A stretch of 64,000 nt of DNA, taken from NCBI GenBank assembly GCA_944387895.1, contig CALXGQ010000029.1, positions 1 through 64,000 of the forward strand, in the 5' to 3' direction. Of the stretch, positions 1-64,000 are shown one piece after another (position 1 is the stretch's first letter; every line of letters begins with the position of its first letter). The position numbers and the translations under genes were made by a program. Source of the DNA: an uncultured Clostridia bacterium (GTDB taxonomy: Bacteria > Bacillota > Clostridia > Oscillospirales > QAKW01). Below the pieces are notes generated by a model. It ran no database searches and was not told the DNA's origin. It saw nothing but the letters and a program-made list of their open reading frames with translations.

Positions 1-1
1 A

Positions 2-117
<116 letters not shown>

Positions 118-122
118 TCAGG

Positions 123-158
123 AAAAAGAAACGGTTCATTTTGAACCGTTTCTTTTTT
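123..158 (+). terminator. intrinsic terminator of the rRNA operon
   Basis: Stem AAGAAACGGTTC / GAACCGTTTCTT with loop attt(t), followed by six T. It begins six bases after the 5S 3' end. The remaining intergenic DNA to 287 shows nothing else I can support. Confidence 0.9.
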
Positions 159-287
159 ATGCAGATTTTCTCGCCGGGCGTCCGGGGCACCCCTCTTCTG
201 ATCGGCGGACTTGCGGAGAAACATGGTTTTTTGATCGATGGGGAAGTATACCGGATAACGCCCTTCCGGCTGGATACCGTTTCATTG

Positions 288-318
288 AAAAAAGGGATCG
301 CCTGTGCGATCCCTTTTT
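288..318 (-). terminator. intrinsic terminator after the DUF4091 gene
   Basis: GGGATCGC (294-301) pairs with GCGATCCC (306-313) around a CTGT loop, with an A-tract on one side and a T-tract on the other. It lies 2 bases beyond the stop codon of the minus-strand gene and could work in both directions. Confidence 0.85.
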
Positions 319-319
319 C

Positions 320-1987
320 TTATTGCTCTAAAAGTTTTTCAATGATCTGATCATGCAGATTTTCCAGGAAGTCTTTGTTGCGGGGATAATTTTTAAAATC
401 GATTTTCATGCCGGCCTGGGCCTGAACCCATTCCTTTGTTTTTTCCAGTCCGATTTTTTCCGCCAGCATTTGCAGCAGCGAACGATCCTGGATTCCCTGA
501 TAAAAAACAACGGTTCGTATCGATTCGATGGCCTGATTTTTCCAGGGATACACCGAGAAGGGGTCGCCTGCCGGGAACGCCTGCATGGCGTCGGTGCTGT
601 GATAGGGATCCAGCGGCATAATGGCCCGCTCGGAATAATAGAAATTATATCCCCATTGCAGAAATCCGGTCATATCGCTCAAAAAGAGCTGCACCCCCAA
701 AATCCGGTTGCGGTAGGAAGGCATGGCAATGAACCGGTTGCCGACCAGATTGCCCTGGCTGCAGCAGTAGTAGCACCAGCGTTCCGGGATATCCTCTTCC
801 ATAAAGGGCTCGATATGATCGGTGGAACAAACGGGATATTGGATCAGTCCGTTCTTGTAAAATTCGATATGGGAGAGGGCGTCCATGATCTTGAAATCCT
901 TCAGATAGGGGGCAACGAAGGTCTTGGCCGCCAGATAATTATTGTAGTCGGGTTTCTCCGGATTGGCGCTGGGTTCATCGGAAATATGGAAATAGGTCTT
1001 ATCCGCAACGCCCCAGTCCTTCAGCTTGGACGTAAGAGCCGGGAGAAATTGCGCCAGGAAATTGCGGTAAGGAGCGCCCATCGCTTCGGTATGCCAGCCA
1101 AATTCCTTTACGTCCTTTCCATCGATTTCCACCACGATTTTCGGGCAATGGACGACCCCCCACTGGGTAAACAGATGGGACATCTCAAAGTATTCGATCC
1201 CATATTGATGGCAGAGATCTACCCACTTTTTCAGCAGGGTGAAATCAAAGGAATAGCGCTCTCCGTCTTTTTTGATTTTCACCAGCTGCATGGTAGGCCG
1301 CTCGCTGCCGATCGCCGTATCCAGCGGCGGGGTAAAGAGCGGGGTCAGCAGCATGGTGACGCCGGTTCTGGCGGCGGTTTGGATATAATTTTCAATCAGC
1401 TTCCAGTGCCGGGCACTCATCATTTGAACGTGGTGATAGGTGGCGATGCTGTCGCAATGGAACCATTGGGTGAAAATCAGATCGTTCTTCCTGATGGCCA
1501 GTTCTTCCACCCGGATCATGACCTTTAGTGCGTATTTTTCCCCGTTTTGCGTAGAAAAAGTGAAGTGGAGCGGATAAACGCCGCCCTGCTGATCCAGGGG
1601 GATGTCGACCGTTACCATCAGGACGACGGGCATATAGACATTCCAGAAAAAATCTTCTCCGGCTTTCAGCGGATAGAGAACGTCCGGAAAAAGACCCGGT
1701 TTTTTGGAGATATAATCGTCGTCGCTCCGTTCGGGGTAGCAGGGGAGCTCAACAGGGACATTGCCAACGTGGCTGATACGGGTATGGGCGCGCAGGGGTG
1801 AGCGTAGGGTGTAGTGACCCCGCTGACGCTTGTAAGCCCCGTCCTCATCAGGGAGGAAATCCATTCGGATCTGGAAGGAAACCCGTTCTCCGCGCAGTCC
1901 CCTGAGGGATTCAATAGCGGCGGCAGAGCCGGGACCGTCCTGCGGCATGATCTTTTCCATGGCGGAAACAGCTTTGATTTGATACAT
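320..1987 (-). CDS. DUF4091 domain protein, glycoside-hydrolase-like
   Basis: A 555-residue cytoplasmic protein with no signal peptide. The N-terminal ~170 residues look beta-rich; the remainder looks like a TIM-barrel glycosidase fold, with segments such as YFEMSHLFTQWG, YFHISDEPSANPE and WGYNFYYS that I associate with the DUF4091 family near putative glycoside hydrolases. ISDEP would be a plausible acidic catalytic segment, but this is inference. The start is ATG at 1987 behind a strong AAAAGGGGG ribosome binding site. The gene follows an AraC regulator on the same strand but has its own promoter, and a secreted rhamnosidase is divergent nearby, so a role in plant or host glycan use is likely. 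Substrate unknown. Confidence 0.8.
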   Translation of the reverse strand: MYQIKAVSAMEKIMPQDGPGSAAAIESLRGLRGERVSFQIRMDFLPDEDGAYKRQRGHYTLRSPLRAHTRISHVGNVPVELPCYPERSDDDYISKKPGLFPDVLYPLKAGEDFFWNVYMPVVLMVTVDIPLDQQGGVYPLHFTFSTQNGEKYALKVMIRVEELAIRKNDLIFTQWFHCDSIATYHHVQMMSARHWKLIENYIQTAARTGVTMLLTPLFTPPLDTAIGSERPTMQLVKIKKDGERYSFDFTLLKKWVDLCHQYGIEYFEMSHLFTQWGVVHCPKIVVEIDGKDVKEFGWHTEAMGAPYRNFLAQFLPALTSKLKDWGVADKTYFHISDEPSANPEKPDYNNYLAAKTFVAPYLKDFKIMDALSHIEFYKNGLIQYPVCSTDHIEPFMEEDIPERWCYYCCSQGNLVGNRFIAMPSYRNRILGVQLFLSDMTGFLQWGYNFYYSERAIMPLDPYHSTDAMQAFPAGDPFSVYPWKNQAIESIRTVVFYQGIQDRSLLQMLAEKIGLEKTKEWVQAQAGMKIDFKNYPRNKDFLENLHDQIIEKLLEQ

Positions 1988-2019
1988 AAAGTAGCCCCCT
2001 TTTACCGTTTATATCATTA

Positions 2020-2047
2020 AGTATAGAGAATATGACGGCGCTGTCAA
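2020..2047 (-). promoter_or_regulatory. sigma-A promoter for the DUF4091 gene
   Basis: On the minus strand, -35 TTGACA (2047-2042), 16-nt spacer, -10 TATACT (2025-2020), about 33 bases upstream of the start codon. Confidence 0.75.
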
Positions 2048-2075
2048 GAAAAAAATCGGCGGAATCTTTACATTT

Positions 2076-2936
2076 TCAGCCATTTTTTCGATATTGCAGC
2101 GGCGTCATGCCATAGTAACGCTGGAAAAGACGGTGGTAAAAGGAGAGGTTCCGATATCCCACAGCGAAGGCGATCTCTTCAACGGAAAGATCGGTAGAGA
2201 GCAAAAGCTGACAGCTTTTAGCCAGCCGCAGCCGCTGGAGATATTCGGTATACGAGGCCTTGAGATTTTGCTTGAAGAGTCGGCTGATGTGGGCGGTGGA
2301 ATAACCGAGCTGCCGGCTGATGTCGGCAAGAGTCAGATTTTCGGCATATTTTGCGTTGAGCAGATCCAGGATCTTCTGAATGATCGGCTGATTCTGCGTG
2401 GTTTCCTCAAATTTCGCGTTATCGATACGCATCAGCAGGATAATCAGCTGCAAGATGAGCAGGTGGATCATCTGATGATGACCGGGCCGCTTTTCCTGGA
2501 TCTCAAGCTGGATTTTTTCCAAATGGTTCAGCAGACTTCCGTTTTCATCATGGAAGCCCGGCCGGTTCAGGAGCGGGATTTGATCGGTGGTGAAACGGAA
2601 GGTGGGGCTGTTGACGATCTTGGAAAGGCTTTTCAGCTGCTTGTATGACGGGTCGATCGCCTCCGGATAAAACATGAAATTGAGAAGCAGGATATCGGAG
2701 GACGCCCGGTAGCTATGGGATTTGCCAATGTCGACAAAATAATAATCTCCCTGCTTCAAATGGTAGCGCGTTCCCATGAAATCATGCTGCATCTCCCCGC
2801 GCAGCACGTAGCTCAGCTCAAAATAAGGGTGCCTGTGCGGATAGGAGATGGGATTGTCGCAAAGCAGAAATCCATAACGCCTGTTTTCCAGGTCATAGCG
2901 CCAGGTCTGCCCCAGCCGCTGATAATCATAGCGCAT
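2076..2936 (-). CDS. AraC family transcriptional regulator
   Basis: 286 residues. The N-terminal half is a cupin-like sensor domain (HRHPYFELSYVLRGEM, then GDYYFVDIGKSHSY) that would bind a sugar or related effector. The C-terminal ~100 residues carry two helix-turn-helix units: LTLADISRQLGYSTAHISRLFK and the AraC signature EEIAFAVGYRNLSFYHRLFQR ending GMTPLQYRK. ATG at 2936 is 8 bases after CGGAGGAAA. It sits between the DUF4091 gene (same strand) and the divergent rhamnosidase gene, the usual place for a local activator of glycan-use genes. The effector cannot be deduced. Confidence 0.92.
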   Translation of the reverse strand: MRYDYQRLGQTWRYDLENRRYGFLLCDNPISYPHRHPYFELSYVLRGEMQHDFMGTRYHLKQGDYYFVDIGKSHSYRASSDILLLNFMFYPEAIDPSYKQLKSLSKIVNSPTFRFTTDQIPLLNRPGFHDENGSLLNHLEKIQLEIQEKRPGHHQMIHLLILQLIILLMRIDNAKFEETTQNQPIIQKILDLLNAKYAENLTLADISRQLGYSTAHISRLFKQNLKASYTEYLQRLRLAKSCQLLLSTDLSVEEIAFAVGYRNLSFYHRLFQRYYGMTPLQYRKNG

Positions 2937-3049
2937 CAGGGTTTCCTCCGTAATATCATGATCGTAGGATAAAAAGGTAAAAATATGGTCTGGTGATATT
3001 TTATCATACGCGCTATACTGGTGTCAAGATGAGAAAGGAGGACCCCGAC
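2937..3049. promoter_or_regulatory. divergent regulatory region between the AraC gene and the rhamnosidase gene
   Basis: Contains a perfect short palindrome TGATATTTTATCA (2994-3006) and a -10-like TATACT (3014-3019) facing the rhamnosidase gene, with only a weak -35 (TGGTGA, 2991-2996). A weak -35 overlapping a palindrome fits an activator-dependent promoter, but the assignment is tentative. Confidence 0.4.
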
Positions 3050-3052
3050 GTG

Positions 3053-6000
3053 ATGTCAAAGAAAAAAAGACTTGTGCAAAGGATATGGATTTTATTTATG
3101 ATACTAACAATGGGATTATCAACTTTTTCCGCTTTCGCTCAGGGAGCGGATAGCTGGTCTGTTACCGATCTGAAGTGTAACGGGCTGGCTTCGCCAATGG
3201 CCATCGACCAGCAGGAGCTCCGGTTCAGCTGGAGGATGGAAGCTGCCTGGCGCGGAGCGGCGCAAAGCGCGTGGCGTATTCTTGTTTATGAATCGGAAGG
3301 CGAAGAACGGCAGGTTTGGGACAGCGGCAAGGTGGAAAACGACGCTTCCGGCGCCGATTATGCCGGAGAGGCGCTGACTTCTGCGACGCGTTATCGCTGG
3401 GAAATCGAGGTCTGGAACGAAAAGGGAGAATCCTGCAAGGAAGACGCTTATTTTGAAACAGGGTTTATGGACAGCGCGGAGTTTGACGCTACGTTGATCA
3501 GCGCCGTGAAAAAAACGGATTATTCCGGCGATTACACGGTGGAATATGACACGCTGGTGACCAAGGATTCCGCCGGCTTCATTTTTGCCGGTACCGATGC
3601 CAAAAACAACATGGCGCTGCAGGTCAACATTAAATCCGGCTTGATCAAGATTATTAAAACCGAAAATGGGACGGGCAGCGTCCCTGCGAGCTGGAGTGTT
3701 GCCCGTGAAGTCGTGGCGGATACGGTACATATAAAGCTTTCGGTGTCCGGGACAACGGTTACCGTCTATGCCAACGGAACAAAGCTGGGAACCTACACCC
3801 ATAATCTGATTTCCTTCGGGGTGTTTGGCTTCCGGCACTTCAACAGCATCAACGATCAGGAAACCGCTTATTATGATAACCTGACCGTTGCTGACGCCGC
3901 AGGCCATTCCCTGATGAGTTGTGATTTTACCTCCCGCAATCCCTTTAAAGTGGGCGTGCTGGAAAGCGGCAGACTGTATGTTGCCCCTATTAACGGCAAT
4001 TACTCCGTCAGCACCATGGCGGAGATGACCGCCGAGCCTGCTGCCGGCTTTACCCTTGAGACCGATTTTAAGATCGACTCGACCGCAATCGCCGTGGCCT
4101 TTGGCGGAACGGATGCAAGAAACCTGCTGTTTTGGCAGATCAATATCAAAAGATACGAGAGCAGCCAAAAGGTGTATCTGCGCCCGCATCAGGTGGTAAA
4201 CGGCACTGCGGCAACGCTTGCCGAAATCGATGTTACCGCGTATCTTCCCTGGGCGAAGCGCAATGAATGGCATCATTTAAAAATAGCTGTCGGCACCGGC
4301 GGCGAAATCAAAACCTATCTGGATGATGCCTTGGTTGATACCCGTACCAACAGCCTGGCCGCTCCGAGCCAGGTGGGCTTTCGCCAGACAAAGGCAGACG
4401 CCGAGACTGCCTGGGTGGATAATTATGTTTTGAAAGACGCGGAAGGGAATACGTTGATTTCCGCGGATTTTGAGGATCACATCGATCCTTTCAGCACCGG
4501 AAGAACGCAGAACGGCGCTTTGTATCTGGATAAAACCGGCTTGTTCATGCGGGATGTGGAGCAAAAAGGCGCGCCGCTGTTCCGCACCGAATTTGCGCTG
4601 GAAAGCGGGAAAACGGTGGCCAAAGCCCGGCTGTATGCCTCCTCTTTGGGCACCTACCTGGCCTATATCAATGGGCAGCAGGTTGGCGACGACCGGTTGG
4701 CTCCCGGCTGGACGGAATATTTTGACCGCATCGACTATCAGGCCTATGATGTGACGGCTCTGCTGCAGGACGGCGATAATGCCATCGGCGCGGTGGTCGG
4801 CAACGGCTGGTATGCCGGGCATGTGGGCGAGGGGAATTGCAACTATCAGCACTATGGGGTCGACGTGGCCTTCAAGGGTCAGCTGATCATCACCTATACC
4901 GACGGCAGCCGGCAGGTTGTGAGAACCGATGAAAGCTGGTATTGCACGGAGGATTCTCCCTATCTGGTAACCGATCATTTCAACGGCGAGACCTACGACG
5001 CTTCCCGGGAGCAGCCCGGCTGGAATACCGCCGGCTTTGACGACAGCGGCTGGAAGGCGGCAAACCAGGCCACCGGCAGCACGATCCGTACCAACATCAA
5101 TCTTGATACGGTGGAATGGAAGGCGCAGCCCCATGAGTCGGTTAAAGTGTTTACAACAATTACGCCCAAGAGCGTAACGAAAGTGGGCGAGGATACCTAT
5201 ATCATTGACATGGGGCAGAATTTTGCCGGTGTGGTAACGCTGAAGGCCACCGGCGTGAAGGGACAAACCGTCCGTCTGCGCTACGGCGAGATGCTCTATG
5301 ATGAAAACGACGGCGAATTGGAGGGCCAGCTGTATACCGCCAATCTCCGTACCGCCCACGCCACCGATTACTATATCTTCGGCGCCGACGGGACGGTGGA
5401 ATATACCCCCTATTTTACCTATCACGGCTTCCGCTATGTGGAAGTGACCGGGCTGGGCTACGAACCCAAGGCAGCAGATGTTCTGGGCGTGGTGTGGAGC
5501 AGCGTTTCCGAAATCACCTCCTCGCTGAACACCTCCAGCAGCCTGGTCAATCAGCTTTACAGCAACACCAAGTGGAGTCAGCTCTCCAATTATGTCAGCG
5601 TGCCGACCGATTGTCCCCAGCGGGATGAGCGGCTGGGCTGGTCCGGCGATGCGCAGGTCTTTGCGGGGGCTGCTTCCTTCAATGCAGATGTTTACAGTTT
5701 TCTGAATCAATATCTCTCATTACTGTTTTCCAAGCAGGGCGCCAACGGCGGTCTGCCGGATTTTGCGCCCACCTTTAGCGCCGGCAAATTAACCGGCGGC
5801 GCGGCGGGATGGAGCGACGCCGCCATCGTCATTCCCTATACGCTTTATAAAAACTACGGCGATACGGAAGTGATTGAGAAATACTATGACAATATGAAGG
5901 CCTGGATCAGCTGCCGTCTGGCCAAGGCCGGCGGCGATCTGATTATCGATTCCGACAGCTACGGAGATTGGCTGTCGTCCGGCGAGAGCACGCCGATCGC

Positions 6001-8065
6001 CATCACCTCGACGGCTTATTTCGGATATGTGGTCAAACTGCTGGGAAAGATGGCCGCCATCATCGGTGAAACCGAAGACGCCGCTTACTATGAACAGCTC
6101 TTTTCCGAGATCTCCGCCCAGTACAAGGAGGCCTTTCTGCTGAGCGACGGAGTGATCCTGGGCGATTCTCAAACCGCTTATGCCCTGAGCCTGGGCACCG
6201 GGATTCTTCAGGATCCTGAGCTGGAGCGGGCGGCGGCCGCCCGTCTTGCCGAAAAGGTGCGGGAGAACGGCATGAAGCTGACGACCGGATTTTTGGGCAC
6301 CAACTTTTTGTGCCCGGTCCTGACGCAATACGGCTATGAGGATATCGCCTATGAGCTGGTGTTGCAGACGGAATATCCCTCCTGGGGCTATTCGGTCGTC
6401 AACGGCGCCACCACCATCTGGGAACGCTGGAACAGCTATACGGCCGGCGGCGGTCTGGGCGCCAATTCGGCGCTGGGCTCCACCATGAATTCCTATAATC
6501 ATTATTGCTATGGTTCCATTGTGCAATGGATGTATGAGGAGATGGCCGGCATCAAAGCCGATCCCGCCGATCCCGGCTATCACCACATTCTGATGAAGCC
6601 CTCCATCAGCGATAAGCTGGAAACTGTGGACGCGTCCTACGATAGCGCCTACGGCCTGATTTCCAGCAAATGGAGCGTTTCCGGCGGGCAGTATACCTGG
6701 GAGGTAACAGTCCCTGCCAACGCCTATGCGACGGTCTGGGCGCCCGGCTTCGGCGAAACCGCCGATATGGATCATGTTCAGGCGCTGGGGCGCGAGGGAA
6801 CGTGCAATGTTTACCGGATAGCAAGCGGAACCTATGTCTTTACCGGGAAGCTGACTGTTGATGCGTCCAGCCTCCGCGACGTTCTGGATGAGATCGACCT
6901 TGCTTTTTACGAGGAGCATTACCCCGATAGCGGGCTGGAGGAAGTCTATAACGAAGCGGCCGCCTGCCTGGAAAAGGGTATCTATAGTGCCGCCGAGCTG
7001 GAAGAGCAGATCAGCGCGATCGACGCCTGCCTGGCCGCCCTTCCCTGCATCAGCTATCCGCAGATCGAGGGAATGGTCTGTATAGCGGATTACGCGCAGT
7101 TCCCGAATGAGGAGGCTTATCAGATCACCAGCGTATCGGAGTGGATCTATTTTGCGGATCTGGTCAGATCCGGCGTGACCTTTCAAGGGAAGACCGTCTA
7201 TCTGAAAAACGATCTTGATTTTGCCGGTGTTGAAATGGAGGGGGTCGGCGCATATGCCGATGATTATATGACCGCCTTCCGGGGCACCCTGGAAGGTGGA
7301 AACCATATGCTGCGCAACGTAAATATCAGAAGCGCCGTCAAAGGCGCGGGCGTATTCAACGCCACCTATGGCGCCGTGATCCGCGCGCTGGGGGTGAGCG
7401 GGGAGATCGTCGCTCCGTCGGTCGCCGGCGGAATTGTCGGCTACGGCGACGGCGGAACCCGGATCGAGGAATGCTGGAACGAGGCAAAGATCGTTGCGTA
7501 TCTGAGCAATGATGGCGCCGCCGGGATCGCCGGGAATCTGCGTCAAGGCGGAACGATCCGGCGCTGCTATAATCTTGGAACCGTCACCGCGCCCACCAGC
7601 GTGGCCGGGATCTGCTCCTGGGGTCAAAACGGCAGTTTGGCGGCGGTGATAACCGATTGCTATTCCATGGGCGAACTGATCCCCCTCAATACGGACGGCA
7701 CCTCCAATGCGATCGTTCGGTATAATGGGACGGTGACCGGGAAAACGAGCAACTGTTATTATCTGAGCAGCCAGCCCGGCACCGAACCGGAGCAGAGCGG
7801 AACCGGCGCCCGGTCTGCGGAAGCTTTTGCGGACGGTACCGTGGCGCAGGCGCTGTCCATGCGTCAGGACGGTGAAATTCCCGTCTTGACGGTGCAATAC
7901 GATGTGAACGGCAGCGGCGTCTTTGATACCGCCGATCCGGTTTCCCTGCTGCGCCACCTCTGCGGGTGGCATACGGAAATCTGCCTGGATCTTGCCGATG
8001 CCAACGAGGATCAGAAACTGAGCGTCGCAGACGCCGTTCGGCTCCTTCAGGAGCTTGCGTCCTGA
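3053..8065 (+). CDS. secreted GH78 alpha-L-rhamnosidase with GLUG-like repeats and C-terminal dockerin
   Basis: About 1670 residues. ATG at 3053 (or the adjacent GTG at 3050) follows AAAGGAGGA and begins a signal peptide (KKKRLVQR, a hydrophobic stretch, AFAQG). Order: fibronectin-like module (~25-130); two related concanavalin-like segments (~140-300, ~305-480), each ending near DNxxxxDAxGxxLxSxDF; rhamnosidase N-terminal beta domain (~495-680); catalytic (alpha/alpha)6 barrel (~820-1180) with the GH78 signature DCPQRDERLGWSGD at ~852-865, which includes the acidic catalytic region; beta domain; a helical FIVAR-like stretch (~1267-1333); GLUG-type repeats (~1353-1590); and a type I dockerin (~1616-1670) with two calcium loops (DVNGSGVFDTADPV, DANEDQKLSVADAV). 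It would hydrolyse terminal L-rhamnose outside the cell and dock to a cohesin protein. No cohesin gene is in this window. Confidence 0.9.
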   Translation: MSKKKRLVQRIWILFMILTMGLSTFSAFAQGADSWSVTDLKCNGLASPMAIDQQELRFSWRMEAAWRGAAQSAWRILVYESEGEERQVWDSGKVENDASGADYAGEALTSATRYRWEIEVWNEKGESCKEDAYFETGFMDSAEFDATLISAVKKTDYSGDYTVEYDTLVTKDSAGFIFAGTDAKNNMALQVNIKSGLIKIIKTENGTGSVPASWSVAREVVADTVHIKLSVSGTTVTVYANGTKLGTYTHNLISFGVFGFRHFNSINDQETAYYDNLTVADAAGHSLMSCDFTSRNPFKVGVLESGRLYVAPINGNYSVSTMAEMTAEPAAGFTLETDFKIDSTAIAVAFGGTDARNLLFWQINIKRYESSQKVYLRPHQVVNGTAATLAEIDVTAYLPWAKRNEWHHLKIAVGTGGEIKTYLDDALVDTRTNSLAAPSQVGFRQTKADAETAWVDNYVLKDAEGNTLISADFEDHIDPFSTGRTQNGALYLDKTGLFMRDVEQKGAPLFRTEFALESGKTVAKARLYASSLGTYLAYINGQQVGDDRLAPGWTEYFDRIDYQAYDVTALLQDGDNAIGAVVGNGWYAGHVGEGNCNYQHYGVDVAFKGQLIITYTDGSRQVVRTDESWYCTEDSPYLVTDHFNGETYDASREQPGWNTAGFDDSGWKAANQATGSTIRTNINLDTVEWKAQPHESVKVFTTITPKSVTKVGEDTYIIDMGQNFAGVVTLKATGVKGQTVRLRYGEMLYDENDGELEGQLYTANLRTAHATDYYIFGADGTVEYTPYFTYHGFRYVEVTGLGYEPKAADVLGVVWSSVSEITSSLNTSSSLVNQLYSNTKWSQLSNYVSVPTDCPQRDERLGWSGDAQVFAGAASFNADVYSFLNQYLSLLFSKQGANGGLPDFAPTFSAGKLTGGAAGWSDAAIVIPYTLYKNYGDTEVIEKYYDNMKAWISCRLAKAGGDLIIDSDSYGDWLSSGESTPIAITSTAYFGYVVKLLGKMAAIIGETEDAAYYEQLFSEISAQYKEAFLLSDGVILGDSQTAYALSLGTGILQDPELERAAAARLAEKVRENGMKLTTGFLGTNFLCPVLTQYGYEDIAYELVLQTEYPSWGYSVVNGATTIWERWNSYTAGGGLGANSALGSTMNSYNHYCYGSIVQWMYEEMAGIKADPADPGYHHILMKPSISDKLETVDASYDSAYGLISSKWSVSGGQYTWEVTVPANAYATVWAPGFGETADMDHVQALGREGTCNVYRIASGTYVFTGKLTVDASSLRDVLDEIDLAFYEEHYPDSGLEEVYNEAAACLEKGIYSAAELEEQISAIDACLAALPCISYPQIEGMVCIADYAQFPNEEAYQITSVSEWIYFADLVRSGVTFQGKTVYLKNDLDFAGVEMEGVGAYADDYMTAFRGTLEGGNHMLRNVNIRSAVKGAGVFNATYGAVIRALGVSGEIVAPSVAGGIVGYGDGGTRIEECWNEAKIVAYLSNDGAAGIAGNLRQGGTIRRCYNLGTVTAPTSVAGICSWGQNGSLAAVITDCYSMGELIPLNTDGTSNAIVRYNGTVTGKTSNCYYLSSQPGTEPEQSGTGARSAEAFADGTVAQALSMRQDGEIPVLTVQYDVNGSGVFDTADPVSLLRHLCGWHTEICLDLADANEDQKLSVADAVRLLQELAS

Positions 8066-8110
8066 TTTTGAGAAGATGGCCGGTCCGCTTTTCGCAATCT
8101 TCGTAAGATA

Positions 8111-8148
8111 AAAAGAACCGTGAGCTTTCTGCTCACGGTTCTTTTTTC
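8111..8148 (+). terminator. intrinsic terminator after the rhamnosidase gene
   Basis: AAGAACCGTGAGC and GCTCACGGTTCTT form a 13-bp stem around TTTCT, followed by a T-run. Confidence 0.92.
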
Positions 8149-8150
8149 TA

Positions 8151-8460
8151 TGCCGCCGGGAAATGCTTCCCGCTCGGGGGAAAGGCCGCACTTTCCGTAT
8201 TTTCGGGCGTGGTTCCTGCTGCGGGAAAGTTCCGAAACACAGCCATGCGCCCTTTCCGCTTTTGGAAAACGGTGTTCCGGGAGCGTTTCTCCCTTTTTTT
8301 GTTACGCGCCAGCCTGCCCACCGTTTATCATGAAAGCAGACCGCGCCCTTTATCGGAACCTGCGCTTTTCTGTATACGCATAAAAGCCCGGGTTCCGTCC
8401 GGCAAAGCGTGTGCTTTGCGCCTTCGTTGTCCGCGGGGGACGATAGTATTATGTGCGCCG
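8151..8460. other. intergenic stretch without a recognisable gene
   Basis: Roughly 310 bases between two terminators. Open frames cross it but none has a convincing start, ribosome binding site or recognisable protein. A short GGGAG / CTCCC hairpin with T7 (8279-8300) could be a weak plus-strand terminator, and GGCAAAGC / GCTTTGC around 8400 can pair. I see no promoter-like pair that would make this a clear small RNA. Confidence 0.5.
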
Positions 8461-8463
8461 AAA

Positions 8464-8500
8464 ATAAAAATATGTATCCGCTTTCGGATACATATTTTTT
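8464..8500 (-). terminator. intrinsic terminator after the small Cys-rich gene
   Basis: A 15-bp stem (AAATATGTATCCG / CGGATACATATTT core) with a four-base loop; the A-rich left flank supplies the U-tract on the minus strand. Confidence 0.85.
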
Positions 8501-8517
8501 CATTTATGGGATTTTTT

Positions 8518-8730
8518 TCAATCCTCCAGCGGCGGAAGATCCAGCGCCTGAAAATCCGGCGCGGCAGGCTTCGGCGGAACCCGGCGCAGCGGCGTATAGA
8601 GAAACTTTTTGCACCGGAAGTTTGCCCGAACCAGGCCTTTTTTTGCGCAGATCACATCGTCTGTCCCGTAGATCGGGCAGCCATGCTCGCAATAGGCGCA
8701 TATTTTTTCAACTTCTTTGGAAAAGATCAT
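8518..8730 (-). CDS. small cysteine-rich conserved protein
   Basis: 70 residues, with a probable metal site in ICAYCEHGCPIYGTDDVIC and a later FRCKKFLYTPLRR motif; the tail is proline-rich and acidic. The pattern CxxCxxxC...C...RCxKFxYxPLxR matches a family of uncharacterised Clostridia proteins I have seen before. ATG at 8730 follows AGGAGAAAGGGG. It overlaps the 3' end of ylbJ by 23 bases on the same strand, so the two are probably co-transcribed. Function unknown; a zinc or Fe-S site is an inference from the cysteines. Confidence 0.78.
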   Translation of the reverse strand: MIFSKEVEKICAYCEHGCPIYGTDDVICAKKGLVRANFRCKKFLYTPLRRVPPKPAAPDFQALDLPPLED

Positions 8731-9691
8731 GAATTATCCCCTTTCTCCTGCCGCAGGTTTTTCCACTATTATTATAATACTTCTTTCTTAATTTGTCAAA
8801 AGAAAACAAAAAAAGCAGGAAAAGGGCGCAAAACAGAACCCGACCGCCGCATCCCAGGCGGGAAAGGAGCAGCGTAAGCGGGGGAAGAAGCAGCGCGTAG
8901 AGCACTTTTCCGGCAACCAAATAGCACACCGGGAGCTGTTCGTTCATCAGGAAAACCGCATTTTGCAGCAAAACCGAAAGGCCGGAAAAACCGATGATCG
9001 CCGCCGTCAGAGCGAGGGAGGCACTCTTTTCCGGCAGGGCCGCAAGGCCGCCGGTCAGCTCCAGAAAGCCGTAGAGATAGGAGAAGCCCGGCAGGGCGTT
9101 GCAGAGCGCGGCAACTGCCGAGAAAAAAACGATGTATCCCGTAAGCGTCAGGGAGCCGAGAGCGGCTCCGGCAATGGAATCGGCCGCCGCCCGCAGCAGG
9201 GGGCGCTCCTCCGCCGGAAGAGTGGGCGTATCTTCCAACGCTCCTGAGCAAACGGCGACGCCCAGCGAGATCATTACCTGCCCGAGCAAGAGCAGGATCC
9301 CCTCCTGCCGACTCCCCAAAACGCTCTGCCCGGCATAGAGAACCAGAAAGGCCGGAGAGGCGTTGGCGCAGCAGGCGGAGAGCCGGATCGTCTGCCGGCG
9401 GGTCAGAAGGCCACGGTGATAGGCGCGGGCGAGGGTTTTGATCCCCAGGGGAAAGCCGCAAAGGTGCCCGTTGATCCAGATCGCCAGCGCGGGGGGAAGG
9501 GGCAGATATTCCGCCGTTTCTCCAATCATTCCGCATACGACCATGGCGGGAAAGAGCGCCGGCAGCACCGACCGGTAGGCAAGCTCCAGCCCGCTGCGCA
9601 CTCCTGCGCCGGCAGCGCCGCCATGCAGCAAAAGCACCGGCATCGTCATAAAAAGAAGCGCGGCAAAAAACATCAATACATATTTTTTCAT
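8708..9691 (-). CDS. ylbJ: YlbJ-like sporulation integral membrane protein
   Basis: 327 residues from ATG at 9691; longer upstream readings run into the divergent regulatory region and are not protein-like. It begins MKKYVLMFFAALL and has many hydrophobic segments, with the gate-like stretches VLPALFPAMVVCGMIGE and INGHLCGFPLGIKT, then SACCANASPAFLV, typical of the nucleoside-transporter-like fold of YlbJ/SpoVV-type sporulation proteins. In Bacillus subtilis YlbJ (SpoVV) acts in the mother cell during dipicolinic acid accumulation. There is no obvious ribosome binding site. It is divergent from yqfC, another mother-cell sporulation gene, which supports the call. Confidence 0.82.
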   Translation of the reverse strand: MKKYVLMFFAALLFMTMPVLLLHGGAAGAGVRSGLELAYRSVLPALFPAMVVCGMIGETAEYLPLPPALAIWINGHLCGFPLGIKTLARAYHRGLLTRRQTIRLSACCANASPAFLVLYAGQSVLGSRQEGILLLLGQVMISLGVAVCSGALEDTPTLPAEERPLLRAAADSIAGAALGSLTLTGYIVFFSAVAALCNALPGFSYLYGFLELTGGLAALPEKSASLALTAAIIGFSGLSVLLQNAVFLMNEQLPVCYLVAGKVLYALLLPPLTLLLSRLGCGGRVLFCALFLLFLFSFDKLRKKYYNNSGKTCGRRKGIIHDLFQRS

Positions 9692-9742
9692 GGTATTATT
9701 TATGTTTCGTTCATAGAAATAATAACGAAATGAGGGATTGCG
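9692..9742. promoter_or_regulatory. shared divergent promoter region of ylbJ and yqfC, possible sigma-E sites
   Basis: The 51 bases between the two start codons contain a near-palindrome: ATTATTTATG (about 9695-9704) is mirrored by CATAGAAATAAT (9712-9723). On the plus strand CATAGAAA resembles a sigma-E -10 (CATACAAT) with GTATTAT about 13 nt upstream; a similar CATAAATA reads on the minus strand. No sigma-A pair is obvious. Both genes belong to sigma-E regulons in Bacillus. Confidence 0.45.
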
Positions 9743-10048
9743 ATGAAAGGAAACAAAAGAAAAAAGCGAAAAAACCGGGGCGCAAACCCGGTTGTCCGGC
9801 TGATGCGGTGCATGGATCTGCCGGAATTTGCATCTGGGCTGGATGAATGTATTGAGATCTGGGGCGGAAATACCGTTCAGGTAGAGGGCGCCCGCGGGAT
9901 TCATACCTATGAAAAGGAACTGGTAAAAATCAGCATGAAGAATTATCTTCTGGCTATTACCGGCTCTGATTTTGATCTGGCTCATTTTGGCGACGGCGGG
10001 CTCCGCGTTACCGGAAAGCTGCAGCGCATCGAATGGGAGGAGGGATGA
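9743..10048 (+). CDS. yqfC: sporulation protein YqfC
   Basis: 101 residues of the YabP/YqfC family: a basic N-terminus (KGNKRKKRKNRG), then GGNTVQVEGARGIHTYEKELVKI and the beta-rich end ITGSDFDLAHFGDGGLRVTGKLQRIEW. ATG at 9743 follows GAGGGAT. It is followed after one base by yqfD, the conserved Firmicutes pair, expressed in the mother cell under sigma-E in Bacillus. Molecular role unknown; it is a small soluble partner probably needed with YqfD. Confidence 0.93.
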   Translation: MKGNKRKKRKNRGANPVVRLMRCMDLPEFASGLDECIEIWGGNTVQVEGARGIHTYEKELVKISMKNYLLAITGSDFDLAHFGDGGLRVTGKLQRIEWEEG

Positions 10049-10049
10049 T

Positions 10050-11222
10050 TTGAAGGATTATCTTGCATTTTTTACCGGCCGGGTGGAGGCGGAAGCAAGG
10101 GGCGGACAGTTGGAATCGTTCATCAATCAACTGCACCGCCGCCGGATCCCGATCCGCAAGCCCCGCCGCACCGAGGACGGCACTCTGATTTTTCTGATCC
10201 CGCGCCGGGAATTTGGTCGGCTGCGCCAGCCGGCGTTTAAAACCGGAACCCGTATCCGGATCCGCAAGAAGCAAGGACTTTTCATGGTGCTTCGCCCCTT
10301 TCGGAAACGCTGGGGTCTGGCGGTGGGCTTTCTTCTTTTTTTGGGGATGATCTATTACTGCTCCTGCTTTATCTGGCAGATCGAGGTTGTCGGCTGCGAG
10401 GAAACATCGGCCGTCCAGATCAAAACCGATCTGGCGGAAATGGGGCTGAAGATCGGAGCCGGGCGGAAAATCGACGTGGAACCGATCGAAAACCGATATC
10501 TGACCGGGAATGAAAAGCTTTCCTGGATGTCCATCAATATCCGGGGCACAACCGCCTACGTTGAAGTGAGGGAAAAGGGCGTGACGCCGGAGGTGCCGGA
10601 TGAAACGACGCCGACCAGTATTTACGCCTCCCGCGACGGCGTGATTTTGTCGATTCAGGATTATGGCGGCTTTCGTCAGGTAGAGGTGGGGGAAGCGGTT
10701 TCGGCGGGCGATCTGCTGGTCAGCGGCGCGTGGACGGATCGCTACGGCGTCCGCCATCTGACCCACAGCATCGCCACCATTACGGCGCAAACCTACCGGG
10801 AGACCGAGGTTGTTGTCCCATTACAGGAAACGGTGCGCCAAAAAACGGGAAAAAGCAGAAAAAAATATGCAATTTCTTTCGGGAAGTTGAAGATTCCTCT
10901 TTATTTTAACGGAAAAATATCATATAATGAGTATGATACCATTTTAATGGATGAGCCGCTGCGCATCGGTTCTTTTGCCTTGCCCGTCCGTTTTTATGTG
11001 GAGCGGGTGGAAGAGGTGGAAACGGTGGAGCTGAACCGCACGCCGGAAGAGGCGGCGGCGGAAGCCAAAGCAAGGCTGGCTTTTTATCAAAAAGATGTTC
11101 TGGCCGATGTTGTGATCCGCGATTGCACCCTCTACCAAAGCGAAACGGAGGACGCGGTGCGGATCCGGGCTGTTTTTGAATGTGAAGAGGAGATCGGCGT
11201 TGAACTGCCGATCGAGGAGTAA
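10050..11222 (+). CDS. yqfD: sporulation protein YqfD
   Basis: 390 residues from TTG at 10050, chosen because GGGAGGAGGG lies 5 bases upstream and the gene starts just after the yqfC stop. One membrane span follows residue ~85 (WGLAVGFLLFLGMIYYCSCFIW); then an extracytoplasmic region begins IEVVGCEE and continues through IDVEPIENRYLTG, SWMSINIRGTTAYVEVREK and KTGKSRKKYAISFGKLK, all YqfD hallmarks. Family members are sporulation stage IV-type membrane proteins. It lies in the operon leading to phoH, ybeY and era. Confidence 0.93.
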   Translation: MKDYLAFFTGRVEAEARGGQLESFINQLHRRRIPIRKPRRTEDGTLIFLIPRREFGRLRQPAFKTGTRIRIRKKQGLFMVLRPFRKRWGLAVGFLLFLGMIYYCSCFIWQIEVVGCEETSAVQIKTDLAEMGLKIGAGRKIDVEPIENRYLTGNEKLSWMSINIRGTTAYVEVREKGVTPEVPDETTPTSIYASRDGVILSIQDYGGFRQVEVGEAVSAGDLLVSGAWTDRYGVRHLTHSIATITAQTYRETEVVVPLQETVRQKTGKSRKKYAISFGKLKIPLYFNGKISYNEYDTILMDEPLRIGSFALPVRFYVERVEEVETVELNRTPEEAAAEAKARLAFYQKDVLADVVIRDCTLYQSETEDAVRIRAVFECEEEIGVELPIEE

Positions 11223-11228
11223 AAAAAT

Positions 11229-12182
11229 ATGCAAAAAACCTTTGATAATCCGGAAATCGCGTTGATTCCGGCGGTATTCGGGCCTTTTGACGAAAATGCG
11301 GCCGTTTTGGAAAACGAGCTGAATCTCCGCCTGGTCAACCGGGGAGAGCATCTGCTGCTCACCGGGGAGGAAGCCAATGTGGATATGGGCTGCGTTGTGC
11401 TGGATAATCTGTTTGCCCTGGCTGCCCGGGGCGAACAGATCGACGCGCAGAAGGTGCGCTATCTGATCAATCTGGCGCGGGAGGATACCAGCTGCAACGT
11501 CGTGCAGGCGCTGGATGAATGTATCTGCATCACAACGCGGGGCAAGCCCATCAAAGCCAAAACGATCGCGCAGAAAAACTATGTGGACTGCATTACTAAA
11601 AACGTCGTCACCTTCGGCGTAGGCCCTGCGGGGACCGGAAAAACCTATTTGGCGGTGGCGCTGGCCGTTGCGGCGCTGAAATCCAAGCAGGTATCCAAAA
11701 TCGTGCTGACCCGTCCGGCGGTGGAGGCCGGGGAAAAGCTGGGCTTTCTGCCCGGCGATCTGCAAAATAAGGTGGACCCTTATCTCCGCCCGCTCTACGA
11801 CGCTCTTTTTGAAATGCTCGGTCCCGAAACGGTGGCGGGGTATATGGAAAAAAATATCATTGAGATCGCGCCGCTGGCGTATATGCGCGGCCGCACGCTG
11901 GACAACAGCTTCATTATTCTGGACGAAGCCCAGAATACCACCATCGAGCAGATGAAGATGTTTCTTACCCGGTTTGGCTTTAATTCCAAGATCGTGGTAA
12001 CCGGCGATCCCACCCAGATCGATCTCAACGGCAGAGCCTCGGGTCTGATGCACGCTCTGAAGATTTTGAAGGATATCGATCAGATCGGGATCCACCGCTT
12101 TGAGAAGAAGGATATCGTGCGCCATGCGCTGGTGCAGAAAATCGTGGAAGCTTATGAAAGGAAAAACAGGGAGAAGCCATGA
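11229..12182 (+). CDS. phoH: PhoH family P-loop ATPase
   Basis: 317 residues. N-terminal region with a KH-like fold (NLRLVNRGEHLLLTGEE), then the PhoH NTPase core: Walker A FGVGPAGTGKTYLA at ~131-144, LTRPAVEAGEKLGFLPGDL, Walker B FIILDEAQNTT and the motif VVTGDPTQIDL. The family is RNA-associated (helicase/RNase-linked) and in Firmicutes is encoded beside ybeY as here. ATG at 11229 starts 6 bases after yqfD, and the stop overlaps the ybeY start (ATGA). Cytoplasmic; likely role in rRNA maturation or RNA quality control. Confidence 0.93.
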   Translation: MQKTFDNPEIALIPAVFGPFDENAAVLENELNLRLVNRGEHLLLTGEEANVDMGCVVLDNLFALAARGEQIDAQKVRYLINLAREDTSCNVVQALDECICITTRGKPIKAKTIAQKNYVDCITKNVVTFGVGPAGTGKTYLAVALAVAALKSKQVSKIVLTRPAVEAGEKLGFLPGDLQNKVDPYLRPLYDALFEMLGPETVAGYMEKNIIEIAPLAYMRGRTLDNSFIILDEAQNTTIEQMKMFLTRFGFNSKIVVTGDPTQIDLNGRASGLMHALKILKDIDQIGIHRFEKKDIVRHALVQKIVEAYERKNREKP

Positions 12183-12634
12183 AAGTCATGATTTCCATGG
12201 AAGAAGAAACGCCCTACCGGGCGCTGATCCAGGCGGCGGCGGAGGCGGCGCTGCGCTATGAGCAGTTCCTGCAGGACGCCGAGATCGAAGTGCTTTTGGC
12301 CGCGCCGGAGGAGATCCGGGCGGTCAATGCGGAGCAGAGGGGAATCGACCGCGTGACCGATGTGCTTTCTTTTCCGATGGAGGAGGAGCCCTTTTCTGCG
12401 GAAGCGGATCCGGATACCGGAGCGGTTTTTCTGGGGAGTATGATGCTCTGCCCGGAGAGAGCGCTGGAGCAGGCCGCGCAATACGGCCATTCACCGGAGC
12501 GGGAGATCGCCTTTCTGACGGTACATAGCGTGCTTCATCTGCTGGGCTATGACCATGAGTTGGGGGAAAGGGAAGAGCAGGAGATGTTTTGCAAACAGGA
12601 AGAAGTGCTGAAAGAAATGGGGCTGACGCGGTGA
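12179..12634 (+). CDS. ybeY: endoribonuclease YbeY, rRNA maturation factor
   Basis: 151 residues. The zinc site is complete: TVHSVLHLLGYDHE, the H-x3-H-x5-H pattern of UPF0054. Upstream NAEQRGIDRVTDVLSFPM is also characteristic. It processes the 16S rRNA 3' end and takes part in ribosome quality control. It overlaps phoH by 4 bases and dgkA by 4 bases, so translation of the three is probably coupled. Confidence 0.95.
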   Translation: MKVMISMEEETPYRALIQAAAEAALRYEQFLQDAEIEVLLAAPEEIRAVNAEQRGIDRVTDVLSFPMEEEPFSAEADPDTGAVFLGSMMLCPERALEQAAQYGHSPEREIAFLTVHSVLHLLGYDHELGEREEQEMFCKQEEVLKEMGLTR

Positions 12635-13095
12635 GAAGTTTTTTAAAGAGTTTTCATTATGCCATACGGGGGATCGGCTTCAATCTGGCCTGCGAGCGAA
12701 ATTTCCGCATCCATTGCGCCGCGGCGCTGACGGTGGTTCTGGCAGCGGTGCTGTTCTATGATTTCAGCCCGGCGGAATGGGGGCTGCTGATCCTGCAGAT
12801 CGCCGTGGTGATGGCGGCGGAAAGCCTGAATACCGCCGTGGAGCAGACCGATAATAAAATTACCCGGGAGCGATCCCGGCACATCCGCAACGCCAAGGAT
12901 TCTGCCGCCGCAGCAGTACTGATCGCCGCCATCGGCGCCTTTCTGGTTGGGTTGATCCTCTTTTGGGATATAGCTGTTTTCGCTGCGATTTTTACCTATT
13001 TCAGCGTCTGGTACCGGGCGGCGGGTCTGGTGTTTTATGCCGCGGCGCTGCTGTTCTTCATCTTTTGTAAAAAGACCTATAAGAAGGAAAAATAA
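12631..13095 (+). CDS. dgkA: undecaprenol/diacylglycerol kinase family protein
   Basis: 154 residues from GTG at 12631, which overlaps the ybeY stop. N-terminal SFHYAIRGIGFNLACERNFRIH, three membrane spans, and the DgkA signature AAESLNTAVEQTDNK...AKDSAAAAVLI. The gram-positive homologues phosphorylate undecaprenol for cell-wall lipid carrier recycling. The family usually has about 120-130 residues and three spans; this copy carries an extra C-terminal hydrophobic segment (VWYRAAGLVFYAAALLFFIF). The canonical VVDL after NTAIE reads QTDN here, so substrate preference is uncertain. Neighbours ybeY and era are the standard context. Confidence 0.9.
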   Translation: MRSFLKSFHYAIRGIGFNLACERNFRIHCAAALTVVLAAVLFYDFSPAEWGLLILQIAVVMAAESLNTAVEQTDNKITRERSRHIRNAKDSAAAAVLIAAIGAFLVGLILFWDIAVFAAIFTYFSVWYRAAGLVFYAAALLFFIFCKKTYKKEK

Positions 13096-13097
13096 TC

Positions 13098-13982
13098 ATG
13101 TCAACAAAAACTGTTTTTGCAACGCTGATGGGGCGTCCCAACGTGGGGAAATCCACCCTTTTAAATCAGATCATCGGCGAGAAGGTTTCCATCGTATCGC
13201 CCAAACCGCAAACCACCCGCACCCGGATCACCGGGATCCTCACCCGGGGCGAGGTGCAGTATGTCTTTATGGATATGCCGGGGTTTATCACCGGCCGGAC
13301 CGGACTGGGCAAGCGCATGGAGCAGACGGTCAGCGATACGGTGGAGGAGGCGGAGATCGCCGTTTTCGTAGCGGAGGCAAAGGCGCCGGGCGAGGCGGAA
13401 AAAAGGATGCTCAAACGTCTGGCGCAGATGGGGACGCCCGCCATTCTGGTGATCAATAAGATCGACGCAATTCCCAAGGAGCGGATCCTGGCGGCTATTT
13501 CCGCCTTTACCGCCGTATTTGAATTTGAGGCGGTGATTCCCCTTTCCGCCCGCACCGGGGACGGCGTGGAGCTGCTGCTCAGGGAGCTGGAAGAACGGGC
13601 GGAGGAATCCCCCTTCTTTTTTGATCCCGAGCAGTTGAGCGATCAGCCGGAAGCGGTTTACGCCTGCGAGGTCGTGCGGGAGAAGATGCTTTATCTTTTG
13701 GGGCAGGAGGTGCCCCACGGCGTGGCCCTTGCGGTGGAGTCCTTTGAGGAATCGGAGGGGCTTATCTCCATCCACGCGGTGATTTATTGTTCCCGGGAAT
13801 CCCATAAGGGGATCATCATCGGAAAGGGCGGCGCGATGCTCAAGGAAATCAGCCGCCGCGCCCGGGAGGAGCTGGAAGGACATTTCGGCTGTAAAGTGTT
13901 TTTGAAATGCTATGTGAAGGTCAAGCGCGATTGGGAAAACAATCGCGGCCTGCTGGATTCTCTCGGTTTTACCCGGGAGTAA
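13098..13982 (+). CDS. era: GTPase Era
   Basis: 294 residues. G1 GRPNVGKS (~12-19), effector region TTRTRI, G3 DMPG, G4 NKID, then the C-terminal KH domain with GIIIGKGGAMLKEISRRAREELE. Era binds the 16S rRNA 3' end and assists 30S assembly, consistent with nearby ybeY and phoH. The G3 motif is DMPG rather than the usual DTPG; the invariant Asp and Gly remain, so activity is expected. Two bases separate it from dgkA. Confidence 0.97.
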   Translation: MSTKTVFATLMGRPNVGKSTLLNQIIGEKVSIVSPKPQTTRTRITGILTRGEVQYVFMDMPGFITGRTGLGKRMEQTVSDTVEEAEIAVFVAEAKAPGEAEKRMLKRLAQMGTPAILVINKIDAIPKERILAAISAFTAVFEFEAVIPLSARTGDGVELLLRELEERAEESPFFFDPEQLSDQPEAVYACEVVREKMLYLLGQEVPHGVALAVESFEESEGLISIHAVIYCSRESHKGIIIGKGGAMLKEISRRAREELEGHFGCKVFLKCYVKVKRDWENNRGLLDSLGFTRE

Positions 13983-14051
13983 AACCAGAAATTGCTATCA
14001 CTTTTTTTGCACCGTCGAAGCCAAAATAACTATGATGGAAGTAAAGGAGTG

Positions 14052-14210
14052 ATGGCATTGGATCAGAAAGAGGCATGGAAATGCTTTGAGAATACCGGCA
14101 GCGTGGAGGCTTATCTGCTGTATCAGGCGCTGGCGGGCAGGGAAAAGGAGCCGGGCTATGACGTGCAAAGTCAAAGGGATTCTACTTCGAACGGGTCAAA
14201 CCGTTCATGA
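14052..14210 (+). CDS. yqzL: YqzL-like small protein
   Basis: 52 residues from ATG at 14052, after AAAGGAGTG. The core AWKCFENTGSVEAYLLYQAL matches the WKxFExTGxxEAYLLYK pattern of YqzL, which in Bacillus also sits between era and recO. Function unknown. Its last 53 bases overlap the 5' end of recO in another frame, and the overlapped tail (QSQRDSTSNGSNRS) looks unconserved. Confidence 0.85.
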   Translation: MALDQKEAWKCFENTGSVEAYLLYQALAGREKEPGYDVQSQRDSTSNGSNRS

Positions 14211-14871
14211 AGAGTGCGCCCTTACCATATTGACAGAACGCCGGGGTTGTATCACCGTTTTTGCGCGAAACAACCGGAAAAAGAGCAGCTCCTGGGATCA
14301 GTTTTACTATGGAGAATGGGTGCTTTATGAAACCGGCGGCGGAAATTTTCTGCTGAACTCTTTTTCCGTTGAAGAGCCCTTTCACGCATTAAAGGAGAAT
14401 CTGGAAAATACTTTTCTTGCCGGATATTTTGCGCAGATCGCGCTGTATTTCGGAAAGGGTGAGCCGCAGGAGGCGGGCGTTTTGCTCCCCCTGCTGCTCA
14501 ACGCGCTTTATCTGCTGGGCAGGGGAAAGCCGCCCCGGCTGGTCAAAAGCGTATTTGAGCTGAAAACCATGCAACTGATGGGATATTGCCCCACGCTGAA
14601 ATCCTGCGGGCATCCGGGCGGCTTTTTCTCTCTGGAAGACGGCGGCATTCTTTGCGACGACTGCGCGGTTTGCGCTAAAACCGTTCCGGTCACGGCAAGC
14701 GTTACCACCGCTCTGGCCTACATACTGAACCATCCTCCCGCCAGGGCCTTCAGCTTTTCGGTGCCGCAGCTGGAGCTGGTTCGGCTCTCCCGGCTCACGG
14801 AGGAATATCTGCTTTATCATCTGGAGATCAAGGCTCCTGCTTTGGAAATGTGGAAAACGATATGTGAATAA
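14158..14871 (+). CDS. recO: DNA repair protein RecO
   Basis: 237 residues from ATG at 14158 (AAAAGGAGCC upstream), chosen because MTCKVKGILLRTGQTVHEEC is the expected start of the RecO OB-fold. The middle helical domain follows, then a zinc-finger-like stretch with Cys pairs (GYCPTLKSCG...GGILCDDCAVC). RecO loads RecA with RecF/RecR in recombinational repair. It is encoded within yqzL at its 5' end and precedes mutS2 by 9 bases. Confidence 0.92.
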   Translation: MTCKVKGILLRTGQTVHEECALTILTERRGCITVFARNNRKKSSSWDQFYYGEWVLYETGGGNFLLNSFSVEEPFHALKENLENTFLAGYFAQIALYFGKGEPQEAGVLLPLLLNALYLLGRGKPPRLVKSVFELKTMQLMGYCPTLKSCGHPGGFFSLEDGGILCDDCAVCAKTVPVTASVTTALAYILNHPPARAFSFSVPQLELVRLSRLTEEYLLYHLEIKAPALEMWKTICE

Positions 14872-14880
14872 GGATGAAAA

Positions 14881-17259
14881 ATGAGTAACCGAAATCTGTT
14901 TTACTATAAAAAATCGATAGGCGCTCTGGAATATTTCAAGGTTCTGGATCGGGCGGCGGAACGCTGCGTAACGGAGGAGGCGGCGGAACGGATGCGCGCC
15001 CTTCTTCCGCTTTTCGACGCGCCCTGCGCCCGCAGGCAGATCCGTCAAACGGCGGAGGCGATGCAGCTTTTGGAGCGCAGCCCCCGCTTTCCCCTCAGCC
15101 GGATTTCCAGGAACCTTCCGCTCTACATAAGCAAGGCCGGAAAAGGGATCACGCTGGGCGGCAGAGAGCTGATGGAGGTCGGCGCCCTTTTGAAAACGGG
15201 GCGGAACCTTGCGCGCTATTATCAGGACAAAAATTTTGATACGCCGGGTCTGGATCTGTTCTTCAGCCAGCTTTATGAGGATCGCGCCCTTGACGAGCGG
15301 ATCGACCGCACCTTTGTAACGGAGGAGCTGATTGCCGACGACGCTTCCGCAGAGCTGGCTTCCATCCGGAGAAAGATCGCTTCCACGGCCAGCGGGATCA
15401 AAAGCCAGTTGGAAAAATATATCCGCACGCCGGAGGTGGCAAAATCGCTGCAGGAACCGATCGTCACCCTGCGCTACGACCGGTACGTCGTCCCGGTTCG
15501 GGCCGATAACCGCGGCGAGGTCAAAGGCCTGCTCCACGACACCTCCAACAGCGGCGGCACGCTTTTTATCGAGCCGTTTTTTGTTGTGGAGGGCAACAAT
15601 CAGATCCGCAGACTGGAGGCGGAGGAAAAGGCGGAGATCGCCCGGATCCTGGAAGAGCTGACGAAAAAGGTAACGGAAGCGGCGGCGCCGCTGCGCACCT
15701 CCTATCAGGCGGTGGTGGCGCTGGATCTGGTGTTTGCCAAGGCGAAATATGCGGCGGATACCGGCTGCTGCCCGCCGGTTCTGACCGATGATAAAACCAT
15801 CGAGATCCGCGGGGCGCGGCATCCCATGATCCCGCGGGAAACGATGGTTCCGCTGAATATCAGCATGGGCAACGGGGTCGATACGATTGTGATTACCGGC
15901 CCGAATACCGGCGGAAAAACGGTTTTCCTGAAAACCCTGGGGATCCTGACGCTGATGGCAAAGGCCGGGTTCCCCGTTCCTGCCGATGAAGCCAGGCTTT
16001 ATATCTTTGATCGGGTCTATGCGGATATCGGCGATGAGCAGTCGATTGAGCAGTCCCTTTCCACCTTTTCCTCTCATTTGAAAAATATCCGGAATATCAT
16101 GCAGTTCAGCAACGCGGAAAGCCTGGTGCTTTTCGACGAGCTGGGCAACGGCACCGATCCTGTGGAGGGTGCGGCGCTTGCCGTTTCGATCATCCGGCGC
16201 CTGCGGGCGGGAGGAACTTTTGTGGCCGCAACGACCCATTATACCGAGCTGAAGACCTACGCCCTTTCGCAGCCCGGCGTGCAGAACGCCTCCTTTTCCT
16301 TTGATCTGGATACGCTGAGCCCGACCTACCGGCTGCAAATGGGGATCCCGGGCAAATCCTATGCCTTTGAGATCTCCCGTCATCTGGGCTTGCCGGAGGA
16401 CGTGATCGCCGACGCCAAGAGCCAGATTGGACAGAACGACCGTCTGCTGGAGCAGATGATCGACCGGCTGCAGCAGGAAAAGAACCGTTATGAAGAAAAG
16501 GCGGCAAAGCTTTCCGAAGAACGGCTGCTGCTGAAAAAGGAGCGCGACGGGCTGGCGGAGGAACGGAAAAAACTGTTGGCCGGCGCCGACCGGGAGATGG
16601 CCGACGCGCAGCGAAAGGCACGGATGCTGGTGGAAAACGCCCGCCGTCAGGCCGACGCCTTTATCCGGGAGCTGAAGGAAAAGCAGGATCGGCTGGATAA
16701 AGCCACTCTTCAGGCGCTGCGCAGCGGCGTGAAAAGCGGCGCGGCAAGGCTGCTGGATCATACCGGCGCAGAAATGGAAGCTCCGGCCCGTGGCGAGGCG
16801 CTGGCCGGCCCCCTGAAGCCCGGAATGCGGGTGTATGTGGGAAAGATGAACCGCCATGGAACGGTTCTTGCGGTATTGGGCGAGCAGGCGCAGGTGGATT
16901 GCGATGGGATCCGGCTGAAGATCAGCCGGAAGGAGCTTTTTGCGCCGAAAGAGGAAGAAAAAAAGAAGCCGGCGTCCACGATCCGGGTTCAGCGCGCCCA
17001 GGAGCGCTCATCCGCCAAAAGCGAGCTGGATCTGCGGGGAGATACCATCGCGGAAGCGGAGGATAAAATCGATCTGTTTCTGGACGCCGCCCTGCTGGAT
17101 CACCTTCACGCCGTCACCCTGATCCACGGAAAGGGAACCGGCGCGTTGCGCTCCGGCGTTCATCAGTATCTGCGGAGCCATCCGCTGGTCAAGTCCTTCC
17201 GTCTGGGCGCTTATGGCGAGGGAGATTCCGGCATAACGGTCGTGGAGCTGAAAGACTGA
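14881..17259 (+). CDS. mutS2: endonuclease MutS2
   Basis: 792 residues. MutS core with clamp and lever region, Walker A GPNTGGKTVFLKTLG (~340-354), Walker B LVLFDELGNGTDP and TTHYTELK. A long coiled coil (~510-620) leads to a C-terminal Smr nuclease domain with LDLRG and the HGKGTGALR motif. MutS2 lacks the mismatch-recognition domain of MutS and acts on recombination intermediates and stalled ribosomes in Firmicutes. Start ATG follows AAGGATG. It is the last gene of the cluster, with a terminator after it. Confidence 0.96.
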   Translation: MSNRNLFYYKKSIGALEYFKVLDRAAERCVTEEAAERMRALLPLFDAPCARRQIRQTAEAMQLLERSPRFPLSRISRNLPLYISKAGKGITLGGRELMEVGALLKTGRNLARYYQDKNFDTPGLDLFFSQLYEDRALDERIDRTFVTEELIADDASAELASIRRKIASTASGIKSQLEKYIRTPEVAKSLQEPIVTLRYDRYVVPVRADNRGEVKGLLHDTSNSGGTLFIEPFFVVEGNNQIRRLEAEEKAEIARILEELTKKVTEAAAPLRTSYQAVVALDLVFAKAKYAADTGCCPPVLTDDKTIEIRGARHPMIPRETMVPLNISMGNGVDTIVITGPNTGGKTVFLKTLGILTLMAKAGFPVPADEARLYIFDRVYADIGDEQSIEQSLSTFSSHLKNIRNIMQFSNAESLVLFDELGNGTDPVEGAALAVSIIRRLRAGGTFVAATTHYTELKTYALSQPGVQNASFSFDLDTLSPTYRLQMGIPGKSYAFEISRHLGLPEDVIADAKSQIGQNDRLLEQMIDRLQQEKNRYEEKAAKLSEERLLLKKERDGLAEERKKLLAGADREMADAQRKARMLVENARRQADAFIRELKEKQDRLDKATLQALRSGVKSGAARLLDHTGAEMEAPARGEALAGPLKPGMRVYVGKMNRHGTVLAVLGEQAQVDCDGIRLKISRKELFAPKEEEKKKPASTIRVQRAQERSSAKSELDLRGDTIAEAEDKIDLFLDAALLDHLHAVTLIHGKGTGALRSGVHQYLRSHPLVKSFRLGAYGEGDSGITVVELKD

Positions 17260-17268
17260 GCGATAAAA

Positions 17269-17306
17269 AGCAAGCACGGTTCGCTTGAAAGCGAACCGTG
17301 CTTGCT
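17269..17306. terminator. bidirectional intrinsic terminator
   Basis: AGCAAGCACGGTTCGC and GCGAACCGTGCTTGCT form a 16-bp perfect stem around TTGAAA, between the converging ends of mutS2 and the AI-2E-type permease gene. The T-tract is poor on the plus side and better (CTTTTTATCG) on the minus side. Confidence 0.85.
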
Positions 17307-17319
17307 GTATAAAGAGTCG

Positions 17320-18534
17320 TCAGTCCTTTTTTTCCTGCTCTTTGCGGATGATTTCCCGGTCTTCGGGCGCTGCGTAATCAATGGTATCAACCGGTTTTCC
17401 CTGACGATGCAGGCCGTTGTTGATTGCGGCGTTGACGAAATAGTAGATCACCGCAAAAACCGGAACGCCGACCACCATGCCAAAAATGCCGAAGATCCCG
17501 CCAAAAAGGAAAATGGCAAAAATGACCCAGAGGGCGGAAAGTCCCAGCTGCTTGCCCTGGATCTTCGGGCCGATGATGTTGCCGTCCAGCTGCTCCAGCA
17601 GAACGATGAAGATCAGATACGGCAGGAACATGGAGGGCTTGACGATCAGAACAATGATCGCCGGCGGAATGGCGCCCAGCCAGGAACCAAAGTAGGGGAT
17701 GGTATTGAAAATACCAACGCAGAGCGCCGATATCAGCCCATAGGGAACGCTGAAAACAGTCATAAAGAGATAGGTGATCACCGCAACGATCAGAGAATCG
17801 ATCAGCCGCGCGGTGATATAGTGGAGGGTCTTTTCGTGGGTGATCCGGCCAACGTCCAGCACCTTTTGGTACCGATCCTCCTTTTTAAAGACAAAATTCA
17901 GCGCTTTTTTGCATTGAGCGGTGATCCTTTCCTTCCCGCTGAGGAAATAGATCGAAATGATGATGCCGACGAAGATTTCAAGCAGGGCGGAGCCGAGCTT
18001 CAGCGTGAAGTCGGCCAGCTTGGGCAGGAGCCCGCTGAGATAATCGGAGAGGAAATCCACGGCGCGGTCGATCATGGAATCGATTTGAACGGAATGACGG
18101 GTATAAAATTCATTGATATCCGGGTGGTTTTCAATAAAAGCGTTTGCGTTTTTCATAAAAAGCGCATAGTAGCCGGGAATTTCGTTGATCAGGCGGGTGA
18201 AGCTGGAGATCAGCCGGGGCAGAAGATAGGCCAGTATGCCGCTGAGCACAAGGAGAAAAAGAACATAAGTGATCAGCATCGAAAGGGTGCGCCGTAGCTT
18301 GGGCTTATTGACCTTGCTCAGCGCTTTGCTTTCCCAGAACTTCATGATCGGATTCAGCAGATAGGCGATGGCGAACCCAATATAAAAGGGCGTAAAAAGG
18401 GAGAGCACAGATTTGACCGCATCAAAAACCTGCGTCAGGTTCATCAGCAGGGCAACAAAGACGGCAACGGCGGCCAGCACCAGAAATGCAACGATGCCCC
18501 AGTTTTTCTGTTCTTTGGAAGCCTTGATTTTCAT
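17320..18534 (-). CDS. AI-2E/PerM family membrane transporter
   Basis: 404 residues with about eight hydrophobic segments. N-terminal two spans (IVAFLVLAAVAVFVALLM; FTPFYIGFAIAYLLNPIMKFWE), a long amphipathic middle (~140-190), and the family signature in the C-terminal half: GIFNTIPYFGSWLGAIPP and LEQLDGNIIGPKIQGKQLGLSALWVIFAIFLFGG. The family exports or passes small molecules (AI-2 in one case, sodium/proton exchange in others), so the substrate is undetermined. The C-terminus is charged (DREIIRKEQEKKD). ATG follows CCGGGAGA. A second family member is at 50470-51579. Confidence 0.92.
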   Translation of the reverse strand: MKIKASKEQKNWGIVAFLVLAAVAVFVALLMNLTQVFDAVKSVLSLFTPFYIGFAIAYLLNPIMKFWESKALSKVNKPKLRRTLSMLITYVLFLLVLSGILAYLLPRLISSFTRLINEIPGYYALFMKNANAFIENHPDINEFYTRHSVQIDSMIDRAVDFLSDYLSGLLPKLADFTLKLGSALLEIFVGIIISIYFLSGKERITAQCKKALNFVFKKEDRYQKVLDVGRITHEKTLHYITARLIDSLIVAVITYLFMTVFSVPYGLISALCVGIFNTIPYFGSWLGAIPPAIIVLIVKPSMFLPYLIFIVLLEQLDGNIIGPKIQGKQLGLSALWVIFAIFLFGGIFGIFGMVVGVPVFAVIYYFVNAAINNGLHRQGKPVDTIDYAAPEDREIIRKEQEKKD

Positions 18535-18564
18535 AATAGATCTCCCGGTTGTTTTTATAAAGAT

Positions 18565-18593
18565 ATTATAAACGATAAATCTTGAATTTACAA
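18565..18593 (-). promoter_or_regulatory. promoter for the AI-2E-type permease gene
   Basis: Minus-strand -35 TTGTAA (18593-18588), 17-nt spacer, -10 TATAAT (18570-18565). Its -35 abuts the plus-strand -35 at 18582-18587, so the two promoters overlap back to back. Confidence 0.65.
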
Positions 18594-18610
18594 TATTTCT
18601 TTGTTATACT
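18582..18610 (+). promoter_or_regulatory. promoter for yqeG
   Basis: TTGAAT (18582-18587), 17-nt spacer, TATACT (18605-18610); the start codon is 34 bases downstream with GGAGA as ribosome binding site. Confidence 0.72.
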
Positions 18611-18643
18611 TATAAAATAAAGTTTACAGTTAGGAGAAATAGG

Positions 18644-19144
18644 ATGCTGCTGATGCCGCGCTTTCTGCTTCCGGACGTTTTTCATCTGACGGATGATTTT
18701 CTGCAAAGTCATCAAATCCGGGGCATCATTTTTGATATCGATAATACCCTTGTGGGCTTTCGGACTCCGGAGCCAACGCCGGAGGTGCGGGCGTTACTGG
18801 AACGTCTGCGATCCGGAGGCATTCAGATCGCCTTTGTGTCCAACAATAATAAGATCCGGGTTTCCCGCTTTGCAAAGGGGCTGGATATCCCCGCCTATCA
18901 TCGCGCCTGCAAGCCGCTGGGCGTTGTTCTGAAACGGGTGCAGCGCCGGTTTGATCTGCCGGCCGGGCAGATCGCGCTGGTCGGGGATCAGATCTATACC
19001 GATGTTCTGGGCGGGAACCGCGCTGGGATGATCACGATTCTGGTGGATCCCATCGACTGCAAGGAAACGGCGCTTTTCAAGTTTAAGCGCAGGATGGAAA
19101 TGCCGGTAATTCAAAGAAAGAAAAGAGAGGACGCGCAAAAATGA
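18644..19144 (+). CDS. yqeG: YqeG family HAD IIIA-type phosphatase
   Basis: 166 residues. HAD motif I FDIDNTL (~31-37), motif II VSNNN, a conserved Lys in HRACKPLG and motif III ALVGDQIYTDVLGGNRAGM, all as in YqeG. Family members resemble phosphatidylglycerophosphate phosphatases; the physiological substrate in Firmicutes is not settled. The C-terminal stretch (FKRRMEMPVIQRKKRED) is basic. The stop overlaps the endonuclease IV start (ATGA), so the two genes form an operon from the promoter at 18582. Confidence 0.92.
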   Translation: MLLMPRFLLPDVFHLTDDFLQSHQIRGIIFDIDNTLVGFRTPEPTPEVRALLERLRSGGIQIAFVSNNNKIRVSRFAKGLDIPAYHRACKPLGVVLKRVQRRFDLPAGQIALVGDQIYTDVLGGNRAGMITILVDPIDCKETALFKFKRRMEMPVIQRKKREDAQK

Positions 19145-19998
19145 TTCGATTCGGACCGGGCGGAAACTGTGAATGGTTCAAAGCGGAAGGGAATAAGACC
19201 TCCGATCAGATGCCGGCTTTTTTGCAAAAGATCGGGCTGGACGCCTATGAGGTGGAATGCGGCCGCGGCGTGCGGATGAACGACGATGTGGCCCGCCGCC
19301 TGCGGGCGGAGGCGGAGCGCTGCGGCATTGCCCTTTCCGTTCACGCGCCCTATTATATTTCCATGTCGTCGCTGGAGGAAGAAAAACGGGACAACAGCGT
19401 CCGGTATCTGCTGGAAAGCGCGGCGCTGGCCCGCAGGATCGGCGCGGATCGCATTATTTTTCATTCCGGCTCCTGCGCGAAGCTGGATCGCGCCGAGGCG
19501 GTTCGCCTGGCGCTGGAAACGCTGCGGAAGGCGGTGGAGGCCTTCGACGCCGAAGGATACGGCGATATGATCCTCTGCCCGGAAACGATGGGAAAAATCA
19601 ATCAACTGGGTTCGCTGGAAGAGGTGCTGGTGCTCTGCGGCGTGGACGAACGGATCCTGCCGACGCTGGATTTCGGGCACCTCAACGCCCGGGAGCAGGG
19701 TCTTTTTTATGAGGAAGCGGATTATGAGCGGGTTCTTGCGGCGGTGGAGGAGGCGCTCGGCAGCCATCGCGCTGCGCATTTTCACGCCCATTTTTCCAAG
19801 ATCGAATATACGGCCGGCGGCGAAAAACGGCATCTGACCTTTGCCGACGAGCATTTCGGCCCTGAATTTGCGCCCCTTGCCGCCGTTTTGGCGCGTAGAG
19901 GCGCGGAGCCGACGGTCATCTGCGAATCGGCGGGCACCCAGAGCAAAGACGCTTTGATGATGAAGGCGCTTTTTACCGCCGCTGCGGAAAATTTATAG
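19141..19998 (+). CDS. nfo: endonuclease IV-type AP endonuclease (TIM barrel)
   Basis: 285 residues. The trinuclear-zinc ligand set of endonuclease IV can be read in order: HAPYY, FHSGS, CPETMG, LDFGHLNA, HFHAHFS, the D-E-H within FADEHFGPEF and ICESAG. This supports 5' incision at abasic sites in base excision repair, or another sugar-phosphate TIM-barrel reaction if specificity has drifted. Usual family length is ~280. It overlaps yqeG by 4 bases. Confidence 0.88.
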   Translation: MIRFGPGGNCEWFKAEGNKTSDQMPAFLQKIGLDAYEVECGRGVRMNDDVARRLRAEAERCGIALSVHAPYYISMSSLEEEKRDNSVRYLLESAALARRIGADRIIFHSGSCAKLDRAEAVRLALETLRKAVEAFDAEGYGDMILCPETMGKINQLGSLEEVLVLCGVDERILPTLDFGHLNAREQGLFYEEADYERVLAAVEEALGSHRAAHFHAHFSKIEYTAGGEKRHLTFADEHFGPEFAPLAAVLARRGAEPTVICESAGTQSKDALMMKALFTAAAENL

Positions 19999-20037
19999 GC
20001 ACTTTTTCCAAAAACGGGCGGTTTGAAAATATTTTAC

Positions 20038-20066
20038 TTGAAAAATGCCGGTATATCATGTAGAAT
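20038..20066 (+). promoter_or_regulatory. promoter for efp
   Basis: TTGAAA (20038-20043), 17-nt spacer, TAGAAT (20061-20066), about 60 bases before the efp start. Confidence 0.72.
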
Positions 20067-20125
20067 ATAATATTGAAGAGTAAATCTGTAGATTTTTGCG
20101 TATGTAAGAAAGGAAAAAAGAAATT

Positions 20126-20689
20126 ATGTTGACAGCTGGCGATTTTAGAAACGGCGTGACCTTTGATATGGACGGTCAGGTTTATCAGGTGATCGAATTT
20201 CAGCATGTGAAACCGGGCAAGGGCGCCGCTTTTGTGCGCACCAAATTCAAAAATGTAGTCACCGGCGCCGTCGTTGAAAAATCCTTCAACCCGACGGATA
20301 AATTCGAGAATGCCACCATCGACCGCAAGGATTATCAGTATCTGTATCAGGATGGGGATTTATATTACTTTATGGATATGGAAACCTACGACCAGCTTCC
20401 GCTGGGCAGCGATAAGCTGGGCGAGGCTTTCAAATTTGTCAAGGAAAACGACGTGGTGAAGATCATGTCCTATAACGGCAATGTGTTTGGCGTTGAGTGC
20501 CCCTTCTTTGTAAAGCTTCTCGTCACCGAAACCGAGCCGGGCGTCCGCGGCGATACCGCCACCAACGTAACCAAGCCCGCCACGCTGGAAACCGGAGCGG
20601 TGGTCAAGGTGCCGATCTTCATCAATGAAGGCGAGCTGATCGAAATCGATACCCGCACCGGCGAGTATATGGGCCGTGCAAAAGAATAA
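20126..20689 (+). CDS. efp: elongation factor P
   Basis: 187 residues, full length. KOW-like N-terminal domain with the tip loop [10 protein letters not shown] (Lys32 at the position that is modified in some species), followed by two OB domains ending [24 protein letters not shown] relieves ribosome stalling at polyproline stretches. No epmA-type modification gene is nearby. ATG at 20126 follows AGAAAGGAAAAAAG. The next gene starts 15 bases later. Confidence 0.97.
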
Positions 20690-20704
20690 AGAAAAAGGAG
20701 AATC

Positions 20705-21121
20705 ATGATGCTGGAGAAGGTTGCTTATATCAAAGGTTTGCTTCAGGGAATGAAGCTGGACGACGCAGATCCCTATAAAGAGCTTTTTGTGAACATTGTG
20801 GACGTTCTGGAGGATATGGCCGCCGCCATTGCCGACGCGGAGGACAATATCATCGAGCTGGACGAGTATATCCAGGAGGTCGATGAGGATCTGGACGCCG
20901 TTGAGTGTTTTTTGGATGAAGAGCTGGACGAGGAATACGACGAGGACGATTATTACAGCATTGTCTGTCCCACCTGCGGCGAGGAATTTTCCGTGGACGA
21001 CGAGGTGGCGGAGCTGGGAAAAATCAACTGTCCCAACTGCGGCGAAAGCCTGGAATTTGATCTTTCCGATCTGGAAGAATGCAGCGGCGATTGTTCCGGC
21101 TGCGGAGAGGACGCCGAGTAA
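20705..21121 (+). CDS. CD1247-type acidic protein with zinc ribbon
   Basis: 138 residues. An N-terminal helical module (EKVAYIKGLLQGMKLD...YKELFVNIVDVLEDMAAAI) is followed by a strongly acidic linker (DEELDEEYDEDD), a zinc ribbon (CPTCGEEF...CPNCGES) and a Cys-rich end (CSGDCSGCGED). The N-terminal module matches the domain named after Clostridioides CD1247. The gene is a frequent neighbour of efp in Clostridia. Function unknown; a nucleic-acid or protein-binding role is inference. The first codon may be either ATG of the ATGATG at 20705. Confidence 0.85.
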   Translation: MMLEKVAYIKGLLQGMKLDDADPYKELFVNIVDVLEDMAAAIADAEDNIIELDEYIQEVDEDLDAVECFLDEELDEEYDEDDYYSIVCPTCGEEFSVDDEVAELGKINCPNCGESLEFDLSDLEECSGDCSGCGEDAE

Positions 21122-21132
21122 TTGCATATCTG

Positions 21133-21160
21133 AAAAGCCGGCCGGTGGCCGGCTTTTTAT
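21133..21160 (+). terminator. intrinsic terminator of the efp operon
   Basis: AAAAGCCGGCC / GGCCGGCTTTT stem around GGT with T5, 12 bases after the stop codon. Confidence 0.9.
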
Positions 21161-21206
21161 TGACCGGGAAGTATGATGAAAAAAGAAGCGTGAAGAAAGG
21201 GTTAAG

Positions 21207-23453
21207 ATGGATCAAAGGCTGCTGGAAGAAAAACTGAATGAGATGAACGACCGCCAGCGCGAGGCGGTGGAGCAGACCGAAGGGGCTCTGCTGATTCTTG
21301 CGGGAGCCGGCAGCGGAAAGACGACGGTGCTGATCAACCGGATCGCTTATCTGCTTTCCAGAGGGCTTTGCGCGCCCTATCATATTTTAGCCATTACCTT
21401 CACCAATAAGGCGGCAAAGGAGATGCGCGACCGGATCGAAAAAATGATGGGCGCGGACGCCTTTGGCGTGACCGCCGCTACCTTCCACAGTTTTTGCGGC
21501 CGGATCCTGCGGGCGGAGATCGCCGTCGACGGCGTCTACGACGGGAGCTTCACCATCTACGACAGCGACGACAGTCAGCGGGTCATCAAAGGCGCGATGA
21601 AGGCGCTGGAGCTGGAAGAGGGGGTTTTGTCTGTTCGTTCGGTGCAGAGCGCCATATCCCGGGCAAAGGATCAGCGGATCGCTCCGGATCAGTTTTGCAA
21701 GCGGTTCGGGCGGGAGCTTCGGGAGGAGCAAATCGCCAGAATATACGCCGCCTACGAGGCTTTACTCCGGGAAGCAAACGCCCTGGATTTCGACGATATG
21801 ATCCTGAAAACGGTGGAGCTTTTTGAAAATCATCCGGAGATTCTGGCTAAATATGCCGGGCGGTACCGCTATATCATGGTGGATGAATATCAGGATACCA
21901 ACCCGCTGCAATATCGTCTGGTCGCGCTGCTCTCTTCCGGGTTCCATAACATCTGCGTTGTTGGCGACGACGATCAGAGCATTTATAAATTCCGGGGAGC
22001 CACCATCGAAAATATTCTGCTTTTTGAAGAGCATTTCCCCAACGCCAAAGTGATCCGGCTGGAGCAGAATTATCGTTCCGCCGGAAACATTCTGGACGCC
22101 GCCAATCAGATCATCGCCCATAATGCCCGGCGCAAGGGCAAGGAGCTTTGGACGGCGGCGGGAAAGGGCGAGCCGGTTTACGTCATGCGGGTTTCCGATG
22201 ATTTTGAGGAGAGCCGATTCGTTGTGGAAACCCTGCAGGATCGGATCCTGCGGGACGGCGCGGATTTTGGCAGTTTTGCCGTTCTTTACCGGACCAATGC
22301 GCAGTCCAACGCGATGGAGCGGTTTTTTGTAAAAAGCGGGATCCCCTATCAGGTCGTGGGCGGGAACCGATTCTACGACCGCAAGGAGATCAAGGACATT
22401 CTGGCCTATCTGCATATCGTCAATAACCCCCGGGATCACCTGCGCCTGAAGCGGATCATCAATGAACCGCGGCGCAAGATCGGCGCGGTCACCATCGCGG
22501 CGGTGGAAGAAGCCGCGCGGCGGGAAGCCCTGCCGATGCTGGACGTGATGATGCGGGCGGAGGACGATCCGGCTCTGCGCCGGACAGCGCCGCAGCTGGC
22601 GGCCTTTGCGCAGACGATCGCGCAGCTGCGGGAGGAGATGAATCGGTATCCGCTGGATGAATGGGTCGCCCGCGTTGCGCGGGAGACCGGTTATATCGCC
22701 ATGCTGGAGCAGGAGGATACCGACGAAGCCCGGGACCGGATCAACAACATCATGGAGCTTTGTTCATCGGTAAGGCGGTATCAGCAGGAAAATCAGGGCG
22801 GTACGCTTTCCGGATTTCTGGAGGAAGTATCGCTGATGACGGATCTGGATCTGATGACCGATGAGACGGAGCGGGTATCGCTGATGACGCTCCACAGCGC
22901 AAAAGGACTGGAATTTGACTATGTGTTTATGGTCGGGCTGGAAGAAGGGCTGTTTCCCAGCCAGCGCAGCATGGAGAGCGAGGAGGATCTGGAGGAGGAG
23001 CGCCGTCTGATGTATGTGGGCGTAACGCGGGCGCGTAAGGGTCTTTATTTGCTGCACGCCCGCCAGCGGATGCTTTACGGCCGCACGCAGTTCTGCATGC
23101 CCAGCCGATTTTTGCGGGAATTGCCGCCGCGAGCGGTTTCGGAGTTCTCGCCGAAGAGCGACTCTGTTTTTGCCGCGCAGCCGGCGGGATACAAAACGCC
23201 CACCGCCGCGCCGGTGATGACGGGTACTGCGCCGCCGGCCGCCCGGCCGCCGATCATCCGCCGGCCGGCACCGACCGCCGCGCCTTTTGTCTTTGAGGTG
23301 GGGGATCGGGTGTATCATAAGACCTTTGGCGCCGGAACGCTCCGCAGCAAAACGCCGATGAGCAATGATTTTCTGCTTGAGGTGGATTTTGACCGGGCAG
23401 GGAAAAAGAAGATCATGGCGAATTTCGCCAAATTGACCAAATCGGAGGAATGA
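21207..23453 (+). CDS. pcrA: UvrD/PcrA-type ATP-dependent DNA helicase
   Basis: 748 residues, a complete SF1A helicase: Q motif LNDRQREAVEQ-like start, Walker A GAGSGKTTVLINR (~33-45), motif Ia FTNKAAKEM, Walker B DEYQDTN, motif III VGDDDQSIYKFRGA, motif IV YRSAGNI, motif V TLHSAKGLEF and motif VI YVGVTRARK. The linker after ~640 is Pro/Ala-rich, and the C-terminus has the PcrA Tudor-like domain (VGDRVYHKTFGAGTL...VDFDRAGKKKIMANFAKL) that binds RNA polymerase. ATG at 21207 follows GAAAGGG. The stop overlaps the region upstream of the CobW gene. Confidence 0.96.
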   Translation: MDQRLLEEKLNEMNDRQREAVEQTEGALLILAGAGSGKTTVLINRIAYLLSRGLCAPYHILAITFTNKAAKEMRDRIEKMMGADAFGVTAATFHSFCGRILRAEIAVDGVYDGSFTIYDSDDSQRVIKGAMKALELEEGVLSVRSVQSAISRAKDQRIAPDQFCKRFGRELREEQIARIYAAYEALLREANALDFDDMILKTVELFENHPEILAKYAGRYRYIMVDEYQDTNPLQYRLVALLSSGFHNICVVGDDDQSIYKFRGATIENILLFEEHFPNAKVIRLEQNYRSAGNILDAANQIIAHNARRKGKELWTAAGKGEPVYVMRVSDDFEESRFVVETLQDRILRDGADFGSFAVLYRTNAQSNAMERFFVKSGIPYQVVGGNRFYDRKEIKDILAYLHIVNNPRDHLRLKRIINEPRRKIGAVTIAAVEEAARREALPMLDVMMRAEDDPALRRTAPQLAAFAQTIAQLREEMNRYPLDEWVARVARETGYIAMLEQEDTDEARDRINNIMELCSSVRRYQQENQGGTLSGFLEEVSLMTDLDLMTDETERVSLMTLHSAKGLEFDYVFMVGLEEGLFPSQRSMESEEDLEEERRLMYVGVTRARKGLYLLHARQRMLYGRTQFCMPSRFLRELPPRAVSEFSPKSDSVFAAQPAGYKTPTAAPVMTGTAPPAARPPIIRRPAPTAAPFVFEVGDRVYHKTFGAGTLRSKTPMSNDFLLEVDFDRAGKKKIMANFAKLTKSEE

Positions 23454-23455
23454 AC

Positions 23456-24517
23456 ATGACGAAGATCGATATATTCAGCGGCTTTTTGGGCGCCGGGAAA
23501 ACGACGTTGATCAAAAAGCTGATGGAAGAGGCATATCAGGGAGAAAAGCTGGTGCTGATCGAAAATGAATTTGGAGAAATTGGGATCGACAGCGGCTTTC
23601 TGGAGGACGCTGGCATCACGATAACCGAGATGAATTCCGGGTGCATCTGCTGCAGCCTGGTGGGCGATTTCGGCCGGGCGCTGGAGCAGGTGGTGGACAC
23701 CTATCATCCGGATCGGATCCTGATCGAACCAAGCGGCGTGGGGAAGCTGAGCGACGTGATAACCGCCGTTACCAGGCTCAGCCTGCCGGACGTTGTTCTC
23801 AATAGCTTTACGACCGTTGCCGACGCGGGCAAATGCCGGATCTATGCGAAAAACTTCGGTGAGTTTTATAACGATCAGGTGGAGCACGCCGCCTGCATCA
23901 TCCTCAGCCGTACCGGGAATATGCCGGAGGAGAAGCTGAATGCGGCGGTAAAGCTGATGCAGAAGAAGAATCCCAACGCCACCATCATTGCCACGCCCTG
24001 GGATCAGCTCAGCGGCCGCCAGATCCTCGATGCGATGGAGCACCGGGACTGCCTGGCCGATATTCTGCTGGAGCTTTCCGACCGGGATGAGGCTGGGGAA
24101 CACGCCCATCATCACCACGATCACGAGCATGAACATCATCATGATCACGAGCATGAGCATCATCATGAACATGAACATCATCACCATGACCACGAGGAAG
24201 GATGCAGCTGCGGCTGTCATGAGCATGGGCATCATCATGCCGACGAGGTTTTTTCCAGCTGGGGCAGAGAAACGGCCGGCACTTACACGGCGGAGCAGCT
24301 GCGCGCGGCGCTGGAGGAGCTGGACACCGGAAAATATGGCTCTGTTCTGCGGGCGAAGGGGATGGTATCGGCCGGGGACGGCTGGCTGTTCTTTGATTAT
24401 GTACCCGGTGAGCAGAATATCCGGCCGGGCACGGCGCAGGTGATCGGCCGGCTCTGCGTGATCGGATCCGGGCTGCAGGAAGAAAAGCTGGAAGCGCTGT
24501 TTGGGCTGGAGGGATGA
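23456..24517 (+). CDS. CobW/Zng-type GTPase metallochaperone with histidine-rich loop
   Basis: 353 residues from ATG at 23456, preferred over ATG 23450 because GGAGG (23444-23448) is correctly spaced only for the former. Walker A SGFLGAGKTTLIKK (~7-20), ENEFGEIGID, the COG0523 metal motif GCICC, and Walker B-like IEPSGVG. A His/Glu/Asp-rich loop (~215-265, about 25 His) and CSCGCHEHGHHH precede the C-terminal CobW domain (GRETAGTYTAEQLRAALEEL...VLRAKGMV). Such proteins hand zinc or other metals to client enzymes in a GTP-dependent way. Translation follows pcrA directly, and a second CobW-like gene follows. Confidence 0.92.
   Translation: MTKIDIFSGFLGAGKTTLIKKLMEEAYQGEKLVLIENEFGEIGIDSGFLEDAGITITEMNSGCICCSLVGDFGRALEQVVDTYHPDRILIEPSGVGKLSDVITAVTRLSLPDVVLNSFTTVADAGKCRIYAKNFGEFYNDQVEHAACIILSRTGNMPEEKLNAAVKLMQKKNPNATIIATPWDQLSGRQILDAMEHRDCLADILLELSDRDEAGEHAHHHHDHEHEHHHDHEHEHHHEHEHHHHDHEEGCSCGCHEHGHHHADEVFSSWGRETAGTYTAEQLRAALEELDTGKYGSVLRAKGMVSAGDGWLFFDYVPGEQNIRPGTAQVIGRLCVIGSGLQEEKLEALFGLEG
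24100..24240 (+). repeat. low-complexity CAT/CAC/GAG repeat coding for the His-rich loop
   Basis: Irregular tandem units of the type cacgagcatgaacatcatc, encoding alternating HHH and EHEH/DHEH runs. Length variation between strains by slippage would be expected. Confidence 0.8.
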
Positions 24518-24519
24518 GC

Positions 24520-25461
24520 ATGGTGCAGATCCCTGTCTATCTTTTTACCGGTTTTCTGGACGCGGGAAAAACGCGGTTTATCCAGGAAACGCTGGAAGAT
24601 CCCGCATATAACGACGGCACGCCCACGCTTCTGCTGGTCTGTGAAGAAGGGGAGGAGGAATACGATCTTTCCCGGATGCCCCATCGGATCGCCATTCAGA
24701 GCATTGAGGAGGCAAAGGATCTGACGCCCAAGCTTCTGGAGCGGATGGTAAAAAGCTGCCGTGCGCAGCGCGTATTTATCGAATACAACGGGATGTGGGA
24801 TACCGCCGCCCTTTTCGACGCCCTGCCGGAGGGCTGGGTTCTGGTGCAGGAATTTTGTTTTATGGACAGTTCCACCATCATGACCTATAATGCCAATATG
24901 CGAAATCTGGTAGTTAATAAGCTGCAAACCGCAGAGATGGTGATTTTCAACCGGCTCCCTGCCGGGGCGGACGTGATGCCTTTTCATAAGCTGGTGCGCG
25001 GCGTTTCCCGGCGCGCGGACATCGTTTATGAGGAAGTAGGCGGCCGGGTGATCCCGGATGAAATCGAAGATCCGCTGCCTTTTGATCTGGAGGCGCCTGT
25101 TGTGGAGATCGCGGATCGGGACTATGCCATCTGGTACCGCGATCTTACGGAGGAGCTGCAAAATTATGAGGGCAAGGTCATCCGGCTGAAGGGACGGGTG
25201 ATTCTGGACGAGCGCAGCGACGGCAGCTTTTTCGTTTTCGGACGGCAGGTCATGACCTGCTGCGTGGAGGACATTCAGTTTGCCGGGGTCGTATGCCTCT
25301 ATCCCGATTCCTTCGCGCTGAAAAACGGCCAATGGGCCACCGTTGTTGCCGAGATTCATCTGGGCACCCATGAGGCCTATGGCCGAACCGGGCCGATCCT
25401 GCGCGTTCGGGAGCTGGAACCGGCGCTGCCTCCCGAAGAGGAAGTGGCGACCTTTTATTAA
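24520..25461 (+). CDS. CobW-like GTPase domain fused to a TIGR03943-type C-terminal domain
   Basis: 313 residues from ATG at 24520, six bases after GGAGGG; the ATG at 24514 has no room for that site. N-terminal P-loop FTGFLDAGKTRFIQE (~9-23) and IEYNGMWD, but no CxCC metal motif, unlike the preceding gene. From ~205 comes an OB-like domain: NYEGKVIRLKGRV...FVFGRQVMTCCVEDIQFAGVVC...NGQWATVVAEI, which resembles the C-terminus of TIGR03943/DUF1980 proteins (the YcgQ partner of YcgR/YraQ permeases). A role in metal handling with the upstream GTPase is inferred. No permease is adjacent. It overlaps no other gene and is followed by a strong terminator. Confidence 0.78.
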   Translation: MVQIPVYLFTGFLDAGKTRFIQETLEDPAYNDGTPTLLLVCEEGEEEYDLSRMPHRIAIQSIEEAKDLTPKLLERMVKSCRAQRVFIEYNGMWDTAALFDALPEGWVLVQEFCFMDSSTIMTYNANMRNLVVNKLQTAEMVIFNRLPAGADVMPFHKLVRGVSRRADIVYEEVGGRVIPDEIEDPLPFDLEAPVVEIADRDYAIWYRDLTEELQNYEGKVIRLKGRVILDERSDGSFFVFGRQVMTCCVEDIQFAGVVCLYPDSFALKNGQWATVVAEIHLGTHEAYGRTGPILRVRELEPALPPEEEVATFY

Positions 25462-25530
25462 ACGCCGCCCGTTCAGGCTTCGGCTTATAAAAAAGGCGGC
25501 GCCTTCTTTTGCAAAAAGCGCCGCAATCAG

Positions 25531-25564
25531 AATCCGGCTCCGCCCGATCGGGCGGAGCCGGATT
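25531..25564. terminator. bidirectional intrinsic terminator
   Basis: AATCCGGCTCCGCCC / GGGCGGAGCCGGATT, a perfect 15-bp stem around GATC between converging genes. A weaker AAGGC-GGC-GCCTT hairpin with TCTTTT lies at about 25492-25510. Confidence 0.85.
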
Positions 25565-25594
25565 GTTTCTGATGAGGTTATGCACGGTTTATTT

Positions 25595-26626
25595 TTACCA
25601 TTTGTTATAGACCCTTTCGGCAAATCCGAAGAAGTCCCTGAGGATAAGGGTCTTTCCGTTGTCCAGCGTTGCTTTCCCGCTGAAGCGGCCGAAAACCTGA
25701 TGCTGATCGCTGCATAAAAATTTCAGATCCGTTCGGGAGGAGCGGTCAAGAACGGGGATAAAATCCAGCGCCAGCCGGTCGTTGTTGTCGGCGATCCGCC
25801 AGGGCTCCATGTATTGATATTTTCCGTTTTTCTTCGGGATCTCAAAGGTCACCTGATCCAGTTTATGCGCCGCCCTGTTATAGAACAGCATATTTTCGGT
25901 GGCGGCCGAGAGATCGCCGAATCCGTAGCCGAAATTGAACCCGAAGGGAACGCCGTCCAGCTTCCCGGAAGCGCTGCTCCAATACCAGGTGTTTTTATAG
26001 GTCCATAAGCCGCGCCCCCAGTCCAGCACCGCCATGGCGGCGCCGGGGGCAAAGGAATAACGTTTATCTCCCAGCGTTATGGTGCCTTCCGCCGGCATAC
26101 AGTTGATTTTCTGATTATAGTAAAAAGCTTTGGGCGCCTTTTGAAAGGGGATTGCGATGACCATACTGTCGCCGGGCGGGCAGGTCAGCGTCAGGCGGCC
26201 GGAGATGGGCGCCTGATCGGTAAATCGCTCCATCCGGAAGGTGAGGATCCGTTTGTTGCCGTGGTTTTCAAAAAACAGTTCGTAATTTTTCTTGCTGATC
26301 CGCAGATCACCATATTCGGAAGAGGAAGGAAGATTGGTTTTCCCCATGGGGAATAGCGTGGTCGCGCTTTTGGTGATTTCCAGCTTTTTTTCAAAATTCA
26401 GAAAGGAAATGCTGCTGAATCCCATGTAGGAATTATCGGCAACCGTCAAGGCGATGCCGATGCAGCCGTCGGTTATGAAATAATAGTCCCACTCCTTGAT
26501 GCGCAGAGCGTTGGCTTTGATGCTGCGCCGGTCATAGTCCAGCACCAGCGAGGTGGAATATCCGGCTTCGGAAAGACGCCCGCTTTGATCCAGAAGCGGA
26601 TGCTTGGTGCGGAGAAAATGCGCCAT
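25595..26626 (-). CDS. DUF2804 domain protein
   Basis: 343 residues from ATG at 26626 (GAAGGGA upstream); a TTG at 26644 would add MERREK but lacks a ribosome binding site. Cytoplasmic and beta-rich, with the DUF2804 hallmarks LLDQSGRLSEAGYS near the start, WDYYFITDG, LDWGRGLWTYKNTWYWSSASG in the centre and FGRFSGKATLDNGKTLILRDFFGFAE at the end. This family resembles lipocalin-like/AttH folds but has no established biochemical function. It is monocistronic, divergent from an FAD oxidoreductase. Confidence 0.85.
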   Translation of the reverse strand: MAHFLRTKHPLLDQSGRLSEAGYSTSLVLDYDRRSIKANALRIKEWDYYFITDGCIGIALTVADNSYMGFSSISFLNFEKKLEITKSATTLFPMGKTNLPSSSEYGDLRISKKNYELFFENHGNKRILTFRMERFTDQAPISGRLTLTCPPGDSMVIAIPFQKAPKAFYYNQKINCMPAEGTITLGDKRYSFAPGAAMAVLDWGRGLWTYKNTWYWSSASGKLDGVPFGFNFGYGFGDLSAATENMLFYNRAAHKLDQVTFEIPKKNGKYQYMEPWRIADNNDRLALDFIPVLDRSSRTDLKFLCSDQHQVFGRFSGKATLDNGKTLILRDFFGFAERVYNKW

Positions 26627-26658
26627 TTTTTCCCTTCTTTCCAATTTTTTCTATTCTA

Positions 26659-26686
26659 ATAATACCATATCTATTTCAAAAAACAA
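26659..26686 (-). promoter_or_regulatory. probable promoter for the DUF2804 gene
   Basis: Minus strand TTGTTT (26686-26681), 16-nt spacer, TATTAT (26664-26659). Confidence 0.5.
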
Positions 26687-26719
26687 GATATTTTTAGTAA
26701 AATTAACATGTTGTTTTGG

Positions 26720-26748
26720 TTGCAATCACCTTAGAAATGTAGTATGAT
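26720..26748 (+). promoter_or_regulatory. promoter for the FAD oxidoreductase gene
   Basis: TTGCAA (26720-26725), 17-nt spacer, TATGAT (26743-26748), 30 bases before the start codon. Confidence 0.7.
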
Positions 26749-26777
26749 AGAAAAAACATAAAAACGGAGGGCTCGGA

Positions 26778-28004
26778 ATGCGGGAAAAATACGATGTGGT
26801 GATTGTGGGCGGAGGCTTCGCCGGATTTGCGGCGGCCTGCGCTGCCGCCCGGGAGGGCGCGGACACCCTGCTGGTGGAAAAGAACGGTTGTCTCGGCGGT
26901 GCCGCCGCCGATTCCCTGGTAACGCCGTTTATGCGCTATTATACCCGGGGCGATAACGTGATCGTGAACGCCGGGCTTTTTACGGAATTTCGCCGGCGCA
27001 TGGGGATCGAAGGCGTTGCTTTTAACGATGAACAGATGAAGGTGATCATGGAGCGGATGTGCTTAGACTATGGCGTGAAGCTGCTGTATCACACCACGGT
27101 TACCGGCGTTGAGCAGGAGGAAAACCGGATTGTGGGGCTGCATGCCTATGCGGCGGGCAGACGTTTTGCGTTGCGTGCGAATGTATTTATCGATGCCACC
27201 GGCGACGGCAATCTGGCCGCCATGGCCGGCTGCGGGTATGAGCTGGGGGAGGCGGGCAGCTGCCAGCCGATGACCCTTTGCTTTCGGATGTGCAACGTGG
27301 ACACCGCGCTCTTTAAGCAGGAAAACGGAAAATTGAACGAATACTATGTGGCAGACAAGGAAAACGGGCTGATCCGCAATCCCCGGGAGGATGTCTTGTG
27401 GTTTTATACGACGATTCCCGGCGTGATTCATTTCAATACCACCCGAGTCATCAATGTGGATCCCACCGACCCGGAGGAGCTGACCCGCGCTGAAATCGAG
27501 GCGCGGAATCAAGTAACGGAGATGGCGGCGTTTTTGAAGCGCCATTTCAAGAGCTTTGAAAACGCCGAGGTGGTGATGACCGCCGCCCGAACCGGCGTGC
27601 GGGAAAGCCGCCTGATCCACGGGGAATATACCATTACGGAGCAAGATATTTTGGAAGGTCGGCAATTCGAGAGCGCCATCGCCCGGGGTGCCTATGGGGT
27701 GGATATTCATAATCCCGGCGGCTCCGGCACAGTGATTGCGAAGCTGCCCGATGGCGTTTATTACACCATTCCCTATGAAAGCTGCGTTGCCAAGGATAAA
27801 GCCAATCTGCTGGTGGCCGGGCGGTGCATTTCTTCTACCCACGCGGCGCAGTCCGCTTATCGGGTCATGCCCATCTGCTGCAGCATCGGCGAGGGCGTCG
27901 GCACCGCGGCGGGCATCTGCGCCGGAAAAGCGCTTTCCGATGTGCGGCAGGTCGATGTGGCCGCTTTGCGGGAAAAGCTGATTCAAAACGGTGCGTTAGT
28001 ATAA
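26778..28004 (+). CDS. FAD-dependent oxidoreductase (PF12831-like)
   Basis: 408 residues. N-terminal Rossmann FAD motif VVIVGGGFAGFAAACAAAREGADTLLVEK (GxGxxG type, written here only in part: GGGFAGFAAA), then the family motif NGCLGGAAA, FIDATGDGNLAAMAGC and the C-terminal FAD contact LLVAGRCISSTHAAQSAYRVMP. Members are flavoproteins of uncertain substrate, often near sugar-degradation genes. ATG at 26778 follows ACGGAGGGC. The inverted repeat of the AT-rich element begins one base after the start of its stop codon, so the element sits directly against this gene's 3' end. Confidence 0.88.
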   Translation: MREKYDVVIVGGGFAGFAAACAAAREGADTLLVEKNGCLGGAAADSLVTPFMRYYTRGDNVIVNAGLFTEFRRRMGIEGVAFNDEQMKVIMERMCLDYGVKLLYHTTVTGVEQEENRIVGLHAYAAGRRFALRANVFIDATGDGNLAAMAGCGYELGEAGSCQPMTLCFRMCNVDTALFKQENGKLNEYYVADKENGLIRNPREDVLWFYTTIPGVIHFNTTRVINVDPTDPEELTRAEIEARNQVTEMAAFLKRHFKSFENAEVVMTAARTGVRESRLIHGEYTITEQDILEGRQFESAIARGAYGVDIHNPGGSGTVIAKLPDGVYYTIPYESCVAKDKANLLVAGRCISSTHAAQSAYRVMPICCSIGEGVGTAAGICAGKALSDVRQVDVAALREKLIQNGALV

Positions 28005-28018
28005 AAAAGAGGAGTACA
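28003..28018 (+). repeat. left 16-bp terminal inverted repeat of the AT-rich element
   Basis: AAAAAAGAGGAGTACA is the exact reverse complement of 29255-29270. GAGTAC at 28012-28017 also pairs locally with GTACTC at 28027-28032. Confidence 0.75.
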
Positions 28019-28045
28019 TTTGTGTCGTACTCTAAAGGACAGTAA

Positions 28046-28077
28046 AAAAAGAAGCGCGAAAATTCGTGCTTCTTTTT
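28046..28077 (-). terminator. hairpin terminator at the left end of the element
   Basis: AGAAGCGCGAA / TTCGTGCTTCT stem (one G-T pair), with A-tract and T-tract flanks, so usable in both directions. It would end the minus-strand transcript of the element and also the FAD oxidoreductase transcript. Confidence 0.7.
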
Positions 28078-28095
28078 CATTTTGTCTTATACCGT

Positions 28096-28183
28096 AGCAA
28101 GCAGGGAAAATGTATATCACATTTTCCACTTGTTAGGAGAACCTAAAACCCTTAACCTTGCTCACAACTAATTGCATTTTGTG
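28096..28183 (-). other. compact multi-stem structure, possible RNA or element end structure
   Basis: AGCAAG (28096-28101) pairs with CTTGCT (28157-28162), enclosing two hairpins: GGAAAATGT / ACATTTTCC (28105-28127, 9 bp) and TTAGG / CCTAA (28133-28146, tetraloop AGAA). This makes a three-way junction. A fourth stem, CACAA / TTGTG (28163-28183), follows. The strand is uncertain. It lies just 3' of the two minus-strand genes. Confidence 0.5.
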
Positions 28184-28206
28184 GTGCTATCAATAAAAGA
28201 AGGGAA

Positions 28207-28641
28207 TTATTTGTAAAAGTCAAAGATATCTTCATACAATTTTCTTGTTTGTGCTTCATCGTTCCACGATAACGGGTCATCAGCATAACTCAAGGTATGA
28301 AATGGTTCTTTCGTATGTATTTCACTCGGCAATTGTTGCCACAAGGAATAACACCTTTTGCCAAACTCTGTAATAGTAAAAGTATTTGAAAAATATATCG
28401 TTTTCAAATCTTCAAGCAAACATTTCCCAAAATCGTCAACCGAAAAGTTTTCACATTCATATTTCCAATATCTTTGCAATATATCAAAGGTGACATCGCA
28501 GTCGGAAGAACAACTCTCCAATTCTAAAAGCAAACCGTTATTAGAATTTTCAAGGAACATTTTATCTAGTGTTGTATTATAATCTTTACCGTTTGACAAC
28601 TTCATTTTCCACAGCAAAGATTTACAAATCAATTCTTCCAT
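28207..28641 (-). CDS. hypothetical protein in the AT-rich element
   Basis: 144 residues from ATG at 28641, which is correctly spaced from AAGGA; an in-frame ATG at 28650 would add three residues. It starts 11 bases after the stop of the four-helix-bundle gene, so the two form an operon. I do not recognise the family. It is rich in Leu, Asp, Glu, Cys and aromatic residues with no signal peptide or membrane span, and has short conserved-looking stretches (DVTFDILQRYWKYE, FTITEFGKRCYSLWQQL). Codon use is AT-rich, unlike the surrounding chromosome, suggesting acquisition by transfer. Confidence 0.65.
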   Translation of the reverse strand: MEELICKSLLWKMKLSNGKDYNTTLDKMFLENSNNGLLLELESCSSDCDVTFDILQRYWKYECENFSVDDFGKCLLEDLKTIYFSNTFTITEFGKRCYSLWQQLPSEIHTKEPFHTLSYADDPLSWNDEAQTRKLYEDIFDFYK

Positions 28642-28652
28642 ACTACGCATCC

Positions 28653-29003
28653 TTATTTTGATTTAATTGTTTTAAGCGACGAGATTAACATTCTGCGAAT
28701 GGCACCACAATCATTTTGAATATCTTTATAAGTTTCTTCAGTTATACAACCTGTCTCAAAAAGAAGTTCTAACCAATATTCCGTTTCATAACATTCTTTT
28801 TGAGCGATTTCGAGTTTTGAAATGAAATCTTTAGTTCCTTGAGCATATTGAACTTCGTGCAGATTTGCTCCGATAGAGGTTGCTGAGCGGAGCAATTGAT
28901 TTATTAAAATGGATTCCTTATGATTTGCTTTCATATCACGGCAAAGAAAGACGATTTTCTTTGCAAATTCCTTTGCTTTATCTCTTAAAATGCTATCAGC
29001 CAA
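28653..29003 (-). CDS. four-helix-bundle protein (S23 / 23S rRNA IVS-encoded family)
   Basis: 116 residues from TTG at 29003, chosen because GAGGTGAT (29009-29016) precedes it and ADSILRDKAKEFAKKIVFLCRD is the usual start of the family. The core matches TIGR02436: SILINQLLRSATSIGANLHEVQYAQGTKDFISKLEIAQKE is the signature region (conserved LLRSATSIGANL, KLEIAQKE, ETEYWLELL). Relatives are encoded by intervening sequences in 23S rRNA genes and resemble the Avd accessory protein of diversity-generating retroelements; they are basic, oligomeric and thought to bind nucleic acid. No reverse transcriptase is nearby. AT-rich codon use. Confidence 0.88.
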   Translation of the reverse strand: MADSILRDKAKEFAKKIVFLCRDMKANHKESILINQLLRSATSIGANLHEVQYAQGTKDFISKLEIAQKECYETEYWLELLFETGCITEETYKDIQNDCGAIRRMLISSLKTIKSK

Positions 29004-29022
29004 AGCTATCACCTCTAAATCT

Positions 29023-29051
29023 ATTATACATAAAAACTGATAGTCTTTCAA
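29023..29051 (-). promoter_or_regulatory. promoter for the four-helix-bundle gene
   Basis: Minus strand TTGAAA (29051-29046), 17-nt spacer, TATAAT (29028-29023). The -35 touches the end of the hairpin array, so from this promoter the array is upstream DNA and not leader RNA. Confidence 0.72.
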
Positions 29052-29252
29052 GTTATATTCCGACTTTGTCGGAGTGATATTATTGCCTTGCGGTAATAGT
29101 GTTATTGAAACCTTGCGGTTTCAGTGGTATTTTATTCGCCCACAACTGCCGAAGGTAATATCACTTGGACTTTAGTCCAAATATAACTGCGTAGCAATAT
29201 AACTCGCCTTTGGCGAATAAAACTGGCGTTGTATCCTTACGGGTACAACGCC
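29051..29252. repeat. array of about eight mini-hairpins with an inverted 9-base spacer word
   Basis: Hairpins: 29059-29073 (TCCGAC/GTCGGA), 29081-29098, 29106-29123 (TGAAACC/GGTTTCA), 29135-29153 (weak), 29165-29180 (TTGGAC/GTCCAA), 29188-29196 (3 bp), 29204-29216 (TCGCC/GGCGA), 29225-29252 (GGCGTTGTA/TACAACGCC plus CC/GG). Stems differ; spacers are near-identical. In the right half they read AATATCACT, AATATAACT, AATATAACT, AATAAAACT; in the left half the reverse complements AGTTATATT, AGTGATATT, AGTGTTATT, AGTGGTATT. Long-range pairing is therefore also possible (e.g. TTTATTCGCC 29131-29140 with GGCGAATAAA 29212-29221). Confidence 0.8.
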
Positions 29253-29254
29253 TT

Positions 29255-29270
29255 TGTACTCCTCTTTTTT
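29255..29270 (-). repeat. right 16-bp terminal inverted repeat of the AT-rich element
   Basis: TGTACTCCTCTTTTTT, exact reverse complement of 28003-28018. Together with the preceding 12-bp stem hairpin (29225-29252) and the T-run it could also terminate plus-strand transcription. Confidence 0.75.
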
Positions 29271-29331
29271 TTACAGAGCCGGTTGGCTCTGAAAATGAGC
29301 GAATCAGGGCTTTGCCTGGCATTGTATGATC

Positions 29332-31431
29332 TCAATGCACGCTGAAAAGCAGGTCGTAGTAGGTGGGGAAGGGCCAGTTTTCGGCGGGGATGATGGTTTC
29401 CATTTCATCGATGATGCCGCGCAGCTCCTGCAGGCCGGTAAAAATATGATCTCGATAGTAAAGGCCCTGCTCATAAAAATCTTTGATATTCTGCGCCTTT
29501 TGAAGGTTTTTTTCGAAATGGAAGCAGCCGCTGTGCAGCCGGTCGGCCAGATCGGCCAGTTGGCGCAAAAGGCTTTCTTCCGCCTTGCTGGGAAGGCCGG
29601 AAAGCGCCTCTCTTTTTTTGAGCAGGGTGTTGGCAACCTGCTGCTCCTCCCGGAAAGCAGAGGGGAGGATGTCGCTTTTGATCATATCGATCAGAGTGCG
29701 CGCCTCGATTTGCAGCGTTTTGCAGTAGTTTTCGACCATGATCTCATAGCGGGAACGCATTTCCTCTGCGGTGAAGACTTTATGGCGCGTAAACAGCTCA
29801 ATGTTCTCGGGGCTGACAAAATAGGGCAGCACATCCATGGTGGTGGGAAGATTCAAAAGCCCTCTCCGCTCCGCCTCTTCCACCCATTCGCTGGAATAAT
29901 TGTTGCCGTTGAAAATGATGCGCTTGTGTTTTTTGATGGTGTTCTGGATCAGCTGCTGCAGCGCTTCGTTGAGATCCTCGGCATTTTCCAGGAAATCGGC
30001 GAACTGCGCGAGCGTATCGGCGATGATGGTATTGAGAATAATGTTGGGATCCGCGATGGAGGCGGAGGCGCCGGGCATCCGGAATTCAAACTTATTATTG
30101 GTAAAGGCAAAGGGGGAGGTGCGGTTGCGGTCGGTGGCGTCCCGGGAGAAGCGGGGCAGCGTATGAACGCCGCCTTTCATGACCATGGCGTTCTCCGGCG
30201 CATAAACCGTTCCCTCTTCGATGGCAAGGAGAATGGCGTTGAGATCGTCCCCTAAAAACATCGAAACAATGGCCGGGGGCGCTTCATTCCCGCCCAGACG
30301 GTGATCGTTTCCGGCTGAAGCGATGGAAAACCGCATCAGATCCTGGTGCTCATCCACCGCCTTGATCACCGCTGCCAGAAAGAGCAGAAATTGAGTGTTT
30401 TCCTGGGGTGAATCGCCCGGCTCCAGAAGATTGACGCCGGTATTGGTCGAAATGGACCAGTTATTATGCTTGCCGCTGCCGTTGACGCCGTAGAAGGGCT
30501 TTTCATGGAGCAGGCACGCCATTCCGTGGCGCGCCGCCACCTTTTTCATCAGTTCCATGGTCAGCTGATTATGATCGGTGGCGGTATTGGTTCTGGAATA
30601 AATGGGCGCCAGCTCATGCTGCGCCGGGGCGGCTTCGTTGTGCTCGGTGCGGGCGTAGATCCCCAGCTTCCAAAGCTCTTCGTCCAGATCCTTCATAAAG
30701 GCGTTGACCCGGGGTTTGAGCGTTCCAAAGTAGTGATCGTCCATTTCCTGCCCCTTGGGCGGCATGGCGCCGAAAAGGGTGCGGCCGCAGAGCACCAGAT
30801 CCTTCCGGGCCCGGTATACGCTTTCATCGATCAGGAAGTATTCCTGCTCCGGGCCGACCGTCGTCTGGGTTTTGGTGACGTCTTCGTTTCCGAAAAGCCG
30901 GATGATGCGCATGGCCTGACGGTTGAGCGCCTCTTCCGAACGGAGAAGCGGCGTTTTTTTGTCCAGCGCCTCACCGCCGTAGGAATAGAATACCGTAGGG
31001 ATGCAGAGGGTTTCATCCTTGATGAAGGCATAGGCGGTAGGATCCCAGGCGGTATAGCCCCGGGCTTCAAAGGTGGCCCGCAGACCGCCGTGGGGAAAGG
31101 AGGAGGCGTCCGGCTCGCCCTTGATCAGCTCTTTGCCGGAAAATTCCATCAGGATCCCATCGGCATTGTCGGGCGTTATAAAGCTATCGTGCTTTTCCGC
31201 CGTAATACCGGTCATGGGCTGGAACCAATGGGTAAAGTGCGTCGCGCCCCGTTCCAGCGCCCAGTCCCGCATGGCTGCCGCCACCGTTCCGGCAATGGTC
31301 TTATCCAGACTTTTGCCGTTCTTTATGGTTCTTTTCAGCGCAAGATAGGTTTCCTCCGGCAGATATGCTCTCATCGCCTTATCGTTGAAAACCATACTGC
31401 CGAAAAGTTCCGGTATCCTTCGTGTATTCAT
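29332..31431 (-). CDS. glnN: glutamine synthetase type III
   Basis: 699 residues from ATG at 31431, eight bases after AAGGAG. GSIII architecture: an N-terminal extension starting RRIPELFGSMVFND, then ATHFTHWFQPMTG, GPEQEYFLID (glutamate and metal site), NEAAPAQHELAPIY, the ATP-binding GSGKHNNWSIST, and RTSPFAFTNNKFEFRMPG. Length ~700 matches GSIII, larger than GSI (~450). It makes glutamine from glutamate, ammonia and ATP in the cytoplasm; the partner gltBD operon is at 42663-48644. The leader contains a terminator-like hairpin (31456-31488), suggesting attenuation. Confidence 0.96.
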   Translation of the reverse strand: MNTRRIPELFGSMVFNDKAMRAYLPEETYLALKRTIKNGKSLDKTIAGTVAAAMRDWALERGATHFTHWFQPMTGITAEKHDSFITPDNADGILMEFSGKELIKGEPDASSFPHGGLRATFEARGYTAWDPTAYAFIKDETLCIPTVFYSYGGEALDKKTPLLRSEEALNRQAMRIIRLFGNEDVTKTQTTVGPEQEYFLIDESVYRARKDLVLCGRTLFGAMPPKGQEMDDHYFGTLKPRVNAFMKDLDEELWKLGIYARTEHNEAAPAQHELAPIYSRTNTATDHNQLTMELMKKVAARHGMACLLHEKPFYGVNGSGKHNNWSISTNTGVNLLEPGDSPQENTQFLLFLAAVIKAVDEHQDLMRFSIASAGNDHRLGGNEAPPAIVSMFLGDDLNAILLAIEEGTVYAPENAMVMKGGVHTLPRFSRDATDRNRTSPFAFTNNKFEFRMPGASASIADPNIILNTIIADTLAQFADFLENAEDLNEALQQLIQNTIKKHKRIIFNGNNYSSEWVEEAERRGLLNLPTTMDVLPYFVSPENIELFTRHKVFTAEEMRSRYEIMVENYCKTLQIEARTLIDMIKSDILPSAFREEQQVANTLLKKREALSGLPSKAEESLLRQLADLADRLHSGCFHFEKNLQKAQNIKDFYEQGLYYRDHIFTGLQELRGIIDEMETIIPAENWPFPTYYDLLFSVH

Positions 31432-31455
31432 GCACATTTCTCCTTGTTTGTCATT

Positions 31456-31488
31456 GAAAAACGGCACCGTGAAGGGTTCCACAGTGCC
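31456..31488 (-). terminator. terminator-like hairpin in the glnN leader (possible attenuator)
   Basis: On the minus strand GGCACTGTG / CACGGTGCC (9 bp, one G-U) with an 8-nt loop, directly followed by GTTTTTC. It starts ~11 bases after the predicted transcription start and lies upstream of the ribosome binding site. Confidence 0.68.
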
Positions 31489-31505
31489 CGGACGTATTAC
31501 TTAAA

Positions 31506-31533
31506 ATTATAATAGGGAATAAAAAAAAGTCAA
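31506..31533 (-). promoter_or_regulatory. promoter for glnN
   Basis: Minus strand TTGACT (31533-31528), 16-nt spacer, TATAAT (31511-31506). It is divergent from the mgtE promoter. Confidence 0.75.
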
Positions 31534-31548
31534 CTGTTATTTTGATTA

Positions 31549-31577
31549 TTGCAACAAAATGGGGAAAGTGATATAAT
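31549..31577 (+). promoter_or_regulatory. promoter for mgtE
   Basis: TTGCAA (31549-31554), 17-nt spacer, TATAAT (31572-31577). The short leader holds one 6-bp hairpin (CCGGCT / AGCCGG, 31598-31624) and is far too short for an M-box riboswitch. Confidence 0.75.
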
Positions 31578-31647
31578 AAAAGCCGAATGCAATTACGCCG
31601 GCTGAATCGATGAATCGGAGCCGGAATTCCCGGGGAGGTGCCTGAGC

Positions 31648-33012
31648 GTGGAAAAACTGGAGAATATTCTGAACGAGATCAAAATGGCGGCGGAAACAGG
31701 GCGGTACGCACCGCTGCGCGGTGTTTTGGAAACGCTGGAAGCGCCGGACATCGCCTGGGTTCTGGGACGGCTGGGAGAGGAAATGGCTCCGGTCTTTCGG
31801 GTTCTGCCCAAGGAAACGGCGGCTGAGGTGTTTGTTGAAATGGAGCCGGACGAGCAGGAGTTTCTCATCGGCAACTTCACCGATCCCGAGCTGAAAAATA
31901 TTGTAGATAAGCTTTATAACGACGACGCTGCCGATCTGGTGGAGGAAATGCCCGCCAATGTTGTCAAGCGGATTTTGAGCCAGGCGGATCCGCAGAAACG
32001 CAGTATTCTCAATCAGCTGCTGCAGTATCCGAAGGGCAGCGCAGGCAGCGTGATGACGACGGAGTATATGACCCTCAAGGCGGAGATGACGGTGGAGGAG
32101 GCTTTTGACCGGATCCGTACAAAGGGGCTGGATCGTGAAACGGTTTATACCTGCTATGTGACCGATCGGAACCGCAAGCTGGAAGGAGTTGTGACCGTTC
32201 GGGAAATGCTGCTGGCCCGGCGGGAGGAGCGGATCGGCGATCTGATGGATCGGAACGTGGTTTCCTTCCATACCCTTGACGATCGGGAGCAGGTGGCGCA
32301 GGCCTTCGATCAATACGATTTTCTGGCCTTTCCGGTCGTGGACGGCGAGAACCGCCTGGTGGGGATCGTTACGGTGGACGACGCCATGGATATCCTGCGT
32401 GAGGAAAACAGCGAAGATATCGAAATCATGGCGGCGATCGTTCCATACGAAAAACCGTATCTGAAGACCGGCACTTTTGAAACCTTCCGCAAGCGGATTC
32501 CCTGGCTTTTGGTGCTGATGGTTTCGGCTACCTTTACCGGCCAGATCATCTCCTATTTCGAAAACGCTCTTGCAGCGCAGGCGGTGCTGATCTCCTTTAT
32601 TCCGATGCTGATGGATACCGGCGGAAACTCCGGCAGCCAGGCTGCGGTCACCGTTGTCCGCAGTCTTTCCCTGCAGGAGATCCGCTTCAAGGATATTTTC
32701 CGGGTGATTTGGAAGGAAGCGCGCGTGGCCCTTTTGTGCGGCGTGGTTCTGGCCGCCGCCAACTTTCTGAAGATCCTGCTGGTGGATAATCTGATCTTCC
32801 GCTCCGGGGTTTCGGTAGCGGTGGCGGCGGTGGTCTGCGTCACCCTGTGCTGCACGGTGCTGCTGGCCAAACTGGTGGGCTGCTCCCTGCCGATGCTGGC
32901 GAAAAAATGCGGATTTGATCCCGCTGTGATGGCCAGCCCGTTCATCACGACGGTAGTAGACGCCCTTTCGCTGATATTGTATTTTGTTTTTGCCAACGCC
33001 GTTTTGACCTGA
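31648..33012 (+). CDS. mgtE: magnesium transporter MgtE
   Basis: 454 residues from GTG at 31648, after GGGGAGGTG. Order: MgtE N-domain (~1-125; VFVEMEPDEQEFLIGN, LYNDDAADLVEEMP), two CBS domains (~125-250; GSVMTTEYMTL, LMDRNVVSFHTLDD, FPVVDGENRLVGIVTVDDAMDIL), then the membrane part (~275-454) with the pore motif FIPMLMDTGGNSGSQAAV, which matches the MgtE selectivity region. The cytoplasmic domains gate the channel by sensing Mg2+. Monocistronic by promoter, though the next gene follows within 41 bases. Confidence 0.96.
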   Translation: MEKLENILNEIKMAAETGRYAPLRGVLETLEAPDIAWVLGRLGEEMAPVFRVLPKETAAEVFVEMEPDEQEFLIGNFTDPELKNIVDKLYNDDAADLVEEMPANVVKRILSQADPQKRSILNQLLQYPKGSAGSVMTTEYMTLKAEMTVEEAFDRIRTKGLDRETVYTCYVTDRNRKLEGVVTVREMLLARREERIGDLMDRNVVSFHTLDDREQVAQAFDQYDFLAFPVVDGENRLVGIVTVDDAMDILREENSEDIEIMAAIVPYEKPYLKTGTFETFRKRIPWLLVLMVSATFTGQIISYFENALAAQAVLISFIPMLMDTGGNSGSQAAVTVVRSLSLQEIRFKDIFRVIWKEARVALLCGVVLAAANFLKILLVDNLIFRSGVSVAVAAVVCVTLCCTVLLAKLVGCSLPMLAKKCGFDPAVMASPFITTVVDALSLILYFVFANAVLT

Positions 33013-33052
33013 AGCGGCAAACGGCCTTATTTTGATGCCGGGGAGATTTGAG

Positions 33053-34300
33053 ATGAACAGACGCATGAAAGCGCCGGTTATGGCGGTGCTGCTGATTTTG
33101 TGCCTTGCCCTTTTATTTGGATGTGTGTATCTGGCGGTTCAGCTTTTTCTGAATCATCAGGCCGACAGAATCAATGGAGAAATCTCTTTTACCAATTCCA
33201 TAGAAATCGGGGACGTTTACGAGCAATTCCTTTCCGCCGAGGAGCTGGCCGGTTATGAAAGCGCCTATGCCGCCGCTTCCGGTCAGTATTATAAGGAGGC
33301 CTTCACGGAGCGGCACGGCGCCGCCGGAGCCGCGGTATACAATGCGGTCTTTTATGCCCTGGATCATAGCTATGCGTATATCGCCGTGCCGCTGGCGCTC
33401 AGCGCGGATATGGATCTGATGGACGCTGTTTATTATGCGGTTTACGATCATCCGCTGCTGGAAGAGAACAGCACGGCGCAGCTATTTGCTTCTGAGCAGG
33501 CGTATTTCGGCCGCGACGTTTCCCGCAGGATCATCTATCTGCCGAGCATCAGCGCGGAGCGGCTGCAGGGCAAGGAAAAGGCGGTGGAAATCGCCGGGGA
33601 GATCGTGGCGGATATGCCGGCGGGGACCGATGCGGAATGCGCGCGGTATCTCTATCATTGGATCGTGGAGAACGTGCGGTATACCGAAAGCGCGGATTAT
33701 AACAGCACGAACCCCAACTATCTCTACGATGCTTTTGTGGAGAAGGAAACCAACTGCGACGGATTCAGCAACGCCTATACGCTGCTGATGAATCTGGCGG
33801 GGGTGGAATGCTTCAATGTCAGCGACGCTCCGGCGGAGGGCGAGGTGGGGCACACCTGGAACATTCTGAAGCTGGACGGCAAATATTATCATGCCGATCC
33901 CACAGCGGAAGCGGTGCTTTATCAGTATTATCAGGAGGATTTTTATCTGTATTTTGCCCGTTCGGCGGAGGCGGTTGGAAACGGCGTTTATGAAGAACGG
34001 ATCCGGGCGGTCGCGCCGCCCTGCATCGATCAGGATCGCGATCTGGACGGAATAGAGCTCTACATAAAAAACTGTCCGCCGGACGAGGCGGGAAAAACGG
34101 CGATCGATGCTGCCCGGCAGGCGCTGGAAAACGGACGCCGGCGGATTGTGCTGCGCTGCGACGCCTTTCCGGACTATACCTGGGCGGAGCAGGTGCAGCT
34201 GGTGGAAGAGTGGATGACGCCCTGCGCGGTAGATCTCACCGTCTGCTCCCTTGCACCGAAATATTGCGTGATCTATCGCGGCATGCAGGATTTTTCGTAA
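33053..34300 (+). CDS. membrane-anchored transglutaminase-like protein
   Basis: 415 residues from ATG at 33053 (GGGGAG at correct spacing). An N-terminal hydrophobic anchor (~10-34) contains LLFGC, which resembles a lipobox but continues hydrophobic (VYLAVQLFL), so a signal anchor is equally likely. The transglutaminase-like core (~195-290) holds a Cys-His-Asp triad in ETNCDGFSNAYTLLM, VGHTWNILKLDGKYYHADPT. The C-terminal ~110 residues are a separate alpha/beta segment. Probably extracellular and acting on cell-wall or secreted proteins; catalytic activity (protease, amidase or cross-linker) cannot be decided. Confidence 0.8.
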   Translation: MNRRMKAPVMAVLLILCLALLFGCVYLAVQLFLNHQADRINGEISFTNSIEIGDVYEQFLSAEELAGYESAYAAASGQYYKEAFTERHGAAGAAVYNAVFYALDHSYAYIAVPLALSADMDLMDAVYYAVYDHPLLEENSTAQLFASEQAYFGRDVSRRIIYLPSISAERLQGKEKAVEIAGEIVADMPAGTDAECARYLYHWIVENVRYTESADYNSTNPNYLYDAFVEKETNCDGFSNAYTLLMNLAGVECFNVSDAPAEGEVGHTWNILKLDGKYYHADPTAEAVLYQYYQEDFYLYFARSAEAVGNGVYEERIRAVAPPCIDQDRDLDGIELYIKNCPPDEAGKTAIDAARQALENGRRRIVLRCDAFPDYTWAEQVQLVEEWMTPCAVDLTVCSLAPKYCVIYRGMQDFS

Positions 34301-34316
34301 AAAATGATAGAATCGA

Positions 34317-34345
34317 TTGAAATAATATTAAAATAGTTGTAGAAT
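34317..34345 (+). promoter_or_regulatory. promoter for the large secreted protein gene
   Basis: TTGAAA (34317-34322), 17-nt spacer, TAGAAT (34340-34345), the same box pair as the efp promoter. Confidence 0.65.
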
Positions 34346-34378
34346 ATAATTGATTATTCCATGAAAGTGAGCGATAGA

Positions 34379-37300
34379 ATGAAAAAGCAAAACCGGTTTA
34401 TTTCAGCGCTGACCATTATCATTTTGATCTTTTCCTTTTGCTCCGGGATCACGGTGGCCGATGGGTCGCTGGAAATTCCGGAGGACGTAGCGGATTTTGA
34501 TACCTACGATACGATGCAGGGCGTCGCGTGGGATTCCGCGGTGGAAGGGCTTCCGATCGGAAGCGCCTATCATGCGTATTGGGATGGCCAGGCCTATACC
34601 TTTATGGTAGGGGTCGATGTTTTTGCAACCTTTGAAGCCGCCTATGCGGCGTCCAAGGCGGCGGTGCCGACCATCTTTGCCCTGCCCGGAAAGCACGAAA
34701 GCATAACGCTGACCGGTCCGGTCCATCTTTACGGCTATTATTATCAGGTGGATCCCAATGTCCGCCATGAGGATGAAACGATCTGCCCGTCCCTGAACCA
34801 GAGCCGGGAAGAGGATATGGAAAGCAGCATCGGCAACATTTCCGTTGCGGCCGGTGTGACGGGAGAGATCGAAATATGCGGCATAGAGCTGCGGGGCGTT
34901 TTTGAAGATTACGAGCGGAAAATCAGCGGCGTTCCCACCGAGATTACGCTGGAGAATATCATTGTCCGCCAGGAAAGCGGAATCGCCTCGGGAAGCTGGG
35001 CGTTTAACCTGCTGAATCAAAATGCGGTGGATACCACCACCGCGTCCGCGGTGAATCAGGATTCCTTTACGCTGCTCAACTGCCGGATCGAGCATCTTGT
35101 TACCAACCGGATCTTCTCCAATATGATCCCCACGCGGTTTACGGTGGACGGCCTGGTTACGGCGGCCGGCTGCACGGCCTTTTTCGGCTATGCCCAGTGG
35201 CGCCGCTACCGGGAAAATGCCGTCTTTACCATGCAGAACTGCTATTTTGATCAGTTTGCATCCAGAGAGGGGCATATCAATTACTTCTTTTATATGGAGG
35301 GGCTGAATAAATTCAACGGCGACTGCACCATCACCATCGCCGATAACGTGTTCACGGGCGACGCCGATTATATGGTGGGCTTGTATGTCAAAAAAGGCTA
35401 CGACATCACCCTCTCCGGCAACACCTTTATCGCCGAAACCTCCGCCGGCCGGGAGCCCTTTTACTGGAATATCGGCTACGATAACAATTTGTATTCGGAT
35501 TATGAAGCAAATGCAAATGTTTCGTCGGTGGATCTTTCCGATCGAGTCACGATCACCAAAAACCGCTTCGTCGGGTATAATTCCTTCCAAAACGTGGTCA
35601 ACAGCAAGACGGTTTTTGATCTTTCCGATAACTTCTTTACCACCGATCTGGAGCACTACAGAACCGTCATCGGCACCGCGCCTATTAAGGGCGATGGCGT
35701 CACGTCGCGCACCTTCTGGGCGGATTTTGATTGCCAGGTGCCCGGCTCCACCGTTCCGGAGCTGACCTTCGGCGGCGCCTTTTCCGGCAGCGGAACGACC
35801 TATACGCTTTATACCGCAACGAAGAAGGTAGATCTTTGCGCCAGCGGACTGACCTATCCGGCCGGGACCAAGATGGCGCTTTCCAACGGTTCCCCGCTGA
35901 CGGCGGTTTCCTGCTCCGAAGGCAGCAACAGCATCAGGCTGACGGTTTATTCCTACGACAATACTGCAACCAGGCAGTATACGCTGCAAATTTACTGCAA
36001 AACCGGGCAGAGCGAAGCGATGGACCGGCTGCATATCGCGCGGATCCGGCTGCTGAGCGGCTGCTATACCGATCAATCTCTGGTGGGATACAGCGATTGC
36101 ATCGATGCGCTGTGGGCGGCTGTGCAGAGCGGAACCGGAACCACGCAGGCGCTGGCCGCTCTGGACGAAGCGGAAGCGGCTCTGGTGTATAAAAGCGGAG
36201 CGCAGGCCGATTTCAAATATTATTCTTATTTCTCCGATCTGAAAAGGTTTTATATCGCGGATACCGCAGGCTGGAAAACCCTGATCGAGCAGGTTCATGC
36301 CAACAACGATCTTTATGGCGTAATCATCTCGCTGACTGCCGATCTGGATTTCGGCGGGGCGACGATCCGGCCGGTGGGCGGATGCTATGAAACCGATACG
36401 CCGACAGATAACGCGATCTTTTGTGGCACGCTCAACGGCAATAATCATACCATCGAAAATTTTGTCATCAATGAACCGGAGAGCTATGGCGTCGGTCTTT
36501 TCGGCCGCACCCTCGGCGCGACGATTCGTGATCTGCAGGTCGGCAGCGGAACCGTCACCGGCTACGATAAGGTGGGCGGCATCGCCGGCTTTGCCGATAG
36601 TTCGGCGCTGATCAACTGCTCCAATAAGGCCGATGTCGTCGGTGTGAGCGGGGTAAACGGAATCGGAGGCATCACCTCTCAGGCTCGGATGAGCTGGAAC
36701 CCCAATACCGGCAGAAGCCTGGCGGCGGAGATCCGGAGCTGCATCAATTACGGCAGCGTAACCAGCACCAAAGGCCGTGCCTGCGGCATTATTGCATGGG
36801 GGCAGTCCAGCGCCGTTCAAAAATACTGCGTCAACTATGGGGCGTTGAACGGGACGTCGAACGATCCTTTCGGGATGTATAGCGTAACGGATCTGAGCAG
36901 GCTGGTGGTGAACTGCTATTACAGCGGCGCGGCCGGAACCAGCGGCACCGATCTTGCCGGCCAGAACCTGAAAGAGGTGGCGCACATCTGTTCGCTGAAC
37001 CTTCTGGATGATAAACTGGTGATTTCCGGCAGCGGCGAAAAGGTTTACCGTGCGCTGCTGCAATGGTCGGAAGGCTACGCCCGGTTCTATGGCTTTTACG
37101 GCGAACAGATCGCCTTTGATATTCCGGGCTATGCTGTCACGACCGTTGTATATAGAGGAAGCGAGCGTCCCCTCTCGGGTCTTTACATCACCAACGACTG
37201 CACCATGACCGGCACCCCTCTTGCGTATCACTATAAGATCCGGTATGTTATCAACGGCGGCTCATTCCGGGAAACGCCGATCTACAGCTATTGCGTGGAT

Positions 37301-39856
37301 GAAACGGTAACGCTGCCCGGCGGAAGCATGATCGAGAAGGACGGCTATGTTTTTGCAGGCTGGTATACTTCATCGAATTTCTCCGGTGAGCGGGTGCTTT
37401 CCATTCCTGAAGGAGCCATGAAGGATTATGTGTTCTACGCCAAATATGCGGCCATCGACCGGTATATTTCAACCGCCGATCAGCTGGTTACGCTGGCGCG
37501 GGATGTCAACAACGGCAACAGCCTGGCCAATAAGGCGGTGGTGATCACCGCGGATATCGATCTTTCCGGGATCAGCTTCCCCGGCATCGGCAATTCCACG
37601 TCCAGGCCCTTTGCCGGCGTTCTTGCCGGCGGCGGGCACAGCATAACCGGCCTTTCCGTATCCGCTACCTCGGCGGGGCTGATCGGCGTTCTGGCGGAAA
37701 CGGGGATCGTTTCCGAGTTGGAGGTGCAGGGCAATGTGAGCGGCAAAATAGCCGGCGGGATCGTGGGCAATAATCAGGGCGGCCTGATCGAGAATTGCAG
37801 CTTCAACGGCAATGTTTCCTCTTCTGCCACCGAGATCCGGGTCGTCAGCCAGAATCTCCGGATAAATTCCAGTAAAAATGTCATCAGCATCGAAGAGCGG
37901 CACGAAGGGCTGCGGAATATCATCAAGAGCCAGAACCCGGATATCATCGGGTTCCAGGAGGCGGATAAAACCTGGGAATCTTATCTGAAGAGCGACTACA
38001 GCGAATATAATTATGTCTGGTACTGGCGCGGAATCGGCAATCAGAGCAAGGAAAACGAAGCAACGCCGATTTTCTACAAAAAGGATAAATTCAATCTGCT
38101 GGATCAGGGGCGTTTCTGGCTGTCGGATACGCCGGATCAGCCGTCCTACTGCTTTAATGAAGATATGAACCGGATTGTGATCTGGGTCAAGCTTCAGGTC
38201 AAGGAAACCGGGGAAATATTTTATTATTTCAACACCCACTTCTCGTTGGACAATACTTCCCGGTTCCAAAGTGAGCAGGTGCTCCGGGAGCGGGTCCTTT
38301 CCAAGGTCGGTGATCAGACGCCCTTCTACATCACGGCTGATTTCAATATGCAGTCCTCTGAAAATACATATCAGAATATGACGACGTGGTGTACCGATAT
38401 GGCTCTTGCGGCGGAGGTAGATGAAACCAATAATTCCGGAACCTTCGCTCCCAGTTTTCAGCCGACGCCCGCTAATATGCGGATCGATATGGGGTTCTAT
38501 AATGAAGATGCAGGCACCGTTCCGTATTATAAAGTTATTTTGGACACCATCACGGTGAACGGAAAGGAATATGCGCCTTCCGACCATTTCGGCGTATTTT
38601 TCCGCACCCGGCTGCAAAGCGCGTCCGGCGGAATCTGCGGCAACAACATGGGCGAGATCTGGGCCTGCGCGGCGTCGAACGGCGGAACCGCCGGGGTCTA
38701 CGGCGGAGTGATTGCCGGTGAGAACCGGGGCATGATCCATTCCTATAACGTCAGCGGCGGCGCTGGTGTTGGCAAGGAATACGGATCGGAAACTTCCAAT
38801 ATTTATACGGCATCCAGCGTGGAAGAAGGCGTGGTGCTGCTCAATCGGCAGGCCGGCAGAATGCTCTGGGGTGTCAAGGACGGTGCGATCACCTTCTTGC
38901 CGGAGGGAGAAACGATCTATTATGCGCAGTTTTTGAACCTGAACGGCTCGGTTTTCCGCAGAGGGTATTATACGGAAGCGGAAATCAACGCCTTTGATCC
39001 GGGCTTTACTACCGACACAACGACCTTCGATAGCTGGAAGTGGTCCATCAGCGGCGATACCGTCACCCTGACGCCCTCCATGCGCGTGGTGGCTTATCGC
39101 GTAAAATTCCTTAATCGGCAGGGCGCAGTCGTGGAAGAGCAGATCGTGCAGCGGGGTGGTTCTGCAACCCTCCCGGAGCTGAGCGATGAGGACGGCTGGG
39201 TGTTCCTCGGCTGGAGCAGCGATCTATCGGTCGTTTTGAAGGATCAGACCGTCCAGTCCCTCTGGGCGGAGCAGGGGAGCTTTACGCTCACCCTTCAGAT
39301 CCAAGGCAAGGGCACGCTGCTGATGAACGGCAGCCCGGTGACGAACGGATCCGAGGTCACAGCCTCGGCGGGAACCTCCTTCCGCTTTACCGCCGATTCC
39401 GGCGAGATCCTCTGCTGGCAGGATGAATCCGGGACCATTCTGAGCGAAAGCGACGTTTATTCCTTTGCCCTTACCAAAAATACCGTTTTGACCGCGGTCT
39501 TTAAGACCATCGGCACCGTGGAAACGGTGCCGGAGCTGCCGGAGGATCCGGCATATCAGCAGCCGGAGGATGATGCGATGATCGCGTTGTCGGATGAGCT
39601 GGTTCTCACCCGGAATGTGCAGGGCGATTACGCGGTTTTGGGAAGCGGCATTATCTATACCGATAGCGCCGCCAGAATGCTGGTTCTGGAAGCAGCCGAT
39701 GGGGAAATCGTCTTCACCGCCGCCGCCACCTCCCTGAGCCGCAGAGGAAGCACCGCCTTTGACGTGGACGCCGGATACGTGCGCGGCTATCTGGTGCTGC
39801 TCAACGAAAGAACGGGCGAAACGGTGATTCAATACACCGATGTTTTGGTAAGATAA
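34379..39856 (+). CDS. large secreted multidomain protein: beta-helix, GLUG repeats, InlB-like repeat and nested EEP nuclease/phosphatase domain
   Basis: 1825 residues from ATG at 34379 (GAAAGTGAG upstream; ATG 34361 lacks a site). Signal peptide KKQNRFISALTIIILIFSFC. Then (approximate residues) a right-handed beta-helix-like region (75-450), a short linker, a first GLUG region (~620-860), an InlB B-type repeat with GYVFAGWYTSSNFSGE (~950-1025), a second GLUG region (~1035-1150), an endonuclease/exonuclease/phosphatase domain (~1155-1410) with VSQNLRIN, IGFQEA, YFNTHFSL, ITADFNMQ and SDHFGVF, a resumed GLUG repeat (GGICGNNMGEI), and Ig/InlB-like C-terminal repeats. No LPXTG, SLH or dockerin is seen, so surface attachment is unclear. 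Possible extracellular DNase, phosphatase or adhesin. Confidence 0.8.
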   Translation: MKKQNRFISALTIIILIFSFCSGITVADGSLEIPEDVADFDTYDTMQGVAWDSAVEGLPIGSAYHAYWDGQAYTFMVGVDVFATFEAAYAASKAAVPTIFALPGKHESITLTGPVHLYGYYYQVDPNVRHEDETICPSLNQSREEDMESSIGNISVAAGVTGEIEICGIELRGVFEDYERKISGVPTEITLENIIVRQESGIASGSWAFNLLNQNAVDTTTASAVNQDSFTLLNCRIEHLVTNRIFSNMIPTRFTVDGLVTAAGCTAFFGYAQWRRYRENAVFTMQNCYFDQFASREGHINYFFYMEGLNKFNGDCTITIADNVFTGDADYMVGLYVKKGYDITLSGNTFIAETSAGREPFYWNIGYDNNLYSDYEANANVSSVDLSDRVTITKNRFVGYNSFQNVVNSKTVFDLSDNFFTTDLEHYRTVIGTAPIKGDGVTSRTFWADFDCQVPGSTVPELTFGGAFSGSGTTYTLYTATKKVDLCASGLTYPAGTKMALSNGSPLTAVSCSEGSNSIRLTVYSYDNTATRQYTLQIYCKTGQSEAMDRLHIARIRLLSGCYTDQSLVGYSDCIDALWAAVQSGTGTTQALAALDEAEAALVYKSGAQADFKYYSYFSDLKRFYIADTAGWKTLIEQVHANNDLYGVIISLTADLDFGGATIRPVGGCYETDTPTDNAIFCGTLNGNNHTIENFVINEPESYGVGLFGRTLGATIRDLQVGSGTVTGYDKVGGIAGFADSSALINCSNKADVVGVSGVNGIGGITSQARMSWNPNTGRSLAAEIRSCINYGSVTSTKGRACGIIAWGQSSAVQKYCVNYGALNGTSNDPFGMYSVTDLSRLVVNCYYSGAAGTSGTDLAGQNLKEVAHICSLNLLDDKLVISGSGEKVYRALLQWSEGYARFYGFYGEQIAFDIPGYAVTTVVYRGSERPLSGLYITNDCTMTGTPLAYHYKIRYVINGGSFRETPIYSYCVDETVTLPGGSMIEKDGYVFAGWYTSSNFSGERVLSIPEGAMKDYVFYAKYAAIDRYISTADQLVTLARDVNNGNSLANKAVVITADIDLSGISFPGIGNSTSRPFAGVLAGGGHSITGLSVSATSAGLIGVLAETGIVSELEVQGNVSGKIAGGIVGNNQGGLIENCSFNGNVSSSATEIRVVSQNLRINSSKNVISIEERHEGLRNIIKSQNPDIIGFQEADKTWESYLKSDYSEYNYVWYWRGIGNQSKENEATPIFYKKDKFNLLDQGRFWLSDTPDQPSYCFNEDMNRIVIWVKLQVKETGEIFYYFNTHFSLDNTSRFQSEQVLRERVLSKVGDQTPFYITADFNMQSSENTYQNMTTWCTDMALAAEVDETNNSGTFAPSFQPTPANMRIDMGFYNEDAGTVPYYKVILDTITVNGKEYAPSDHFGVFFRTRLQSASGGICGNNMGEIWACAASNGGTAGVYGGVIAGENRGMIHSYNVSGGAGVGKEYGSETSNIYTASSVEEGVVLLNRQAGRMLWGVKDGAITFLPEGETIYYAQFLNLNGSVFRRGYYTEAEINAFDPGFTTDTTTFDSWKWSISGDTVTLTPSMRVVAYRVKFLNRQGAVVEEQIVQRGGSATLPELSDEDGWVFLGWSSDLSVVLKDQTVQSLWAEQGSFTLTLQIQGKGTLLMNGSPVTNGSEVTASAGTSFRFTADSGEILCWQDESGTILSESDVYSFALTKNTVLTAVFKTIGTVETVPELPEDPAYQQPEDDAMIALSDELVLTRNVQGDYAVLGSGIIYTDSAARMLVLEAADGEIVFTAAATSLSRRGSTAFDVDAGYVRGYLVLLNERTGETVIQYTDVLVR

Positions 39857-39857
39857 C

Positions 39858-41342
39858 ATGAAAAAATACATTGTTGCGCTGGATCAGGGAACCACCAGCT
39901 CCCGGTGCATCATCTTTGACCGGGAACTGAACATTGTTTCTGTTGCCCAGAAGGAGCTTCAGGTTTTTTATCCTCAACCCGGCTGGGTCGAGCAGCGGCC
40001 GCTGGATATCTGGGTGACCCAATACGGCGTTTTGACGGAAGCGCTCCTCTCCGGTGGGATTTCGCCGGAGGAGATCGCCGGGATCGGCATTACCAACCAG
40101 CGGGAAACCACCGTTGTCTGGGATCGGGAGAGCGGAGAACCGGTCTGCAACGCGATCGTCTGGCAATGCCGCCGCACGGCTGATTTTTGCAGAGAGCTGG
40201 AGGAACGGGAAGGGGACTATATTCGGGCACATACCGGACTTCTGGCGGATCCTTATTTTTCCGCCACAAAGCTGCATTGGATCCTTCATCATGTGGAAGG
40301 CGCTTTGGAAAAAGCGCAGGCGGGGCGGCTGCTTTTCGGCACCGTGGATACCTATCTGGTATGGAAGCTGACAGGCAGCCGGGTTCACGCCACGGATTAT
40401 ACCAACGCCTCCCGGACGATGCTTTATGATATTCACCGCCGTTGCTGGGATCGGCATCTGCTGGAGCTGCTGGAGATCCCGGCCTGTATGCTGCCGGAGG
40501 TGCGGCCTTCGGCCGGCGACTTCGGCATGGCGGACGTGATGGGAACGCCCGTTCCCATCACCGGGATCGCCGGCGATCAGCAGGCGGCGTTGTTCGGGCA
40601 TTGCGGATTTCAGTCCGGGGATTTGAAAGCCACTTACGGCACCGGCTGTTTTGTTCTGATGAATATGGGGCAGCAGCCGCCACGGCTGGAGAACACCGGC
40701 GGCCTGCTGACGACCCTCGGCGCCATGCCGGACGGTTCGCCCTGCTATTGCCTGGAGGGCAGCGTCTTTATCGGCGGAGCGGTTGTGCAGTGGCTGCGGG
40801 ATGAAATGAAGCTGATCAACGATTCGGCCGACAGCGCTTATTTTGCTTCCAAAGTAAAGGATAGCGGCGGCGTGATGGTGGTGCCGGCCTTTACCGGGCT
40901 CGGTGCGCCTTATTGGGATAGCGATGTCCGCGGCGCGGTGCTTGGCATGACCCGCGGAACCAACCGCAACCATTTGATCCGCGCCTGCCTGGAATCGATC
41001 GCCTATCAGACGGCCGACGTGTTAAAGACGATGGAGCAGGCTCTGGGCACACCCGTCCGGCTCCTTCGGGTGGACGGCGGCGCAACGGCCAATCCCGTTT
41101 TGATGCAGTTTCAGGCGGATATTCTGCAGGCGGAGGTCTGCCGTCCGCTGATCAGCGAAACAACCGCGCTGGGCGCGGCTTTTCTCGCCGGGCTTTCCGC
41201 CGGCTTTTTCCGGGACGCCGGGGAATTGGCGGCAAAATTGCAGATCCTTCAGCGCTGGACGCCCGCCATCGGCGCAGATGAGGCGGCGGCTCTGATGGCT
41301 CGCTGGAAAAAAGCGGTGGAAGCCGCCCGGGTCTTTAAATAG
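39858..41342 (+). CDS. glpK: glycerol kinase
   Basis: 494 residues, near the family's ~500. FGGY kinase: N-terminal DQGTTSSRCIIFD, GWVEQRPLDIW, TNQRETTVVWDR, the substrate site WQCRRTADFC, then YTNASRTMLYDI, GIAGDQQAALFGHCG, the FGGY signature region GTGCFVLMN and the C-terminal ATP site GLGAPYWDSDVRG and DGGATANPVLMQFQADIL. It phosphorylates glycerol to glycerol 3-phosphate. It starts only 1 base after the stop of the large secreted protein gene, with a weak ribosome binding site, so co-transcription or coupling is possible although the two functions look unrelated. No glpF or glpD is adjacent. Confidence 0.95.
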   Translation: MKKYIVALDQGTTSSRCIIFDRELNIVSVAQKELQVFYPQPGWVEQRPLDIWVTQYGVLTEALLSGGISPEEIAGIGITNQRETTVVWDRESGEPVCNAIVWQCRRTADFCRELEEREGDYIRAHTGLLADPYFSATKLHWILHHVEGALEKAQAGRLLFGTVDTYLVWKLTGSRVHATDYTNASRTMLYDIHRRCWDRHLLELLEIPACMLPEVRPSAGDFGMADVMGTPVPITGIAGDQQAALFGHCGFQSGDLKATYGTGCFVLMNMGQQPPRLENTGGLLTTLGAMPDGSPCYCLEGSVFIGGAVVQWLRDEMKLINDSADSAYFASKVKDSGGVMVVPAFTGLGAPYWDSDVRGAVLGMTRGTNRNHLIRACLESIAYQTADVLKTMEQALGTPVRLLRVDGGATANPVLMQFQADILQAEVCRPLISETTALGAAFLAGLSAGFFRDAGELAAKLQILQRWTPAIGADEAAALMARWKKAVEAARVFK

Positions 41343-41355
41343 GATTTTATCAGGG

Positions 41356-41397
41356 AAACTGCCTGTTGAGCGCCCTGCGGCGCGGCAGGCAGTTTTT
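41356..41397 (+). terminator. intrinsic terminator after glpK
   Basis: AAACTGCCTG / CAGGCAGTTT stem with an inner CGCC / GGCG hairpin, then T5. Confidence 0.88.
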
Positions 41398-41421
41398 ATG
41401 CGGATTTTCAAAAAACAAAAG

Positions 41422-41459
41422 GGATTTCCTTTCGGCAGGCGTCCGAAATAGGGAAATCC
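41422..41459 (+). promoter_or_regulatory. strong hairpin in the leader of the RNA methyltransferase gene
   Basis: GGATTTCC-TTTCGG pairs with CCGAAA-(tag)-GGAAATCC: 14 bp with one 3-nt bulge and a 7-nt loop, ending 9 bases before CAGGAGG. It has no T-run, so it is not a standard terminator. Confidence 0.6.
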
Positions 41460-41479
41460 ATGCAATCAGGAGGAAAATT

Positions 41480-42601
41480 ATGGAGCAGATCAAATGTTGC
41501 GTGCCCTGTCTTTTTGGGCTGGAGGCGCTGGTGGCGCAGGAACTGAAAAAAATCGGCGCCGCCGACGTCCGGGCTGAGAACGGCAGAGTGTATTTCACCG
41601 GCACGCGGGAAACGGTGGTCGACGCCAATCTCTGGCTCCGCACCGGTCAGCGCGTTGAGCTGGTGCTGGGGGAATTTACGGCGCGGAGCTTTGAAGAGCT
41701 GTTTGATCAGACCTGCGCGCTGCCCTGGGAGCAATGGATCCCGGAAAACGGCCGGTTCCCCGTCAAGGGTCATGCCCTCAATTCCCGCCTCCATAGCGTT
41801 CCGGATTGTCAATCGATCATCAAGAAAGCCGTTGTCCGCCGCTTGGGCAAGGTCTACGGGCGGGAAATCTTTGGGGAGGAGGGCGCCCTCTTTGGGATCC
41901 GATTCTCTATTTTCAAAGACCGGGCGACCTTGATGCTGGATACCTCGGGTCAGGCGCTCCATAAGCGGGGATACCGCCCGGCGGCGCAGCCGGCGCCGAT
42001 CCGGGAAACGCTGGGCGCCGCCCTCTGCATGATCGCCCGGCCGTATCCCGATACGGTTTTGTACGACCCCTTTTGCGGCAGCGGAACGCTGCTGATTGAA
42101 GGGGCGATGCTGACCCGGAACATGGCGCCCGGCCTGAATCGCGGCTTTGCCGCCGAAAACTGGCCCGCTTTTCCGCGAGCGTTATGGCAGGAGCGCCGCA
42201 GCGCCGCCCGCAGGGCGGCGACGCCCGGAATCCCCTTTCGGGGCGTCGGCTCGGATATCGATCCGAAGATGGCTGGGATCTCCGCCGATAATGCCAAGCG
42301 CGCCGGCGTTTCCGACTGCCTGCAGTTCTTCACGGCGGACATCCGGTCTTTTGCGCCGGAAACGCCCCGGGGCATGGTGATCACCAACCCGCCTTATGGC
42401 GAGCGGCTGCTGGATCAGGAGCAGGCGAGAGCCCTTTATCAGGAGATGGGGCGGGTCTTTTTGAAAAAGCCCGGCTGGCGCTATTATATCATCGCCCCGG
42501 ATCAGGAATTTGAACGTATCTTTGGGCGCCCGGCGGATAAGCGCCGCAAGCTCTATAACGGGATGCTGGAATGTAATTATTATCAATATTTCAAATATTG
42601 A
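41480..42601 (+). CDS. THUMP-domain class I SAM-dependent RNA methyltransferase (RlmL/RlmK type)
   Basis: 373 residues from ATG at 41480 after CAGGAGGAAAA. N-terminal ferredoxin-like/THUMP region (~1-160; CCVPCLFGLEALVAQELKKIG, VDANLWLRTGQRV), then a methyltransferase: SAM motif YDPFCGSGTLLIEGAML (~195-211), GSDIDPKM and the catalytic NPPYGERL motif (NPPY) of N2-guanine methyltransferases. Family members modify 23S rRNA G2445-type positions. The single-domain form (no RlmK fusion) is usual in Firmicutes. The C-terminus ends KLYNGMLECNYYQYFKY, as in homologues. Confidence 0.93.
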   Translation: MEQIKCCVPCLFGLEALVAQELKKIGAADVRAENGRVYFTGTRETVVDANLWLRTGQRVELVLGEFTARSFEELFDQTCALPWEQWIPENGRFPVKGHALNSRLHSVPDCQSIIKKAVVRRLGKVYGREIFGEEGALFGIRFSIFKDRATLMLDTSGQALHKRGYRPAAQPAPIRETLGAALCMIARPYPDTVLYDPFCGSGTLLIEGAMLTRNMAPGLNRGFAAENWPAFPRALWQERRSAARRAATPGIPFRGVGSDIDPKMAGISADNAKRAGVSDCLQFFTADIRSFAPETPRGMVITNPPYGERLLDQEQARALYQEMGRVFLKKPGWRYYIIAPDQEFERIFGRPADKRRKLYNGMLECNYYQYFKY

Positions 42602-42621
42602 TGGGTTTCTGTTAAAATCAT

Positions 42622-42655
42622 AACGGCCGCAGGCGAAAAAGCCTGCGGCCGTTTG
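42622..42655. terminator. bidirectional intrinsic terminator
   Basis: ACGGCCGCAGGC / GCCTGCGGCCGT, a perfect 12-bp stem around GAAAAA, between the converging methyltransferase and gltD genes. Confidence 0.88.
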
Positions 42656-42662
42656 CTATAGA

Positions 42663-44132
42663 TCAGATCATATTGGTATAGCCCATCAGGAAGCGATCCA
42701 CTTCCTTGGCGGCGGCGCGCCCTTCGGCGATCGCCCAAACGACCATCGACTGCCCGCGCCGGCAGTCCCCGGCCGCAAAGATTTTCTTTCCGGCGCAGTA
42801 GGCGGGATCGGCGGCGATATTGGAGCGTGGGTCGGTTTTCAGGCAAAATGCGGAAGGGATTTTCTCCTCCGGTCCGAGAAATCCGGCCGCAATCAGAAGC
42901 AGGTCGCATCCGATCTGCTTTTCGCTGCCGGGCAGGGGAACCATTTTCATTCTGCCGTCTTTCTGGGGCTCCCCTTGCAGCCGAACGGTTTTTATGCCCT
43001 TCAGCCGCCCTTTTTCGTCTTTGATCAATTCCGTTACGGTGGTTTCAAAGATGCGGGGATCCTTGCCAAATACCGCGGCCGCCTCCTGCTGGCCGTAATC
43101 GGTTTTCAGCACCCGCGGCCATTGGGGCCAGGGATTATCTGCCCGGCGCTCAAGGGGCGGGCGGGGCATCATCTCCAGCTGGATCAAGGATTTGCAGCCC
43201 TGGCGCAGGGCGGTGCCAACGCAGTCGTTGCCCGTGTCGCCCCCGCCGACCACGACGACCCGCTTGCCTTTGGCGTTGATGGCGGCGGGAATATGATCCA
43301 GAAGCGCCTTTGTGGCGCATTTGAGATAGTCCACCGCGAAATAGACCCCCTCGGCATCCCGGCCGGGAAGCGCCAGATCCCGCGGCTTGCCCGCGCCAAC
43401 GCAAAGGACGATGGCGTCGTAGCTTTTTTGCAGCTCCTCGGCGGAAACGTCGACGCCGGCTTCGGTGTTGGTGATGAAACGAACGCCTTCCGCCTCCATC
43501 AGGCGGATCCGCCGCTCCACGATCGTTTTATCCAGCTTCATATTCGGAATGCCATACATCAGCAGACCGCCGGGCCGATCTTCTTTTTCATAGACCGTCA
43601 CCTGATGGCCGCGGCGGTTCAGTTGATCGGCAACAGCCAGCCCGGCGGGGCCGGAGCCGATCACCGCCACCCGTTTATCGGTCCGCACAGCCGGCGGACG
43701 CGGCCGGATAACGGCGCGTTCATAGCCCGATTCGATGATGGCAAGCTCGTTTTCCCGCACCGTTATCGGGTCGCCGTTCATGCCGCAGGTGCAGGCGGCT
43801 TCGCAGAGGGCGGGGCAGACCCGGCCGGTAAATTCAGGAAAATTATTGGTTTTCAGCAGACGTGCCAGCGCATGATCCCAGTTCCCGTTGAAGATCTCGT
43901 CGTTCCATTCGGGGATCAGATTGTGGAGCGGGCAGCCGCTGACGCTTCCCCCCAGCTTCATGGCCGACTGGCAGAAGGGCACGCCGCAGTTCATGCACCG
44001 CGCGCCTTGCTGACGGCGCTGCTGCGGATCCAGAGCCGGGTGAAATTCATTGAAGCTGCGGATGCGCTCCTTCGGATCGGAAGCCGGGTTGTTTACACGC
44101 TGATATTCTAAAAATCCGGTTGGTTTTCCCAT
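42663..44132 (-). CDS. gltD: glutamate synthase (NADPH) small subunit
   Basis: 489 residues from ATG at 44132, eight bases after AAGGAG. N-terminal Fe-S region with [12 protein letters not shown] and [11 protein letters not shown] (4Fe-4S cysteines), [10 protein letters not shown], then FAD-binding [20 protein letters not shown] and NADPH-binding [21 protein letters not shown]. It delivers electrons from NADPH to GltB for converting glutamine and 2-oxoglutarate to two glutamates. It follows gltB in one operon with a 12-base gap, and a terminator follows it. Confidence 0.96.
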
Positions 44133-44144
44133 GGTGTTCACTCC

Positions 44145-47100
44145 TTACTGTAAATCTAAAAAGGCTTCCAGCTCCGCCTGCTCCCGGGAGAGCCCCTGCT
44201 CCTCCATTTTGCTGATGGCCGAGAGCATACGGTTATAATCGTTGGGGATGATCTTCTTGAAGCAGGGCAGATAGCGGTCGAAATCCCCGAGGATTTTCTC
44301 TGCGATCTTCGATCCGGTCGCCTTGCGGTGGGCTTCGATCATTTGCCGCAGCTCTTCGGCGTCGTGCTTGCTTTCAATGCCGGTCATGGAAACCAGCTCC
44401 TTATTCAGGTGGAGATAAAGGGTATGCCCCTCGTCCAGCACATAGGCGATGCCGCCGCTCATTCCTGCGGCAAAATTCTTCCCGACCGGCCCGAGAACGA
44501 CAACGCGGCCGCCGGTCATGTATTCACAGCCATGGTCGCCGACTCCTTCAACGACCGCGTGAGCGCCGGAATTGCGGACGGCGAACCGTTCCCCGGCGAT
44601 GCCGCTGATATAGGCCTCGCCGGAGGTGGCGCCGTAAAGGGCGACGTTGCCGATGATGATGTTTTCATGGGGATCGAAAACGCTGCCCTCCGGCGGGGCG
44701 ACGATCAGCTTGCCGCCGGAAAGACCCTTTCCGAAGTAATCGTTGCTGTCCCCGAGAAGGCGCAGGGTCAGGCCGCGGGGGATAAAGGCGCCGAAGGACT
44801 GCCCGCCGCCGCCTTTGCATTCCACCGTCAGCGTATCGGCGGGCAGGCCGCCGCGGTATTTTTCGGTAATGGCCGCGCCCAGAATGGTGCCGAAGGTGCG
44901 GTTGGTGCTGGAAAGGGAGAGGGATAGGCTGGCGGGCTGCTGCTGATCCAGAGCCGCCTTGAAGCGCGGCAGCAGGATTCTTTCGTCCGCCGTTTCCTCC
45001 AGCTTGAAATCATAGACCTTTTCCGGATTGAAATGCCGCTCCTCCGCGGGAACCGCATCATCGTAGAAAAGGATCCGGGAAAGATCGACCGATTCGGCCC
45101 GGTGGGTCGTTCGGTTTTCCCGCGGCTCAAGCAGATCGGCGCGGCCGACCATGTCGTCCAGCTTGCGGAACCCCAGCTTTGCCATCAGCTCCCGCAGCTC
45201 TTCCGCGATATACAGCATGAAGTTTTCCACATATTCGGGCTTCCCCCGGAACCGCTTGCGCAGCTCCGGATTTTGGGTGGCGATGCCCACCGGGCAGGTG
45301 TCCAGATTGCATACCCGCATCATAACGCAGCCCATTGTAACCAGAGGGGCGGTGGCAAAGCCAAATTCATCGGCGCCCAGCAGCGCCGCAATGGCAACGT
45401 CGCGCCCGGTCATCAGCTTGCCGTCGGTTTCCAGACGCACCCGGCTGCGCAGGCCGTTTTGGATCAGCGTCTGGTGCGCCTCCGAAAGACCCAGCTCCCA
45501 GGGCAGCCCCGCTCCGAAGATTGAGCTCATGGGCGCGGCGCCGGTTCCGCCGTCGTAGCCGGAAATCAGAACGACCTGCGCCCCCGCCTTGGCCACGCCT
45601 GCCGCGACGGTACCAACCCCGGCCTCCGAAACCAGCTTCACCGAGATCCGCGCCCGGGGATTGGCGTTTTTCAGATCGTATATCAACTGCGCCAGATCCT
45701 CGATGGAATAAATATCATGGTGGGGCGGGGGAGAGATTAGGGAAACGCCGGGCGTGGAATAGCGGGTCTTGGCGATCCAGGGGTATACCTTTTTGCCGGG
45801 AAGATGCCCGCCTTCGCCGGGCTTGGCGCCCTGCGCCATTTTGATCTGGATTTCCTCGGCGCTGACAAGATATTCGCTGGTAACGCCGAAGCGTCCGCTC
45901 GCCACCTGCTTTATGGCGCTTCCCCGCTCGGTTCCGAGCCGGTCAGGGCGCTCTCCGCCTTCGCCGGAATTGGATTTTCCGCCCAGCCGGTTCATGGCCA
46001 CCGCCATGCACTCGTGAGCCTCTTCCGAAATGGAGCCATAGGACATGGCGCCGGTTTTGAACCGCTTGACGATCTCTGAAGCCGGCTCCACCTCCTCCAG
46101 CGGCACCCCGCCGTCCTTGGCAAAGCGGAACTGCATCAGGCCGCGCAGGGTGTGGGGCTTATCCTCGGCGTCTACCAGAGCGGAATATTCCTTGAAGCGG
46201 CGGTAATCGCCGTTTCTTGTGGCCTCCTGCAGGGCGATGATGGTTTCGGGGTTATACATATGATCCTCAGCTTCCCTGCCGGTGCGCAGCTTATGGGCAC
46301 CAAAGCTGTCCAGCGTGGTGTCTACCCCCAGACCCAGCGGATCAAAGGCGTGATTATGGCGCCATTCAACGCCCTCGTTGATTTCCTCCAGACCGATCCC
46401 GCCGATTCTGCTGACGGTGTTGGTAAAATAGCGGTCGATCACGTCCTTTTTGATGCCGACCGCCTCGAAAATCTGAGAGGACTGGTAGGATTGCAGGGTG
46501 GAGATCCCCATTTTGGAGGCGATCTTCACAATCCCGTGAAGAATGGCTTCGTTATAGTCGTTTATCGCCGCCTGCACGTCCTTGTCCAGCATTCCGCGCT
46601 CGATCAGCTCTTCGATACATTCCTGCGCAAGATAGGGGTTGATGGCCCGCGCGCCATAGCCCAGCAGCGTTGCGAAGTGATGAACGTCGCGGGGTTCGCC
46701 GCTTTCCAGAATGATGGAAACGGCGGTGCGGCGCTTGGTTTGAACCAGATGCTGCTCCATGGCGGAAACAGCCAGCAGAGAGGGGATGGCCACATGGTTC
46801 TCATCCACCCCGCGGTCGGAGAGGATGAGGATATTGGCGCCGTTTCCCCATGCCCGGTCGCAGCGGACAAAAAGCTGCTCCACCGCGCGATCCAGCGGTG
46901 TGTTTTTATAATAGAGGAGGGAAACGGTTTCAACCCGGAATCCGGGGCGCTGCACGGCGCGGATCTTCATCAGATCCTGGGTTGTCAGAATGGGATTGCG
47001 GATCTCCAGAACATTGCAGTTTTCCGCCTTTTCTTCCAGCAGATTGCCATCGGATCCAACGTAAACGTGGGTATCGGTCACAACCTCCTCCCGGATTGCG

Positions 47101-48644
47101 TCGATAGGGGGATTGGTGACCTGAGCAAAAAGCTGCTTGAAATAATTGAAAAGGGGCTGATGCTTTTCCGAAAGGACGGCAAGCGGGATATCCACCCCCA
47201 TGGCGGCGGTGGGCTCGCCCCCCAGCCGCGCCAGCGGGATCAGGACGTTTTTGATGTCCTCATAGGTATAGCCAAAGGCTTTATAGAGCCGATCGCGGGT
47301 CTGCTGATCATATTTTTCAGGCCGCTGATTGGGCATGGAAAGATCGTGGAGCTGCACCAGATTCTGATCCAGCCATTCGCCGTAGGGCTTTTGGGCGGCG
47401 TAAAATTCCTTGCATTCCTCATCGGAGATCAGGCGCTTCTGCACCGTATCCACCAGCAGCATTTTGCCTGGTTCCAGCCTGCTCTTTTGGAGGATATGCT
47501 CCGGCGCGATGTCCAAAACCCCCACCTCGGAGGCCAGGATCAGCAAATCGCCGTCGGTGATATAATAGCGCGCGGGGCGCAGGCCGTTGCGATCCAGAAC
47601 GGCGGCGGTGGTGTCGCCGTCGGAGCAGAGGATTGCCGCCGGGCCGTCCCAGGGCTCCATCATGGTGGAATAATAATGGTAAAAATCACGCTTCGACTGG
47701 CTCATGGCCTTATTGTTGCGCCATGGTTCGGGAATGGCGATCATCAACGCAAGGGGCATGGGCAGCCCGTTCATGACCAGAAACTCCAGCGTGTTGTCCA
47801 GCATGGCGGAATCGCTGCCCTCGCCGTTGATAACAGGAAGAATCTTCGCCATATCCTGCCGGAGCAGCTGGCTCTCCATGGTTTCCTCCCGGGCCAGCAT
47901 CCGGTCGGCATTGCCGCGGATGGTATTGATCTCGCCGTTATGAAGAATCAGCCGGTTGGGATGCGCCCGTTCCCAGCTGGGATTGGTATTGGTGGAAAAA
48001 CGGGAATGAACCAGCGCGATGGCGCTTTCATAGGCGGGATTTTCCAGATCTAGATAGAACTTGCGGAGCTGATCCACCAGAAACATCCCCTTATAGACGA
48101 TGGTGCGGGAGGAGAGGGAGCAGACATAGGTATTGACGCTGCTCTGCTCAAAAACGCGGCGGATACAGTAGAGCTTGCGGTCGAAGGCCGCGCCGCGGGC
48201 GATATTTTCGGGGCGCTTCAGAAAGCACTGCATGATGCAGGGCTGGCAGTCCAGCGCCTTTTTGCCCAGAATGGAGCTATCGACCGGCACCTCCCGCCAG
48301 GAAAGAAAGGGAACGCCTTCTTTACCGGCGATCACCTCAAACATCTTCTGCGCCTGCCGCCGCTTGAGGGTATCTGCGGGGAAGAAAAACATCCCCACGC
48401 CGTAGTCCCGGGCGGAGCCGAGGTTCGGCACGGTTTCGGAAAAGAAGCGGTGCGGGATCTGGGTGAGAATCCCCACGCCGTCGCCGGTTTTGCCGTCCGC
48501 GTCCTTTCCGGCTCGGTGCTCCAGCTTTTCCACAACCTGAAGAGCCATATCCACAATTTTATGGGTCTGTTCTCCGCGGATGCTGACGATCGCGCCGATG
48601 CCGCAGGCGTCATGTTCAAACCGGCTTTCATATAATCCTTGCAT
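44145..48644 (-). CDS. gltB: glutamate synthase (NADPH) large subunit
   Basis: 1499 residues from ATG at 48644 (GAAAGGGG upstream). MQGLYESRFEHDACGIG contains Cys14, expected to become the N-terminal nucleophile of the glutaminase domain after propeptide removal. Next come the amidotransferase region (~14-420), central domain, the FMN/synthase domain (~820-1200) with GEGGHLPGKKVYPWIAKTR and GYDGGTGAAPMSS, the 3Fe-4S cluster motif CNLDTCPVGIATQNPELRKRF, and the C-terminal GXGXG beta-helix (~1260-1480). Full length for the family. It works with GltD and, for ammonia assimilation, with GlnN (29332-31431). The leader holds an attenuator-like hairpin. Confidence 0.97.
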   Translation of the reverse strand: MQGLYESRFEHDACGIGAIVSIRGEQTHKIVDMALQVVEKLEHRAGKDADGKTGDGVGILTQIPHRFFSETVPNLGSARDYGVGMFFFPADTLKRRQAQKMFEVIAGKEGVPFLSWREVPVDSSILGKKALDCQPCIMQCFLKRPENIARGAAFDRKLYCIRRVFEQSSVNTYVCSLSSRTIVYKGMFLVDQLRKFYLDLENPAYESAIALVHSRFSTNTNPSWERAHPNRLILHNGEINTIRGNADRMLAREETMESQLLRQDMAKILPVINGEGSDSAMLDNTLEFLVMNGLPMPLALMIAIPEPWRNNKAMSQSKRDFYHYYSTMMEPWDGPAAILCSDGDTTAAVLDRNGLRPARYYITDGDLLILASEVGVLDIAPEHILQKSRLEPGKMLLVDTVQKRLISDEECKEFYAAQKPYGEWLDQNLVQLHDLSMPNQRPEKYDQQTRDRLYKAFGYTYEDIKNVLIPLARLGGEPTAAMGVDIPLAVLSEKHQPLFNYFKQLFAQVTNPPIDAIREEVVTDTHVYVGSDGNLLEEKAENCNVLEIRNPILTTQDLMKIRAVQRPGFRVETVSLLYYKNTPLDRAVEQLFVRCDRAWGNGANILILSDRGVDENHVAIPSLLAVSAMEQHLVQTKRRTAVSIILESGEPRDVHHFATLLGYGARAINPYLAQECIEELIERGMLDKDVQAAINDYNEAILHGIVKIASKMGISTLQSYQSSQIFEAVGIKKDVIDRYFTNTVSRIGGIGLEEINEGVEWRHNHAFDPLGLGVDTTLDSFGAHKLRTGREAEDHMYNPETIIALQEATRNGDYRRFKEYSALVDAEDKPHTLRGLMQFRFAKDGGVPLEEVEPASEIVKRFKTGAMSYGSISEEAHECMAVAMNRLGGKSNSGEGGERPDRLGTERGSAIKQVASGRFGVTSEYLVSAEEIQIKMAQGAKPGEGGHLPGKKVYPWIAKTRYSTPGVSLISPPPHHDIYSIEDLAQLIYDLKNANPRARISVKLVSEAGVGTVAAGVAKAGAQVVLISGYDGGTGAAPMSSIFGAGLPWELGLSEAHQTLIQNGLRSRVRLETDGKLMTGRDVAIAALLGADEFGFATAPLVTMGCVMMRVCNLDTCPVGIATQNPELRKRFRGKPEYVENFMLYIAEELRELMAKLGFRKLDDMVGRADLLEPRENRTTHRAESVDLSRILFYDDAVPAEERHFNPEKVYDFKLEETADERILLPRFKAALDQQQPASLSLSLSSTNRTFGTILGAAITEKYRGGLPADTLTVECKGGGGQSFGAFIPRGLTLRLLGDSNDYFGKGLSGGKLIVAPPEGSVFDPHENIIIGNVALYGATSGEAYISGIAGERFAVRNSGAHAVVEGVGDHGCEYMTGGRVVVLGPVGKNFAAGMSGGIAYVLDEGHTLYLHLNKELVSMTGIESKHDAEELRQMIEAHRKATGSKIAEKILGDFDRYLPCFKKIIPNDYNRMLSAISKMEEQGLSREQAELEAFLDLQ

Positions 48645-48680
48645 AGTAGAACCCCTTTCATACGCCGCAAAATCCCGCGG

Positions 48681-48736
48681 CATAAAATAAAAAGGCGCAC
48701 ATCTCCATCGCATTGCTTCTGGAGATGAACGCCTTT
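48681..48736 (-). terminator. terminator-like hairpin in the gltB leader (possible attenuator)
   Basis: On the minus strand AAAGGCG-(tt)-CATCTCC pairs with GGAGATG-(tg)-CGCCTTT, then TTATTTTA. It begins ~13 bases after the predicted transcription start and lies upstream of the start codon by ~37 bases. A second small stem GCCGC / GCGGC (48664-48681) follows. Confidence 0.72.
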
Positions 48737-48756
48737 GCTCATCATGATTTGAATAG

Positions 48757-48785
48757 ATTATAGCAGAGCGCAGCAGGTTTGTCAA
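48757..48785 (-). promoter_or_regulatory. consensus sigma-A promoter for gltBD
   Basis: Minus strand TTGACA (48785-48780), exactly 17 nt, TATAAT (48762-48757): a full consensus match. Confidence 0.85.
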
Positions 48786-48836
48786 GCTGCATCTTTTCTG
48801 ATTTTTATGATGAAAAACGCAAATTTTTGGTGATAT

Positions 48837-49427
48837 CTATCCCTGCGGAAATTCCCGCGCCGCCCGGGCGATCAGATCGGCCGCAAGATCCAAGCCGATG
48901 GAGCTGTCCAGGCAAAGATGGTAGTTTTCCTTTTTGCCCCAAACACGGTGGGTAAAATAGTCGTAGTAGCCCTTGCGCTTTTTATCGGTTTTCTTTACAT
49001 AATCCTTGAAATCGCGGGTATCCACGTGGTATTCCTTTTCGGCGCGTTGGATCCGCTGCTCCAGCGGGGCGTAAATGAAAACCTTCATGATCCGGGCGTA
49101 GTTTTCCAAAACGCTGTCGGCACACCGGCCGACGATAACGCAGGGGCCTTTGTCTGCCAGCTCGCAGATAACGGCCGACTGAGCAAAATAGACCTGATCC
49201 TGAAGCGGAAATTCCATTCCCGTGCCGGAAAGGGTATAAAGGAGGCTGGTGGGCTTTTTCTTTTGCATCTGCTCCACAACGGCTTCATGAAAACCGCTCT
49301 TTTCCGCCGTGATCTGAACCAGCTGTTTATCGTAAAAGGGGATATTGAGAAGGGTTGCGACCTTTTCTCCGATGATTCTTCCGCCCGATCCGAAAGAACG
49401 TCCGATTGTAATAACAGGCAATGACAT
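48837..49427 (-). CDS. cytidylate kinase-like family protein
   Basis: 196 residues. P-loop GRSFGSGGRIIGEKVATLL (~8-26) followed by IPFYDKQLV, then CVIVGRCADSVL and RIQRAEKEYHV: the pattern of the cytidylate-kinase-like family (PF13189), common and often multi-copy in Clostridia. The central lid differs from true Cmk, so the substrate is unknown. ATG at 49427 follows AAAGGAG. Encoded just upstream of the gltB promoter on the same strand but with its own promoter. Confidence 0.85.
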   Translation of the reverse strand: MSLPVITIGRSFGSGGRIIGEKVATLLNIPFYDKQLVQITAEKSGFHEAVVEQMQKKKPTSLLYTLSGTGMEFPLQDQVYFAQSAVICELADKGPCVIVGRCADSVLENYARIMKVFIYAPLEQRIQRAEKEYHVDTRDFKDYVKKTDKKRKGYYDYFTHRVWGKKENYHLCLDSSIGLDLAADLIARAAREFPQG

Positions 49428-49458
49428 AGGAATACTCCTTTCATTTTTTTACACCTAT

Positions 49459-49487
49459 ATTTTAACATAAAACAGCGATTTTGTAAA
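49459..49487 (-). promoter_or_regulatory. promoter for the cytidylate kinase-like gene
   Basis: Minus strand TTTACA (49487-49482), 17-nt spacer, TAAAAT (49464-49459) with an upstream TGT that makes an extended -10. Confidence 0.68.
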
Positions 49488-49501
49488 TATGGAATTTTTC
49501 T

Positions 49502-49530
49502 TTGCCAATGCTATAATTGTGTGATATAAT
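49502..49530 (+). promoter_or_regulatory. promoter for the AraC family gene
   Basis: TTGCCA (49502-49507), 17-nt spacer, TATAAT (49525-49530). Confidence 0.7.
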
Positions 49531-49550
49531 AACAAAAAAGAATGGATACG

Positions 49551-49628
49551 GGCGCAGAGCGGGAGGGGCTCTGCCGCAAAATGCGGCCGCCTGCGCGGCG
49601 GAGTGGGACGGCGTTTTTTCGGCGTCCA
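49551..49628 (+). other. GC-rich structured leader of the AraC family gene
   Basis: Several adjacent hairpins can form: GCAGAGC / GCTCTGC (49554-49574), GCCGC / GCGGC around AAAAT, CCGCC / GGCGG around TGCGC, and GGACG / CGTCC around a T6 tract (49615-49620). It separates the promoter from the GTG start. Confidence 0.45.
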
Positions 49629-49646
49629 GAGAAAGGTGGGGCTTTT

Positions 49647-50453
49647 GTGCGGGAAAAAATATTGCGTCTTCCGGTGCAGGAAAGCCGGATCTTCAATATC
49701 CAGCTTGCGGGGATCACATATCCGGACAGCAGTTATTATGTCAAGCGGGAGAAAACGGATCTCTGGGTCTTTGAGGCGGTGCTGGCGGGGCGCGGCACCA
49801 TTGTGATCGATCAGGAGCGCTTTTCCGTTCAGGCCGGGGATGTTTATATCCTGCCCGCCTGGCACCGGCATGAATATTTCAGCGACGCCGCCTGCCCCTT
49901 TGAAAAGATCTGGTTCAATCTTTCCGGATCGCTGGTAGACAGTCTGGTGGAGATCTACGGGCTGGCGGGGCACTGGCATCTGCCCGGAGCCGGCATGAAG
50001 GAAGAGTTTATGCGTTTTTACCGGGTGATCGGCAGGGAAGGGATCCGGGTGTTGGATATTCTCAACGAGGGCGCGGATGAATTTCACCGCCTGATCCGGG
50101 CGCTGGCCGGCCGATTGCCCGACGCGCCGAAGGAGAGCCCGGGCAAGGCGCTGGTTTTAAAAAGATATATCGACGAGCATATTGAAAAAAAGATCACCAC
50201 GGAAGAGCTGGCGAATCTGATTTTTCATTCGTCTTCCCAGATGGTTCGGATCTTCCGCACGGCCTACGGCTGCACGCCCTCTGCATATATTTTGGAGAAA
50301 AAGATGGAGCGGGCCTGTATTTTACTGACCCAGAGCAGCCTGCTGGTTCGTGAAATCGCGCAGAAGCTTCGGTTTTCCGACGAACATTATTTTTCAGCTG
50401 TTTTTCGCAAAAGGCGCGGCATGACGCCGCGAGAATATCGAAAAACTCATTGA
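49647..50453 (+). CDS. AraC family transcriptional regulator
   Basis: 268 residues from GTG at 49647, preceded by GAAAGGTGGGG. N-terminal cupin (~30-110: FEAVLAGRGTIVIDQERFSVQAGDVYILPAWHRHEY), then a C-terminal AraC DNA-binding domain with two helix-turn-helix units (ITTEELANLIFHSSSQMVRIFR and VREIAQKLRFSDEHYFSAVFRKRRGMTPREYRK). The in-frame DNA upstream is the GC-rich leader, not protein. Next gene (AI-2E-type permease) starts 17 bases later, so it may be co-expressed. Effector unknown. Confidence 0.9.
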   Translation: MREKILRLPVQESRIFNIQLAGITYPDSSYYVKREKTDLWVFEAVLAGRGTIVIDQERFSVQAGDVYILPAWHRHEYFSDAACPFEKIWFNLSGSLVDSLVEIYGLAGHWHLPGAGMKEEFMRFYRVIGREGIRVLDILNEGADEFHRLIRALAGRLPDAPKESPGKALVLKRYIDEHIEKKITTEELANLIFHSSSQMVRIFRTAYGCTPSAYILEKKMERACILLTQSSLLVREIAQKLRFSDEHYFSAVFRKRRGMTPREYRKTH

Positions 50454-50469
50454 GAAAGGAAGGAAAGGC

Positions 50470-51579
50470 TTGATTAAAACAGATCGTAAAACCCTTTTGA
50501 AAATAGGCGGAGGAATTTTTCTGCTCTATCTTTGCATCTACTACTGGCCGGCGGTTTCCGGCTTTATTTCCACCGTGGCCGGCGCTGCCTTCCCGCTTCT
50601 TTTGGGCGGCATCATTGCCTATGTCATCAACATTCTGATGGCGTTTTATGAGCGGCACTGGTTCCCCCATACGGAAAAGCGGGCGCTGATCCGGTCCCGG
50701 CGGGGCGTATGCCTGATTTTGGCGCTGATTACGCTGTGTGCGATCATTGCTTTGGTGATCGGTCTGGTTCTGCCCCAGTTGATATCCTGCGTCAGCCTGA
50801 TCGTGGCGGAGGCGCCCGGGGTTATCGCCGAGCTGATCGCGTGGCTGGATCGGCTGGAGTTCATGCCGGAGGATATCATCTCCGCGCTCAAATCCATCGA
50901 CTGGCAATCCAAAATCGGGGATCTGGCCGGGATTCTCTCCGCCGGCGTCGGCAACGTCATGAACGTGCTGATCTCCACGGTGACGGCGGTCTTTTCCGGC
51001 GTTGTCAGCACCTTCCTGGCGCTGATTTTCGCCATCTATCTGCTCCTCGGCAAGGATCGGCTCAGCCGGCAGGTCAACCGGGTTATGACCCGGTATCTGA
51101 AAGAACCGGTTTGCGCAAAGATCCATTATTTTGCGGAGATTCTGGACGATTGCTTCCGCCGTTATATCGTCGGGCAGTGCACGGAGGCCGCGATTCTGGG
51201 CGGGCTGTGCGTTTTGGGGATGTGGCTCCTCCGCCTGCCCTATGCCACGATGATCGGAGCGCTGATCGCCTTTACCGCGCTGATCCCTGTGGCGGGCGCC
51301 TATATCGGCGGCTGCATCGGCGCTTTTATGATTCTGACCGTTTCGCCGGTCAAAGCGATCATCTTTGTGGTCTTTTTGATCGTTTTGCAGCAGATCGAGG
51401 GAAATCTGATTTATCCCCGGGTGGTTGGAAATTCCATCGGTTTGCCTGCGCTTTGGGTCCTGGCGGCAATCACGGTGGGCGGCGGCGTGCTGGGAATCGG
51501 CGGCATGCTGCTGGCGGTTCCCCTGACCGCGACGCTCTGGCGGATCCTGCGCAATGATCTGGATAGGCAAAGTCAATAA
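50470..51579 (+). CDS. AI-2E/PerM family membrane transporter
   Basis: 369 residues from TTG at 50470, preceded by AAGGAAGGAAAGGC. Multiple spans, beginning IGGGIFLLYLCIYYWPAVSGFIS; C-terminal family motif FTALIPVAGAYIGGCIGAFMI and LQQIEGNLIYPRVVGNSIGLPALWVL. Paralogue of the protein encoded at 17320-18534, but with a shorter N-terminus and no charged tail. Substrate unknown. Confidence 0.92.
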   Translation: MIKTDRKTLLKIGGGIFLLYLCIYYWPAVSGFISTVAGAAFPLLLGGIIAYVINILMAFYERHWFPHTEKRALIRSRRGVCLILALITLCAIIALVIGLVLPQLISCVSLIVAEAPGVIAELIAWLDRLEFMPEDIISALKSIDWQSKIGDLAGILSAGVGNVMNVLISTVTAVFSGVVSTFLALIFAIYLLLGKDRLSRQVNRVMTRYLKEPVCAKIHYFAEILDDCFRRYIVGQCTEAAILGGLCVLGMWLLRLPYATMIGALIAFTALIPVAGAYIGGCIGAFMILTVSPVKAIIFVVFLIVLQQIEGNLIYPRVVGNSIGLPALWVLAAITVGGGVLGIGGMLLAVPLTATLWRILRNDLDRQSQ

Positions 51580-51633
51580 ATCCAAACCCGCCTAAAACAG
51601 GATCGGCAGCCAAACCATAGATTGCAAAAGAAA

Positions 51634-51663
51634 GAAACGGCGCAGCTTCAGCTGCGCCGTTTC
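51634..51663 (-). terminator. intrinsic terminator between converging operons
   Basis: GAAACGGCGCAGC / GCTGCGCCGTTTC, 13-bp stem around TTCA; on the minus strand it is followed by TTTCTTTT, so it mainly serves the zinc-import operon. Confidence 0.8.
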
Positions 51664-51705
51664 ATGATCTTATGTTGTTTGATGAGGCCGTCCCTGAGCC
51701 GATCT

Positions 51706-52140
51706 TTATTCAAACAGATAATCCAGATCTTCAATGGTTTCCACGTCGATGCGGATGGATTCTGCTCCGCTCTCCGTTGTGAAAACGGTGAAAACGCCGG
51801 TGACATGAATCAGGGAAGAATCCTCCGGGATCCCCAGCTCCTCCGGAATGTTCACCTCCAGATTCTGAAAACAGCAGCCGGTGGCGTCTGCGATCTCGAT
51901 ATAATAGCCGGTGCTGCTCAGATCATTATAGATCAGATTCCCTTCGGCCTCCACCGATTTTCCGTTATAATCGGTGGGGTTTTGGGCAATGTTGTAGGCC
52001 ATGGTATAGGCCGCCAGAGGGCTGAGCGTATCGCCGGAAGCGAGATTGATAAAGTCGCCTTCAGCGCCTCCGCCGCCGCATCCGGCCAGGCAGGTGAGGG
52101 AAAAAACGATCATCAGTAAGCAGATGGAAAGCCGTTTCAT
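51706..52140 (-). CDS. lipoprotein with OB-like domain, last gene of the metal ABC operon
   Basis: 144 residues. Signal sequence with lipobox LTCLAGC (Cys at ~21) and a GGGG linker. The mature part has an OB-type layout (DYNGKSVEAEGNLIYND...GYYIEIADATGCCFQNLEVNIPEEL...VTGVFTVF). The layout, including the CC pair, resembles the TIGR03943-type domain seen in the protein at 24520-25461. The stop-start overlap with the permease gene shows translational coupling, so an extracytoplasmic role in metal uptake is likely but unproven. Confidence 0.72.
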   Translation of the reverse strand: MKRLSICLLMIVFSLTCLAGCGGGGAEGDFINLASGDTLSPLAAYTMAYNIAQNPTDYNGKSVEAEGNLIYNDLSSTGYYIEIADATGCCFQNLEVNIPEELGIPEDSSLIHVTGVFTVFTTESGAESIRIDVETIEDLDYLFE

Positions 52141-52982
52141 GATTTACCTCCTAAAATACGCCCGATCAGGCTGAAAATAAGGAAAAAGACGATGTTGACC
52201 GCAACGATCGACGAACCGACCGGCGCGCCCTGCCCGGGAATGGAAAGAACGATGCCCAGAAAGGCGGCGACGGTTGAGATGATTGCAGAGCAAAGAATGA
52301 CCGATTTGAAGTTTTTAAAGATCCGCATGGCGGAGAGGGCGGGAAAGATGACCAGCGCGGAGATCAGCAGGGAACCCACCAGATTCATTGCCACCACGAT
52401 GACGATGGCGGTGATAACGGCGATCAGCAGGTTATAGAGATTGGCCCTCACGCCGGTTGCGGCAGCAAAGTTTTCATCGAAGGTAACGGCAAAAATCTGG
52501 CGGTAGAAGACCAGAAATAACACGATGACCAGAATCGACATGATCCCGCAGATCCAAACGTCGGTGGACTTGAGAGTCAGGATCGAGGTGGAGCCGAAAA
52601 GGGTGCTGCATACGTCTCCGGAGATATTGGCGGATTTTGCAAAAAGATTGATAATCAGATAGCCCAGCGCCAGCGAGCCTACGGAGATCATGGCCAGGGA
52701 GGCGTCGCCTTTGATTTTTGTATTCTGCCCGCTGCGCAGCAGGAGAATCGCCGTTAACACCGTAACGGGTAAAACGATGATCATGGTGTTGGTAAGCTTG
52801 AGCACCATGGCAATGGCAAGGGCGCCGAAGGCAACGTGGGAAAGACCGTCGCCGATAAAGGAAAAACGCTTGAGTACCAGGGTGACGCCCAGCAGAGAGG
52901 AGCAAAGAGCGATGAGGATCCCCACGATCAGCGCATACTGCACGTTTGGAAAGGAAAAGAAATAAAGAATCTGATTGATCAA
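52137..52982 (-). CDS. znuB: metal (zinc-type) ABC transporter permease
   Basis: 281 residues, about eight spans, ABC-3 family. Starts NQILYFFSFPNVQYALIVGILIALCSSLLGV; contains KRFSFIGDGLSHVAFGALA, the family motif, and DENFAAATGV, the cytoplasmic coupling region. Overlaps the ATPase gene by 4 bases and the lipoprotein gene by 4 bases. Confidence 0.93.
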   Translation of the reverse strand: MINQILYFFSFPNVQYALIVGILIALCSSLLGVTLVLKRFSFIGDGLSHVAFGALAIAMVLKLTNTMIIVLPVTVLTAILLLRSGQNTKIKGDASLAMISVGSLALGYLIINLFAKSANISGDVCSTLFGSTSILTLKSTDVWICGIMSILVIVLFLVFYRQIFAVTFDENFAAATGVRANLYNLLIAVITAIVIVVAMNLVGSLLISALVIFPALSAMRIFKNFKSVILCSAIISTVAAFLGIVLSIPGQGAPVGSSIVAVNIVFFLIFSLIGRILGGKS

Positions 52983-53689
52983 AGCTGTTCACCTCCCAGG
53001 GCGGCAAAGGCGGCGCCGGCCGGCGTTTTAACATATTCTTCCGTTGTTCCGAAAAAGAGCGGTTCTCTGCTGACATGGAGGATATGGCTGGCATACCGGA
53101 TGGCTGCGCCAACATCATGGGAAACCATAATGATGGTGATCCCCTCCTGGTTCAGCTGTTTGATCAGCTCATACATTTCCTTGGTCACTTTGGGATCCAG
53201 CCCGGCAACGGGTTCGTCCAGCAGCAAAAGTTCCCGGGTCGCGCAGAGCGCCCGCGCCAAAAGAACTCGCTGCTGCTGGCCGCCGGAAAGCTCCCGGTAG
53301 CAGCGCCCGGCCAGGGCGGTGATCCCCATTTTTTCCATTGCTTCCGCCGCCAGCGCTTTTTCCGCTTTGTTGTAGAACGGGCGGAACCCGCCGCGGTTCA
53401 GACAGCCGGAAAGCACGACCTCCCTGACCGAAGCGGGAAAATCCCGCTGCACGATCGTTTGCTGCGGCAGATAGCCGATTTTATTTTGGGCAAGACCGTC
53501 GCCGAATTCAAGCGATCCGGAAAGGGGGCGCTTCAGATGCAGAAGGGTTTTGACAAGGGTGCTTTTCCCCGATCCGTTTTCGCCGACGATGCAGAGATAA
53601 TTGCCTTTACTGACTTCAAAGCTGATATGCTCTGCTACTGTTTTTCCATCGTAGCCGAGAGCGAGATCCCGGCAAACCAATTGTGCCAT
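52979..53689 (-). CDS. znuC: metal (zinc-type) ABC transporter ATP-binding protein
   Basis: 236 residues. Walker A VGENGSGKSTLVK (~36-48), Q-loop GYLPQQ, ABC signature LSGGQQQRVLLARAL, Walker B LLLLDEPVAGLDP and switch His in MVSHDVG. ATG at 53689 follows AAAGGAGAAA. Second gene after the binding protein in the operon; powers import through ZnuB. Confidence 0.95.
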   Translation of the reverse strand: MAQLVCRDLALGYDGKTVAEHISFEVSKGNYLCIVGENGSGKSTLVKTLLHLKRPLSGSLEFGDGLAQNKIGYLPQQTIVQRDFPASVREVVLSGCLNRGGFRPFYNKAEKALAAEAMEKMGITALAGRCYRELSGGQQQRVLLARALCATRELLLLDEPVAGLDPKVTKEMYELIKQLNQEGITIIMVSHDVGAAIRYASHILHVSREPLFFGTTEEYVKTPAGAAFAALGGEQL

Positions 53690-53701
53690 ATCGTTTCTCC
53701 T

Positions 53702-54664
53702 TTAGTGCAGAGCTTTTTCAAAAGCGGTGAGATTGCTTTCCATGATGCCGAGATAGGTGGTGCCCTCGTCGATCCGGCTTTGCGTAACCGACTGCATGGA
53801 ATCGGTTACCACGATTTCCTGATCCTGATCCTGGGTGTTTGCCACGACCGTTTCCGCGATGGACTGATCGGAGGTTTCGATCACCATGACCACCGGAAGG
53901 CTCAGTTCATCCACTTTTTCCGAAAGCATGCTGATTGTGGAAAAGCTGGCTTCCGTTTCCGCTGAGCAGCCGGTAAAGGCGGCATAATAAGTAAGGCCGT
54001 AGTCCCGGGCGAGATAGGCGAAGGGGAAGCGGTCGGCAAAAACGACCGTCGTGCGCGCAGCGGTATCCACGCAGGTTTGGTAATCCGTATCCAGAGCATG
54101 GATTTCAGCGCGGTAGCTGGCGGCGTTGGCGGTATAATCCGCGGCGTTGTCCGGGTCGATCTCGCATAAAAGATCGGCGATTTCTGCTACCGCCGCGTCG
54201 GCGTTTTTGAGCGAAAGCCAAACGTGCTCATCGTATTCTTCCGCGCTGTGATCGTGCTCTTCCTCGCTGTTCTCTTCCTCTTCGCGGTCATGCTCGATCG
54301 GAATGGGGGAGGTCAGATCCATCAGCGCCAGCGTTTTCCGGTTTTCATTGGTGGGATCCTCCAGCGCGTCCTCTACCCAGTCGTCGGATTCACCGCCGAC
54401 ATAAATGAAAAGATCGCACTGGCTGATGTCGACAAGATCGGTGACCGTAGCCTGATAATTATGGAGATCTGCTCCGTTGTCCATCAGCAGATTCAGTTGA
54501 AATTCGTCCTCATGGTCGCCCAGGACGTTGCGCACCCAGTCGTACTGGGGAAAGACCGTGCAGATGATCTGCGGTTTATCTGTTTCCGCCTGCTGCTGAT
54601 TACAGCCGGTAAACGATAAAAGCATCAATAAAATCAACAGTATGCCAAGTCCTCTTTTTTTCAT
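53702..54664 (-). CDS. znuA: metal (zinc-type) ABC transporter substrate-binding lipoprotein
   Basis: 320 residues. Lipobox LLSFTGC with Cys at ~21. Family-typical VFPQYDWVRNVLGDH near the start, a metal ligand in NGADLHNYQATV, an acidic/His loop (EHDREEEENSEEEHDHSAEEYDEH, ~128-151, quoted only in parts: EEHDHSAEEYDEH), HVWLSLKNADAAVAEIADLL, VVFADRFPFAYLARDYGL and a final VIETSDQS. A His-rich loop is typical of zinc binders, though manganese cannot be excluded. It starts 2 bases after the Fur-family gene. Confidence 0.92.
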   Translation of the reverse strand: MKKRGLGILLILLMLLSFTGCNQQQAETDKPQIICTVFPQYDWVRNVLGDHEDEFQLNLLMDNGADLHNYQATVTDLVDISQCDLFIYVGGESDDWVEDALEDPTNENRKTLALMDLTSPIPIEHDREEEENSEEEHDHSAEEYDEHVWLSLKNADAAVAEIADLLCEIDPDNAADYTANAASYRAEIHALDTDYQTCVDTAARTTVVFADRFPFAYLARDYGLTYYAAFTGCSAETEASFSTISMLSEKVDELSLPVVMVIETSDQSIAETVVANTQDQDQEIVVTDSMQSVTQSRIDEGTTYLGIMESNLTAFEKALH

Positions 54665-54666
54665 GG

Positions 54667-55086
54667 TTAAACAGTTCCTTTCAAAATGTTATTGCAGTTT
54701 TCGCATCTTCCGAACAGCACCGTCTGCCGTTCGTCGACGGCAAAGCCGCTGGTTTTGAGAACCTTGCGCAGCAGCAGCTCGGAATCATGCTCCTGCATAT
54801 GAATGAGCTTTCCGCAATCGGTGCACTTCAAGTGCAGATGGTCATGACAGCCGCAGCCGTTGATCTGATACTGGGCGCTGCGGGCGCCGTCCGTTTCAAA
54901 CCGGCGGATCCGTTCTTCCTGAACCAGACGGTTTACCAGCCGGTAAACGGTGCTTTTGCCCGGAGCGGCGCTGCCGCACTCCTTTTGCAGGGCTTCTGCA
55001 AGGGCTTCGGCGGTATAGCTTGCGTCGGGGTTCCGATCCAGAAAATTGAGTACCATATTTCTGGATTTGGTTTGGTATCCGGCCAT
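54667..55086 (-). CDS. Fur family metalloregulator (probably Zur-like)
   Basis: 139 residues from ATG at 55086 (TTGGAGGTG upstream). N-terminal winged helix (TKSRNMVLNFLDRNPDASYTAEALAEAL, SAAPGKSTVYRLVNRLVQE), then HDHLHLKCTDCGKLIHMQ and C-terminal FGRCENC, giving two CxxC zinc sites. First gene of the metal import operon it likely represses, with Fur-type boxes at its promoter. Placement with a znuABC-type system argues for zinc sensing. Confidence 0.9.
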   Translation of the reverse strand: MAGYQTKSRNMVLNFLDRNPDASYTAEALAEALQKECGSAAPGKSTVYRLVNRLVQEERIRRFETDGARSAQYQINGCGCHDHLHLKCTDCGKLIHMQEHDSELLLRKVLKTSGFAVDERQTVLFGRCENCNNILKGTV

Positions 55087-55103
55087 GAAAAACACCTCCA
55101 ATT

Positions 55104-55118
55104 TGAGAAAGATTCTCA
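55104..55118. promoter_or_regulatory. Fur-family operator box 1
   Basis: TGAGAAAGATTCTCA, a near-perfect 7-1-7 palindrome, just downstream of the predicted transcription start. Confidence 0.8.
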
Positions 55119-55130
55119 TATTATAACCCC

Positions 55131-55159
55131 ATTATAACGAATATGATGTAGTGAGTCAA
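55131..55159 (-). promoter_or_regulatory. promoter of the Fur-znuACB operon
   Basis: Minus strand TTGACT (55159-55154), 17-nt spacer, TATAAT (55136-55131), bracketed by the two operator boxes. Confidence 0.82.
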
Positions 55160-55168
55160 GAAAAAATT

Positions 55169-55183
55169 TGAGAATTATTCTCA
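55169..55183. promoter_or_regulatory. Fur-family operator box 2
   Basis: TGAGAATTATTCTCA, a perfect 7-1-7 palindrome, 9 bases upstream of the -35. Centre-to-centre distance to box 1 is 65 bp. Confidence 0.82.
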
Positions 55184-55192
55184 TTTTAACAA

Positions 55193-55221
55193 AAAAATCC
55201 CGCAGCGTGTCAGGCTGCGGG
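55193..55221 (-). terminator. intrinsic terminator after the DMT transporter gene
   Basis: CCCGCAGC / GCTGCGGG stem around a 7-nt loop, with a U7 tract on the minus strand. Confidence 0.85.
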
Positions 55222-55230
55222 AAGGGCGGG

Positions 55231-56109
55231 TTACCGGGGGATGCTCAAAACGATCATACTGGCGGCGGCAAGCAGGATGCCGGCGATTTTCAGCGGCGAT
55301 GGTTTTTCCTTGAAAATAAAGATGGAGTATAGGGCGGAAAGCAGCAGGACGCCGCCGTTTTCAAGGGTGTAAAGAACGGCTGTATTTTCCATCAGCGCAA
55401 CAACCAGAACCAGAACATTGATGGCCAGGGCGGCGCTGATGATGCAGAGGATCAGCCAAAGCAGATTCTTTCCGCGTATTTTGAAGGCGGAAAGGCTGTC
55501 CTTTTTTTCGCGGAGGATCAGGCGGATAAAGGCGATCAGTCCCATGATGCCGAAGGTGATGATGATCATGGATTTGCTTTCTTCCCGCCGGACGGCGTCC
55601 TGCATTTTAATAAAGGTTCCATATAAACCGTTGAAGCAAAAGAGGAGGACGCACATAACGTAGTAGATTGCCGGGGTATCCTTCAGCTTGAAATCCTCCA
55701 GATTCATCAGAACAAAGGCTGCCAGCATGGCGGCAATGGCAAGATACTGATACCAGGAGGGGTAAATGCCGAGAAAGACGAGGTAGACCATCGGGATCAG
55801 GATGCCGCCGGAGAGCATCATGACGTTCATAAAGGCGTAGGAGCCTGTTGTTCCGGCTTTCATCAGGGCGGTGTTGTAGCCGAAAAGAGCGCCGGCATTT
55901 AGAAGGCCGATCACCAGCGTTTCCGGAGATACGGGGAAGCGGAAGCCGGTAAAGCAAAGGGTCACCAAAACGATGGCGAGGCTTTCCAAAACGCAGAATA
56001 CCGGAGCCGCATGCTCGGGTTTTCCGGGATAGGTTTTGGTATAGCTGGTCTGAAAAAGCGTCTGAAAGCTGTATAACAGAATAACGACGGCAATAAGAAG
56101 AATGTCCAT
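55231..56109 (-). CDS. EamA/DMT superfamily transporter
   Basis: 292 residues with about ten hydrophobic segments arranged as two EamA halves; LLNAGALFGYNTALMKAGTTGSYAFMNVMMLSGGILIPMVYLVFLG in the first and ENTAVLYTLENGGVLLLSALYSIFIFKEKPSPLKIAGI in the second (quoted here as landmarks GTTGSYAFMNV and FKEKPSPLKIAGI). ATG at 56109 follows AAGGAGGAGG. Substrate unknown (drug or metabolite exporter). Monocistronic. Confidence 0.86.
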   Translation of the reverse strand: MDILLIAVVILLYSFQTLFQTSYTKTYPGKPEHAAPVFCVLESLAIVLVTLCFTGFRFPVSPETLVIGLLNAGALFGYNTALMKAGTTGSYAFMNVMMLSGGILIPMVYLVFLGIYPSWYQYLAIAAMLAAFVLMNLEDFKLKDTPAIYYVMCVLLFCFNGLYGTFIKMQDAVRREESKSMIIITFGIMGLIAFIRLILREKKDSLSAFKIRGKNLLWLILCIISAALAINVLVLVVALMENTAVLYTLENGGVLLLSALYSIFIFKEKPSPLKIAGILLAAASMIVLSIPR

Positions 56110-56262
56110 GGTTTCCTCCTCCTTCTTAGAAAAAAGGTGTGAATTGCAGCGGGCGGCTGTTATTCTGTGCCTATTAAAGCGAAAAGACCGGGAAAATACA
56201 AGAAAAAAGAATTTTTTGTTTCTGATCTTATAAAATATTCATAATTCGTTCATTGAATGATC

Positions 56263-56291
56263 TTGCACAAAAATGAAAATTATGGTATACT
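56263..56291 (+). promoter_or_regulatory. promoter for citrate synthase
   Basis: TTGCAC (56263-56268), 17-nt spacer, TATACT (56286-56291). Confidence 0.72.
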
Positions 56292-56324
56292 AAATAAAAT
56301 AATAATTATTAAAGGAAGATATTT

Positions 56325-57689
56325 ATGTTTAAGAAATTCAGCGAAATTACGCCGCAGCTGCAGGCTTTGGCGGACCTTTGTGTCGCCCGCAGCACAATTC
56401 CCCAGGAGATGTATACAAAGCATCAGGTTTACCGCGGCCTGCGCGACCTGAACGGAAAGGGCGTTCTTACCGGGTTGACCGAGATTTCGGATATCCGGTC
56501 TTATAAAGAAGAAAACGGAGAGCGGATTCCCTGCGAAGGAGAGCTCTATTACCGCGGCATCAATATCCAGGATATCGTCGGGGGGTTTACGTCGGAAAAA
56601 CGCTTTGGCTTTGAAGAAACGGTATATCTGCTGCTGTTCGGTGATCTGCCGACGGCCGCCGCGCTGAAGGATTTTCAGGCCCTGCTTGCCCAGTACCGCA
56701 CGCTTCCGGTCAGCTTTGTCCGGGATATTATCATGAAAGCCCCCAGCCACGATATGATGAATACGCTGGCCCGCAGCGTATTGACCCTTTATTCCTATGA
56801 CGAGTATGCGGATGATGTCGGCATTGAAAACGTGCTGAGGCAGTGCCTGGAGCTGATCGCGCTGTTTCCGATGCTTTCGGTCTATGGCTATCAGGCCTAT
56901 AGCTATTATCATGATGGAAAGAGTCTTTACATTCATAACCCCCTTCCGGAGCTTTCCACGGCGGAAAACATTCTGCGCATACTCCGGCCGGATAGCAGCT
57001 ATACCCAGCTGGAGGCGCGGATTCTGGATCTGGCTCTGGTGCTCCATGCGGAGCATGGCGGAGGAAACAACTCAACCTTTACGACCCATGTGGTTTCCTC
57101 CTCCGGAACGGATACCTATTCGGTGATCGCCGCTTCGCTCGGCTCGCTGAAAGGTCCCAAGCACGGCGGCGCCAACATCAAGGTGGTGCAGATGTTTGAG
57201 GACATGAAGAAAAAGCTGCGCGACTGGACCGACGAAGGGGAGATCGAGAAATATCTCCGTGCGCTTCTGCATAAAGAGGCCTTTGACCGCGCCGGGCTGA
57301 TTTACGGGATGGGGCACGCGGTGTATTCGCTTTCCGATCCCCGGGCCGGGATCTTCAAGCAGTTTGTGGAGAGCCTTTCCAAAGAGAAGGGCAGGGAAGA
57401 GGAATACGCGCTGTATGCGGCGGTGGAACGGCTGGCGCCCAAGATCATCTCCGAGGAACGGCGGATCTATAAAGGCGTCAGCGCCAACATCGATTTTTAT
57501 AGCGGATTTGTTTACAGTATGCTGGATCTTCCGCTGGAGCTTTATACGCCGATTTTTGCGATATCCCGTATCGCCGGCTGGAGCGCGCACCGTCTGGAGG
57601 GTCTGATCAATGCCGGCAAGATCATTCGTCCGGCCTATATGAGCGTTTCGGAAGAACGCCCCTATGTTCCCCTTACCGAGAGAAAATAA
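56325..57689 (+). CDS. gltA: citrate synthase
   Basis: 454 residues, Si-type fold. Catalytic elements: HAEHGGGNNSTFT (first His region), GPKHGGANIKV and GMGHAVYSLSDPR, followed by the Asp region and RIAGWSAHRLEG near the end. The N-terminal extension of ~50 residues (EMYTKHQVYRGLRDLNGKGVLTGLTEI) is usual in Clostridia. It condenses oxaloacetate and acetyl-CoA, supplying 2-oxoglutarate for the GS-GOGAT pathway in a partial oxidative TCA branch. ATG follows AAAGGAAG. Terminator after the stop. Confidence 0.95.
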   Translation: MFKKFSEITPQLQALADLCVARSTIPQEMYTKHQVYRGLRDLNGKGVLTGLTEISDIRSYKEENGERIPCEGELYYRGINIQDIVGGFTSEKRFGFEETVYLLLFGDLPTAAALKDFQALLAQYRTLPVSFVRDIIMKAPSHDMMNTLARSVLTLYSYDEYADDVGIENVLRQCLELIALFPMLSVYGYQAYSYYHDGKSLYIHNPLPELSTAENILRILRPDSSYTQLEARILDLALVLHAEHGGGNNSTFTTHVVSSSGTDTYSVIAASLGSLKGPKHGGANIKVVQMFEDMKKKLRDWTDEGEIEKYLRALLHKEAFDRAGLIYGMGHAVYSLSDPRAGIFKQFVESLSKEKGREEEYALYAAVERLAPKIISEERRIYKGVSANIDFYSGFVYSMLDLPLELYTPIFAISRIAGWSAHRLEGLINAGKIIRPAYMSVSEERPYVPLTERK

Positions 57690-57690
57690 C

Positions 57691-57719
57691 AAAACGCCGC
57701 CCATCGGGGCGGCGTTTTT
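57691..57719 (+). terminator. intrinsic terminator after citrate synthase
   Basis: AAAACGCCGCCC / GGGCGGCGTTTT stem around ATCG with T5. Confidence 0.92.
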
Positions 57720-57752
57720 GGTTGCAAAAAGCAGAGAGGGGCTCCGCAGCGG

Positions 57753-58607
57753 TCAGGAACCGTTCTTTTCCAAAACGCAGACGACCATTTTCAAAAGGGT
57801 TTCCCGGAAGAGCGGCAGGTTGCGCAGCGGCCGGAAGCAGGGGCGGAGCGGTTCATGACTGTAGTAAACGGGCGTCAGATCCATTTTTTTCAGGATGCGG
57901 TTGAAGCGCCGGCAGGAAATATGATTGAGATAGGAAAAATATTCCGTTCCGTCCGGCCGGGTTGAGATGCGGAAGGCGATCCGCTCTTCGCCGTCGGGCA
58001 GGTCCTTTACCAGATATTTATAGGCTTCGATCTGCACCTTTTCGCTGAAAAACAGATGAACCCAGGGAATGTAGATGGCGTCTTTCAGATGGGCGCCGAA
58101 AGGATGGTTATAAGGCGGGAAATTGACGTAGAGCCGGCCGCCGGGCTTGAGAACGCGGAGGGATTCGGCGATGATGGCTTCCGGCTTGTCCACGTGCTCC
58201 ATGGAATCGTTCATGATGATGGTATCGATGCTGTTGTCCGGCAGGGGGAGGGCGGTGGCATCGGCGGCTATGAAGCGGAAGCGGTCGTTCAGCTTCAGCT
58301 TTTTGGCCAGCCCTTCGGCCTCTTCCCGGTATTTTTCCAGGATATCTACGCCGATGACCTCTTTGGCGCCGCAGGAGGCGTAGTAGAGAGATTTTCCGGC
58401 TGCGCCGCATCCCACGTCCAGCACGGTTTTTCCCTGAAACATCTCTTCGATCGTATATTTTTTCAGATAGAGCGCGATCGTATCCTCGCCTTTTTTATAC
58501 TGCCATTCCGCATAGGTCATGATCCCTTCGTTCTGCAGGTTAAAGGGATGGACCGGCGCTTTGAAAAAGCGGTTGAAAAAAAGAAGGATTCTGGTTCTGA
58601 GCATCAT
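57753..58607 (-). CDS. class I SAM-dependent methyltransferase
   Basis: 284 residues from ATG at 58607 (CGGAGG upstream; a second ATG follows directly). SAM motif I VLDVGCGAAGKSLYYASCG (~71-89), acidic motif VIGVDI, then AADATALPLPDNSIDTIIMNDSMEHV, characteristic of Methyltransf_11 enzymes. The C-terminal ~100 residues (NFPPYNHPFGAHLKDAIYIPWVHLFFSE) resemble polyketide/sugar- or lipid-associated methyltransferases, but the acceptor is unknown. Monocistronic; own promoter upstream. Confidence 0.85.
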   Translation of the reverse strand: MMLRTRILLFFNRFFKAPVHPFNLQNEGIMTYAEWQYKKGEDTIALYLKKYTIEEMFQGKTVLDVGCGAAGKSLYYASCGAKEVIGVDILEKYREEAEGLAKKLKLNDRFRFIAADATALPLPDNSIDTIIMNDSMEHVDKPEAIIAESLRVLKPGGRLYVNFPPYNHPFGAHLKDAIYIPWVHLFFSEKVQIEAYKYLVKDLPDGEERIAFRISTRPDGTEYFSYLNHISCRRFNRILKKMDLTPVYYSHEPLRPCFRPLRNLPLFRETLLKMVVCVLEKNGS

Positions 58608-58639
58608 GGGCGGGGCCTCCGAAATCAATAGTTACATAC

Positions 58640-58668
58640 AGTATAACAAAAAAATCTGCAGTACGCAA
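58640..58668 (-). promoter_or_regulatory. promoter for the methyltransferase gene
   Basis: Minus strand TTGCGT (58668-58663), 17-nt spacer, TATACT (58645-58640). The remaining DNA to the tRNA terminator (58669-58772) holds only a GCCCGG / CCGGGC hairpin (about 58708-58731) and no convincing gene. Confidence 0.6.
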
Positions 58669-58773
58669 GAAAGGAATAAAAAATTCTTTTGCGCTGCGGA
58701 GGGAGAAGCCCGGCAGATCATAGAACCGGGCGCGGAGCCATAATGTTTAAGGGCGAAAATGCGGCCGAGCCGA

Positions 58774-58816
58774 AAAAAACATAACGCCGAACCCAAAACA
58801 GATGGAGTTCGGCGTT
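58774..58816 (-). terminator. intrinsic terminator after tRNA-Gln
   Basis: AACGCCGAAC / GTTCGGCGTT (58783-58816) followed on the minus strand by ATGTTTTTTT. Confidence 0.9.
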
Positions 58817-58818
58817 GT

Positions 58819-58895
58819 TGGCTGGGATAGCAGGACTCGAACCTGCGGAATGATGGAGTCAGAATCCATTGCCTTACCAGCTTGGCTATATCCCA
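58819..58895 (-). tRNA. tRNA-Gln (anticodon CTG)
   Basis: On the minus strand the acceptor stem TGGGATA pairs with TATCCCA, then G and an encoded CCA. The anticodon arm ATGGA-TTCTGAC-TCCAT gives anticodon CTG, reading CAG. The T arm GCAGG-TTCGAGT-CCTGC is standard. 77 nt including CCA. Confidence 0.95.
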
Positions 58896-58907
58896 ACGAC
58901 GCCCATT

Positions 58908-58936
58908 ATTATATCAAAGTTTTTTCGGTTTGTAAA
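58908..58936 (-). promoter_or_regulatory. promoter for tRNA-Gln
   Basis: Minus strand TTTACA (58936-58931), 17-nt spacer, TATAAT (58913-58908), 13 bases from the mature 5' end. Confidence 0.75.
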
Positions 58937-58975
58937 GGAAAATTTTAAAGAAATATGAAATTATTTTTATTTTAA

Positions 58976-59004
58976 TTGACAGAACGGGAATAAAACAGTA
59001 TAAT
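58976..59004 (+). promoter_or_regulatory. consensus sigma-A promoter for the phosphodiester glycosidase gene
   Basis: TTGACA (58976-58981), exactly 17 nt, TATAAT (58999-59004). Confidence 0.85.
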
Positions 59005-59042
59005 TTGTAGGAAGTTAAAAAATTAAAGTACAGGTGATCATT

Positions 59043-60146
59043 TTGAGAAAGAGTAAACGCTATTCAGCGAAGCATGCGCGAAAACTGAAAAAGCCGAGTC
59101 TGCTCAGCAAAATCAAAAGAGGATTCCTTGCATTATGCCATCGTCCGTGGGGCAAGTATCTGGTAACAACGGTATCTGCTCTGACGGTCGAGGTGGTAAC
59201 GGTTCTGTTTCTGCTCTACGGGCCGCTGGATTATTTCCGGGAACTGTTGATCACTTCGGCAATGACGACGCTTTCCCATCAGTATTATGCCACGACCTTT
59301 TATTCGGAGGAAACGATCCAGGAGGTCATGAACCGCAACCGGGTGATCGATCCCACCGATACCACGGACGCCGGCTCGATCGAGGTCGATGAAAACGCCA
59401 ACGAAATAACCGTGAAAAAAATATCCGGAAGCGGGTATAACGGCTTTGTCATGGAGATCTCCAATCCGTCCTGGGTGCGGCTGGGGATCCCGGAGAATTT
59501 CGGCACAAAAGGCCAGAAGATCCCGCGGCTGATCGAGGACTACGGCGCCATAGCCGGCATCAACGCCGGCGGCTTCGGCGACGCCAACGGCTGGGGCAAC
59601 GGCGGCCGGGCGATCGGCATGGTGGTTGTGGACGGCGTGATGGTTCAGGATCCGGAACCCTATGCAACCCAGGTGAACGTAATCGGCTTCAACGAGGACG
59701 ATGTTCTGGTTCTCGGTTCCTACGGACTTGATGAAATTGAAAGCCTGAACCTGCGCGACGCCTGTGAATTTAATCCGTTCCTGATCATCAACGGAGAAGC
59801 GACGGAGATTCTCGGCAACGGCGGCTGGGGCATAGCGCCGCGGACGGCGATCGGGCAGCGGCAGGACGGAACGGTTCTTTTCGTTGTAATCGACGGCCGC
59901 TCCATCACCTCTGCCGGCGCCACGATGAAGCAGCTCCAGGAGGTTCTGATCGAGGAGGGCGCCTATAATGCGGCGAATCTGGACGGCGGCTCCTCTACGG
60001 TGCTGTATTATACGGAGAAGGGCGGGGTCATGAACAACCCCAGCGGCTCGGACGCCGATGGAATGCGCTTCCTGCCCAATGCCTGGCTGGTCATTGATCC
60101 CACGACCTATACGCCGCTTACAGATCGGCCTCCGTATGGAGATTGA
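59043..60146 (+). CDS. membrane-anchored phosphodiester glycosidase family (NAGPA domain) protein
   Basis: 367 residues from TTG at 59043, placed 5-6 bases after AGGTGA; GTG at 59034 is inside that site. A basic N-terminus (RKSKRYSAKHARKLKK) and one span (TTVSALTVEVVTVLFLLY, ~40-58) anchor it, domain outside. The NAGPA-like domain (~110-360) shows GINAGGFGDANGWGNGG, RTAIGQRQDG, VVIDGRS and NLDGGSSTVLYY, the usual conserved Asn/Asp-Gly-Gly sites. Relatives remove sugar phosphodiesters, including wall-polymer or teichoic-acid-linked sugars. Probable cell-envelope role. Confidence 0.88.
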   Translation: MRKSKRYSAKHARKLKKPSLLSKIKRGFLALCHRPWGKYLVTTVSALTVEVVTVLFLLYGPLDYFRELLITSAMTTLSHQYYATTFYSEETIQEVMNRNRVIDPTDTTDAGSIEVDENANEITVKKISGSGYNGFVMEISNPSWVRLGIPENFGTKGQKIPRLIEDYGAIAGINAGGFGDANGWGNGGRAIGMVVVDGVMVQDPEPYATQVNVIGFNEDDVLVLGSYGLDEIESLNLRDACEFNPFLIINGEATEILGNGGWGIAPRTAIGQRQDGTVLFVVIDGRSITSAGATMKQLQEVLIEEGAYNAANLDGGSSTVLYYTEKGGVMNNPSGSDADGMRFLPNAWLVIDPTTYTPLTDRPPYGD

Positions 60147-60165
60147 TTATGATCAGATGAATAGC

Positions 60166-60208
60166 AACGCTCCTCCACGTCTTTTAAAGCGTGGGGGAGC
60201 GTTCTTTT
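60166..60208. terminator. bidirectional intrinsic terminator
   Basis: AACGCTCCTCCACG / CGTGGGGGAGCGTT (one mismatch) with T-run, between converging genes. Confidence 0.88.
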
Positions 60209-60211
60209 GAT

Positions 60212-61750
60212 TCAGAGCGTGAAAAGCGCATCCTTCGATTCGTTTTCCCTTTCGGCCCGATAGCGCAGAGCTTCTGCGACATGCGCGGTTTCGATCCCAT
60301 CGGATCCGGCAAGATCGGCAATGGTGCGCGCCACCTTCAAAATATGATGATAGCCCCGGGCGGAGAGGTTCATTTTATCAAAGCTTTGCCGGAGCAGCTC
60401 TTCTGCATCCGGGCTGAGCGGGCAGTATTTTTTGATCATTGGCGAAGTGAGATCGGCGTTTTTGGTGATGGATTCGCTGCGGTAGCGCTCTGCCTGACGT
60501 GCCCGCGCGGCCAGAACGCGTTCCCGGATCGGTTCCGAGGGCTCGCCGGGGGCTTTTGCGCTCAGCTCCTCATAAGTGACGGCCGGAACCTCCACCTGAA
60601 GATCGATCCGATCCAGAAGCGGCCCGGAGATCCGGTGACGGTAGCGGGCGATCTCTCCCGGGGAACAGCTGCATTTCCGGGTCGGATGTCCCAGATAGCC
60701 GCATTTGCAGGGGTTCATGGCGCAGACCAGCATTACGTTGCAGGGATAGGTGACGCTCCCGGTAGCGCGGGCGATGGTGATTTCGTTATCCTCCAGCGGC
60801 GCGCGCATGGAATCGAGAACCTGAGGCGCAAATTCCGGCATCTCATCCAGGAAAAGAACGCCGTTGTGCGCCATGGAAAGTTCCCCCGGCATCAGCTGCT
60901 GACCGCCGCCGCAGAGGGCAACATAGGTGGCGGTATGGTGCGGCGTGCGGAAGGGTCTGCTGCGGCAGAGATCCTGCTTGAGCATCCCGGCGACCGAATA
61001 GATCTGGGAGCATTCCAGCGCCTCTTCAAAGGAAAGGGGCGGCAAAATGGTGGGCAGCCGCCTGGCCAGCATACTTTTTCCGCTACCCGGCGGGCCGACC
61101 ATCAGGACGTTATGACCGCCGGCTGCGGCGATCTCCATCGCCCGGCGGGGAATGAACTGCCCCTTGACGTCGGAAAAATCCACCTGAAAATCCTGCGGTT
61201 TTTCCGGCTGGAAGGGAATGGTCTGAAGGGGAATGGCCGCCTCCGGATTCTGGAGGATTTCAACAGCCTCCTTCAGATGCCCGACCGGATAGAGCTTCAG
61301 CCCGTCCAGGCATTGAACCTCCGGCGCGTTGGCGGCCGGGATGATCAGCGCCCGGAAGCCCAGCTCCCGCGCCTTGATAGCCATGGGCAGCACGCCTTTG
61401 ACCGGCCGCACCTCGCCCAGCAGCGAAAGCTCGCCGATGATGCCCATGCCCGAAAAGCTGCCTGCCAGATCGCCGTTGCAGACCAAAAGCCCCAGCAGGA
61501 TCGCCAGATCGTAGACCGGGCCGGCTTTGCGGATATCGGCCGGAGCCAGATTGACGGTGATCCGCCTGGCGGGGAACCGGAAGCCTGCGTTTTTAAGGGC
61601 GCTGCGCACCCGTTCCCGGGATTCCTTGACAGAGGGATCCGGCAGACCGACAATATCAAAGGCCGGCAGACCGCCGCTGAGATCCACTTCAACGGTAACC
61701 GGAAAGGCGTCGATCCCCTGCAGTCCGAAGGAAAGCAATCTGGAAACCAT
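60212..61750 (-). CDS. YifB family Mg-chelatase-like AAA+ ATPase
   Basis: 512 residues from ATG at 61750 (AAAGGGGAAAA upstream); longer in-frame readings cover the promoter. The N-terminal Lon-like/ChlI domain (~1-170; GLQGIDAFPVTVEVDLSGGLPAFDIVGLPD, quoted as GGLPAFDIVGLPD) is followed by the AAA core: Walker A GPPGSGKSMLARRLP (~220-234), Walker B VLFLDEMPEF, sensor NPCKCGYLG and a C-terminal HTH-like ComM domain (NLSARGYHHILKVARTIADL). The ComM branch promotes branch migration in transformation in gamma-proteobacteria; role in Clostridia is unclear. Confidence 0.92.
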   Translation of the reverse strand: MVSRLLSFGLQGIDAFPVTVEVDLSGGLPAFDIVGLPDPSVKESRERVRSALKNAGFRFPARRITVNLAPADIRKAGPVYDLAILLGLLVCNGDLAGSFSGMGIIGELSLLGEVRPVKGVLPMAIKARELGFRALIIPAANAPEVQCLDGLKLYPVGHLKEAVEILQNPEAAIPLQTIPFQPEKPQDFQVDFSDVKGQFIPRRAMEIAAAGGHNVLMVGPPGSGKSMLARRLPTILPPLSFEEALECSQIYSVAGMLKQDLCRSRPFRTPHHTATYVALCGGGQQLMPGELSMAHNGVLFLDEMPEFAPQVLDSMRAPLEDNEITIARATGSVTYPCNVMLVCAMNPCKCGYLGHPTRKCSCSPGEIARYRHRISGPLLDRIDLQVEVPAVTYEELSAKAPGEPSEPIRERVLAARARQAERYRSESITKNADLTSPMIKKYCPLSPDAEELLRQSFDKMNLSARGYHHILKVARTIADLAGSDGIETAHVAEALRYRAERENESKDALFTL

Positions 61751-61784
61751 GAAATTTTCCCCTTTCGTTTTGTTTGACCTTTCC

Positions 61785-61813
61785 ATTATATCAATTGGAT
61801 CGATAAAAAGCAA
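61785..61813 (-). promoter_or_regulatory. promoter for the yifB-like gene
   Basis: Minus strand TTGCTT (61813-61808), 17-nt spacer, TATAAT (61790-61785). Confidence 0.65.
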
Positions 61814-61844
61814 ATTTATTGTATTTTTTCTGCAAAAAACTTTT

Positions 61845-61881
61845 TTTCACCCTTTACAGGTGAAATATTACGTGATAAAAT
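61845..61881 (+). promoter_or_regulatory. promoter for nifJ with inverted repeat over the -35
   Basis: TTTACA (61853-61858), 17-nt spacer, TAAAAT (61876-61881) preceded by TGA (extended -10). TTTCACC (61845-61851) and GGTGAAA (61859-61865) flank the -35 exactly, a plausible repressor or activator site. Confidence 0.62.
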
Positions 61882-61924
61882 ATCAATGAATTTAATTATT
61901 TCAATGAATATCAAGGAGGTCAAT

Positions 61925-64000
61925 ATGGCTAGAAAAATGAAAACCATGGACGGCAACAACGCGGCGGCGCATGTTTCCTATGCGTTTACCGATGTTGCGG
62001 GGATTTATCCCATCACGCCGTCCTCAGTAATGGCGGAGCTGACCGATAAATGGTCGGCAGAAGGCCGGGTCAATCTGTTTGGCCAGAAGGTAAAGGTTGT
62101 GGAGATGCAGTCTGAGGCCGGCGCCGCCGGTACCGTTCACGGCTCTCTGGCCGCCGGTGCGCTGACGACGACCTATACCGCTTCTCAGGGTCTTTTGCTG
62201 ATGATCCCGAATATGTATAAAATCGCCGGCGAGCAGCTCCCGGGCGTGATCCATTGCTCCGCCCGTGCGCTGGCTTCTCATGCTCTTTCCATCTTCGGCG
62301 ACCATTCCGACGTTATGGCCTGCCGCCAGACCGGCTTTGCAATGCTCTGCGCCAGCAATGTCCAGGAGGTTATGGATCTGGGCGCCGTTGCCCATTTATC
62401 GGCCATCAAGGGCAAGGTTCCCTTCCTGCATTTCTTCGATGGGTTCCGCACTTCTCATGAAATTCAGAAAATCGAGGTCTGGGACTATGAAGATCTGAGA
62501 GATATGCTGGATATGGACGCGGTAAACGCCTTCCGCAAGAACGCGCTGAATCCCGAGCATCCTGTTCTGCGCGGATCGGCTCAGAATCCCGACGTGTTCT
62601 TCCAGGCGCGGGAGGCCTGCAATAAGTATTACGACGCTCTTCCCGCGGTTGTGGAAGATTATATGAATAAGGTTAACGCCAAGATCGGAACGGACTACAA
62701 GCCCTTTAACTACTATGGCGCGGCTGACGCGGAGTATGTTATCGTGGCGATGGGCTCTGTCTGCGATACCATCGAGGAAACCATCGATTACCTCAACGCC
62801 CACGGCGCCAAGGTCGGCCTGGTCAAGGTACGGCTGTATCGCCCCTGGTCTACCAGCCACCTTCTGGCCGTGCTGCCGAAGACCGTTCAGAAGATCGCGG
62901 TTCTGGATCGCACCAAGGAGCCGGGTTCGCTGGGCGAGCCCCTTTATCTGGACGTGGTCTCCGCGCTGGCGGAAAGCGCATTCAAAAACGTCAAGGTGGT
63001 GGGCGGCCGGTATGGCCTGGGCTCCAAGGACACCACGCCCGGCTGCATTGCCGCAGTTTATGAGAACCTGAAGGCGCAGGAGTCGAAGAATGGCTTTACC
63101 ATCGGCATCGTCGATGATGTCACCGAGCGTTCTCTGGAAACGCTGGACATCCATACGGCGCCCGAAGGAACCATCTCCTGCAAATTCTGGGGTCTTGGCT
63201 CCGATGGTACGGTCGGCGCCAATAAGAACTCCATCAAGATCATCGGCGACCATACCGATAAGTATGCCCAGGCTTATTTTGCCTACGATTCCAAAAAATC
63301 CGGCGGCGTTACCATCTCTCACCTCCGGTTCGGCGATACGCCCATCAAATCCACCTACTTTATTTCCAAGGCGGATTTTGTGGCCTGCCATAACCCCTCC
63401 TATATCGGCAAATATGATATGGTTTCCGAGGTGAAGAAGGGCGGATCCTTCCTGCTGAACTGCCCCTGGACGGTGGACGAGCTGGAGGAGAAGCTGCCTG
63501 CTTCCGTGAAGAAATATCTGGCTGAGAACGATATCAATTTCTATATCATCGACGGCATCAAGATCGGGCGTGAGATCGGTCTGGGCGGCCGGATCAATAC
63601 GGTTTTGCAGTCCGCCTTCTTTAAGATCGCCCAGGTAATCCCCGAAGAAGAGGCTATTCAGTATATGAAGGACGCCGCCACGGCTTCCTATGGCAAGAAG
63701 GGCCAGCATATTGTCGAGATGAACCATAAGGCCATCGAAGCCGGCGCCAACAGCGCCATTAAGGTGGAGATCCCCGCTTCCTGGAAGAATGCGGCGGATG
63801 AAAGCGCCAGCACGACCGTTTGCTGCGAGAGAGCGGATCTGAAGGAATATGTTGAGAACATTCTGATCCCGATCAATGCCCAGAAGGGCGATGCGCTTCC
63901 CGTTTCCGCCTTTGAGAAATATGTGGACGGCCACATGGTGCAGGGCGCCGCAGCCTTTGAGAAGCGCGGCATCGCCGTGGATGTTCCCCAGTGGATCCCC
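61925..64000 (+). CDS. nifJ: pyruvate:ferredoxin (flavodoxin) oxidoreductase, 5' part
   Basis: 692 codons are visible; the gene runs off the right edge (full proteins have ~1170 residues). ATG at 61925 follows CAAGGAGG. Start KMKTMDGNNAAAHVSYAFTDVAGIYPITPSS is the pyrimidine-binding domain I (landmark GIYPITPSSVMAE); then EAGAAGTVHGSLAAGALTTTYTASQGL (landmark TTYTASQGLLLMIPN), ARALASHALSIFGDHSDVMACRQTG, the transketolase-C-like domain II (AMGSVCDTIEETIDYL, GLVKVRLYRPW, LDRTKEPGS), and the gamma domain III (FWGLGSDGTVGANKNSIKIIG). The TPP and 2x4Fe-4S domains lie beyond the window. It oxidises pyruvate to acetyl-CoA, CO2 and reduced ferredoxin. Confidence 0.96.
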   Translation, partial: MARKMKTMDGNNAAAHVSYAFTDVAGIYPITPSSVMAELTDKWSAEGRVNLFGQKVKVVEMQSEAGAAGTVHGSLAAGALTTTYTASQGLLLMIPNMYKIAGEQLPGVIHCSARALASHALSIFGDHSDVMACRQTGFAMLCASNVQEVMDLGAVAHLSAIKGKVPFLHFFDGFRTSHEIQKIEVWDYEDLRDMLDMDAVNAFRKNALNPEHPVLRGSAQNPDVFFQAREACNKYYDALPAVVEDYMNKVNAKIGTDYKPFNYYGAADAEYVIVAMGSVCDTIEETIDYLNAHGAKVGLVKVRLYRPWSTSHLLAVLPKTVQKIAVLDRTKEPGSLGEPLYLDVVSALAESAFKNVKVVGGRYGLGSKDTTPGCIAAVYENLKAQESKNGFTIGIVDDVTERSLETLDIHTAPEGTISCKFWGLGSDGTVGANKNSIKIIGDHTDKYAQAYFAYDSKKSGGVTISHLRFGDTPIKSTYFISKADFVACHNPSYIGKYDMVSEVKKGGSFLLNCPWTVDELEEKLPASVKKYLAENDINFYIIDGIKIGREIGLGGRINTVLQSAFFKIAQVIPEEEAIQYMKDAATASYGKKGQHIVEMNHKAIEAGANSAIKVEIPASWKNAADESASTTVCCERADLKEYVENILIPINAQKGDALPVSAFEKYVDGHMVQGAAAFEKRGIAVDVPQWIP

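Follow-up and report, generated by a model that had tools for sequence, protein, structure and literature searches.

A hairpin array with inverted linker words at the left end of a probable terminator-inserting element of gut Clostridia

The hairpin array described here lies in a 64,000-nucleotide stretch of DNA from an uncultured Clostridia bacterium (the window). It is probably the conserved domain at the left end of a small mobile element that inserts into transcription terminators, where it would serve as a structured cis-acting signal with a four-helix-bundle protein as candidate mobility factor. An initial annotation had reported an array of unlike mini-hairpins joined by an inverted 9-base word at 29051-29252; the coordinates proved right to the base, and eight hairpins are indeed present. 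It did not recognise the array as one terminus of a mobile element that sits inside a terminator.

Architecture of the Element

Between the end hairpin on the left and the right end, the element comprises the array, a promoter, the four-helix-bundle gene and an exchangeable cargo gene, in this order (Table 1). On the minus strand, which is the sense strand of the neighbouring gene, the linker words read AGTnnTATT (F) and, inversely, AATAnnACT (R). The loops are inverted between the two halves as well, with T-type loops such as TTGC/TTC on the left and GCAA/GTAA/GAA on the right. Linker-word matches with one mismatch are clustered, as 8 of the 21 found in the window fall inside the 174-bp array stretch. 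The folding energy of 29020-29290 lies 7.9 standard deviations below that of dinucleotide shuffles, a value reached by none of 200 shuffles.

Table 1. Features of the element and of its insertion site in the window (positions in the window; linkers are given in minus-strand order).
Feature	Position	Strand	Remarks
One half of split bidirectional terminator stem, AAAAAAGAGGAGTACA	28003..28018	+	Outer flank at the element's right end; 16 nt, exact reverse complement of 29255-29270
Whole mobile element, ~1.23 kb	28019..29252	-	5' end 29252, 3' end 28019; between the terminator halves; same ends in relatives; last TTT possibly a target duplication
Right end of element, ACTGTCCTTTAGAGTACGAC	28019..28043	-	Inverse relation to the loop part of H0; conserved in type-A relatives L008, L010, L011, L012, L036
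Internal terminator-like hairpin	28046..28077		Next to the right end, on its inner side; L010, L011 and gene-less copies have a similar hairpin
Cargo ORF, 147 aa	28207..28650	-	Cargo differs between elements
Four-helix-bundle gene (S23/IVP, PF05635, TIGR02436), 116 aa	28653..29003	-	TTG start after AGAGGTGAT; ribosome-binding site between promoter and gene
Sigma-70 promoter, TTGAAA-17-TATAAT	29023..29051	-	11 of 12 match; -35 overlaps last linker
Hairpin array F1-H1-F2-H2-F3-H3-F4-H4-R0-R1-H5-R2-H6-R3-H7-R4, Gut-1-like	29051..29224	-	
Linker R4	29059-29051	-	Last word of the array, after H7
Linker R3	29081-29073	-	After H6, before H7
Linker R2	29106-29098	-	After H5, before H6
Linker R1	29131-29123	-	After R0, before H5
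R0, GGCGAATAAAA	29130..29140	-	Long-range partner of F1 and first arm of H1 (29216-29224, 29212-29215); 11-bp perfect inverted repeat
Linker F4	29165-29157	-	After H3, before H4
Linker F3	29188-29180	-	After H2, before H3
Linker F2	29204-29196	-	After H1, before H2
Linker F1	29224-29216	-	
End hairpin H0, GGCGTTGTACCCGTAAGGATACAACGCC	29225..29252	-	Left end of the element; longer than the array hairpins; precedes F1
Other half of split terminator stem, TGTACTCCTCTTTTTT	29255..29270	+	Outer flank at the element's left end; between array and glutamine synthetase-like gene

The 116-aa protein scores 94.9 bits against PF05635 (curated cut-off 33.8) and 107.9 against TIGR02436 (cut-off 24). Its predicted fold consists of four helices (pLDDT 93.8) and is matched best by the S23-family structure 2rld (TM 0.93). 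More distantly, it resembles Avd of diversity-generating retroelements (DGRs; 4dwl TM 0.81, 8ub7 TM 0.80), a similarity also noted for PF05635 in the literature (PMC10053308). A terminator-like hairpin was seen inside the four-helix-bundle coding sequence, at 28941-28964.

The second ORF is unrelated between elements, even downstream of near-identical four-helix-bundle genes. The cargo of the window element had no match in Pfam, NCBIfam, PADLOC or PHROGs, and those of other elements comprise an ion channel, a methyltransferase, an AraC-type regulator with a Cass2 domain, a GNAT acetyltransferase, a Y1_Tnp-like protein and several proteins of unknown family. The Y1_Tnp (IS200-like) cargo ORF, at 4684-5205 of L059, is preceded by an XRE-type ORF.

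Conservation and Covariation of the Array

In one protein scan of GTDB species contigs with the four-helix-bundle protein, 80 close relatives of the gene were collected, all of them in MAGs labelled Oscillospiraceae, Clostridia or Ruminococcus and with animal guts as the main source. An array with at least five linker words stands upstream of the gene in 67 of the 76 usable loci, and a promoter pattern follows it in 52 of these 67. The initial annotation had named, as support, many such arrays in related genomes, linked to four-helix-bundle genes and with constant spacers and compensatory changes in the stems. All of this is borne out across dozens of species: in an alignment of 40 arrays, RNAalifold predicted 43 pairs, 21 of which show double-sided changes that keep the pair, while the linkers are constant and the stems variable. 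In the relatives' elements the stems of H0 also differ, yet they still pair. The number of units is nearly fixed, with exactly four F and four R words in 44 of the 67 arrays; that the array arose by stepwise duplication of a hairpin-plus-spacer unit, as the same annotation suggested, is plausible.

RNAalifold also predicted a long-range helix between R0 and F1 together with the first arm of H1, in which one pair shows compensatory UA/CG/AU changes. A one-to-one herringbone pairing of F and R linkers was considered and rejected: compensatory changes were found for F1-R0 only, and the other linker letters show no consistent match by eye. Within the stems there are 20 G.U cells, spread over 16 pairs, against 5 A.C cells over 5 pairs (p=0.004). 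To judge from this alignment, the bias would favour a folded gene-sense strand, an argument that is only modest because the array halves are inverted.

Insertion into Terminators

The window element opens the loop of a bidirectional terminator between two convergent genes, so that the 16-bp stem halves now lie 1.2 kb apart. Split terminators were likewise found at L011, L012, L014, L016, L019, L036, L038, L046, L054, L058, L074 and other loci. In a split-arm test, 14 of the 76 gene-bearing loci have exactly complementary arms of 12 nt or longer that also pass requirements on GC content and on neighbouring runs of A/T; the null, obtained by swapping upstream and downstream halves between loci, has a mean of 0.5 (max 2). 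Arms of this length occur at 19 of the 60 fetched gene-less sites (1.3 after swapping, max 4); among the latter, the apparent split stem of L260 is an internal repeat.

Undisturbed counterparts of some target sites are available. In G416, an orthologue of the downstream (3') neighbour of L038 has its terminator unbroken (L169, a near-empty site), and several orthologues of the upstream gene of L054 have intact terminators at the same place. The flank search in 50 donor genomes yielded this one usable near-empty site and several intact orthologous terminators, and no strain-level empty site. For the window element, no orthologous empty site was found in its genus, where the neighbours are not conserved, and an order-wide DNA search with the flank of L074 matched only a conserved gene.

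Bases of the terminator loop look duplicated on both sides of the element (AAA/AAA in the window, GAA/GAA at L036, GTA/GTA at L054). Of 15 sites with manually placed boundaries, 6 have identical flanking 3-mers where 2.0 would be expected (p=0.005), which is no more than suggestive of target duplication at insertion sites. Most sites lie between convergent genes, and orientation preference relative to the neighbouring genes is therefore uninformative. At L186, L201, L216 and L220, arrays stand directly beside the terminators of tRNA genes.

Copy Number and Movement

A covariance model of the array was searched in the window's genome and 15 relatives. It gave 3-51 matches per genome, a count that may include both strands of one palindromic site, and the four-helix-bundle gene is present in 1-8 copies per genome; G060, for example, has 26 distinct array sites listed and one such gene. 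Most gene-less elements measure 300-410 bp and keep the array and the ends, thus being short, gene-less and multi-copy like MITEs. Comparing the two ends in inverse orientation gives an end-to-end score of 7.9, vs 5.3 for shuffled ends and 6.4 with swapped partners.

Three copies from the same genome (L250, L251, L252) are 96% identical over exactly the length of the element and have unrelated flanks, and one copy of G061 is 95.6% identical to one of G072. As far as sequence comparison can tell, the element moves or has moved, because many gene-less copies interrupt terminators, and copies set in unrelated flanks reach 96% identity; these near-identical copies in unrelated surroundings are the strongest evidence of movement. 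In the window's own genome, a DNA search retrieved no further copy beyond the window, and the array model gave three low-threshold matches, of which the listed one is the window site, so that a single confident copy is counted. No relative was found in the viral contigs searched. Four MAG contigs (L017, L022, L029, L043) end exactly inside the array or at H0, as is expected for near-identical multi-copy elements.

Association with the Four-Helix-Bundle Gene

Of the 40 genomes with arrays among 107 genomes of the order, 38 also carry the gene, which occurs in 54 overall (Fisher p=9e-14, which overstates the significance because the compared genomes share ancestry). In the other two array-bearing genomes (G096, G110) no four-helix-bundle gene was detected, and no array was detected in 16 of the genomes that have the gene. 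When the ORFs around 108 array loci were compared, the four-helix-bundle gene was the only recurring element gene, and no transposase recurred beside the arrays. The reverse transcriptase family PF00078 was found in none of 16 genomes (the window's own and 15 relatives, including ones with 50 array matches), while control genomes were positive. Y1_Tnp was not found in G061, G063, G065, G066, G067 and G072, which hold 22-50 array matches each, and no group II intron RNA was matched in the element with Rfam, even at E<=10. To our knowledge, no nuclease or recombinase activity has been assigned to four-helix-bundle proteins of the S23/Avd fold. From the co-occurrence, and from the retention of the comb in gene-less copies, we infer a role for the four-helix-bundle protein in binding the comb and directing movement.

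Proposed Mechanism

In the proposed mechanism, a structured cis-acting nucleic-acid signal would be built from H0 and from the comb, with its seven mini-hairpins and inverted 9-base linkers; the comb would act most likely as a folded single strand of gene sense, perhaps as RNA. The promoter fused to the last linker would drive the gene of the four-helix-bundle (S23/IVP, Avd-fold) protein, behind which an exchangeable cargo gene often follows. The element would insert in the loop of intrinsic, mostly bidirectional, terminators and split the stem, the terminator offering a gene-free landing site. The protein would bind the comb as a mobility or targeting factor that could be supplied in trans to gene-less copies, and the chemistry of cutting and joining may come from this protein together with a host or unlinked enzyme.

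A broader reading, offered tentatively and at somewhat less than even chances, is that of a new class of transposable element whose sole dedicated protein is a small Avd-like four-helix bundle. Such a protein would read the comb, insert into hairpin loops (terminators, 23S rRNA helices, heptamer-flanked cassettes in cyanobacteria and other phyla) and move gene-less and cargo copies in trans without a known transposase, recombinase or reverse transcriptase.

Relation to Known Systems

The initial annotation knew of no named feature class that fits the array. This point has to be corrected, since Rfam has the family Gut-1 RNA (RF01706), whose gathering score is exceeded by relatives of the array in L020 (52.5 bits), L186 (59.1) and L192 (65), in each case directly upstream of four-helix-bundle genes; L186 and L192 are human-gut contigs. 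The window array itself scores 37.4 bits (E 2e-5), below the 50-bit gathering threshold that these three relatives pass, which makes it a divergent homologue and not a member in the formal sense. The linkers of L192 are of GTGAAAT type on the left and ATTTCAT type on the right, so that the word differs and the inversion is kept. Weinberg et al. (2010, PMC2864571) described Gut-1 as a probable noncoding RNA, known from human gut sequence only. Like the array, it is a series of short hairpins with a constant GUGAAAU-like word between them, but it covers three hairpins of one half only; the Gut-1 RNA is a piece of this array.

The closest class is that of the S23-encoding intervening sequences (IVSs) of 23S rRNA. 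These sequences, e.g., the Coxiella IVS with its S23/IVP ORF, take the place of tetraloops in 23S helices and have complementary arms at their ends; they are sporadic and thought to be selfish, and their ORF was once proposed as a mobility component (PMC4990558). The window element likewise carries an S23 ORF of the same protein family in a hairpin-loop insertion with complementary ends. It lies between two protein genes and not in a 23S rRNA helix, the only rRNA match of the window being a 5S at 2-117. What is new here, compared with the IVSs, is the target (transcription terminators), the comb, the cargo genes and the many gene-less copies. We know of no demonstration that 23S IVSs are mobile.

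Cyanobacterial short tandem heptamer repeats (STRR) offer a further parallel, in that four-helix-bundle genes of cyanobacterial and other plasmids have a heptamer array on one side and its reverse complement on the other; unlike the element, they have no hairpins within the repeat and occur in different phyla. In 9 of the 11 such genes examined, on plasmids of cyanobacteria, Bernardetia, Treponema and Monoglobus, upstream heptamers with downstream reverse complements exceed all sliding-window controls of their own locus (L188 and L190 narrowly). Several of the heptamer-flanked genes on these plasmids (L187-L191, L303-L308) sit inside restriction-modification or DISARM-like operons. From the plasmid genes and the 23S IVSs, the two sets considered, it is plausible that four-helix-bundle genes inside hairpins form a common theme.

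In the open-access literature, no earlier description was found of four-helix-bundle genes as mobile elements or of terminator-loop MITEs, and the element looks like a previously undescribed small mobile element of gut bacteria. It would tie together three puzzles, namely the Gut-1 RNA (an orphan since 2010), the common but functionless S23/IVP proteins, and the entry of 23S IVSs into hairpin loops. Should the protein prove to be the mobility factor, this would be a transposition system without a recognised recombinase. The element would also have a built-in safe harbour (terminators) and carry genes that are exchanged among elements of Clostridia in gut and rumen. A direct test of the hypothesis would need no more than one gene and a 350-bp element.

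Alternative Explanations

A MITE-like element moved by an unlinked conventional (DDE) transposase, with the four-helix-bundle gene and the cargo as passengers and the comb merely insulating or restoring termination, is unlikely. The insertion sequences IS1397 and ISKpn1 target palindromes (BIMEs), inserting in hairpin loops with a short target duplication, and encode a DDE transposase. The hairpin-loop position, the apparently duplicated loop bases and the partly related inverse sequences of the hairpin ends would all agree with movement of this kind. Yet no DDE or other transposase recurs beside the arrays at the 108 loci, the arrays track the four-helix-bundle gene across genera, this gene is the only conserved coding part, and the detailed covarying comb exceeds what passive insulation would need. 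Transfer by a Y1 (RAYT) transposase, as for REP/BIME/REPIN arrays, is highly improbable: word-plus-hairpin units in direct and inverse order, dispersed in intergenic DNA, do recall REP/iREP pairs, and the element of L059 carries a Y1_Tnp-like ORF as cargo, but the six array-rich genomes without a Y1_Tnp match largely refute it. Moreover, the stems of REPs are conserved while those of the arrays vary, and each element has one fixed comb.

A retroelement, in which read-through of the broken terminator would yield a transcript of the comb that the Avd-like protein binds and that is then reverse transcribed and inserted in hairpin loops, could draw on the fold match to Avd and the DGR reverse-transcriptase complex, on the description of PF05635 as Avd-like (PMC10053308) and on the excess of G.U over A.C, which suggests an RNA sense strand. 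The element-bearing genomes differ from DGR systems in the absence of PF00078 matches (0 of 16), which makes this route quite improbable. The strong RNA-like covariation, together with the listing of Gut-1 as a probable noncoding RNA (PMC2864571), speaks for a cis-regulatory leader or attenuator of the four-helix-bundle gene or for a free-standing noncoding RNA; since the promoter of the gene starts after the array and most copies are arrays without the gene, this interpretation is improbable too. A functionless one-off degenerate repeat, to which the single confident copy in the host genome might point, is refuted for practical purposes by the same architecture and compensatory changes in dozens of species. 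A terminator-inserting element whose comb would be read by the four-helix-bundle protein stays the preferred explanation.

Other Features of the Window

Two further regions of the window drew attention. At 23450-24517, a CobW/G3E GTPase-like ORF contains a very long histidine-rich stretch (HHHDHEHEHHH...), and a second such ORF adjoins it at 24514-25461. At 34361-39856, an ORF of 1831 aa looks secreted and appears to combine repeat regions with an endonuclease/exonuclease/phosphatase-like segment.
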